A stretch of 35,323 nucleotides of DNA from a virus: positions 1 to 35,323 of the IMG/VR virus record IMGVR_UViG_3300042731_003507; one strand, given 5' to 3'. Below, piece after piece: positions 1 to 35,323 of the stretch; position 1 is the first letter of the stretch; each line of letters begins with the position of its first letter. The position numbers and the translations under genes were made by a program. A model generated the notes under the pieces. The model was not told the origin of the DNA and searched no databases. It saw only the letters and a program-made list of their open reading frames with translations.

Positions 1-96
1 CCGTCCTTCACTCCACGTCCGTTTTTCTCGTTTTTTCCCCAGCGGATAGTATTTTTTAACCCTGCCCGTCCAATTTATAGAAAGTGTGACCAGCAA
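1..96 (-). other. open frame running off the left edge
   Basis: Downstream of the last clear gene, two minus-strand frames stay open to the window edge. The more protein-like one reads NWTGRVKKYYPLGKKREK and is strongly basic. It has no ATG; the only in-frame alternative start is a TTG at 96 without a recognisable ribosome binding site. It could be the start of the next gene, a continuation of the upstream miniprotein by frameshift, or non-coding. Sequence to the left of the window is needed to decide. Confidence 0.2.
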
Positions 97-254
97 GCAA
101 ATTGTTTATAATCATATCTATCAGCAGGATTATTCGGTTTGGGTGTCCACATGCGTTCACGCCATTCGTCTGTTTTCATGCACAGAACACATTCTCGAAT
201 ATGTATCTTATACCAACAACCCTTACCCTTTGGATGTCTTTCTTCGTCTTTCAT
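75..254 (-). CDS. 59-residue CxxC miniprotein overlapping the previous gene
   Basis: A 59-aa frame starts at ATG 254, inside the 3' end of the upstream 74-aa gene and in another frame, about 11 nt after a GGAG. It contains ECVLC (C22, C25) followed by RERMWTPKPNNPADRYDY and a late Cys/His pair (ACWSH). The order CxxC, Trp/Arg-rich stretch, proline-rich TPKP and Tyr-rich tail resembles small zinc-binding proteins common in phage genomes, but I cannot name a family. A structural zinc site formed by C22, C25 and the late Cys/His is inference. It is the last recognisable gene of the promoter-driven cassette. The 32-nt overlap with its neighbour is unusual and lowers certainty about the exact start. 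Confidence 0.6.
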   Translation of the reverse strand: MKDEERHPKGKGCWYKIHIRECVLCMKTDEWRERMWTPKPNNPADRYDYKQFACWSHFL

Positions 255-447
255 TGTTCCATCTCCATTCCGAATACCTCTCTACAAACCATACTGGCAT
301 TTTGCACCAGAACCAATTCCAAAATCCAAAATCTCCTGTGCCTTTACATACTGGACATTCCTGCCATATTCTAGGTTCATAATCTAGATCATAAAACTCA
401 TACCAACCCTTTTCTCCATTACATCCTTCACATCGAAAGATTATCAT
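223..447 (-). CDS. 74-residue double CxxC (DnaJ-type zinc ribbon) miniprotein
   Basis: The protein has two Cys pairs: CEGCNG near residue 6 and CPVCKGTG near residue 31. These are the CxxCxG signatures of the DnaJ/zinc-ribbon type. The rest is rich in aromatic and basic residues (FGFWNWFWCK, then a Trp/Arg-rich tail). Four cysteines could bind one zinc ion, by analogy with DnaJ-like ribbons. Start and stop are coupled to the upstream gene through a TAATGA overlap at 447-449, so the two are probably co-translated. No J-domain or enzymatic motif is present. Role unknown; a nucleic-acid or protein-binding adaptor is possible. Confidence 0.7.
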   Translation of the reverse strand: MIIFRCEGCNGEKGWYEFYDLDYEPRIWQECPVCKGTGDFGFWNWFWCKMPVWFVERYSEWRWNNERRRKTSKG

Positions 448-695
448 TATTCTGGCTCACTTTCAAAGTTTTCCCATGTATTATTAGGGTCCTTCCACTT
501 TATTACAGCCTTAGGTTCCTGAGCAGGAATAGCGTAATCACTTGGAATATAGCCCACACCATTACATCTTTTACATACTTCTGTTCGTGGAGATATATTT
601 CCTGTAGTATTCCAATTTCTATTTGTATCATATATGTAAATTACACGTAATCCATTACATGCAGGACATTTTACATATAAAGGTATAAAATTCAT
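447..695 (-). CDS. 82-residue double CxxC zinc-ribbon-like protein
   Basis: The start is placed at ATG 695 (MNFIPLY) because a GGGAG lies just upstream with proper spacing; an ATG four codons earlier lacks one. Cysteine pairs CPACNG (near residue 10) and CKRCNGVGY (near residue 42) frame a segment rich in Tyr, Asn and Thr. The second pair matches the CxxCxGxG of DnaJ zinc fingers. The C-terminal half (KWKDPNNTWENFESEPE) is acidic and probably disordered. The architecture parallels the next gene downstream, which suggests either duplication or a pair working together. Function is not known; zinc binding is inferred from the motif only. Confidence 0.7.
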   Translation of the reverse strand: MNFIPLYVKCPACNGLRVIYIYDTNRNWNTTGNISPRTEVCKRCNGVGYIPSDYAIPAQEPKAVIKWKDPNNTWENFESEPE

Positions 696-814
696 TTTTT
701 CTCCCATTTTTTAATTACATAGATAATAACTGTAAGCCAAATCAAATTAAATAAAGTATAAATACAATGATAACATCTGCATTCACATAAAAAATCTTTG
801 ATTATATTTATCAT
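692..814 (-). CDS. 40-residue Cys-rich single-TM miniprotein
   Basis: A 40-aa frame fills the gap between the deaminase and the CxxC genes. It starts at ATG 814, overlapping the deaminase stop as ATGA, after TTGGAGA with good spacing. It ends in TGA 694-692, overlapping the next gene's ATG. Residues 10-17 read CECRCYHC, four cysteines in eight residues plus a His. A hydrophobic helix (residues 18-34, LFNLIWLTVIIYV) and a basic tail KKWEKK follow. Both coupled junctions and the binding site argue that it is real. A membrane-anchored metal- or thiol-reactive peptide is a possible reading; function unknown. Confidence 0.65.
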   Translation of the reverse strand: MINIIKDFLCECRCYHCIYTLFNLIWLTVIIYVIKKWEKK

Positions 815-1272
815 TCTTTCTCCAAATGATGTGGTCCAAACGCATTAGGTAATTCATTACCTAATTTATAGTCCATAACATCACCACCACGCTCACCCAC
901 ACATATAATATACATATTAGGATTGAATTCATATTCAACCTGTCTACAGGCTCCACAAGACATCCCAGCATTCTTTGTAGCAATTGCCATCATACCAATA
1001 TTTGTAAAGCCTTCTGACACAGCTTTGAATATAGCTACCCTTTCCGCACAAATTGTAAGTCCATAAGAAGCATTTTCTATATTACAACCACTAAAATATG
1101 CCCATAAACCATCTGCATTTTGAGCATAAACTGCACATCCAACATTATAGTTGCTGTAGCGAGCGTAGGCTCTGCGTCTGGCTTGCTGGGCCATCGCTAC
1201 GGCTGTTTTAACCACATCAGGAGAGAATGGTACTTCCTCCCTTAAAAATGGCTTAGATTTGATCTGGGTCAT
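811..1272 (-). CDS. cdd: cytidine deaminase
   Basis: This 153-aa protein matches the homotetrameric zinc cytidine deaminase family, which hydrolyses (deoxy)cytidine to (deoxy)uridine in pyrimidine salvage. The catalytic motif CAER (C75, E77) lies after CNIENASYGLTI, and SCGACRQ supplies the other zinc ligands (C106, C109). The closing LPNAFGP motif near residue 141 is also typical. Length slightly exceeds the usual ~130-140 because of a roughly 15-residue N-terminal extension. The Pro usual in PCGACRQ is Ser here. The start overlaps the preceding stop as ATGA. All catalytic residues seen are intact, so the enzyme is probably active. It likely shifts host pyrimidine pools during infection; a role on free nucleosides rather than DNA is assumed from the family. 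Confidence 0.93.
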   Translation of the reverse strand: MTQIKSKPFLREEVPFSPDVVKTAVAMAQQARRRAYARYSNYNVGCAVYAQNADGLWAYFSGCNIENASYGLTICAERVAIFKAVSEGFTNIGMMAIATKNAGMSCGACRQVEYEFNPNMYIICVGERGGDVMDYKLGNELPNAFGPHHLEKE

Positions 1273-1457
1273 TTTTCACCAGCCTCCAGTGCTCTTAAAA
1301 TTAGTGTTCTCAGATATGATGCTTCTTCTAAAGACAAACATACCCCTGTTCCGTTTTTTCTAATGGCAAAATAAATACCATTAGCCCCGTTAACTACCTC
1401 TACAAACATATCACCCTTTTGTAATTCCCATAAGGTTTCAATCGTAGGCTCTTCCAT
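1269..1457 (-). CDS. 62-residue hypothetical protein
   Basis: I place the start at ATG 1457 (MEEPTIETL), because CAGGAGGATTGAT precedes it directly; the longer frame upstream lies inside the neighbouring gene. The protein is acidic at both ends with a central mixed segment (GIYFAIRKNGTGVCLSLEEA) and a C-terminal helix (YLRTLILRALEAGEK). No family is recognised. It sits one base after the 75-aa gene and overlaps the deaminase start, so all three are translated as a unit. It might be a small regulatory or binding partner, but nothing in the sequence shows this. Confidence 0.7.
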   Translation of the reverse strand: MEEPTIETLWELQKGDMFVEVVNGANGIYFAIRKNGTGVCLSLEEASYLRTLILRALEAGEK

Positions 1458-1458
1458 A

Positions 1459-1686
1459 TCAATCCTCCTGATCCCAAAAATATTTTGCCTGTTCAGAAAA
1501 AGGATCAATCATTTCACCTAACCACAAAAAAGCAACTATTCTTGGTTCATCGTTTTCTACACTTATTAAAGCATAGGTTTCATCATCTGGAAATCTACTT
1601 CTATAATATATTCTTAATTCTTGACCATATTTATTATGAATTGTACCAACATGATTTTCATCTCGTCCCCACCATCCACTAATCAT
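1459..1686 (-). CDS. 75-residue hypothetical protein
   Basis: The start at ATG 1686 (MISGWWGRDE) follows TTGGGAGGAATTTT, a strong ribosome binding site, and overlaps the stop of the membrane miniprotein as ATGA. A longer frame reaching 1791 is an artefact because it runs through that miniprotein in another frame. The protein is rich in Trp, Tyr and acidic residues, with alternating hydrophobic stretches (ELRIYYRSRF, RIVAFLWLGEM) compatible with a small beta-rich fold. No family recognised. Second gene of the cassette read from the promoter at 1857-1829. Confidence 0.7.
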   Translation of the reverse strand: MISGWWGRDENHVGTIHNKYGQELRIYYRSRFPDDETYALISVENDEPRIVAFLWLGEMIDPFSEQAKYFWDQED

Positions 1687-1808
1687 AAAATTCCTCCCAA
1701 GAACAAAAAAGCTATACCAACACCCAGCAATAGAGATAGTATTGCCACTATTGCAAGTATGATGATATAGCCAAATTGTGGTGTTGCACAACCTCGATTT
1801 TCATCCAT
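1683..1808 (-). CDS. 41-residue single-TM miniprotein
   Basis: First gene of the promoter-driven cassette. The ATG at 1808 follows AGGAGGAGGAAGGA, one of the strongest ribosome binding sites in the window, and lies about 21 nt after the -10 box, so the leader is very short. The N-terminus is MDENRGCATPQFG; residues 14-41 are almost entirely hydrophobic (IIILAIVAILSLLLGVGIAF), giving one transmembrane helix. It ends in TGA overlapping the next ATG. The position next to the lysis genes allows a second holin, an antiholin or a membrane exclusion peptide, but none can be singled out. Confidence 0.7.
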   Translation of the reverse strand: MDENRGCATPQFGYIIILAIVAILSLLLGVGIAFLFLGGIL

Positions 1809-1828
1809 TCCTTCCTCCTCCTGATCAT

Positions 1829-1857
1829 ATTATAGCATATTTCAGCTAATTTGTCAA
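1829..1857 (-). promoter_or_regulatory. consensus sigma-70/sigma-A promoter
   Basis: On the minus strand TTGACA (1857-1852) and TATAAT (1834-1829) are both perfect consensus and separated by exactly 17 nt. The -35 box overlaps the TGA stop of the holin candidate. Expected transcription starts near 1822, just ahead of the AGGAGG and the miniprotein start. It would be read by the primary sigma factor of the host, suggesting expression independent of the late operon. Confidence 0.88.
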
Positions 1858-2231
1858 GGGATTAATGGCGGCAGGCCCAGCCATGTAAATATTACGTCTC
1901 TAATTCCTGATATATAAATACTTGATAAAAACATAAATACTACAAATATTATAGAGATTGTGGTTTTAGTTTTATTGTGTAGTAACCATAGTAAAGACGG
2001 GTGTTTTTCTGATTCTTCTACCGCCTCTTCAACTTTTTTTAGTCTACCATTTACTTTTTTCACTTCGTCATAAATACTTTTATTTGTTTCATGATTTAGA
2101 ATTGAAATGGTAAGCTGAAGCTGTCTTGCCATTTGAGGACTGAGGTCCTCCCCCTTTTCGAGCATTTCTTTTGCCTGCTCTATAAATACGTCCATATTAT
2201 CCAAACTAATTTTCGCTCCATCGCTAGTCAT
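1854..2231 (-). CDS. putative holin or lysis-associated membrane protein
   Basis: This 125-aa protein has a soluble N-terminal part of about 85 residues with a charged, coiled-coil-like stretch (roughly 52-76). One transmembrane helix follows (about 90-109, TISIIFVVFMFLSSIYISGI), then a short hydrophobic tail ending in LGLPPLIP. The gene is two bases after the GH25 endolysin stop, with TTGGAGA upstream of its ATG. Adjacency to the endolysin and a single TM make a holin, or a membrane partner of the lysis system, the best guess. Typical holins are shorter or have two to three TMs, so the assignment is moderate. Its stop codon overlaps the -35 box of the downstream promoter. Confidence 0.55.
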   Translation of the reverse strand: MTSDGAKISLDNMDVFIEQAKEMLEKGEDLSPQMARQLQLTISILNHETNKSIYDEVKKVNGRLKKVEEAVEESEKHPSLLWLLHNKTKTTISIIFVVFMFLSSIYISGIRDVIFTWLGLPPLIP

Positions 2232-2233
2232 AT

Positions 2234-2992
2234 TTATTCTCCAAAGACCCTCTTTAATTCCTCATACATAGCCAAAGCAACTTCTCTATCTATTTCGACA
2301 GTTTCTGGAGTAGGAAGTGGCTCTAACTCTGCGTATTGTCGTAATTGTTCTTCTGTACCATTAAAGTAGTTAAGGTCTATATCATTGCTAGATGCACCAT
2401 ATGTATTACCAAGACCATTTCCATCAGCGGAGTATTGCCACAAAACCCAATTATCAAGATTATTAGCCCAAGGATAGCACTTGAAAAATCCGTCGCTCCA
2501 AGGACTTGTAAGACTTGCTTTATATCTGGCACACCATAAATCATATGCCAGTGCCCATGACGGCTTTGTTGTAGCAATATTCCAGAAGGATGCTCTGGTG
2601 TATATTAGTGGTTTTACACCTAGATTATATTCTATTCTATCTAAAAATTTCTTCAATCTACTTGTCAGTAATACTTTGTCAATATTGTTTGATGCTTCAA
2701 TATCTGCTACTGGTGGTAGATTGCGAAATTTATATTCAATTAGATTTGAAAAGTAATCAGCCTGTTTAATAGGGTCTTGATTAGCTCTCCAAAACCAGTA
2801 ATGTCCAATTATATCTAGATGGTTTGGTGCTTCTGTCGCATTAACTTCAAATTTATAATCAGTATAAGGAATACCAGTTACATAATTTATACTTCCTGCC
2901 CTTATTATAGCACCTTTTGCATCTGATGTGGCAGTTTTGGACCAATTCATATCATCCTGCCAATGAGATACATCAATTAATTTAGGATACAT
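2234..2992 (-). CDS. GH25 family endolysin (lysozyme/muramidase)
   Basis: Glycoside hydrolase family 25 enzymes cut the N-acetylmuramic acid to N-acetylglucosamine beta-1,4 bond of peptidoglycan. The hallmarks are present in order: IDVSHWQ at the N-terminus (D7), HYWFWRA near residue 64, VADIEAS with the Asp/Glu pair D97 and E99, and WQYS followed by IDLNYFNGTEEQL near the end. The start is set at ATG 2992 (MYPKLIDV) because AAGGAGAAAATA precedes it; an ATG ten codons earlier overlaps the fibre gene and lacks a site. At 252 aa there is the catalytic domain plus a short acidic/helical tail, with no recognisable cell-wall-binding repeats. The holin candidate follows directly. Confidence 0.92.
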   Translation of the reverse strand: MYPKLIDVSHWQDDMNWSKTATSDAKGAIIRAGSINYVTGIPYTDYKFEVNATEAPNHLDIIGHYWFWRANQDPIKQADYFSNLIEYKFRNLPPVADIEASNNIDKVLLTSRLKKFLDRIEYNLGVKPLIYTRASFWNIATTKPSWALAYDLWCARYKASLTSPWSDGFFKCYPWANNLDNWVLWQYSADGNGLGNTYGASSNDIDLNYFNGTEEQLRQYAELEPLPTPETVEIDREVALAMYEELKRVFGE

Positions 2993-3006
2993 TATTTTCT
3001 CCTTAG

Positions 3007-4413
3007 TTATGAACTTCTCCACATATTAATTCTATCACCATACAATAGTTGATCTTTAGCACTGTCATTTCTAAATCTAGCAAACGGGAATCTAGCGGTC
3101 ATGTTAGTATTATCAAACTTATGTCCTAGACCAATGCCTGTAACATTCCATCTTTTAACTCTTTCATATTGATTAGATACCCAAGATTTTCCGTCCTCAG
3201 AATAATCGAAATACCAGTTGGTTCCATCTCTTCTAAATCTCAAATACATTGCAGATGGTTTATTATCGTTTGCAGCATTGTGGTCATCTACGCTCCAACT
3301 ATCATAATCAGTATGATAAATACCCTGCCAGCCATAACCAGCACCACCTCTGTAATGTGCCCAAAGCCATACATCGCTCGTAGAAAGATTTCCGGTGTCC
3401 TCTATTAGTAAAATTCCCGATCTATGTTGATTATCTCTATCCCAATGAGGACCTACGTATGTTGTAAAACTCCAGTTTGTTATTCCACTTGGAACAGGTT
3501 GATAAATTCCTTGTATATGGTTTATGCTTGTTGTAGTCATATAAACACCAAACTCATCTTCACCCACTGTTTGAGTTCCTGCTACATCAAATTCAGACCA
3601 TATACCAGTATCAAATGATGAATCATCAAATTCGTCATCATCTGTTCCTAAATAAGAATATCCAGATGCAGGAGGAGCATCAGGAAACCAAACTGTAAAA
3701 TCAGCTACTCCGGGTCCTCCTGTTCCTCCACTAATTGTAATATCTGCTTGTCCGCTACCACCATCGGCGATTGATACTGAGCTTCCAATAAAGTTTAGCG
3801 TTGTTATATCTGTAATATCGGAACCGCCATTCTTTAATACAGAAATACCACTTGCTAAGGTTCCTCCACTTACAGTAATGGTGACTTTTCCTCCACCTTC
3901 ATCTAATGTAGTAACCCCTCCTTCAAAATTTAAGGTTGTTACATTAGAAGCAGTTCCAGAATCATCTTCCTGAATGGTGATCGAGCCCGATCCTCCAGAA
4001 ATTGTTGTGGGCTCCCATTGTGTCAATGAATCATTCCATGCTATTGATTGTCCATCAGAGGGTGCTGTAGTAGCTACATCCCTGCCTTGAATCTTTATTG
4101 CGTCATGTTCAAGATCAGTTATATCACTTTCTGTATGTGTGTGACCAATTAAAGTATATCTACTATCATGTAAGTGACCTGAAGCAGCAAATATATCTGA
4201 TGGTTGGTTTATCCACTGCCCACTATCGTAGTATAAAACATCCCCGCCAGCAGGTGTTAATACTGTAACATCAAGTAAATTATCTAAATATGATGACGCA
4301 CCACCACTAATTAAAGTTAGTTCAAAACCACCTAGACCATCAGTGGTAATAGAAAGCCCAGATTGTCCAGTGGTATTTCTTATATCAGCGATAGTAATTT
4401 TAGTATTAGTCAT
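3007..4413 (-). CDS. fibre protein with concanavalin-like C-terminal domain
   Basis: This 468-aa protein has three parts. The N-terminus MTNTKITIADIR resembles that of the 250-aa fibre gene upstream and may be an attachment or trimerisation segment. The middle (about 75-235) holds beta-repeat modules shared with the 1797-aa fibre, such as GHLHDSRYT, ITDLEHDAIKIQGR and TTLNFEGG. The C-terminal part (about 250-468) is a beta-rich domain with YLRFRRDGTNWYFDYSEDG, typical of concanavalin A-like/DUF1349-type carbohydrate-binding sandwiches. It probably binds a host glycan. It starts one base after the LamG gene and ends just before the endolysin. Confidence 0.7.
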   Translation of the reverse strand: MTNTKITIADIRNTTGQSGLSITTDGLGGFELTLISGGASSYLDNLLDVTVLTPAGGDVLYYDSGQWINQPSDIFAASGHLHDSRYTLIGHTHTESDITDLEHDAIKIQGRDVATTAPSDGQSIAWNDSLTQWEPTTISGGSGSITIQEDDSGTASNVTTLNFEGGVTTLDEGGGKVTITVSGGTLASGISVLKNGGSDITDITTLNFIGSSVSIADGGSGQADITISGGTGGPGVADFTVWFPDAPPASGYSYLGTDDDEFDDSSFDTGIWSEFDVAGTQTVGEDEFGVYMTTTSINHIQGIYQPVPSGITNWSFTTYVGPHWDRDNQHRSGILLIEDTGNLSTSDVWLWAHYRGGAGYGWQGIYHTDYDSWSVDDHNAANDNKPSAMYLRFRRDGTNWYFDYSEDGKSWVSNQYERVKRWNVTGIGLGHKFDNTNMTARFPFARFRNDSAKDQLLYGDRINMWRSS

Positions 4414-4414
4414 A

Positions 4415-5251
4415 TTATATTCCCGCTAATTTTGAAACTAATATATCTTGTTTTGGTTGTAATATACCATTTAATTTATCCCACCAACCATTTGTTGACA
4501 TTATCCAAATAGGACCATCTTCTTCAGCTATATCTTCATAAGTTAGTCCAGAACCACTATTATATAATTCAGTAACTTCAGAAGAAGTAAGAACTCTTCC
4601 CCAAATAGCCGTTTCATCCATTCTACCATCATAAGGTTCAATAGGATCAAAATTATTCGCTATACCCAAATTAAATTGACCATCTTCTGCATTATAAGTA
4701 CCATTAGACCATGATTGAGTGTCAACTGTTCCATTATTTACGGACACACCTAATTGGTTATTACCAGCATCGTGATAAAAATAACAAAAATACCAAGTAT
4801 TTAATGAAAGTGATCCAAATGTACTTGCATATATTTTTTGAGTGGTGTCAGTAGTGCCTCTAATTTCTGCACCAAATTCGTTTTGATGTCCGCTGTCATC
4901 AAAAATTAATGTGCCCCAATGTGATTTGTTATCTCCAGGCCCAGAATAGTAAGACTTGGCAACTAACTTCATATCGTCGCCTACAGTACTTATAGATGCC
5001 ATTGGATAAACCCAAGAAACAACACTATAATTATCTTCATTATAAAAAGCTAGTTCATCTGTAGTAGGACATGCTTTATAGAGACTTTCTTGATTTGTCC
5101 ATTCAAACTCTGCTGCATTTCCATACTTAGCACTACTACTATAAGTAACAGTATTAGTATCAGTTAAATGATGTGTACCGTGGGAGTCATATCTAGTTCC
5201 ACTAGTTTCATCTAATGTCCACCAAGCAATTAAATCATCTGTAAGAGCCAT
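4415..5251 (-). CDS. LamG/concanavalin-like tail fibre lectin
   Basis: The 278-aa protein opens with LIAWWTLDETSGTRYDSHG and ends its main domain with GRMDETAIWGRVLTSSEVTE followed by LYNSG. These are the first and last signatures of LamG-like jelly-roll (Laminin_G_3) domains, covering roughly residues 7-235. Such domains bind sugars or glycoproteins. A short C-terminal segment (GPIWIMSTNGWWDKLNGI) follows. Ribosome binding site GAGGAA is upstream of ATG 5251, two bases after the preceding stop. Within the adsorption block it is likely a receptor-binding or side-fibre component; ligand unknown. Confidence 0.8.
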   Translation of the reverse strand: MALTDDLIAWWTLDETSGTRYDSHGTHHLTDTNTVTYSSSAKYGNAAEFEWTNQESLYKACPTTDELAFYNEDNYSVVSWVYPMASISTVGDDMKLVAKSYYSGPGDNKSHWGTLIFDDSGHQNEFGAEIRGTTDTTQKIYASTFGSLSLNTWYFCYFYHDAGNNQLGVSVNNGTVDTQSWSNGTYNAEDGQFNLGIANNFDPIEPYDGRMDETAIWGRVLTSSEVTELYNSGSGLTYEDIAEEDGPIWIMSTNGWWDKLNGILQPKQDILVSKLAGI

Positions 5252-5253
5252 GC

Positions 5254-6006
5254 TTATTTCCTCATACCTATGGTTACTATAAGACCTCTGGGAGCAGTAC
5301 TACTTACAGCATCAACGTCAATTGCTAACACATCATAAGCACTTAAATTATCATTTGATAAATTGATAACGGCAGGAGTAGCCGCTGTGTCTGAACCAGT
5401 CTCTCCACTGTCAATCGTTAATTTTGTAGATAATATATCTTGTGATTGAGTTTCGTTACGAATTTGGATATCAGTTGTTCCTGTAGTACCTGCTGTTTTA
5501 ACTTCAGCATGAACATATACAACATCATAACCGTCAAGTGCAGCAGGAATTGGTAAATAACCAGCACCATCTCCTGTAGAAACTTCTGATGCATTTTTGA
5601 AACTAAAACATGGTATGGCTGCATGAATCATTATTCCAGAAGGTGTCCAGTCTGCACCATCATATGCCAAAACATCGCCTTGACTAGCGCCTGTAACAGT
5701 TACATCACTTAATTCACCTAACTCATCAAAATGAATAGCAGTATTATCAATATGACTATCTATTGTAGCGTGTGAATTAGTACCTATATCTGCAAGGTTT
5801 GTATGACTTATTCCTCCAGGAATTACATAACCACTTAAAGCCTGACCAGTTAATTCCAGATTTATAGTTGCAGTATCCTGTACTGTAATTGCTGAGTGTA
5901 TTCCAGATGAAGTTATTCCACCGGAATCTTCTACAGTCAAAACATTACCTGGAGTTTCTCCACCGGCTTTTATATCAGCTAAAGTAATTTTTGTTCTATC
6001 TGTCAT
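5254..6006 (-). CDS. fibre protein sharing modules with the large fibre
   Basis: The start at ATG 6006 gives MTDRTKITLADI, which parallels MTNTKITIADI of the 468-aa fibre; an ATG three codons earlier lies within the end of the small upstream gene. Residues ~35-125 hold one copy of the repeat module seen six times in the 1797-aa fibre (TINLELTGQALSGYV), then DIGTNSHATIDSHI, HFDELGELSDV and LAYDGADWTPSG. The C-terminal ~120 residues are a distinct beta-rich domain (CFSFKNASEVSTG onward), probably the exposed tip. It is a likely structural tail-fibre component; binding target unknown. Confidence 0.65.
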   Translation of the reverse strand: MTDRTKITLADIKAGGETPGNVLTVEDSGGITSSGIHSAITVQDTATINLELTGQALSGYVIPGGISHTNLADIGTNSHATIDSHIDNTAIHFDELGELSDVTVTGASQGDVLAYDGADWTPSGIMIHAAIPCFSFKNASEVSTGDGAGYLPIPAALDGYDVVYVHAEVKTAGTTGTTDIQIRNETQSQDILSTKLTIDSGETGSDTAATPAVINLSNDNLSAYDVLAIDVDAVSSTAPRGLIVTIGMRK

Positions 6007-6007
6007 A

Positions 6008-6184
6008 TTATGCATCCAACGCTGTCAAAGCATCAATATAGTCTTGAATGGCATCTAATAAAGCTTGTTTTTCTGGATTGACTACAGCCAGAGTACTAGT
6101 AAAAGCATTTAGAGCCAAGAATATATTACGCAAGTATATTATCTCTTCTTCTGTGTCCATATAATAATTATCTTGAATAGGCAT
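6008..6184 (-). CDS. 58-residue helical protein between fibre genes
   Basis: A small frame lies in the gap between two fibre genes: ATG 6184 is four bases after the large fibre's stop and TAA is at 6010-6008, one base before the next chosen start. The product (MPIQDNYYMDTEEEIIYLRN and on to DYIDALTALDA) is acidic and predicted helical. No family recognised. Tight packing supports a real gene. It could be a small fibre chaperone or tail-fibre assembly factor, by position only. Confidence 0.65.
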   Translation of the reverse strand: MPIQDNYYMDTEEEIIYLRNIFLALNAFTSTLAVVNPEKQALLDAIQDYIDALTALDA

Positions 6185-6188
6185 AATT

Positions 6189-9100
6189 TTATCCTGTTAT
6201 AATTAAAGTTTTTCCGCCCCACGTATAAGTATATTGATTTGAATCAGCGTTTGTCCATCTCTGATCAAAATCTATTGTGAGGTCGGTAGTTGCTGTATTA
6301 ATAGCTGTAGTTCCGTGTATAAGCTGGTTATGAGAATCAGAATACTTCATCCAATATCTTTGAGCACTTGTACTATTGTTGTTCCAAATCCATATTTCTG
6401 CGAGGTCTGGACGGGTAGCACCACTGGTTCCTTGAGAATCATTATCTGCTTGATAATCTGTACCGTTGATACTCCATCTACGCTGCATAGTCCTAGTAGT
6501 ACCAGAGTTGTTCAATTCTCCGGCGTATACCTTTATATTTATAACATCGTTTGCTCCTAATGTTCCTGCTGGAATTGTAACACTATACATTTCATGCCAA
6601 GCAGTGCTGTTATTCTGAGAAGCAAAAGTATTATCAACATCAAATACAGTTTGTCCACTACTACCGGTGCCACCACTGGCAACCATACTATAATTTGTTC
6701 CACTATCATCCTTATAGTATGGTATATCATTATTTACATAGATTCTACCATAACCTGTACTTGGAGTACTTGGTTCAGTTTGATCTTCTATATCTATATA
6801 ATCATGAACAGAGAATTGCTCCACATTTACAATATTATTTCCAGCGTCTACATAGAACAGCTGTGTATCTGAGGTTCCTTCTATTCTAAAATCTATATCT
6901 TCACCACTTTCATTAAATATAGTTGAATCACCCGCACGTGGGCTTATAACTACAGTTTTAGGATATCCTGGAACACTTGTACTATATAATTCTAAACCCC
7001 GACCAGAGCCAGACGCTAAAATTACTCCTCCTCCTTGTATACTATACGGAAATAACCGCATTTCTGATGCACTTATAGCAAAAGGTATAAATGTAATTCC
7101 AGTATCATCATATGCTGTAAAAGTAGCGTCGGGTATGAGGCTTGTTTGTAAATCAATTCTGTATCGAGTAGATGATGGATTTCTAACTCTAATTCCACCA
7201 TTAATAGTTAATTCTGCTGGAAGACTGTTTGTTCCTATACCAACCCTTCCGTCAGAGCCTTGAACAAATAGAGCGTTTGCTTCACCAACTGCTTCAACTC
7301 TAAAATCACGATCATCAGCAATATCATTAAATACTACTTCTGCGTAATTAGCTTCCATTACTTTAGTAGTAGCATAAGTATCAGTAGCTCCAGATTTAAT
7401 CATTAATTGAGCTTCTGAACGATCATTGGTAAAATCTTGAGCATAAGCTAAACCACCCTGCCAGTGTAGAGTATTATTTTCGTCACCCACTCTGAATGCC
7501 ATTTTTGAACCAAATCCATCTGGAGCAGTTGCGTTATTTGTTTTAGTTGTAAAGGTGGCACTAGATTGTGGAGTGTCAACTCCAGCAGTGTAACGGAAAA
7601 ATCGAGGTCCATCAGCAGAGTTAATTTCTAATGATGTTTGTCCTTGGTCTGCACCAAAATGATTACCATGAGTTTCAAACGCTAAATATGAACCACTTGC
7701 TACAATAGCGTGTGAATATGTTTCTCCTGCATTATATAATTCAAAAGATGGTTTAGTTCCAATAACCTTTACTGCTGAACCACTTGATAGAATATCGCCA
7801 TCAACGTGAAGTAATTCTTGTGGACTGTTTGTGCCTATACCTACTCTATTAGTACCTGCGTCTATAAACAGTAAGTTTTGGTCTGTATCACCTTTAACTC
7901 TGAAATCTACATCATTGCCAGGATCATTAAAGGTAATTTCTGAGGGATCAAGTTCCACTAATTCTTGACCGGAGTTTCCTTGAATATTTACTACGTTTCC
8001 ACGTATTACGGCAGTAGAGTCAAACCCAGTTAATGAATCAGTTACATGATATAAACCACCACTAATTGTAGTTTTGGTATATGCAGAGTCTGTATAATAT
8101 CCACGCTGTTCTAAGTTACTATGAAAATTCCATTGTCCTAATATAGATTCTGATTGACTTAGATGTGCATACTGAGTATGGTCATCGTCAGATAATCCAG
8201 TAAGAGCGCCATGATCTGATGTACCACTCCCTCCGCCACTTATACTGACTGTAACTTTGTTATTTCCTTCATCTGTAACACTTTGTACACCACTTCCTTC
8301 AAAATTAAGTACAGCAACTCTTTGTTGTATAACAGCATCATCTTTTTCTACTTGAATTGTTCCAACAACAGTTGATCCTACAACATCTTGAACAAGATAC
8401 TCTGCAAGTAATTCATCACCACTTATAGGTGAAAAATATGTATGGAACCCACTTGCAGAAGTTTCAGCATAATTATTAGGTTGTTGTATCAAACCATTTA
8501 TATAAACACGTAAGCTACCACTGATTAGTGTATTTGAAAGCCAGAAATCATCACCTGTATCTGGTACTTGGTTTGTAATATCCTCAAGAATAAGAGTTTC
8601 ACCGGTTCCTGAACCACCACTGATTGCTATAGGTGCCCACTGTGAACCATTCCAAGCAAGAGAATCATTTGTATCAGGTGCTTCTGTAGATATTGCTCTA
8701 CCTTGTAATTTTACAGCATCATGCTCTAAATCAGAAATATTAATTTCTGTATGACTGTGACTATTATCTAATACATAACCACTTAATGCTTGTCCTGTAA
8801 GCTCTAAATTTAAACTTGATGTATCTACAACAGTAATAGCATCGTGTTTCCATACATCTATCTCTGTTTCGGTATAGTATCTATCATCATGTAAATGACC
8901 GGAAGCAGCAAATGTATTATCTGCTAATGTCTTTGTATAGTACCTATCATCATGAAGGTGTCCAGAAAGAGCATATTGAGGATGGTCATTATCTAATAAT
9001 CCGGTCAAATTACCATGATCGTGTGTATGAGTAGCTCCAGATACACCAGATGGAACCCAATTTATACCATCATGTGTTAGAACCTCACCTTGCACACTGC

Positions 9101-11582
9101 CAGCTACAGAAACATCAGACAACTCTCCCAGCTCATCAAAGTGAATTGCTGTATCAGCGATATGAGAATCTATTGCCGAGTGTGAATTAGTACCTATATC
9201 TTGAATATTTAAATGGCTAATACTTGCTTCAGTAAAATGAATACTTCCACTAGCAACGTGTGCATCCAGTTGTGTGTGAGTATTTGAACCAATATTTTGT
9301 ATATTAGTATGGTCAATTGACGCTTCGGTAAAGTGTTCAGTAGTAGTAAAATTAGTTAACTGATCGTGATCTATATCTGTAGTTAGATTATGAGTATTTG
9401 ATAACTGATCGTGGTCAACTCCGCTAGGAATTACGTAACCACTTATAGCTTGATCTGTAATTTCCAAATTCAATGATGCAGTATCAACTACAGTTACTGG
9501 ATCGTGACCACCTGCCAAACCTGATGGAACCCAATCAGCACCATCATATACAAGAGCATGTCCGCCCACTGCTCCAGCAACACTTACATCTGATAATTCT
9601 CCTAATTCATCGAAATGAATTGTTGTGTCGGCAATATGAGAATCTATTGTTGCGTGTGAGTTGGTGCCTATATCCTGTATATTTAAGTGGCTGATACTTC
9701 CCTCGGTGAAATGTATACTACCACTGGCAAGGTGAGTATCAATGTCAGCATGGCTGTTTGTGCCAATGTTTTGAATATTTGTGTGGTCGATACTCGCTTC
9801 TGTGAAGTGCTCACTGGCTTCAAAATTGAGAAGTTGGTCATGATCTACTCCTGCTTCTAACACATATCCACTTAAAGCCTGTCCTGTTAATTCCAAATTC
9901 AAAGATGCTGTATCTTCTATAGTAATGGCATCGTGCCCTGTTCCTCCACCCAAACCGGAAGGAACCCAAGCATTTGCAGAGGCTCTCCACGCTAATGCTT
10001 CTCCATCCGCAGGAGATGTGGCTTCTACATCTGATAATTCAGTTAATTCATCAAAATGTATTGTTGTATCAGCAATATGTGTGTCTATCTGAACGTGAGT
10101 ATTTGAGCCAATATCAGAAATCTCAGTATGGCTTATTCCAGAAGGAATTACATATCCACTCAAGGCTTGATCTGTTAATTCTAGATTCAAAGATGTTGTA
10201 TCTACAACAGTTACTTCACTGTGTAATAGAGAATCTACTTCTGTTTCTGTGTAGTATCTATTATCATGAATGTGTCCAGATGGGGTGTGAATATAACCGC
10301 TTGCAATATGAGCGTCAATATCAGAGTGAGTATTGCTACCTATATTTTGAATATTAACGTGGTCAATTGATGCTTCTGTAAAGTGCTCATTAACTTCAAA
10401 ATTGAGAAGTTGATCGTGATCTACACCACTTTCAATTACATACCCACTTAGAGCTTGATCTGTTAATTCAAGATTTAGAGAAGAGGTATCAACTACAGTA
10501 ACTGCATCATGTCCGGCTCCACCACCACCGCTTACAATAATAGTTACTTTACCTGATCCTTCATCTACAGTGTTCACATCCCCTTCAAAATTCAAAATAG
10601 TTACATCATTAGCTACTTCTGCATCATCCTCTTGAACAGTTATTGTTCCTTCAGTTGTACCAGAAATTGTAACCAAATATTGAGCCATAAGCTCATCGCC
10701 AGATGATAATGAAAAGTAAGTATGAAAACCGCTTGTAGATGTCTCTGCATAATTATCAGGTTGTTGTAATAAGCCATTTTTATGTATTTGTAAAGTACCA
10801 CTTACAAGAATTTGTGATAACCAATAATCACCTGATGGATCAGGTACCTGTGAAGTAAGGTCTTCAAATACTAATGAATATGCAAGACCAGTTCCACCAA
10901 GCCCACCACCAGAAACTGTTTGTGGTTCCCATTGTGTTGATATAGCATTCCATGCAAGTGCCTGTCCTTGTGTCGGCGATACTGAAGAAACATTACGTCC
11001 TTGAATTTTTACAGCATCGTGTTCTAGATCAGTAATATTAGCTTCAACATGGGAATGGCTATTATCAAGCACATAGCCACTTAGTGCTTGTCCGGTAAGC
11101 TCTAGGTTTAGACTTGAAGTATCTACAACGGTAACAGCATCATGTCCAGCTCCACCACTACCTGTAGCAGTTACAGTGATTGTAGCAACGCTACCTGAAA
11201 CAGTAGTCTCTACACCAGCTCCTTGAAAATCAAGAATAGTTACATTACCTTGTGGTATTGATTCATCCCAAATACTGATATATGAAATACCACTAGCATC
11301 TATACCACTTCCAGCTTCAACTTGAGCAAGTCTATATCTAATTCTGTTTAAATTGTGAACCAGCGATGCTCCACTAATAGGTACAGCCATTGATTCAGCT
11401 TCTGTAGTATCATAGGTTACTTTAGATTGAACCAATTGACCAATAAATCCACCAATAGGAGTACCTGTACCACCACTAGCACCTGTAACGCCACCAAGGT
11501 TTACTCCCGTAGTAAACCACTTGTAGCGCTCATTTCTAATGAGGCTTATAATTTTGTCTTCAAGATTTAATATAACTGGCAT
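6189..11582 (-). CDS. giant repetitive tail fibre protein (1797 aa)
   Basis: The N-terminal ~145 residues look like a tail-attachment region. Residues ~147-940 are a chain of repeats built around VTVVDTSSLNLELT (six copies), IDHTNIQNIGSNTH, HFDELGELSDV and HLHDDRYYTKT. The last is a familiar phage-fibre motif, and the many H-x-H pairs could bind metal as in T4 gp37. A ~185-residue block near 172-355 recurs near 940-1120. Residues ~1200-1500 carry two VGIGTNS beta-repeats typical of trimeric fibres, and the last ~150 residues form a separate tip domain. No peptidase S74 autochaperone is seen at the end. Probably the main host-recognition fibre; trimer formation is inferred. Confidence 0.85.
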   Translation of the reverse strand: MPVILNLEDKIISLIRNERYKWFTTGVNLGGVTGASGGTGTPIGGFIGQLVQSKVTYDTTEAESMAVPISGASLVHNLNRIRYRLAQVEAGSGIDASGISYISIWDESIPQGNVTILDFQGAGVETTVSGSVATITVTATGSGGAGHDAVTVVDTSSLNLELTGQALSGYVLDNSHSHVEANITDLEHDAVKIQGRNVSSVSPTQGQALAWNAISTQWEPQTVSGGGLGGTGLAYSLVFEDLTSQVPDPSGDYWLSQILVSGTLQIHKNGLLQQPDNYAETSTSGFHTYFSLSSGDELMAQYLVTISGTTEGTITVQEDDAEVANDVTILNFEGDVNTVDEGSGKVTIIVSGGGGAGHDAVTVVDTSSLNLELTDQALSGYVIESGVDHDQLLNFEVNEHFTEASIDHVNIQNIGSNTHSDIDAHIASGYIHTPSGHIHDNRYYTETEVDSLLHSEVTVVDTTSLNLELTDQALSGYVIPSGISHTEISDIGSNTHVQIDTHIADTTIHFDELTELSDVEATSPADGEALAWRASANAWVPSGLGGGTGHDAITIEDTASLNLELTGQALSGYVLEAGVDHDQLLNFEASEHFTEASIDHTNIQNIGTNSHADIDTHLASGSIHFTEGSISHLNIQDIGTNSHATIDSHIADTTIHFDELGELSDVSVAGAVGGHALVYDGADWVPSGLAGGHDPVTVVDTASLNLEITDQAISGYVIPSGVDHDQLSNTHNLTTDIDHDQLTNFTTTEHFTEASIDHTNIQNIGSNTHTQLDAHVASGSIHFTEASISHLNIQDIGTNSHSAIDSHIADTAIHFDELGELSDVSVAGSVQGEVLTHDGINWVPSGVSGATHTHDHGNLTGLLDNDHPQYALSGHLHDDRYYTKTLADNTFAASGHLHDDRYYTETEIDVWKHDAITVVDTSSLNLELTGQALSGYVLDNSHSHTEINISDLEHDAVKLQGRAISTEAPDTNDSLAWNGSQWAPIAISGGSGTGETLILEDITNQVPDTGDDFWLSNTLISGSLRVYINGLIQQPNNYAETSASGFHTYFSPISGDELLAEYLVQDVVGSTVVGTIQVEKDDAVIQQRVAVLNFEGSGVQSVTDEGNNKVTVSISGGGSGTSDHGALTGLSDDDHTQYAHLSQSESILGQWNFHSNLEQRGYYTDSAYTKTTISGGLYHVTDSLTGFDSTAVIRGNVVNIQGNSGQELVELDPSEITFNDPGNDVDFRVKGDTDQNLLFIDAGTNRVGIGTNSPQELLHVDGDILSSGSAVKVIGTKPSFELYNAGETYSHAIVASGSYLAFETHGNHFGADQGQTSLEINSADGPRFFRYTAGVDTPQSSATFTTKTNNATAPDGFGSKMAFRVGDENNTLHWQGGLAYAQDFTNDRSEAQLMIKSGATDTYATTKVMEANYAEVVFNDIADDRDFRVEAVGEANALFVQGSDGRVGIGTNSLPAELTINGGIRVRNPSSTRYRIDLQTSLIPDATFTAYDDTGITFIPFAISASEMRLFPYSIQGGGVILASGSGRGLELYSTSVPGYPKTVVISPRAGDSTIFNESGEDIDFRIEGTSDTQLFYVDAGNNIVNVEQFSVHDYIDIEDQTEPSTPSTGYGRIYVNNDIPYYKDDSGTNYSMVASGGTGSSGQTVFDVDNTFASQNNSTAWHEMYSVTIPAGTLGANDVINIKVYAGELNNSGTTRTMQRRWSINGTDYQADNDSQGTSGATRPDLAEIWIWNNNSTSAQRYWMKYSDSHNQLIHGTTAINTATTDLTIDFDQRWTNADSNQYTYTWGGKTLIITG
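8230..8770 (-). repeat. second copy of the ~185-residue fibre block
   Basis: This stretch encodes SHTEINISDLEHDAVKLQGR, a LAWN...W segment, LEDITNQVPD, NYAETSASGFHTYFS and VLNFEGSG. It is the diverged partner of the block at 10517-11069. The two are clearly homologous in protein but much drifted in DNA, so the duplication is old. Boundaries are approximate. Confidence 0.75.
8769..11145 (-). repeat. six copies of the fibre core module
   Basis: Six copies of a ~25-residue core (HDAVTVVDTSSLNLELT plus QALSGYV) occur at about 8769-8843, 9431-9508, 9862-9936, 10148-10217, 10437-10512 and 11070-11144. A seventh sits in the next fibre gene at about 5823-5893. Between them lie variable linkers of DHDQL, NIGSNTH and HFDELGELSDV type. 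Spacing is irregular, consistent with growth and shuffling by recombination. Confidence 0.8.
10517..11069 (-). repeat. first copy of the ~185-residue fibre block
   Basis: The block encodes SHVEANITDLEHDAVKIQGR, LAWNAISTQWEPQ, FEDLTSQVPD, NYAETSTSGFHTYFS and ILNFEGDV. It is homologous to 8230-8770, and its first and last segments also occur in the 468-aa fibre gene near 3890-4140. Boundaries are approximate. Confidence 0.75.
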
Positions 11583-11585
11583 ATT

Positions 11586-12155
11586 TTATATTACCCACCG
11601 TGCTTCTAAGTCTGTGACTACTGCATCATTTCTCATTGCACTCCAGTCTGTCCAATATGATGCAGCTAATAAAACTCCGCTTGTTGAGACTGGTACAACT
11701 CTTACAAATCCTGATGTTGCTACTCCTACACACACTCTCAAATCATCCAAATAATTAGGAAATTCTACATCTATAGCCCAACCAAAATCCTGTTCATAAT
11801 CTGTCCAACTTGTTGTAGTTTCTGGATAATAACTATGATGAACATTTCCTCCAGATGCTATAATAATTTGTGATTCAAAGGCTACTGTATAATAATAATC
11901 TCCCCATTCATTCAAATGATGTGTCAATACGTATGGTCCAAAACTTCCCGCAGGTGTTATAGTTGTAAGCTCTCTAGCTTCCATACTTACACCACTACCC
12001 ATTCCATGTTTTAATCTTAATATAGCTGGAGCATGTGCTATATAAACATATTGATAATCAGCATATAAATGCGTTTTCCACGGAGTTGCAGCGCCTGACC
12101 AAATGATGAATTTATCACTAAATGAATTTGATGTTTGCCATAATACACTAGCCAT
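11586..12155 (-). CDS. 189-residue tail-associated protein
   Basis: The gene is coupled to the hub protein by a TAATG overlap at 12157-12153 and is followed after 3 nt by the giant fibre. The sequence is rich in aromatic residues and beta-forming stretches (YADYQYVYIAHAPAI, SWTDYEQDFGWAIDVEF) with several S-G turns. No catalytic motif and no family recognised. Position between hub and fibre suggests a baseplate or fibre-attachment protein. Confidence 0.6.
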   Translation of the reverse strand: MASVLWQTSNSFSDKFIIWSGAATPWKTHLYADYQYVYIAHAPAILRLKHGMGSGVSMEARELTTITPAGSFGPYVLTHHLNEWGDYYYTVAFESQIIIASGGNVHHSYYPETTTSWTDYEQDFGWAIDVEFPNYLDDLRVCVGVATSGFVRVVPVSTSGVLLAASYWTDWSAMRNDAVVTDLEARWVI

Positions 12156-14998
12156 TATTCATCCTCAAATGTTCTTAGTTCTATTTCTAAGCTTTCAAAA
12201 TTTCCACTCCATAGTTGAGTAAAATTAAGTCCATTTGTAGTATATACAAAACCAGTTGGACTTCCTCCATAAGACGAATTTGCACCACCATAATATGTTT
12301 TTGCCCCAGGAAACATGGCTATATATGGAGGATTATAATATATGGTTGTTCCTCTGGACAAATCAAAAGTTCCTGTATCTCCTAAATTACTTCCACCGGT
12401 GTTATATAATTCATAATCATAAGGACTATCAAGTACCGTCTGATAACCTAAAAATCCATTGCTATCTGCACTATCAATATCATAAAACCAATCAACAGTT
12501 AAATCTTCTGAACCGGGTCCAGAACCAGTCCATAAACAATAACTATTTGTATATGTTCCAGTATTTCCTATTGCCCAAACACTTGAAGAACTTGCTGCTG
12601 GTCCTACTCGTACTCCAGGAGCCGCAGAAGCACTACTAGTATTTCTCCAAGTATCTGATGCAAGCTCACTTATGCTTTCAGAACCAAAATCAAACTTAAA
12701 TATAGATTCACAAAATCCAGTTCCTACTCTACTTGGAACAGAATCAAAAATTGCTCCATAAAGACCAACTCCTCCAAAAGCGTATCCATTCCCTCTATTA
12801 AACTTAGTTGCTGGTCTACTGTCATTTAGATAATTAATAATAAAACCGTCCCAAGTTTCATCGCCTTCCAAAGTAGGTTCGTCAACTTCTATTTCTAGAT
12901 ATGTGTCGTTATAACTTGTACTTCCATTTGGATCACTAGTTACAAATCGAGCATTTACTTGATACTTGTTATTTGATGATTGAGTAGATGTTTGAGAAAT
13001 TTGCCAATATACAACTCTAATAGAACTTGATGTTGAACTTTCATCAAAAGCACAGCCCACACAATTTACTAATGGGTCATCTGTAGATGTATCCAGAAAA
13101 GCTTGATCATGTACGTCAGACCAGTTATCACCACCATCATTAGTTCTAGACAAATATGTGTGAGAACCTACATAAGTAGGATAAGTACTTCCATCAGTAG
13201 TCATTCCTGCCATATAACATATTTCTCTATCCTGATCTGTTGGTAATGTAAATAATTGCATAAATCGTGCATAATTACCCGTAGATATACTATGTTCTAT
13301 AGTTTCGGTCGTTCCATCATGATGATATACTCTAAAAATATTATTACTAATAACTCTCATATACCATATAGTTAATGGAGTTTTTTCTACTAATGGAGTA
13401 TAAGGAGATGATACCAAAACAAATACTTCATTACTCATCGCAGCCGTCATATCATGTGTCCATACATCAAAAACTTTACCTGATGGGGCTGTAGCGTGTT
13501 CTTGATAATAAGGGTCTGATACACTGCCTGAAAGGGCTGGTACCCACATCTGAGTAGTATCCCATGTATAACCATAATCTTGTGTAGTAAATACATAACT
13601 ACGATACCATCCCGAAGGGTGTCCTCCAGAGGCAATCATATGAAATGTATATGGTTTTAAAGGTTCATCAACGACTTTTATCATTTCCAAATCGGTAATT
13701 CCTAAAGGACTTGGATCATTTGATTCATTCGTTGGATCAGGAAGATTTGTTACCTGTGTCCAAGTAGATAAACCACTCCATCTCTTATGTAATCCACCAG
13801 CAGTTACAACCATTTGTCGTCCATAGTTATTTACAGCGATACTTTTTCCATGTAATTGATCTGATGTTGTCAATCCTGTATTTGAAAGCTGAAAACTATC
13901 TCCAGCATTCCATGATACTCCAACACCATTTTTTGTATCCGTTACATAGATTGGAACAGGGGGTGGACTTACTGAAATTCTAGGACATTTTTCACCGGCT
14001 GTAAATGTGGTTCTTGCACCATCCTGATTTACAGAAATACCAATACTTGAAACTTGTCGTTCTCTCGTATAACTAAACTCTCCTTGGTCGATAGATATAT
14101 AAACCCAATCTCCAATCTTTACATCTGGATATAATCCAGCACATTCAGATATTACTATATCATCCAAATCAGCGTTGATTGCTAATACTCGTTGAGCAAC
14201 AATATTAGCAAAAGTGAATGACTTTATTTCATTACTAGCCACTACTACGGTTTGATCTACTGGTAACTCTGGAATATTCGCTCTTGCTGTTGCGGAATAC
14301 ATTAATTCTTCACCAGTAGTCCAATCATATCTATACCCTCCCCAAACTTTTACCACATTCCGTGTATTTTTTCCTGACTCTCCTCGATCTATAGTAAGCA
14401 AGTTACTTGAATTAATGTTTACTTCAGGTTGTGAGCTTTGTAATCTATAGACAACTATTTTATCAGCGTCAGAATCATACCTTGTATACACGGTTCCTTT
14501 CCGTTCAAGTGTCTTGATCGCTTCTAATGCGGATTGCATACCAAGGGGGGTTCCTTCGGCTTCTCCCGCCCCTTGTGTAGCGTTGTAGGGCGTACTATCA
14601 AATTGAACACTCAAACCAGCCTGGTTACAAATATATTCTATCCAATACGCCACAGTTTCTCCATGTGTTTCCACTCTTTGTGGAATGAAGTAATCTGCAA
14701 GCATGATATATTTGTCTGCACCAGATACAGTCATCAATGCTTTTTCAGCATCTATAGCAACTTTTGTAACAAAGCCTTGTAATACTTTATTGAATCCACC
14801 AGTATATTTTTCTCTTATTACAACACTGTCTGAAACTTCAATATCTATTAGTGAATCGTCCGGTTTCTTTCTGGTCATTGTTAGCGTGAATAGCTGACCC
14901 GGTTCACATATAGATTCATTTCTGGCATATGTAATTACATAGTCAGATAAATCCGTTCCATCTATTGTTACTTCTACGAAGTCGTTATAAACTGTCAT
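12155..14998 (-). CDS. tail hub/tip protein with Asp-box beta-propeller-like region
   Basis: The N-terminal ~340 residues have the feel of phage tail hub proteins of the gp27/late-control D type (VEVTIDGTDLSDYVITYARN, VLQGFVTKVAID, a YICNQAGLSVQF segment, KIGDWVYISID). From about residue 365 the style changes to a repeat region with two clear Asp-boxes (S/T-x-D-x-G-x-x-W): TQDYGYTW near 472-479 and TNDGGDNW near 619-626, plus weaker ones (QMVVTAGGLHKRW, FVYTTNGLNF). Asp-boxes mark sialidase-like beta-propellers. I see no certain sialidase arginine triad, so glycan binding is as likely as hydrolysis. RBS AAGGA precedes the start. Confidence 0.65.
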   Translation of the reverse strand: MTVYNDFVEVTIDGTDLSDYVITYARNESICEPGQLFTLTMTRKKPDDSLIDIEVSDSVVIREKYTGGFNKVLQGFVTKVAIDAEKALMTVSGADKYIMLADYFIPQRVETHGETVAYWIEYICNQAGLSVQFDSTPYNATQGAGEAEGTPLGMQSALEAIKTLERKGTVYTRYDSDADKIVVYRLQSSQPEVNINSSNLLTIDRGESGKNTRNVVKVWGGYRYDWTTGEELMYSATARANIPELPVDQTVVVASNEIKSFTFANIVAQRVLAINADLDDIVISECAGLYPDVKIGDWVYISIDQGEFSYTRERQVSSIGISVNQDGARTTFTAGEKCPRISVSPPPVPIYVTDTKNGVGVSWNAGDSFQLSNTGLTTSDQLHGKSIAVNNYGRQMVVTAGGLHKRWSGLSTWTQVTNLPDPTNESNDPSPLGITDLEMIKVVDEPLKPYTFHMIASGGHPSGWYRSYVFTTQDYGYTWDTTQMWVPALSGSVSDPYYQEHATAPSGKVFDVWTHDMTAAMSNEVFVLVSSPYTPLVEKTPLTIWYMRVISNNIFRVYHHDGTTETIEHSISTGNYARFMQLFTLPTDQDREICYMAGMTTDGSTYPTYVGSHTYLSRTNDGGDNWSDVHDQAFLDTSTDDPLVNCVGCAFDESSTSSSIRVVYWQISQTSTQSSNNKYQVNARFVTSDPNGSTSYNDTYLEIEVDEPTLEGDETWDGFIINYLNDSRPATKFNRGNGYAFGGVGLYGAIFDSVPSRVGTGFCESIFKFDFGSESISELASDTWRNTSSASAAPGVRVGPAASSSSVWAIGNTGTYTNSYCLWTGSGPGSEDLTVDWFYDIDSADSNGFLGYQTVLDSPYDYELYNTGGSNLGDTGTFDLSRGTTIYYNPPYIAMFPGAKTYYGGANSSYGGSPTGFVYTTNGLNFTQLWSGNFESLEIELRTFEDE

Positions 14999-15002
14999 AT
15001 CC

Positions 15003-15980
15003 TTACCTTACTAAATTTAGGGATGTGGTGAAACCTTGTTGTCCAAAAGTATGTCTCACCGCATAAATAAACCACTCTCCACTGACTGTTGTAAAGGAGC
15101 TTCCTTGTACAGTTGCAATTTCTCTCGCTGTTATAGAAGCATCCCCTTCAACCTCCATACTTACCAATTCTGTTAGACGATTATATAATTCCAAGTTATA
15201 ATCCGCAGTACGTTGTGCTTGATTTTGTGTTTGAATTAATGGATGAGCTACAACTGCTGTTTTATAATATGTAGGTGAATATAAATAACTACTTGATTGT
15301 GATGCAGTAGCTTGAATTCCTTCTCTACCATATACTACAACTCTATTTCGTAATTCTTCTGTTGATTTACTATATGTAAGGGCTAATACATCTGTTCCAG
15401 CCGTTTCATCAAATGAATGAGATGAAGTATCTCCCGTCATAATATAAGGTCGTCTATCAGTAAACCAAACTTTACCATTTCTATCAGCGTATATATGCCA
15501 AGCTAGCATATTAGCCATTTCATCTATCGCCTGCCAAGCAGATACAAGATTTACTTCCGCAGGTAAATCTGTAGCCCATATAAATGTATTAGGTACGTCT
15601 GCTTCAAAATTTGTAATCTCAGCCTCATTCAAAATATTTTCTACATAATCTTCAGAGGCGATGTTTGAATAAGTTAGTGGATTATCTGGATCATCGGAAG
15701 CTATAAAATAATTTACTGCTTTAGTTAATACATCTTCACATGTAATAGTAATTGTGTGTTTAGGAACACTCCAATCCAAACTAGTTACATATCCTTGAAA
15801 TGCTTTAGTATTACTTCCTCCGTAACCAAGACTAATACTAACTGTATCTCCCAGCCCTAATGTTGTATCATATGCGGTAATAACAGCATTGGATACTGGT
15901 GTGTTGTACGCCTCATTTATTAATAATGATTCTAAATCACCAGCACCTATACCTGTAATGCTATAAGTAAGCTCTTTCAT
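15003..15980 (-). CDS. distal tail / hub-like protein (325 aa)
   Basis: The protein begins MKELTYSITGIGAGDLESLL and continues with GYGGSNTKAFQGYVTSLDW and HTITITCEDVLTKAVNYF. This order (a beta-barrel, then a 'binding to the path' domain) is usual in phage hub proteins related to gp27/D. Later, a segment near 175-205 (DRNGKVWFTDRRPYIM) and a final beta domain follow. It starts by TAATG overlap with the 121-aa gene and precedes the longer hub-like protein by 4 nt, so the two may form the tail tip together. Exact role is inferred from order and style. Confidence 0.6.
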   Translation of the reverse strand: MKELTYSITGIGAGDLESLLINEAYNTPVSNAVITAYDTTLGLGDTVSISLGYGGSNTKAFQGYVTSLDWSVPKHTITITCEDVLTKAVNYFIASDDPDNPLTYSNIASEDYVENILNEAEITNFEADVPNTFIWATDLPAEVNLVSAWQAIDEMANMLAWHIYADRNGKVWFTDRRPYIMTGDTSSHSFDETAGTDVLALTYSKSTEELRNRVVVYGREGIQATASQSSSYLYSPTYYKTAVVAHPLIQTQNQAQRTADYNLELYNRLTELVSMEVEGDASITAREIATVQGSSFTTVSGEWFIYAVRHTFGQQGFTTSLNLVR

Positions 15981-16345
15981 TAAACCACCTTAGCAGTAAC
16001 TGTTATTCTATAAACGGGGGCTGTAACAGCTTGTGTTCTATCAACAAATTGTGAGAATGACGGAGTTCTTCTAGATTGAACATTAGTCACATATATAGTA
16101 AATCCACTAGGAACCAAGTCACTAATTAATGTAACTTCTGATAAATAAGTAGCTCTAATATTTCCTTCATAAGTCTCGCCAATTACTGTTCCCTGAAATG
16201 ATATTTCATCATCTGCTTCAAAAATTTTATGATGAATGCTGGATGTTGAATTAAGTGGATTTAATTCTGCTGATTCTCCTTCAGCGTTGCGAGTAAATTG
16301 ATCTACATATATATCTTGATTGTTTAATTTCCAAATAGAAGCCAT
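15980..16345 (-). CDS. 121-residue tail protein after the tape measure
   Basis: Small beta-rich protein (MASIWKLNNQDIYVDQF, then IHHKIFEADDEISFQGTVIG and VYRITVTAKVV). Directly downstream of the tape measure, where siphophages encode distal tail proteins or small tip components. No diagnostic motif. Coupled to the next gene via TAATG. I call it a tail tip protein from context only. Confidence 0.55.
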   Translation of the reverse strand: MASIWKLNNQDIYVDQFTRNAEGESAELNPLNSTSSIHHKIFEADDEISFQGTVIGETYEGNIRATYLSEVTLISDLVPSGFTIYVTNVQSRRTPSFSQFVDRTQAVTAPVYRITVTAKVV

Positions 16346-16346
16346 A

Positions 16347-19300
16347 TTATTCGCCCTCGATTACATATCCGCCACCACCACCAAGACTTCTATCTGTGGC
16401 GCTGACTAAATCTTCAAATAGATATTGTTTTACAACATTGGCTAACGTTCTGCCGTCTACTACTAATCTAATATTTGCGTTTAATTCAATTCTATTTTCT
16501 AATTGAAATGCTTCAACAAACTGCTCAGTTATTTGTTCAGCGGTTACTGGCTCTTGTATACCACCAGCAATTGGCTCACCGGTTCTCCAATCTATAGCTG
16601 TTTGTGCTCTACTGTCTTCTAATCTTGTACGCTCTTCTAATAATTGAGTTAAACGTATTGATAATTCATCTAAAATTTGATCGCCTTGTTCAAATGTAGC
16701 TTGATCTGTACCAGGTCTATTAATTCTTGTATTAACTTCATCTATAAGTGCTGCAACTCTATTAATTTCTTGTGTTATAGGATCAAGAGATGTAAAAGTA
16801 CCAGTTCTTCCTGATACAGTGCTTGGTGTAGTATCCCCTGTACCCTCAAAAAATGGAAAGGCACTTCCTCCCCCTCCACCAACATCTCTACTAAATAGAG
16901 AACTCCACGCAACAAATGCTGTTTGACCACTTGGAAGGTTCCATACACCTTCTAACTGTTGTTCATTTATATCAATTAAATCTTGCATAGCTAAATTTAA
17001 TAAAGTTAAATCAACATCTAATGTTTCAAATCCATCCTTCATAATTAATAATGTTGGGTCTTCCTGAACATCATATTCTGGAAGTAGAGTTTGAAATGTT
17101 CCTTTAACCGCACTATATCTTTGTAGTAATGCAGGAAGATCAGCAAGACCTAGTTGATCTCTTAAATCTTGGAATTGACCTGATGGTGTAGGTCCTAAAA
17201 GTGTATCATAACCCAAGTTTTCAGCAGCTTGAGTAATAAATCCAACTTCTTGATCCGCAAATTCAGCTACAAAATCTCTACCAATACCCTCTCCTGCGGC
17301 AATAACTACATCTCCAAAGCTTTCTACAAATATTTCAGCAGCCTCTAATGATCCATTTGCCATTCGTAGAGCGTATTCATCACGCACTCTATCAGCCTCA
17401 GCATTTAATCGAGCAATTTGCTGTTGATTTAGTCTTCCAGCTTCAAATACAGGTCTTCTATCTATACTAGCTAATAAAGCCCTGTCTCGAAGTGCTGGTT
17501 GTACATCTCTGAAGCGTTGTTGTGCGGCAGCACTTCTTTGAGCAAATCCAGCTAATTCTATTGCAGAACTTCCTTCAGCAAGTGCTTGATTATATTCTTC
17601 TTGGGCAATGATAACATCATTTGCAAGTGTTGTAGCAAAAACTCTGGTAGCATCGTCTAATTCCAGATAATATCCTAATAGTTCTTGTACACTAGTGCCT
17701 AATCCAGAAATTTCACCAGCTTGTAATATTCTACCAGCACCTAATGCTGTGGCACTTGTATCTTCAAAACGTCCTAAACGTTCTCTATATATATCTGGAC
17801 TTATTTCACCAAGACGGAGTTCTTGCAGAGATTCATTTAGAAATTCTTCAACAGCCCCTTGAACAGCTTGTTTAGTTACAGGATCAATTCTTAAATCAAC
17901 GTCTTCAAGAAGACCTTCTTCTTTTGCTCTTTGTGCTTCTTCCTTAGCGGCTTCATAAAGAGCATCTACTATTTCTTGAGCTGCTTCTCTTCCTTTTTGA
18001 CCAGGAAGTAGTAGTCTTGATACAGTAAAGAAAGGTATGCCACCTCTTGCTTCATATTCTTCCGGTGTTGAAACTCGTGCTTGTGCTAAACCAGTAAGAA
18101 ATCCTTCTTGTTTTATTTCATCTGAACCACCAATTGCAATTCTACCTAACCATGCTGAAAGACCTGAAAGAGTTTCGGCAATAATACCAAAGTGTTGATC
18201 CAGAGGTGTTTCTCCCTCAGTAGCTTCTTTTTCAGCATCTTTTCTTGCATCGGTAAATACTTCTCGCCACCAAGCTTCCATATCGTAACTAGTTACTGCG
18301 TCAGTAAACGCTGTAGCGGCTGTTGAACCTATAGCAGCTCCTATAGGGGTTCCTATACCTGTTGCTGAACCTATTAATCCGCCAACTATAGCTCCAACTA
18401 CTGTTACACCAGCTTGTTGTGCTCCTCCTGTCACATCTCCAGCTTGTGCTCCTCTAGCAAACTGCCCGTAAGCTTGCATTGCTGGCACAATGTATGGTAA
18501 TATACCACCAAATCTACCCTGTTGCGATAATGTTGGTCGTCTTGCATAAGCACCTCTATTACCACTTGCCGCTGACGTGAGCCTTGCTTGTAGGAATAAT
18601 TCATCTGATGTGGGACCACCAATACCTAATGCTGGAGCTAAACTTGAAAATGGTCCTTTCGCTATAGCTCGTTGTGCAACTCCAGTTTGTAGTACAGCCC
18701 AAGCTGCTACAAATGTAGCTACAGCGGGTGTAGCCTCTCCGAGTATTTCTACCAATTTAGTTATCTGTTCAAGTACTGCTGTAATTACATCTACAATCAG
18801 TGTCATAGAGTCTAGAAGACCTGCATCTTCTCCTAATGTCTGTGCAAATTCTGTAAATGCATTTCCAAGACGTGTTATAGCGGATTCTAATGTATCCATT
18901 TTGATTGCAAGAGCATCTGCCGCCTCTCCGCCAGCGTCTCTTTGTTCATCAATTAGTTGAAGAACACGTTCACTATTTTCAAGAGCAGTTTGAACCTGAG
19001 CACCCCGCCTATAACCACCACCAATGGCGTTCGCAATTTCTGTAACATCTCTTTGTGAAATAATACCGCTTTTAGCTAAGTTAGCAACTTCCAAATAAAC
19101 ATCAAAGAAATCACGTAATTCGCCTGTAGCAGTTCGTGTAGCAATACCAAATCTACCCAATGTTTGTTCCGCTGTGGCTGTCTGAAAACCAGCAACAATA
19201 CCACGAATAGCATTACCTGTTTCCGTAGCTGATAAACCAGTAGCTTCTGCTAGTGTTGCTGCCAAAGCATTTAATTCTTCTAATTGAAGACCTACACCCT

Positions 19301-20831
19301 CAGCAGTTGTACCAACAATTGCATATGTTTGTGCAAGAGTATCTAATGATACATTAGCGGTGCGTGATACCTTTACCCACTGGTCTAATAGTTCTCTACC
19401 TTGATCTAATTCTCGTCCTGTTTGACGTAATGCACCAACCAAAGTATCTAGAGCAACCGCCTGCTCTACACCTGCCAATTTAGCTAAAACCATAGATTCT
19501 TGTAACAGGTTGTTTGCAACTGCTGCACGTTCTGTAGGATCAACAACTGAACCAGCGGCTCTGTATGCTAAAGCATATCCTTCTACAACACCTGCAACAC
19601 TTGAGCTTGTTAGATTAGCTATCTCAATAGCTTCTTCAAATACTTGATTTAATTGTTCTTGACTACCTTGAACAGCAATATTAACTTGTGCTAAACGTGC
19701 TTGAATATCAATAACCTCTCTGGTAACTTGAGATAAAGCTCTCATAGCACCATAAACAATTCCAGTAGCAGCAGCCCACTGAATAACTTTTATGATATTT
19801 AAACCAACTACTTCACCAAATGAACGAAATCTTCTTGAAGTATCTCTAAGAATATTGCCCATATCATCCATTCTAACAACACCCTGTCTAAATACTCCAT
19901 CAGCTTCTTGCATAGAGAAGCTCATTGTTAGAATACCATTATTAACATCTCTTGATGCACGGGTTATTCTAGCAGATGTAATTCCAAATTCTTCCATACG
20001 ATTTGTTAGATTTTGGAATCCACGTTCACCACCAGGAATTACATTCTCATATTGTCTTAATAACTCACCTATTGGTTTTTCACCTTCGGGAAGACCTAAA
20101 TCTGGTGCTATACCACCACCTGCTGCGAGACCTCTCAAAGCAGCAAATCTTGGATCAGCAGGTGTTGCTTGTCTTGCTGCAAGTGCTTTCTGTTCCTGTA
20201 ATGCTAATTCTTCAGCAACAATATCTCTAATTCTTGCTTTCATATTAGCCTCTTCAACATATAAAGCTTGAAGGGCTCCTAGTTGTTGTTGTGCCTCTGC
20301 TTGAAGCCTAGCACGTTGTTGAAGCAAAGCGACGGTTCTTTCAAGCCCTTCTGCTGTTCCACCAGTAGCAGTGTATAGAGCTTCTGGACTTAGTTGACCA
20401 ACTGTAGCTTGAATTCCTCTGAGCTGGTCAGCCATCTCTTGTCTTGTAAATTGTTCTGCCGCAGTTCTTTGACCCGCTAAATATCTAGCACCTGCTCCAA
20501 AAATTCCTGGGCCGGGTCCTATTCTACCTAAATTTCTAGTTCTATTTTGAATGGCAGCAAAGTTTCCAAGCTCTACATTATATCTCTGTAATGCTACTTT
20601 TGCAGAATCAAGTACAGCACTTTCTGCTCCTAGAGCTTTTAATTGAATAACCAAATTATTAATACTGGTTACAACTCTATTCATATCACCAATAAATTGA
20701 CCAGAAGCACCTGATAAACTACTTAATTGTTGTTTAAATTCTTTTATTTCTTCTTCTGACGCGTTTGATGCTTCAATAAATTGATTTAATGCTTCTACTA
20801 TTTCTCTGGTAGTCTGTCTAATATCTGCCAT
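16347..20831 (-). CDS. tape measure protein (1494 aa)
   Basis: Very long protein directly after the tail chaperone. The N-terminal ~300 residues are helical, with many Gln/Ala-rich coiled-coil stretches. Residues ~360-700 match the TP901-type tape-measure core (RAAGSVVDPTERAAVANNLL, LVGALRQTGRELDQG, ATETGNAIRGIVAGFQ). Hydrophobic segments lie near 345-375, 680-720 and 800-835 (VGAIVGGLIGSATGIGTPIG, glycine-zipper-like), and may insert in the host membrane at DNA ejection. It sets tail length: with the usual rule of about 1.5 Angstrom per residue, the tail would be near 220 nm. The ATG overlaps the TAA of the chaperone's frameshifted end (TAATG). No lytic domain was noticed. Confidence 0.93.
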   Translation of the reverse strand: MADIRQTTREIVEALNQFIEASNASEEEIKEFKQQLSSLSGASGQFIGDMNRVVTSINNLVIQLKALGAESAVLDSAKVALQRYNVELGNFAAIQNRTRNLGRIGPGPGIFGAGARYLAGQRTAAEQFTRQEMADQLRGIQATVGQLSPEALYTATGGTAEGLERTVALLQQRARLQAEAQQQLGALQALYVEEANMKARIRDIVAEELALQEQKALAARQATPADPRFAALRGLAAGGGIAPDLGLPEGEKPIGELLRQYENVIPGGERGFQNLTNRMEEFGITSARITRASRDVNNGILTMSFSMQEADGVFRQGVVRMDDMGNILRDTSRRFRSFGEVVGLNIIKVIQWAAATGIVYGAMRALSQVTREVIDIQARLAQVNIAVQGSQEQLNQVFEEAIEIANLTSSSVAGVVEGYALAYRAAGSVVDPTERAAVANNLLQESMVLAKLAGVEQAVALDTLVGALRQTGRELDQGRELLDQWVKVSRTANVSLDTLAQTYAIVGTTAEGVGLQLEELNALAATLAEATGLSATETGNAIRGIVAGFQTATAEQTLGRFGIATRTATGELRDFFDVYLEVANLAKSGIISQRDVTEIANAIGGGYRRGAQVQTALENSERVLQLIDEQRDAGGEAADALAIKMDTLESAITRLGNAFTEFAQTLGEDAGLLDSMTLIVDVITAVLEQITKLVEILGEATPAVATFVAAWAVLQTGVAQRAIAKGPFSSLAPALGIGGPTSDELFLQARLTSAASGNRGAYARRPTLSQQGRFGGILPYIVPAMQAYGQFARGAQAGDVTGGAQQAGVTVVGAIVGGLIGSATGIGTPIGAAIGSTAATAFTDAVTSYDMEAWWREVFTDARKDAEKEATEGETPLDQHFGIIAETLSGLSAWLGRIAIGGSDEIKQEGFLTGLAQARVSTPEEYEARGGIPFFTVSRLLLPGQKGREAAQEIVDALYEAAKEEAQRAKEEGLLEDVDLRIDPVTKQAVQGAVEEFLNESLQELRLGEISPDIYRERLGRFEDTSATALGAGRILQAGEISGLGTSVQELLGYYLELDDATRVFATTLANDVIIAQEEYNQALAEGSSAIELAGFAQRSAAAQQRFRDVQPALRDRALLASIDRRPVFEAGRLNQQQIARLNAEADRVRDEYALRMANGSLEAAEIFVESFGDVVIAAGEGIGRDFVAEFADQEVGFITQAAENLGYDTLLGPTPSGQFQDLRDQLGLADLPALLQRYSAVKGTFQTLLPEYDVQEDPTLLIMKDGFETLDVDLTLLNLAMQDLIDINEQQLEGVWNLPSGQTAFVAWSSLFSRDVGGGGGSAFPFFEGTGDTTPSTVSGRTGTFTSLDPITQEINRVAALIDEVNTRINRPGTDQATFEQGDQILDELSIRLTQLLEERTRLEDSRAQTAIDWRTGEPIAGGIQEPVTAEQITEQFVEAFQLENRIELNANIRLVVDGRTLANVVKQYLFEDLVSATDRSLGGGGGYVIEGE

Positions 20832-21840
20832 TATCCAATCTCATCTTCACTTATTTCAAGTATAGCTTCTTCAGGTTCTCGTTTTCTATCAAGTACTTTA
20901 TCAAACCATTCATCAATATCCCGTTGTGTTCCATACCAGATTATATTATCCGGCGGTCTTTTTTCTTTAGGTAGTTCACTAAACGAATCTATTTGCATTC
21001 TTTTACGAATAGCAAAACTTATTGTCCAAGGTAATTCATCAGTTGGGGGAAGTCCATCGTGTAACGGTAGACCACTTCCTCTGGCTACTGACCAGGCTGT
21101 ATCAAACCCGTTACTCCTCGCAATTTTTTTAGGTCATCCATACCAAGTTCTAGATTTCTATAAGCATTTAGTAATTCATTCTTTAATTCTTTTGGTGAAT
21201 TTTCAAACTGCTCAAAAGATTCAAATGCCAATTTTTTATATTCAGGGTCTTTATATGTTCCTAAATAGATACACATTTCATAATATTTATCAGCCATTTC
21301 AACTGAACAAAGCCTATCTATAACATAACCTTCATAGATTTTATATAGTTCATCTATCTCTTTCTTTTCAAGTCTTTTATATTCTTGTTTTTCAATCTTA
21401 CGAGTATTTTTTTCTAATTCTTTTTGATATTTTTCACTATAAGCATCTACCTCTTCTTGATATTTTTCCATATCTTCAAGAGGAGCATCTGATTTTGGAA
21501 CTTTTGGTTCTGGAACATCTGTAGCGTTGATGGCTTGTCGATTAATTTCTCCAGCCCCAAGAATTAGAATGGATTGAATTAAAGATTCTTTATCTGAAAA
21601 TTCTGGTAATTCGGCAATAAATGCATCACGTAAAGCAGAGCCCTCGGTTTTAAGTTCTCTTCTCATTTGACTTGAGCGTCTTAATCCAAAAACTCTTGCT
21701 TTATTTATATCTGCATCACCAACTATTCGCAAGTATACAGTTGCTGATTTGTTGGTAGTTCTATCCTTTATTTCAACTTCCTTTTCGTATTGAAAAAGTC
21801 TCGTAATATCTACGTCGCCTCTTTCTATATCTCTACTCAT
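20831..21840 (-). CDS. tail assembly chaperone, long -1 frameshift form (G-T like)
   Basis: Between the 251-aa frame's stop (21085) and the tape measure lies a well-formed 97-residue reading frame with no usable start codon. It joins the upstream gene by a -1 shift at A AAA AAA (21130-21124). The fused product would be 336 aa: 239 residues from frame 0, then IARSNGFDTAWSVARGSG and on, including LPWTISFAIRKRMQIDS and a charged C-terminus ending ISEDEIG. This reproduces the lambda gpG/gpGT organisation found ahead of tape-measure genes in most siphophages: short and long chaperone forms coat the tape measure during tail assembly. The stop TAA at 20833-20831 overlaps the tape-measure ATG. Confidence 0.85.
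21085..21840 (-). CDS. tail assembly chaperone, short form (G-like)
   Basis: A 251-aa product starting at ATG 21840 after AATAGGAGTGGAGAA. The N-terminal ~110 residues are mixed alpha/beta (VEIKDRTTNKSATVYLRIVG). A Pro-rich linker with a long charged helix follows (about 140-185, KYQKELEKNTRKIEKQEYKR), then a helical end. It lies between the major tail protein and the tape measure, the fixed place of lambda G-type chaperones. Most ribosomes should stop at TAG 21087-21085, giving this form. It is not a virion component in known systems. The internal coiled coil makes it longer than the typical ~120-140 aa. Confidence 0.78.
   Translation of the reverse strand: MSRDIERGDVDITRLFQYEKEVEIKDRTTNKSATVYLRIVGDADINKARVFGLRRSSQMRRELKTEGSALRDAFIAELPEFSDKESLIQSILILGAGEINRQAINATDVPEPKVPKSDAPLEDMEKYQEEVDAYSEKYQKELEKNTRKIEKQEYKRLEKKEIDELYKIYEGYVIDRLCSVEMADKYYEMCIYLGTYKDPEYKKLAFESFEQFENSPKELKNELLNAYRNLELGMDDLKKLRGVTGLIQPGQ
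21124..21130 (-). promoter_or_regulatory. -1 programmed ribosomal frameshift slippery site
   Basis: The frame-0 codons CTA AAA AAA TTG present the heptamer A AAA AAA in the X XXY YYZ phase. Slipping back one base opens ATT GCG AGG AGT AAC and continues 97 codons to the tape-measure start. A GAGGAG lies a few bases downstream. No obvious stimulatory hairpin was worked out. Confidence 0.82.
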
Positions 21841-21862
21841 TTCTCCACTCCTATTAAGTATT

Positions 21863-21904
21863 AAAAGGAGCTACAACCAGTATTAGTGGTATGTAGCCCC
21901 TTTT
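21863..21904 (-). terminator. intrinsic terminator after the major tail protein
   Basis: On the minus strand AAAAGGGGCTACA (21904-21892) pairs with TGTAGCTCCTTTT (21875-21863): a 13-bp stem with one G-U pair. An inner ACCA/TGGT pairing sits in the 16-nt loop. The T-run at the stem base is followed by AATACTT. It lies between the abundant tail-tube gene and the tail chaperone, where it would cut down transcription into the low-copy genes downstream. Confidence 0.82.
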
Positions 21905-21939
21905 GTCTAAATCCCTTCGGCTAATTTAGTTTATTTTCT

Positions 21940-23130
21940 TTAGGCTCTTTCGCCTGAGAACATTTGAATATCGCCGTCTTCTGACTTGATATCAAACGTC
22001 TGTTGTGCGTTAGCATTCACATTTGAAGTGAAACCATCACTTGTCACAATAATTGAAGGTACATACACTGTCTTAAGAACTGTAAATGGTTCTGTCTTGT
22101 CTTCTGGGTTTTGAAGCTTGATATCCAAGCTGATGCCAGAAGCAGTGTATTCTGATGCCTGAAATTCCGTGTCTGCTGGGTTCAATTGTCCAGTTGTTAA
22201 TAGTGCAACTAATTCTGTGTCTGTATCCAGAACTGTAATTGTACCTGTAACGCTAGGAACCTGTAGCTGGTATCCAACTACATCTCTGTTGCCCATCTCA
22301 CGTACTGTTTCAGGATTGAATGTACCATTCAATGTTACTGATTGTACTCTTTCGATTCCATTTGCAGCCAATACAACGGGTACGTCAATACCACGTATAG
22401 CGGCTGGCATTGTGTCATCTGAAACATCGCTCCAATTTGTGCCTGCGGGTGTTGCTTGATAAATAGCAATTAGCTGACTTGTACGGCTGTCGCCAGTTGT
22501 CAGCGTAGTACCAGATACAGAATATTCTCCTGTACCTTCGCCTGATGCTACCTCATCAAGATATACACCATCTAAAATTACTGAAATGCATTCATTTCCA
22601 TTCTTTAATGTAACAGGTGTTTCAGCTAATGAGAATGATGTTGTTCCTGTAACAAATTTTTCTACAACAATGTCATTCTTGAACCATCTCTTCTGTGTAC
22701 CGATAACGGTATATTCTTCTGTTGATTCTCCGTCAACTGAGTAGTTGAGTGAGAAGTCACGCACAGTGCATTTACGGGCGTGAGCAAATTTCACATAGTC
22801 TTCTACCGTGTAATCTTTAATCTGTGCAACTAGGTCAACTTCACCAATTTCACTGATGCTTACACCAGAAGCAGGATAGTTATCATAATCTGTACCTGTC
22901 AACACTGAGAACAGCTTCAAACCAACATCCATAGCTTGGAATGTTGCAGTTACGTTAGGAACATCTTCAACTGTACCAGCATGTAGTCGGTTGCCCAACT
23001 CATCAATATCAGTTGAAGGTCTGTCTGCGGTAAGTGTCAAACGCTGAACTCTTGGAATTACTAACGCATCCCTTTCACCAACAAGCTTTAATTGTACGTG
23101 CTTAGATGGAATAGCAATTCTTCTAGCCAT
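21940..23130 (-). CDS. major tail (tube) protein with internally duplicated domain
   Basis: 396-aa protein upstream of the tail chaperone and tape measure, with strong RBS AGGAGG; no sheath gene is present. Two halves repeat. Residues 27-79 (RVQRLTLTADRPSTDIDELG, then NR..G...VP.VT.T, ending SVLTG) match 261-314 (RVQSVTLNGTFNPETVREMG, NR..G...VPSVTGT, ending ALLTTG). The similarity continues through ASGVS/ASGIS and the following beta strands up to about 155 and 392. Between them, about 165-245, sits a beta-rich insertion that may be an Ig-like or decorating domain. A duplicated tube domain is known from T5 pb6, where trimeric rings mimic hexamers; the same is inferred here. A terminator follows. 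Confidence 0.82.
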   Translation of the reverse strand: MARRIAIPSKHVQLKLVGERDALVIPRVQRLTLTADRPSTDIDELGNRLHAGTVEDVPNVTATFQAMDVGLKLFSVLTGTDYDNYPASGVSISEIGEVDLVAQIKDYTVEDYVKFAHARKCTVRDFSLNYSVDGESTEEYTVIGTQKRWFKNDIVVEKFVTGTTSFSLAETPVTLKNGNECISVILDGVYLDEVASGEGTGEYSVSGTTLTTGDSRTSQLIAIYQATPAGTNWSDVSDDTMPAAIRGIDVPVVLAANGIERVQSVTLNGTFNPETVREMGNRDVVGYQLQVPSVTGTITVLDTDTELVALLTTGQLNPADTEFQASEYTASGISLDIKLQNPEDKTEPFTVLKTVYVPSIIVTSDGFTSNVNANAQQTFDIKSEDGDIQMFSGERA

Positions 23131-23141
23131 CTAACTTCCTC

Positions 23142-23594
23142 CTAAATTGCGTTATATTCTGTAAAAAATCTTATAGTATTTCTCCAATATAGCTTCTCTA
23201 CTAACTCTGGAAAAATTCGTATTGTTCTTACTTCCCAATCAATAGGTCTTAATAAACCTAATTCGCTGGGAGTAGTGCTGGGTGGAAATCCTTCATCATA
23301 ATCATATACAGGAATTCCATACTCCAGATCATTTAATATTATAGACGTAAGCTCATCTCTTTGTGCCTTGTTGGATGCAATTATTTCCAAAGACCACATT
23401 CGCTGTCGCCTACTTCTTCGATTTCCTAGCTCCTTCTGTCGTGGTCGAATATCATGTGATTCAACACTTACAGAAGGTATTTCTAAATCTTCACCTGGAA
23501 ACCCATCTTTTATTGTAACAGTAGGATAAGAGCTTAAAACATCATCTTTTAGCCAATAAAATATACTCAAATCTTGTTTTCGTTCAAGTTGCAT
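23142..23594 (-). CDS. putative tail terminator / tail completion protein (150 aa)
   Basis: Small mixed alpha/beta protein immediately upstream of the major tail protein, the usual place of the tail terminator (lambda gpU-like), which caps the tube and joins it to the neck. Visible features are IKDGFPGEDLEIPSVSVES, an Arg-rich stretch (RRSRRQRMWSLEIIAS) and a beta strand with the helix RDELTSIILNDLE. RBS AGGAG precedes the start. The assignment is by size, order and general pattern. Confidence 0.55.
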   Translation of the reverse strand: MQLERKQDLSIFYWLKDDVLSSYPTVTIKDGFPGEDLEIPSVSVESHDIRPRQKELGNRRSRRQRMWSLEIIASNKAQRDELTSIILNDLEYGIPVYDYDEGFPPSTTPSELGLLRPIDWEVRTIRIFPELVEKLYWRNTIRFFTEYNAI

Positions 23595-23604
23595 CTATTT
23601 TCTC

Positions 23605-24390
23605 CTACTGAAGTCTCGCTCCAACCCTGCCTGTCTCTGTAACATAAACCTCATAAGCTCTTCCTCTTTCATAAAATGTTTCTAAAACATCAAAGGGTTG
23701 AAAAGCTTCTGGATTTCTCATAAATTGACGATAAGCTCTAGTAATTACATTATCTACTTCTATTTCTAATTCTTCTAACCTAGCATCAAATAATTCCCTT
23801 GCCTGATGTTGAGCAAAGTCTACAAAATTTGTTCCTTCCTGTGATGGATATGCAAGAGGGTATTGATTTCCCTCATCTAACCATACCCACCAAGGAGTCA
23901 AATCTCCCCACGCTCTACGCCGTGCTGCCATTGTACGGCTATAATGATATTCGCTAGGATAAACTACATTTTTCCAAAAATTATATCTTTGTAATGGAGA
24001 TAGCTGTCTTTGAGACTCCCCATCTTCAGCAAGTTGTTCTCTAACAGCCCAAACCCCCTCCATGTAATCTTGTTTACTGCCTGCAACTCTTTCTATACCG
24101 TCTCGCAACCATATAGTACCTGTTTCTCTATCCAGAAGTACAACTTCCGGTGTTACTATTTTTCTTAGTAATTCTTTACTCATCCATTGATACCGTTGAT
24201 ATTCTTTAAATATACCTAATGCTCTTTCAAGCTCTTTTTGCAAAATCGACATTATATCGTCCATTATATCTGCAAGAACAACAGGATATAATCTTTTTAG
24301 AGCCTCTTCAGCCCGTTCATCAAACAGGGATTGCCATTCCTGAGCTTTATAAGTTAATTCTCCAAAATATCTTTCATCAACAAGTACCAT
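23605..24390 (-). CDS. putative neck / tail completion protein (261 aa)
   Basis: The helical N-terminal half (ERAEEALKRLYPVVLADIMD, then LQKELERALGIFKEYQRY) is followed by a Trp/Tyr-rich middle (TPWWVWLDEGNQYPLAYPSQ) and a charged helical end. The position, after the stopper-like genes and before the tail terminator, fits the HK97 gp10/lambda gpZ-type tail completion proteins, though it is longer than gp10. The start overlaps the preceding stop as TAATG. No motif proves the role. Confidence 0.5.
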   Translation of the reverse strand: MVLVDERYFGELTYKAQEWQSLFDERAEEALKRLYPVVLADIMDDIMSILQKELERALGIFKEYQRYQWMSKELLRKIVTPEVVLLDRETGTIWLRDGIERVAGSKQDYMEGVWAVREQLAEDGESQRQLSPLQRYNFWKNVVYPSEYHYSRTMAARRRAWGDLTPWWVWLDEGNQYPLAYPSQEGTNFVDFAQHQARELFDARLEELEIEVDNVITRAYRQFMRNPEAFQPFDVLETFYERGRAYEVYVTETGRVGARLQ

Positions 24391-24623
24391 TATTTCATTG
24401 TTAAGCCCTCGATGTTACCAAAGAGGGTTCTCATAATAGAACGAGTGTAATCGTTAAATCCATCCAAAAATAATTTTCTGACAAATTTATATTCATTACT
24501 ATCTTTATCCATATATTCTTCCAAATCGGCAAGAACAATAGCAATAAATTTATCCTTCTTCCTACTGATGTATTTTACAACATCAATCATATCCAAACCT
24601 TCTATAGTGATTTCCGGGTCCAT
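24390..24623 (-). CDS. 77-residue hypothetical neck-region protein
   Basis: The start at ATG 24623 (MDPEITIEGLDMIDVVKY) is chosen because AAGGAAGGTTAAA precedes it, and it avoids the overlap created by an upstream ATG. The protein is mostly helical and highly charged (SRKKDKFIAIVLADLEEYMD). Context between two connector-type genes suggests a small structural or assembly factor. Not recognised. Confidence 0.65.
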   Translation of the reverse strand: MDPEITIEGLDMIDVVKYISRKKDKFIAIVLADLEEYMDKDSNEYKFVRKLFLDGFNDYTRSIMRTLFGNIEGLTMK

Positions 24624-24624
24624 T

Positions 24625-25071
24625 TTAACCTTCCTTTTCGACCAGAGTAACAACAATTCTATTTATATCTGGAACTCCTCTCAAAGAAATATCTTTCTTT
24701 ATAAATTCTTTTCCATCTACTAAAAAGTAATTAACATTATTTACCGCATCAATATTTGCTTGTGTATATTTTATCTGAATTTGAGCGTCACCGTCTACGA
24801 TAAAACCGCCCACTGTCCAGATTGGCATATCTACATTTTTCATTCTAACATGAGCTGTTACAGTTATGCCTGATGTAGTATTGATCCAATAATCTCCACC
24901 ACATATATCACAAAATTGATTTACAGATAAATTAGTAACAGGGTCCAAGCTACAGCCTGAAGCGGGACACGGTATACCTGAAACCGTCGCATAGATTGTA
25001 ATGTCCCGACCTATGGCATCCCTTATATCATCAATAATGTCGCTTGTGTTACTGGGCCAGTATATTGACAT
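24625..25071 (-). CDS. putative head-closure (stopper) protein with Cys4 motif
   Basis: 148-aa protein of mostly beta character (IQIKYTQANIDAVNNVNYF, RGVPDINRIVVTLVEKEG), a pattern like the lambda gpFII/SPP1 gp16 head-closure family in size and position. Unusually, near residues 34-61 it has CPASGC and CDIC, four cysteines set as C-x4-C...C-x2-C, which could hold a zinc ion. It overlaps the GT4 gene end by 23 nt. Function inferred from gene order. Confidence 0.5.
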   Translation of the reverse strand: MSIYWPSNTSDIIDDIRDAIGRDITIYATVSGIPCPASGCSLDPVTNLSVNQFCDICGGDYWINTTSGITVTAHVRMKNVDMPIWTVGGFIVDGDAQIQIKYTQANIDAVNNVNYFLVDGKEFIKKDISLRGVPDINRIVVTLVEKEG

Positions 25072-26320
25072 CTCTGCGTTTTACTTCCTCTAAGACATTC
25101 ATTAATTGACCAGCGATGTTTTTCCAGTCATATTTTGGATCAGATGTAATTTCAATAGCTTTTTGACCCAACTCCTTTAACATTTTTCCGCCGGTTTTCC
25201 AATCTTGATAAACCTCTTCTAGTTTTTCAACTAAGCCATCTGTGCTTGGAACCCTGCCAACAGTGTGTGTGCCCTCATAAACATGTTCCGCAATCGTTGG
25301 AATGTAGATTGCAGCATCTCCCCAAATTTCGGGCAGTACCGAGTGGTCCGGCACAATTTGAGGCTTACCCACTGATCCGTGTTCCCAAGATGTTAGACCC
25401 CAACCTTCTCCCATGCCTGTGTTTAAACCTACATCACATGCATTGTAGATCAAATTTAGTCTTTCATCAGGAATATTCGGAAGGGTAGGAACATTTGCAC
25501 TGATTGCTAAACGGTCATCAAAACCGTATCTAACAGCAAGTCTCATGATATCCCAACCCATATCTTTTGTACCCATATGAAGGTACAACTTCACGTTTTT
25601 AGGTTTATCCCGTGAGAATTCAGCAAATGCTCTTAGCGTGATATCAATTCTCTTTCGGGGTTGATTTCTGTTGGCATTCAAAACAATAAATGAATTTTGA
25701 AATTCTGGTTTGTTCTGAATTGGGAAGATTGCTTCTCTTGCAATCTGGGTTCCCGTCTTGATAATCTTTCCATCACTTGTTGAATCTGGAATAGGATAAA
25801 ATCTATTCTTATCAACTCCGTGAGGAAGAGTTTCAATTGTTGTGGGGTTTACAGCCCCTGTTTCAAGAATAACATTTTTACCAAACTGAGTATATACTAA
25901 TGTCTTCTTGACTAATTCTGCATAATCCCTAAACCATAGCGGATCATGCTCGGTTGCATCTACTGGAAAGTAAACAACAACTGGAATTTGCTCAATACCT
26001 TGTACAACACCTTTAGCTTCAATAATTGATGCTAAGTATCTTTGTAATACCCAAGGATCATTGAGCATAAAAATTACGTGGGGTTGAACATATTGAATTA
26101 GATTAATAAATCGTCCAAATCCCCATAGGTCTCCTCCAAGAGATGCTGGATACATTTTCCACCAGTTCTCATGAGGGTCTCCACGATAATTTACAGCTAA
26201 ATGGTGTACATCAAACCGTTCTTTATCAAATTGTTCCAATAAACTGTGAGCTACTCTCGAAAACCCTGTAGGAGCCTCACCATCACTAACCCAAAGAATT
26301 CGCATCCTTTCCTCTGACAT
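25049..26320 (-). CDS. GT4-family glycosyltransferase in the neck operon
   Basis: The 423-aa protein has a GT-B fold pattern. It opens with ILWVSDGEAPTGFSRVAHSL (a glycine loop binding the sugar donor), then PHVIFMLNDPW and VYFPVDATEH. The C-terminal domain has FIVLNANRNQPRKRIDITLR (the usual N.R..RK/R strand) and GMGEGWGLTSWEHGSVGKP near 300, the E-x7-E donor-site motif of GT4 enzymes. It transfers a sugar from a nucleotide donor to an unknown acceptor. Cytoplasmic, no TM. RBS GGAGG is strong. Its place between connector and stopper genes is odd and suggests a moron or a virion-modifying enzyme. Other glycosyltransferases lie upstream of the terminase. Confidence 0.9.
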   Translation of the reverse strand: MSEERMRILWVSDGEAPTGFSRVAHSLLEQFDKERFDVHHLAVNYRGDPHENWWKMYPASLGGDLWGFGRFINLIQYVQPHVIFMLNDPWVLQRYLASIIEAKGVVQGIEQIPVVVYFPVDATEHDPLWFRDYAELVKKTLVYTQFGKNVILETGAVNPTTIETLPHGVDKNRFYPIPDSTSDGKIIKTGTQIAREAIFPIQNKPEFQNSFIVLNANRNQPRKRIDITLRAFAEFSRDKPKNVKLYLHMGTKDMGWDIMRLAVRYGFDDRLAISANVPTLPNIPDERLNLIYNACDVGLNTGMGEGWGLTSWEHGSVGKPQIVPDHSVLPEIWGDAAIYIPTIAEHVYEGTHTVGRVPSTDGLVEKLEEVYQDWKTGGKMLKELGQKAIEITSDPKYDWKNIAGQLMNVLEEVKRRDVNILAQ

Positions 26321-26336
26321 TTCCTAACCTCCAATG

Positions 26337-26837
26337 TTATTTATTGCCATATTCATATGTATTTCCAACATAACCTGGTAGGTGTCCTTTTCTACCTTGA
26401 GCAAGCCTGCCCTGTGGTGGCTTTAATATGTTGGTTAACTCTTCCCAATCTCTCTTTATTAATTCATCTTTTCTTCTACTAGCTTCAATATTTGAGTATG
26501 AAATTTCAGCATCTCTCCACGCGCCTACGTTCCATGATAGATTTTCTAAATCACCAGTACGAATAATTAACGATGACATCAAAATAATAGGTTTAATATC
26601 CCCACGCTCTATTACGGGTGGTTGTGGAAAAAGAAATTTTACCTTTGGATTTCTATAAACATCATTATTCTCATCAATAAGGTATTTATAATTCCACCAA
26701 GTTTGTAAAGATTCTATTCCAACAACTAATGATAATCTTAACCATTCATCAAGATGTCTGTAATTGTCTGGATCAATATCTCCAATATGAAGTCGTAATC
26801 TAGGAATCAAGTACGAAAGATTTACAGTCGTTGTCAT
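26337..26837 (-). CDS. putative head-tail adaptor (gp6-like connector)
   Basis: 166-aa helical protein with LIPRLRLHIGDIDPDNYRHL near the start, then a helix (EWLRLSLVVGIESLQTWW). This resembles the 'LR..LGD' opening of HK97 gp6/SPP1 gp15 adaptors, which form a 12-mer ring under the portal. A late stretch (EASRRKDELIKRDWEELTNI) is helical, and the tail (PGYVGNTYEYGNK) is Gly/Tyr-rich and may be extended. The start overlaps the preceding stop as TAATG. Assignment moderate. Confidence 0.6.
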   Translation of the reverse strand: MTTTVNLSYLIPRLRLHIGDIDPDNYRHLDEWLRLSLVVGIESLQTWWNYKYLIDENNDVYRNPKVKFLFPQPPVIERGDIKPIILMSSLIIRTGDLENLSWNVGAWRDAEISYSNIEASRRKDELIKRDWEELTNILKPPQGRLAQGRKGHLPGYVGNTYEYGNK

Positions 26838-27355
26838 TACTCTTCCTCTTCAGTTGGAGGAGCCCCATATCTCGATAGCTGAATTTCAGAAATTCTTTCC
26901 TCGATGTGTTGAATAATCTTTTCTGATTTTTCTAATTCTCTAGCTTTGTTCAGCACTCTAATAGCGGGTGCCTCATCGGTAAATTTTTCAAGACGATTTT
27001 TCAAAGATAGAAATGGGCTGTTTAATAAATCAACAATTTCTGCGTCTGAAATAATATTTGGTGATGGCGGAGCTTTTGGAAGTTCTTTTCTTTTCACAAG
27101 AGTAAGTCTGCCAGCATTTATATGTTTTTTATTCATTCTTTCAAAAAAGAGTTTTGATTTATCAGTCCATAATTCTATAATTTGATTTTCAATTTCATCT
27201 GCTCTATTTGGATCACCTGCTAAAATAACCCCTTCCGGTGAATCTGTGAAAGGATTAAGAGTAATCACATGTACCTTTCCAACAATAGTCTTTTTATATA
27301 CTGCAAGTGGTTCTCCATCCTGCATTGCAGCATAAATGTTTCTATCCGTAGCCAT
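26837..27355 (-). CDS. 172-residue protein after the major capsid
   Basis: Begins MATDRNIYAAMQDGEPLAVY after a good AAGGAG site, directly following the capsid gene and its hairpin. The first ~55 residues are beta-rich (KTIVGKVHVITLNPFTDSPE); the rest is helical and charged and ends with an acidic PPTEEEE tail. No family is recognised. The site suits a head-associated or connector-assembly protein. Confidence 0.6.
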   Translation of the reverse strand: MATDRNIYAAMQDGEPLAVYKKTIVGKVHVITLNPFTDSPEGVILAGDPNRADEIENQIIELWTDKSKLFFERMNKKHINAGRLTLVKRKELPKAPPSPNIISDAEIVDLLNSPFLSLKNRLEKFTDEAPAIRVLNKARELEKSEKIIQHIEERISEIQLSRYGAPPTEEEE

Positions 27356-27391
27356 TTCCTTTTTCTCCTTGTTAAATTGTTAAAGGTCAGT

Positions 27392-27414
27392 AGGGGGACG
27401 GAATCCGTCCCCCT
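27392..27414 (-). terminator. GC-rich hairpin after the major capsid gene
   Basis: GGGGGACGG (27401-27393 and its partner 27413-27405) forms a perfect 9-bp stem, 10 with the flanking A-T, around a 3-nt loop. On the minus strand the flank is AAAA before it and TACTGACC after it, so there is no U-tract in the transcribed direction; a TTTT follows on the plus strand. More likely a transcript-stabilising, processing or partially terminating element than a strong terminator. Confidence 0.6.
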
Positions 27415-27425
27415 TTTACCTAGAC

Positions 27426-28334
27426 TTATGATAGATTGTCAATCATGTAGATGCCCATCGCATTGTCGATAATCATACCGAACTGCTGATAGATTTCTAG
27501 CATCCACTGTGGGGGCGTAGGATTCATATCGCTCCACTGCTTTGTTTTCACATCGCCGTAAGTAATAAATTCACCAACACCTTCACCAATAACTAGTACA
27601 TAGCTTTCTGGTACTAGTTTGTTATAATCTTCAGGGTTGTCCCATACTTGTTCAACAACCTTGATTGGAACGCCGTAATAACGACCAATCCAACCTGTTT
27701 GACGAATTGCCTGAATATCATTTGGATCATATCCAACGTTTGTACCGTCGCTCCAAAATGCACCAAACTTCGTAATCGGAGTTAAAGCTGCACGGGAACC
27801 AACGATAGCCTTTGCACCAGGAGTCGTCTGGTTAATCTGGTCAATAGCGTCCTCAAGTGCGTCCGCTGTAATAGTTCCACCAACTGATGTATAGTTATTT
27901 GGCGTATTGGCTGAAGACCAAATTGTGCCAAGAGCTGTATACACTTTATTGATGAAGTAGTCATTCAGCTTAGCCGCCATCTCACGGCGGATTTCCTGAA
28001 TTGTACCAATTTCCCCACTTTCCAGTTCCCACTGGTTGTAGGTAACTTTCACATCTGCACCGTCAAGAATGTAGTTCATACGTTCTGAGACAGTGATTTC
28101 ACTTGCTAGATGCACAGCACCCGGTACCAATGTACGTACTTCGATGCCCTTTCTCACTTTCTTTACAAGTGAGTCACCAGGATTCAATCTTCGAGCATTT
28201 AACAGCCCCGAAATGAAATCTGCTGTCATGTGATTTGGCTGAACATATTCAACGATAATCTCAGCCAGAGCATCACGCTTCATTGGATCAGATACCATAG
28301 ATGCAATGGCTTCTGCCATTTTTTTCTCATCCAT
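27426..28334 (-). CDS. major capsid protein (HK97 fold)
   Basis: 302 aa, behind a strong AAGGAG site and the protease/decoration genes. The helical start (MAEAIASMVSDPMKRDALAE) may be the scaffold-like arm. GIEVRTLVPGAVHLASEI, a helix REMAAKLNDYFINKVYTALG, AIVGSRAALTPITKFGAF and RYYGVPIKVVEQVWDN then match the E-loop, spine helix and P-domain/A-domain order of HK97-like capsids. No DNA-level anomalies. The hairpin at 27392-27414 follows. The position and architecture make this confident, although the fold is inferred. Confidence 0.85.
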   Translation of the reverse strand: MDEKKMAEAIASMVSDPMKRDALAEIIVEYVQPNHMTADFISGLLNARRLNPGDSLVKKVRKGIEVRTLVPGAVHLASEITVSERMNYILDGADVKVTYNQWELESGEIGTIQEIRREMAAKLNDYFINKVYTALGTIWSSANTPNNYTSVGGTITADALEDAIDQINQTTPGAKAIVGSRAALTPITKFGAFWSDGTNVGYDPNDIQAIRQTGWIGRYYGVPIKVVEQVWDNPEDYNKLVPESYVLVIGEGVGEFITYGDVKTKQWSDMNPTPPQWMLEIYQQFGMIIDNAMGIYMIDNLS

Positions 28335-28355
28335 GTTATTCTATCTCCTTATAAT

Positions 28356-28934
28356 TTATAGAGTCCTAAATGTTAATGAGCCAGTATCTGAATTGTACCG
28401 CTCAACCACGGCAATTGTGCCGCTAGCATTATATGCCAATTTCCCTGCTTCAGTAGCACCATCATCTCCTGCATTCAGAACCTCAAGAGGTGCGCCAGGG
28501 CTCTCCAAATCCGCTGAGTAAACGAATGAGCCCGATGGTACTGTGAAGACACCACGATCAAATGCCAACGCCTGCCAACCAGAAGGAATTGTCACTCCCT
28601 CACGGTTTCCTGGGTAGGTTAGATGCACTTCTGCATCAAATGGGACGTTCTGTGCCTGATCCCAGCCACCACGTCTCATTGCCCAATCAAAGCTAGGAGT
28701 TGGAATAAACATTTTAATTGGACCGTGGGCGTTAGCGTTGCTTACGGGCCATGTAATGCAGTACTTTGCGACTCCAGCTTCTGTAGAGTCATCAGGAAGT
28801 TTAACTCCTGGCAAATCTACATATGAGCCGAAGTCATGATCTACACTGTGACCTGTCAGCAAAACCATGCGTCCTTCAGGAATTGCTTCTGTTGTCACAA
28901 CTCCCATAATGTCGGTATACTTGTTAATTTCCAT
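28356..28934 (-). CDS. putative head decoration/stabilisation protein (192 aa)
   Basis: Between protease/scaffold and major capsid genes, the common place for lambda gpD-type decoration proteins. Beta-rich sequence with MGVVTTEAIPEGRMVLLTGH (the 'A..I..G.V' opening common in such capsid cement proteins), a middle FIPTPSFDWAMRRGGWDQAQ, and LAYNASGTIAVVERYN near the end. RBS TTGGAGGA. Trimer cement function is inferred from context and the opening motif. Confidence 0.6.
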   Translation of the reverse strand: MEINKYTDIMGVVTTEAIPEGRMVLLTGHSVDHDFGSYVDLPGVKLPDDSTEAGVAKYCITWPVSNANAHGPIKMFIPTPSFDWAMRRGGWDQAQNVPFDAEVHLTYPGNREGVTIPSGWQALAFDRGVFTVPSGSFVYSADLESPGAPLEVLNAGDDGATEAGKLAYNASGTIAVVERYNSDTGSLTFRTL

Positions 28935-28966
28935 CTCTCAATATCCTCCAAAGTAATCCTTTGGTT

Positions 28967-30037
28967 TTACTTTTTCTTCTCGTCAAGTGACCGCAGATAG
29001 GTCACAAGATCATCAGATTCTACTTCTTTGTCTGACACATTAATGTCAGGAAGCTTAGAAGTAATACTTAGTGATGCTTCTGCTTCTTCATCATCCTGCT
29101 CTTCTCTGAAAGATACTAACTCTTGAATGAAGAAATCCAGTGCGGCTTCCTCCATACCAAGAAGCTTCTCTTCTTTCTCTTCCATATATTCGTCTGTGAC
29201 CTTGATACCAGCCTCTTCAAATCTTCCACGAATAGCTGATAGTTTTTCTTTGCGTTCATTAGCTGCATCAATTTCAGCCTTGAACTCTTTTAGCTCCTCA
29301 TACTCAGGCTTAATCTCTTCGAGTTCTGCCTTTGTAGAAGTAAGCTCTTCAAGTTGAGCCTGAGCCTTCTCAAGCTCTTCAGACTTTGCAGACAATGTTT
29401 CAGTCAGTTCATCAACCTTTTCGGTAAGACCAGCAACAATTTTTTCGTGGTCTTCTCGCTTGATTGTGTCCATAGCTTCGTCTTCTCCTTCATCATTTTC
29501 ATCTTTCGATGCTAATGCAGTAACTCCGGTACGACCCATGTATGAGGGTAAACCTACAATTGTCACCGCATTCATTTCTATATTCTTAAGTTCTAGTATT
29601 CCATCATCATCTTTAGTTGAGGCGGTCACGTCATAATTTAGCTCCCAAGAAACATCAATTGATTGTCCATTTTCGTAGCGATTTTTTATAAATTCTACGT
29701 CTTCTGAACGTTCCTTGTTCCAAAGAGCCGCTAAAGCAACCACATGATCGCCGTTCTCGACTAGATGTGCAATAGAACCAATGGGTTTAGCCCCATCGTG
29801 TCCTTCGCTAATTTTACCCTCTGCCATTTTAATCGGCATATAAATAGCCGTTTTGATAACACTTGCAAATTCTTCTTTAGGAATTCTCATGTTATTGGCA
29901 TTAGGTTTATCGTCAGTAATGACCATTTTTAGCCAAGTAACGTTGGGGTTGAGAGAAATTGAGGCAACAGCTTCGCCTAATTTCTCATCTTCTATCATTA
30001 ATTGTACATCTTTTGCGATTATGTTGACAGTTTTCAT
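28967..30037 (-). CDS. head maturation protease fused to scaffold
   Basis: 356 aa in two parts. The N-terminal ~175 residues look like a capsid-assembly serine protease: VTWLKMVITDDKPNANNMRI, H80 in SEGHDGAKPIGS, S130 in QSIDVSWELNY and IEMNAVTIVGLPSYMG. Histidine and serine fifty residues apart fit herpes/HK97-type prohead proteases. Residues ~190-290 are a strong coiled coil rich in Glu, Leu and Lys, typical of scaffolding domains, and the acidic end may bind the capsid. A single gene thus provides cleavage and scaffolding; the scaffold is likely removed on maturation. The catalytic residues are proposed, not proven. An A-rich/GGGG leader precedes the ATG. Confidence 0.75.
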   Translation of the reverse strand: MKTVNIIAKDVQLMIEDEKLGEAVASISLNPNVTWLKMVITDDKPNANNMRIPKEEFASVIKTAIYMPIKMAEGKISEGHDGAKPIGSIAHLVENGDHVVALAALWNKERSEDVEFIKNRYENGQSIDVSWELNYDVTASTKDDDGILELKNIEMNAVTIVGLPSYMGRTGVTALASKDENDEGEDEAMDTIKREDHEKIVAGLTEKVDELTETLSAKSEELEKAQAQLEELTSTKAELEEIKPEYEELKEFKAEIDAANERKEKLSAIRGRFEEAGIKVTDEYMEEKEEKLLGMEEAALDFFIQELVSFREEQDDEEAEASLSITSKLPDINVSDKEVESDDLVTYLRSLDEKKK

Positions 30038-30071
30038 TATAATTTAGCCCCTTTTTGACCAAAAATTGGTA

Positions 30072-30305
30072 TTATTTTGGCTCCTCCTCATTTTTTATTG
30101 CTTTTTCATTGGCTCCCAATGCTTCATTGACTACTTCAATTGCTTCAAATAAAGCAATTTCATATTGATCTAAAGTACTTTCAGCCTGTTGAGGAGTTTT
30201 GCCATGACGTTTGTAATAAGCAATAGCACAAATTCTTTTAGCATCTTTTTCACTTTTGCCTTTGGCTATTTCACTTTTTACACATGCTTTATATTCTTTA
30301 GGCAT
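30072..30305 (-). CDS. 77-residue basic protein after the portal
   Basis: Small helical protein starting by TAATG overlap with the portal gene. The first ~35 residues (YKACVKSEIAKGKSEKDAKR, then ICAIAYYKRHGKTPQQAE) contain a pattern I have seen in small phage ORFs near portal genes: K-G-K-S-x-x-x-A-K-x-I-C followed by a Tyr/Lys stretch. The C-terminal half is acidic. Function unknown. Two Cys in the basic half are notable. Confidence 0.65.
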   Translation of the reverse strand: MPKEYKACVKSEIAKGKSEKDAKRICAIAYYKRHGKTPQQAESTLDQYEIALFEAIEVVNEALGANEKAIKNEEEPK

Positions 30306-31792
30306 TATGCCTCCTCTGGTGGCGTACTAGGACGACCAGGACTTTCAGTTTGTGCTCCAGGCATGTTTGAAGGAGCTACTGGTTCTAGGTCCAGTTCATC
30401 CATTAATTCATCATTCTTTGATCTTCTTTGCATTTCTGTTCTAAAGTCGTAACCATATGCTCTTGTGAAAGATTCTCTTGATAAGTTACCACCCTCATAT
30501 AGAGTTGATAAACCATCATAGAACAATTGCAAACTCATCAGATTGATTGGCTTGAATGAAAGCTTAGGAACATTGCTAATTACTCGATTATATCTTCGCA
30601 TTTCAAAATAAACTTTTTCTGCAATAGGTAGAAGTTTCTTTTGAATTTGTTCCATAGTTTGAATTGGTGATAATGTTGCAATCTGAGGGTCAGAAGCAAA
30701 GGAACGCTCTGTCTCACCAGTAATTAATATACGTGGAAAACCAAGCGCCACCATAATATCTTGGTTTACTGTTTCATATTTTTTATCATCCAATAGAGCT
30801 GTAACTTCTGGAAAAATCCATTCTAGCTCTACTGTATGGTTAGTAAAAAATGCAAACACACGTTCAATTTCTTCAGTAGAAATATTTTCTCTCCACTTAA
30901 ATTGTTCTTCAAGTTCTGAAAGTTGATCTTCTTGATCTTCTGTCAATGGAAAATCATCACTACCAACTCTAACCTGAAGAATAGCACTGATAACTCTAGC
31001 AGCAATTGAGTAATCCATTCTTCGCAGATTTCTCTTATGCTTTAAAGCCTCCAATGCTGGGTACAAATAAGGAATCGGATAAGCAGAATCAGCTAGTGTA
31101 GTATCTTTGATGACCAATGGATTATCCAGTAAAATTTTGAACTGTCCTTTCAAAATTTGTTGTACAAACTCTGGATACATCCTTACTATTTCATTATATA
31201 ATTCTCTATCTTCACCACCATCAGGATAAACACCCTTACCGGTAATGAAGGCTACAACTTCGTCTGGAATCTTCAAAAAATAAGATTCCATTTCTGTAAT
31301 TAAAGGTCGCTTAATTTCAATATCCTTAGCATCGCGTAACCACATGCTTGTTGGATACATTAAGCTACTAATTCTTTTGATATACTTGTCTCTTATCTGT
31401 CTTTTGTTAAGTCTTGTAAGCTTAATTTCTGGCACTAAAAGTCCAGTAATCAAGTACTCAAAAGCAGCCTTACGCAAAAATTCTATCAAGTCCTCTGCCA
31501 AAGCGTCAAATATAGCTTCCTCTGTAACTGTAATAGAACCTTCTGGCTCAATGACCAGTTCATTAACAGACATATCAACCAGCTTGCGAATTACTGTTGA
31601 TGCTAAAGGATCGTGTCTAAAATAGAATCTACAATCCCTTACCACTTCTTCATATTTATGATGGTCATCATAAGCTAATCTATCTACAGTGCCAATCCAA
31701 GGATTTTGACTCATTGTTCTAGCACCTGAAGGATAAAGTGAGAAGGATGCTTTCGCTAACTTCTTCTCTTCAATTCTTTCTTCTTCAGCCAT
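30305..31792 (-). CDS. portal protein
   Basis: 495 aa from ATG 31792, chosen because AGAGGATAGATAAC precedes it; a start 7 codons earlier falls within the terminase end without a site. Portal signatures: DDHHKYEEVVRDCRFYFRHD, ASTVIRKLVDMSVNELVIEP, an Ile/Leu-rich middle, DQEDQLSELEEQFKWRENIS, and VNQDIMVALGFPRILITGET near residue 370, the characteristic 'l.lP..ll' region of SPP1/HK97-type portals. It would form the dodecameric ring for DNA entry and exit. It ends one base into the small basic gene. Confidence 0.85.
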   Translation of the reverse strand: MAEEERIEEKKLAKASFSLYPSGARTMSQNPWIGTVDRLAYDDHHKYEEVVRDCRFYFRHDPLASTVIRKLVDMSVNELVIEPEGSITVTEEAIFDALAEDLIEFLRKAAFEYLITGLLVPEIKLTRLNKRQIRDKYIKRISSLMYPTSMWLRDAKDIEIKRPLITEMESYFLKIPDEVVAFITGKGVYPDGGEDRELYNEIVRMYPEFVQQILKGQFKILLDNPLVIKDTTLADSAYPIPYLYPALEALKHKRNLRRMDYSIAARVISAILQVRVGSDDFPLTEDQEDQLSELEEQFKWRENISTEEIERVFAFFTNHTVELEWIFPEVTALLDDKKYETVNQDIMVALGFPRILITGETERSFASDPQIATLSPIQTMEQIQKKLLPIAEKVYFEMRRYNRVISNVPKLSFKPINLMSLQLFYDGLSTLYEGGNLSRESFTRAYGYDFRTEMQRRSKNDELMDELDLEPVAPSNMPGAQTESPGRPSTPPEEA

Positions 31793-31797
31793 GTTAT

Positions 31798-33345
31798 CTA
31801 TCCTCTTACCCATCTACTGCTTGCTAATCTAGGTTGCTGTGTACTAAACAGTCTACCATCAATCATCAAGTAATATGTAACCGCAGCACATAGCAAAGCA
31901 GCGGTAAAGTGATCTTCTCCTCTGCTACCACCTTTAGGAGTTAGAGTTCTATATACAATATCACCCTTTGGTGTCTTTGTATATGTCATTCTTTCCATTT
32001 CGGTAATCAATTCCATATCAGTTGATGAGTATATAATTTTGTGTGAGTTTGAATATTCCTGTAATAAGCTTACAGAAAAAGGTTTTGTTTTAGACTTAAT
32101 TACTTCTCCATCAGGAGTTTCTCCAAGTTCTAACCATGATCCAAACTTCACTGAATACATTCTTTTCTTAAAGTTTTTGTGAAGATAAGCTTCATCATTC
32201 ATCAAGTGATGAACCAAACCTTGTTCATTTCCTGCATCGACTCCTATAACTTCTGGACGTTCAAAATGTGTGTCCAGAAAGTCTATCAGCTTTTCTTGCA
32301 ACTGATATTCTACCTTGGTTAGTTCTATCCTAGCATGTATCTTCAATACATTGTTCTTTTCGTACATTATAACAATAGCTGTTGGTTCTGTATATCCTGT
32401 ATCAATTCCCATTATTCCAATATCACGTGGAGGTAGTTTAGGAAGTAATGCCAGCTTATTTATTATTTGAGCGTAATTCTCTTCAATGCCATTTGCCTTG
32501 GTTTTATATACTGGATAGCCTTTGATATCCATTAATCGTCTATCAAATACAGCAAATGTAGGTGATCCGTGTCTACCTAATACCAAGTGAATATAATCTT
32601 CACTATCTGCTCCGCCATATTGTTTTATATTTCTTTGTTCATCTTCCTCTGTATAACGTGGATTTTCATGAGCTGATGTTCTATGATGATGAAAATTATC
32701 ATCTATTGCATCAGCATAATAAAGCACGTTATTTTCTCGAAGACCCGTTGGTACTCCAGAAATAAATAATTTATGTCCTTCCTGCCAGCTATTTAGAACA
32801 GGCTGCAATTCCATCCATGTTCCCCAAGGATAATATCCAGCCTCGTCAAGAATAATTACAGGGCTGTGTAAACCAATAACATTAGCTCCTGTACCACTTT
32901 GACCAGCAATACGACAAATTAGTTGGGCATCATTCATCAAATTGAATGTGTGATTTGATGAGTTAATACCTCTTCTAGGTTGTATAAAGTGTTTCAAAAG
33001 ATCATTATTTCTAAATGCTTTGACCAAGCTGAAAAATACTGGTTCTAAGTGTACACGACTTGGTACAGTATAAACTATATATTCATTTCCATAAACAGCG
33101 TTTATTAAAATCCAAACAATGTAATCTGTAAGTGATACTGTTTTACCTACGGCACGACCACAACAAAGTGATACCAAGTTGTGAAAGTCCCCCAAGTATT
33201 CTTTTTGATAATCTGTATAATACCAACTGTCTACACTCCACTCTGGAAAGTCTAATGTTCTATAAAACTCTCCACAAAGAACTGGATTACGTAGTAATTC
33301 ATACAGAATCAAATCCTCTCTAGTTGTCTTTTCAGTTAAAGGCAT
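31798..33345 (-). CDS. terL: terminase large subunit
   Basis: 515 aa, the packaging motor. ATPase: Walker A-like CCGRAVGKTVS (residues 61-71), adenine-related VYTVPSRVHLEPVF, Walker B VIILDEAGYYPWG (163-175) and the coupling ISGVPTGL. Nuclease, RNase H-like: MGIDTGYTEPTA (D315) and IGVDAGNEQG (Asp near 368), with GSRGEDHFTAALLCA (Asp near 490) at the end, giving the three-acidic-residue metal site. No small terminase gene is visible in the window. The gene begins by TAATG overlap with the upstream glycosyltransferase, so packaging and sugar genes share a transcript. Confidence 0.95.
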   Translation of the reverse strand: MPLTEKTTREDLILYELLRNPVLCGEFYRTLDFPEWSVDSWYYTDYQKEYLGDFHNLVSLCCGRAVGKTVSLTDYIVWILINAVYGNEYIVYTVPSRVHLEPVFFSLVKAFRNNDLLKHFIQPRRGINSSNHTFNLMNDAQLICRIAGQSGTGANVIGLHSPVIILDEAGYYPWGTWMELQPVLNSWQEGHKLFISGVPTGLRENNVLYYADAIDDNFHHHRTSAHENPRYTEEDEQRNIKQYGGADSEDYIHLVLGRHGSPTFAVFDRRLMDIKGYPVYKTKANGIEENYAQIINKLALLPKLPPRDIGIMGIDTGYTEPTAIVIMYEKNNVLKIHARIELTKVEYQLQEKLIDFLDTHFERPEVIGVDAGNEQGLVHHLMNDEAYLHKNFKKRMYSVKFGSWLELGETPDGEVIKSKTKPFSVSLLQEYSNSHKIIYSSTDMELITEMERMTYTKTPKGDIVYRTLTPKGGSRGEDHFTAALLCAAVTYYLMIDGRLFSTQQPRLASSRWVRG

Positions 33346-34253
33346 TAAGCAGCTTTACTCCGCCAAATTCTAATTATTTCTTTCTCTAAGTCTCGGTCTT
33401 GAATGTTCATCTCAGATTCCATTATCAGTCCTGGTGCCAATTTCCATTGACCCCCATTGAAGGGCTCCTCGAACGTTTCTTGCATGAAGTCACCGCCCCA
33501 CTTTAGAATATAGAAATTTCTATTCATATTAAAATAGGCATTAGTTGAACCGCCCTGTCCCTGATGTATCGTTCTACTCCAAAAATGGAAGTAGTACGAA
33601 TTATCTACTGTACAAGACTTTACTCCACTTCTTATCGCTCTTCTTACATAATCGTTATCCTCATAATAAGCGGGGTAAAAGTTCACATCAATATAACCTA
33701 TTTTATCAAAAACTGATTTGGTAAATAGAGCTAAATTATGAACATCACTTAATCCTGTCCCTTCGTCAGCAATCACTTCTTCCGAATAACCTTCAAAAAG
33801 TTCCCAAGGTCGAGCATTAAAGTCTGTAAATAAATATTTATCTCCCTTGAAAAACTCTTTAGCCTGTGGATAATCCTTACATAATCCTTTTACATCATAT
33901 TGTTTAGCACATACCCATTCATAATCTGTGGTATCTGCTACTTCAATCATAGAATCTATAGCATAAGGATAAGGAATAACATCGTTACCAATAATCACAA
34001 GATTGTCATAATCATTTTCTTTCCAAGCAAAGTCGTAAATATCATTTACTGACGCTGGAAATCCCATATTTAGTTCATGTACAATATGTGGCATTCCCTC
34101 TTTTTTCACCCATTCCTTTGTTTCAGTATCTTCCCATTTACCCACCACAATAAATATATCATATGGTTTGGTAACTGTTTCTCGAATTCCTTGAACAGCT
34201 AATTTTGTAAATTCTAGATTTCCAAATGTAACTATTCCTATTAATGTACTCAT
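33345..34253 (-). CDS. GT2-family glycosyltransferase
   Basis: 302 aa with the GT-A order of family 2 enzymes: LIGIVTFGNLEFTKLAVQGI at the start, NMGFPASVNDIYDFAW (nucleotide-sugar loop), VIIGNDVIPYPYAI in the place of the DxD metal motif, and YYEDNDYVRRAIRSG, the ED...R acceptor-side motif. The DxD is reduced to GND, which occurs in the family. Cytoplasmic, no TM. ATGA overlap with the upstream gene. Donor and acceptor unknown; the location next to an aminotransferase suggests an amino-sugar transfer. Confidence 0.85.
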   Translation of the reverse strand: MSTLIGIVTFGNLEFTKLAVQGIRETVTKPYDIFIVVGKWEDTETKEWVKKEGMPHIVHELNMGFPASVNDIYDFAWKENDYDNLVIIGNDVIPYPYAIDSMIEVADTTDYEWVCAKQYDVKGLCKDYPQAKEFFKGDKYLFTDFNARPWELFEGYSEEVIADEGTGLSDVHNLALFTKSVFDKIGYIDVNFYPAYYEDNDYVRRAIRSGVKSCTVDNSYYFHFWSRTIHQGQGGSTNAYFNMNRNFYILKWGGDFMQETFEEPFNGGQWKLAPGLIMESEMNIQDRDLEKEIIRIWRSKAA

Positions 34254-35131
34254 CTTTCCAACACCGTCCTTACATGTTTTACTACTAAATCCGTTTCTTT
34301 ATCATTTGACCAATATTTATTGATTGGTGTATTCACAGCTTGAGCAAAATTCAATGAATTTATATGATAAGAAAATCCAAGCAATGCTTTATTTTCATCT
34401 AGCATATTTTCCTTGATTTGAGCGAATGTAAAAGGTCCTGTTGGTCTTCCTATAATCGTATCCGTTGATCTACTCAAATACGCTATTTCATTCAAGTCAA
34501 ACCCATCTTCAGATTTAATTATATCTCCTGTATAAATTACATTTTCTAATCCTGCATCATATGGATCAGTAACCAAGAATATATAATCTGAATATTGTTT
34601 TGCAATCTCGTTTACGGCGGGCCAAAAATCAAAGTTTTCTGATTGTGCCGATTGTGCTTGAGATGTAACCCATAAAATTAATCGTTTATCTTTATGTAAT
34701 TGATTAAATTCATTTATTCTCATTATATGTAATGTATTAATTTTAGTAAAATCTATTATAGGAATATAATTGAAAAAATTTCCATGTAATTTTACATCCA
34801 TCTTGGCATCAGCTAAAATATCATTATACATCTTATAATTCATTCTTATAGTACATCCAATTCCTGGTAGCACATAACTGCTGTCCCTTCCTATCCATGT
34901 ATTTATATATAGGTTATCATCATCACGAATGAAACTCTTTCCATTATGGCACTTATCATTTATTCTTCCATGCTCAAGAGTTGGTATATCTTCAAAAATT
35001 CTAGGATTTTTTGAATGTCTATAAATATATCTTTTAGCTGGAATTTTTTGCATCAATTCTTTTACAAACTCTCTAGAATTGAACAAATCTCCTGCTCCGT
35101 ACCAATTATAAAACGTCAAACTTTCCAACAT
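34250..35131 (-). CDS. putative GT-B (GT9-like) glycosyltransferase
   Basis: 293 aa, opening MLESLTFYNWYGAGDLFNSR (a G-x-G-D loop similar to GT9 heptosyl-transferase N-termini). The second half has RLILWVTSQAQSAQSENFDF, DYIFLVTDPYDA and SRSTDTIIGRPTGPFTFAQI, the last resembling the 'd..iG.dSGP.HlA' donor-site motif of GT9. It overlaps the aminotransferase end by 26 nt and the GT2 start by 4. Family assignment from these motifs is tentative; a glycan-binding or inactive relative remains possible. Confidence 0.6.
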   Translation of the reverse strand: MLESLTFYNWYGAGDLFNSREFVKELMQKIPAKRYIYRHSKNPRIFEDIPTLEHGRINDKCHNGKSFIRDDDNLYINTWIGRDSSYVLPGIGCTIRMNYKMYNDILADAKMDVKLHGNFFNYIPIIDFTKINTLHIMRINEFNQLHKDKRLILWVTSQAQSAQSENFDFWPAVNEIAKQYSDYIFLVTDPYDAGLENVIYTGDIIKSEDGFDLNEIAYLSRSTDTIIGRPTGPFTFAQIKENMLDENKALLGFSYHINSLNFAQAVNTPINKYWSNDKETDLVVKHVRTVLER

Positions 35132-35323
35132 AATCCTTTACCGCCTCTATGATATAAGCTTGTTCCCTTTGTGTCAAATCTGGATAACTAGGTAGTATCA
35201 AAACTTGTTTTGAAAGTTCTTCTGCCACATCGTTTGGATATTTTATTTCCTTTAAATGTTTATGAAAATCTATAGGATAAAACATTGGTCGTGTTTCGAT
35301 CTTTTTATTTTTCCATAAATATT
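35106..35323 (-). CDS. DegT/DnrJ/EryC1/StrS aminotransferase, C-terminal end (partial)
   Basis: The frame enters from the right edge and ends TAA 35108-35106, giving 71 residues. They read KKIETRPMFYPIDFHKHLKE, then a P.A..LS...L.LP segment (AEELSKQVLILPSYPDL) and a closing EQAYIIEAVKDY helix. This is the conserved C-terminal segment of PLP-dependent sugar aminotransferases that make amino-sugars such as perosamine or bacillosamine precursors. The catalytic Lys lies outside the window. It overlaps the next gene by 26 nt. It presumably supplies an amino-sugar nucleotide to the glycosyltransferases that follow. Confidence 0.83.
   Translation of the reverse strand, partial: YLWKNKKIETRPMFYPIDFHKHLKEIKYPNDVAEELSKQVLILPSYPDLTQREQAYIIEAVKDYVGKFDVL

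Follow-up and report, generated by a model that had tools for sequence, protein, structure and literature searches.

We suggest that the gene at 21940-23130 of the window (the whole stretch of viral DNA analysed, 35,323 nucleotides) encodes the major tube protein of a siphophage tail, built from a duplicated tube domain, probably assembled as trimeric, pseudo-hexameric rings and carrying between its halves an inserted beta-rich domain that probably faces outward; we give this reading a probability of about 0.88. The open reading frame, strand and coordinates are as an earlier note on this DNA gave them, and the gene and its neighbours are arranged as follows.

21940-23130, minus strand: tail tube protein (396 aa), two tube domains and an inserted beta domain
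22675-23130, minus strand: first tube domain, residues 1-152, with the sequence-repeat block of residues 27-79 at 22894-23052
22393-22674, minus strand: beta-rich insertion with its linker, residues 153-246, of which 153-226 form the compact core
21943-22392, minus strand: second tube domain, residues 247-396, with the sequence-repeat block of residues 261-314 at 22189-22350
21085-21840, minus strand: gpG-like tail assembly chaperone, by position and a conserved frameshift signal; directly downstream of the tube gene
20831-21130, minus strand: probable gpGT-like extension via a -1 frameshift (A7 at 21124-21130)
16347-20831, minus strand: tape measure protein, 1494 aa (phrog_4211, E 1.4e-29; PhageMin_Tail above its cut-off)
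23142-23594, minus strand: probable tail terminator, by position (gene order) only

The tandem duplication proposed in the earlier note is borne out by blastp between the halves, by profile-profile comparison and by a common predicted fold, and the shared landmarks it listed were located at residues 27-79 and 261-314. With the single sequence, blastp of residues 1-170 against 241-396 gave an E value of about 1e-7 (32% identity over 77 columns). A profile-profile comparison of the halves from 61 sequences gave E 6.8e-13 (23% identity, 132 columns, score 81.2; 2.5e-8 in an earlier comparison with 27 sequences) and aligned residues 5-141 with 243-380, while the top score among 50 column-shuffled control profiles was 21.7. 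Similarity between the halves within one chain recurs at E < 1e-3 in 74 of the 83 relatives, and the pairs R27/R261, Q29/Q263, E44/E278, G46/G280, P58/P292, D68/D302 and G79/G314 are invariant at both equivalent positions. Tail proteins often contain tube domains that resemble one another little in sequence, a background that would suit halves made alike by convergence of beta-rich sequence with no duplication at all; the profile E value with its shuffled control, the collinear order of the landmarks and the recurrence among relatives leave that idea almost no probability. The resemblance was thought to carry on to about residues 155 and 392: structurally it does, the last matching strands lying at 146-150 and 389-392, but by sequence it ends near 141 and 380.

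The AlphaFold2 monomer model is of moderate confidence (pLDDT 78.1, pTM 0.77, with pLDDT below 50 at residues 1-9, 232-239 and 243-245). Far from having different folds, the two halves of the model share one order of strands and helix: strands 28-36, 39-43, 50-55 and 59-66, helix 71-78 and strands 98-105, 114-131 and 137-144 in the first have their counterparts in strands 264-270, 274-277, 284-288 and 293-301, helix 305-313 and strands 333-340, 351-368 and 376-383 of the second, at an offset of about 234-239 residues. Model and Foldseek agree on the tube fold, a beta-sandwich with a helix and a long loop. Against the PDB, the best nine Foldseek matches are tube or tip proteins of SH-Ab15497, P74-26 and T5/DT57C (E 7e-12 to 6e-9), all of which superpose across both domains at once (rmsd 6.0-8.8); whole-chain superposition on 9iny, 8ed0 and 8xan (rmsd 6.0-6.5) gives the domains the mutual arrangement found in trimeric tube proteins. 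Tube proteins from other phages rank further down (best E 3.9e-6) and either match a single domain or superpose poorly. Among predicted viral proteins, 137 match the model at E <= 0.001, and many of the top ones have 290-440 residues, so tube proteins of such shape may be common.

These matches and the gene context together support the tail-tube identity given in the earlier note. In the window and in the relatives, whose loci repeat the same neighbours, the tube gene stands just ahead of the tail chaperones and the tape measure gene. The chaperone gene has a homologue at 81 relatives' loci and the probable terminator gene at 87; family searches with either protein were without a match. The -1 frame after A7 stays open until the tape-measure start, and the slippery run lies at the equivalent place in 15 of the 16 relatives inspected, the other (L052) having CCCAAAA instead. 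No sheath family matched either neighbour of the tube gene or any other window protein scanned, and the sheath gene that would mark a contractile (myophage) tail is thus missing from beside the tube gene. Because a tape-measure gene and a frameshifted chaperone adjoin it and no sheath family was found, we regard the product as a siphophage tube protein. Elsewhere on the minus strand, a glycosyltransferase gene (25049-26320; PF00534, E 2.9e-8), with a homologue at 71 relatives' loci around the tube gene, lies between the head-completion and tail genes and may act in virion glycosylation; a small neck-region protein (24625-25071) contains four cysteines, arranged in the motifs CPASGC and CDIC, and possibly binds metal; and the genes at 2234-3022 and 4415-5251 encode a glycosyl hydrolase family 25 protein (lysozyme-type endolysin) and a protein with a laminin-G/concanavalin-like lectin domain.

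Part of these data would also fit a tube-like protein with two domains that forms just one ring at the tail tip, in the manner of T5 p140 or the HFTV1 baseplate-tail connector, and is not the major tube protein: the top fold matches include the T5 tail-tip core chain 7qg9_G, which we take from its length to be p140, and the equivalent chain of DT57C, and the HFTV1 connector forms a trimer with pseudo-hexameric symmetry. However, preceding the chaperone and the tape measure is the place of a major tube gene, in the window as in the relatives, and the window yielded no second candidate for a tube protein, which makes a tip role unlikely. As for stoichiometry, many single-domain tube proteins have an extra outer domain, and a major tube protein could by analogy form a hexamer of full-length chains with its second domain outside the ring. 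Here, however, what would lie outside the ring is a tube domain in its own right, in which the same landmark residues are invariant, and the placement of the two domains matches that in trimeric tube proteins; a hexamer of this kind is very improbable.

Trimeric, pseudo-hexameric rings are probably the best reading. A single tube domain (a beta-sandwich with a helix and a long hairpin loop) would have been duplicated and fused, and since each chain would thereby supply two tube domains, three chains, where six are usual, would probably close a ring of true three-fold and pseudo six-fold symmetry. Through its hairpin loop and its conserved landmarks, each of the two domains would probably make equivalent contacts to the next ring, and the rings would stack on one another around the tape measure protein, helped by the frameshifted chaperone. 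The conserved beta domain that separates the halves would probably face outward, as a decoration or docking surface.

This insertion, put at about 80 residues in the earlier note, is real and beta-rich and proved slightly longer (residues 153-246), most of its core (153-226) reaching a pLDDT of about 90 or above in both models and a poorly modelled linker following to residue 246. The domain spans about 75-95 residues, and its mean column conservation is 0.69 against 0.56-0.75 in the tube parts; conservation like that of the tube domains and a nearly constant length argue against a disposable ornament. A conserved beta domain between the halves of a tube protein is new. It had no Foldseek match at E <= 0.001 (best E 0.04, TM-score about 0.5), no Pfam match, no PDB sequence match of note and no paralogue among the open reading frames of the window or of the relatives' loci. 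Most of its best twenty weak structural matches are nevertheless phage portal-tail, neck and tail proteins (LME-1, crAss001, Pa223, T5, DT57C, SU10 and the P74-26 neck). A dock domain has been described in the SU10, T7 and KP32 adaptors and holds the long tail fibres in SU10 (PMC9509320), and the ring proteins of crAss001 have a beta-sandwich domain, two of them forming the interface with the fibre hubs (PMC10172136); we infer that the domains matched by the insert are those which these two texts describe. By such weak fold matches the insert is like the beta domain of head-tail adaptors (the T7/SU10 fibre dock, the crAss001 ring proteins, the DT57C/T5 head completion protein), but it resides in a different carrier protein and has no sequence match to them. 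A role as dock or decoration is putative, a lead and not a result, and the stronger version, in which a neck-type docking domain inserted between the tube halves would provide three docks per ring along the whole tail, is doubtful; if true, fibres or a glycan-binding or decoration protein would be held along the tail and not only at its neck or tip. The conserved insert is a testable candidate for a tail-surface function.

Relatives are encoded by at least 112 environmental virus contigs, with 48-86% identity among the matches listed; in 50,697 deposited phage records the sole relative belongs to Caudovirales GX15bay from mangrove soil (24% identity), whose tube protein (L044:11962-13179) was deposited as an 'epimerase', likely a misannotation. 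As to the host, two genome-bin contigs bear unrelated names and gave no assignment. Pfam, PHROGs and PDB sequence searches with the window tube protein returned nothing useful, and phrog_985 is the only family that touches, weakly, either half of the relatives. The family was previously unannotated, and it is new in that its halves are still alike in sequence. In a midpoint-rooted tree of the halves, GX15bay included, all first halves form one clade and all second halves another (support 0.99), and therefore one old duplication preceded the origin of the family. With separate halves of relatives as tblastn queries no single-domain cousin emerged in phages, only GX15bay. In a bacterial genome bin, a 144-aa phrog_985 protein (L093:1441-1875) is encoded directly after a 478-aa protein that is probably sheath-like, as judged from its sequence without a family scan; this adjacency suggests a single-domain tube cousin, and phrog_985, which is labelled 'virion structural protein' in the head and packaging category, may represent single-domain tail tube proteins, while a profile comparison of the tube family with this 144-aa protein was not significant.

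Among known systems, T5 pb6 arose by duplication and fusion and forms trimeric, pseudo-hexameric rings, as established experimentally (PMC5717097), and the analogy drawn with it gains support from the duplicated fold and the fold match (T5/DT57C pb6: 5ngj, 9iny, 8hrg). The accessory domain of T5 pb6 is Ig-like and C-terminal, whereas the extra domain here lies between the halves. The further claim that such a design would be novel outside T5-like phages fails on published precedents. One is the Thermus phage P74-26, whose duplicated, trimeric, pseudo-hexameric tube was seen by cryo-EM in 2023 (PMC10034513): like the present protein, its tube protein (8ed0; fold match E 6e-11) consists of two fused tube domains in a phage that is not T5-like, but it has 348 aa, a linker joining its domains and halves 16% identical to each other. 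The other is the Caulobacter phage phiCbK, another C3 tail going by the 1973/1982 work as cited in PMC5717097 and PMC10034513; here the likeness is one of symmetry. The best fold match is the solved two-domain major tail protein of the Acinetobacter phage SH-Ab15497 (8xan; E 7.4e-12, whole chain), which at 306 residues has no room for the insert and for whose symmetry no paper was found. Known two-domain tube structures in general have 306-375 residues and no insert between the halves. No significant sequence match was obtained to the T5, P74-26-type or SH-Ab15497 tube proteins, including that of P23-45, a close relative of P74-26, nor did hmmscan or hhalign match the T5 pb6 family phrog_3575; the link is by fold only. 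Half-against-half blastp of the T5, P23-45 and SH-Ab15497 proteins produced only artefacts of overlapping cuts and was discarded. A large environmental family thus joins the few known duplicated tube proteins, and as its halves are recognisable by sequence its duplication can be set beside those in T5 and P74-26; should these prove independent, trimeric tubes would have evolved more than once.
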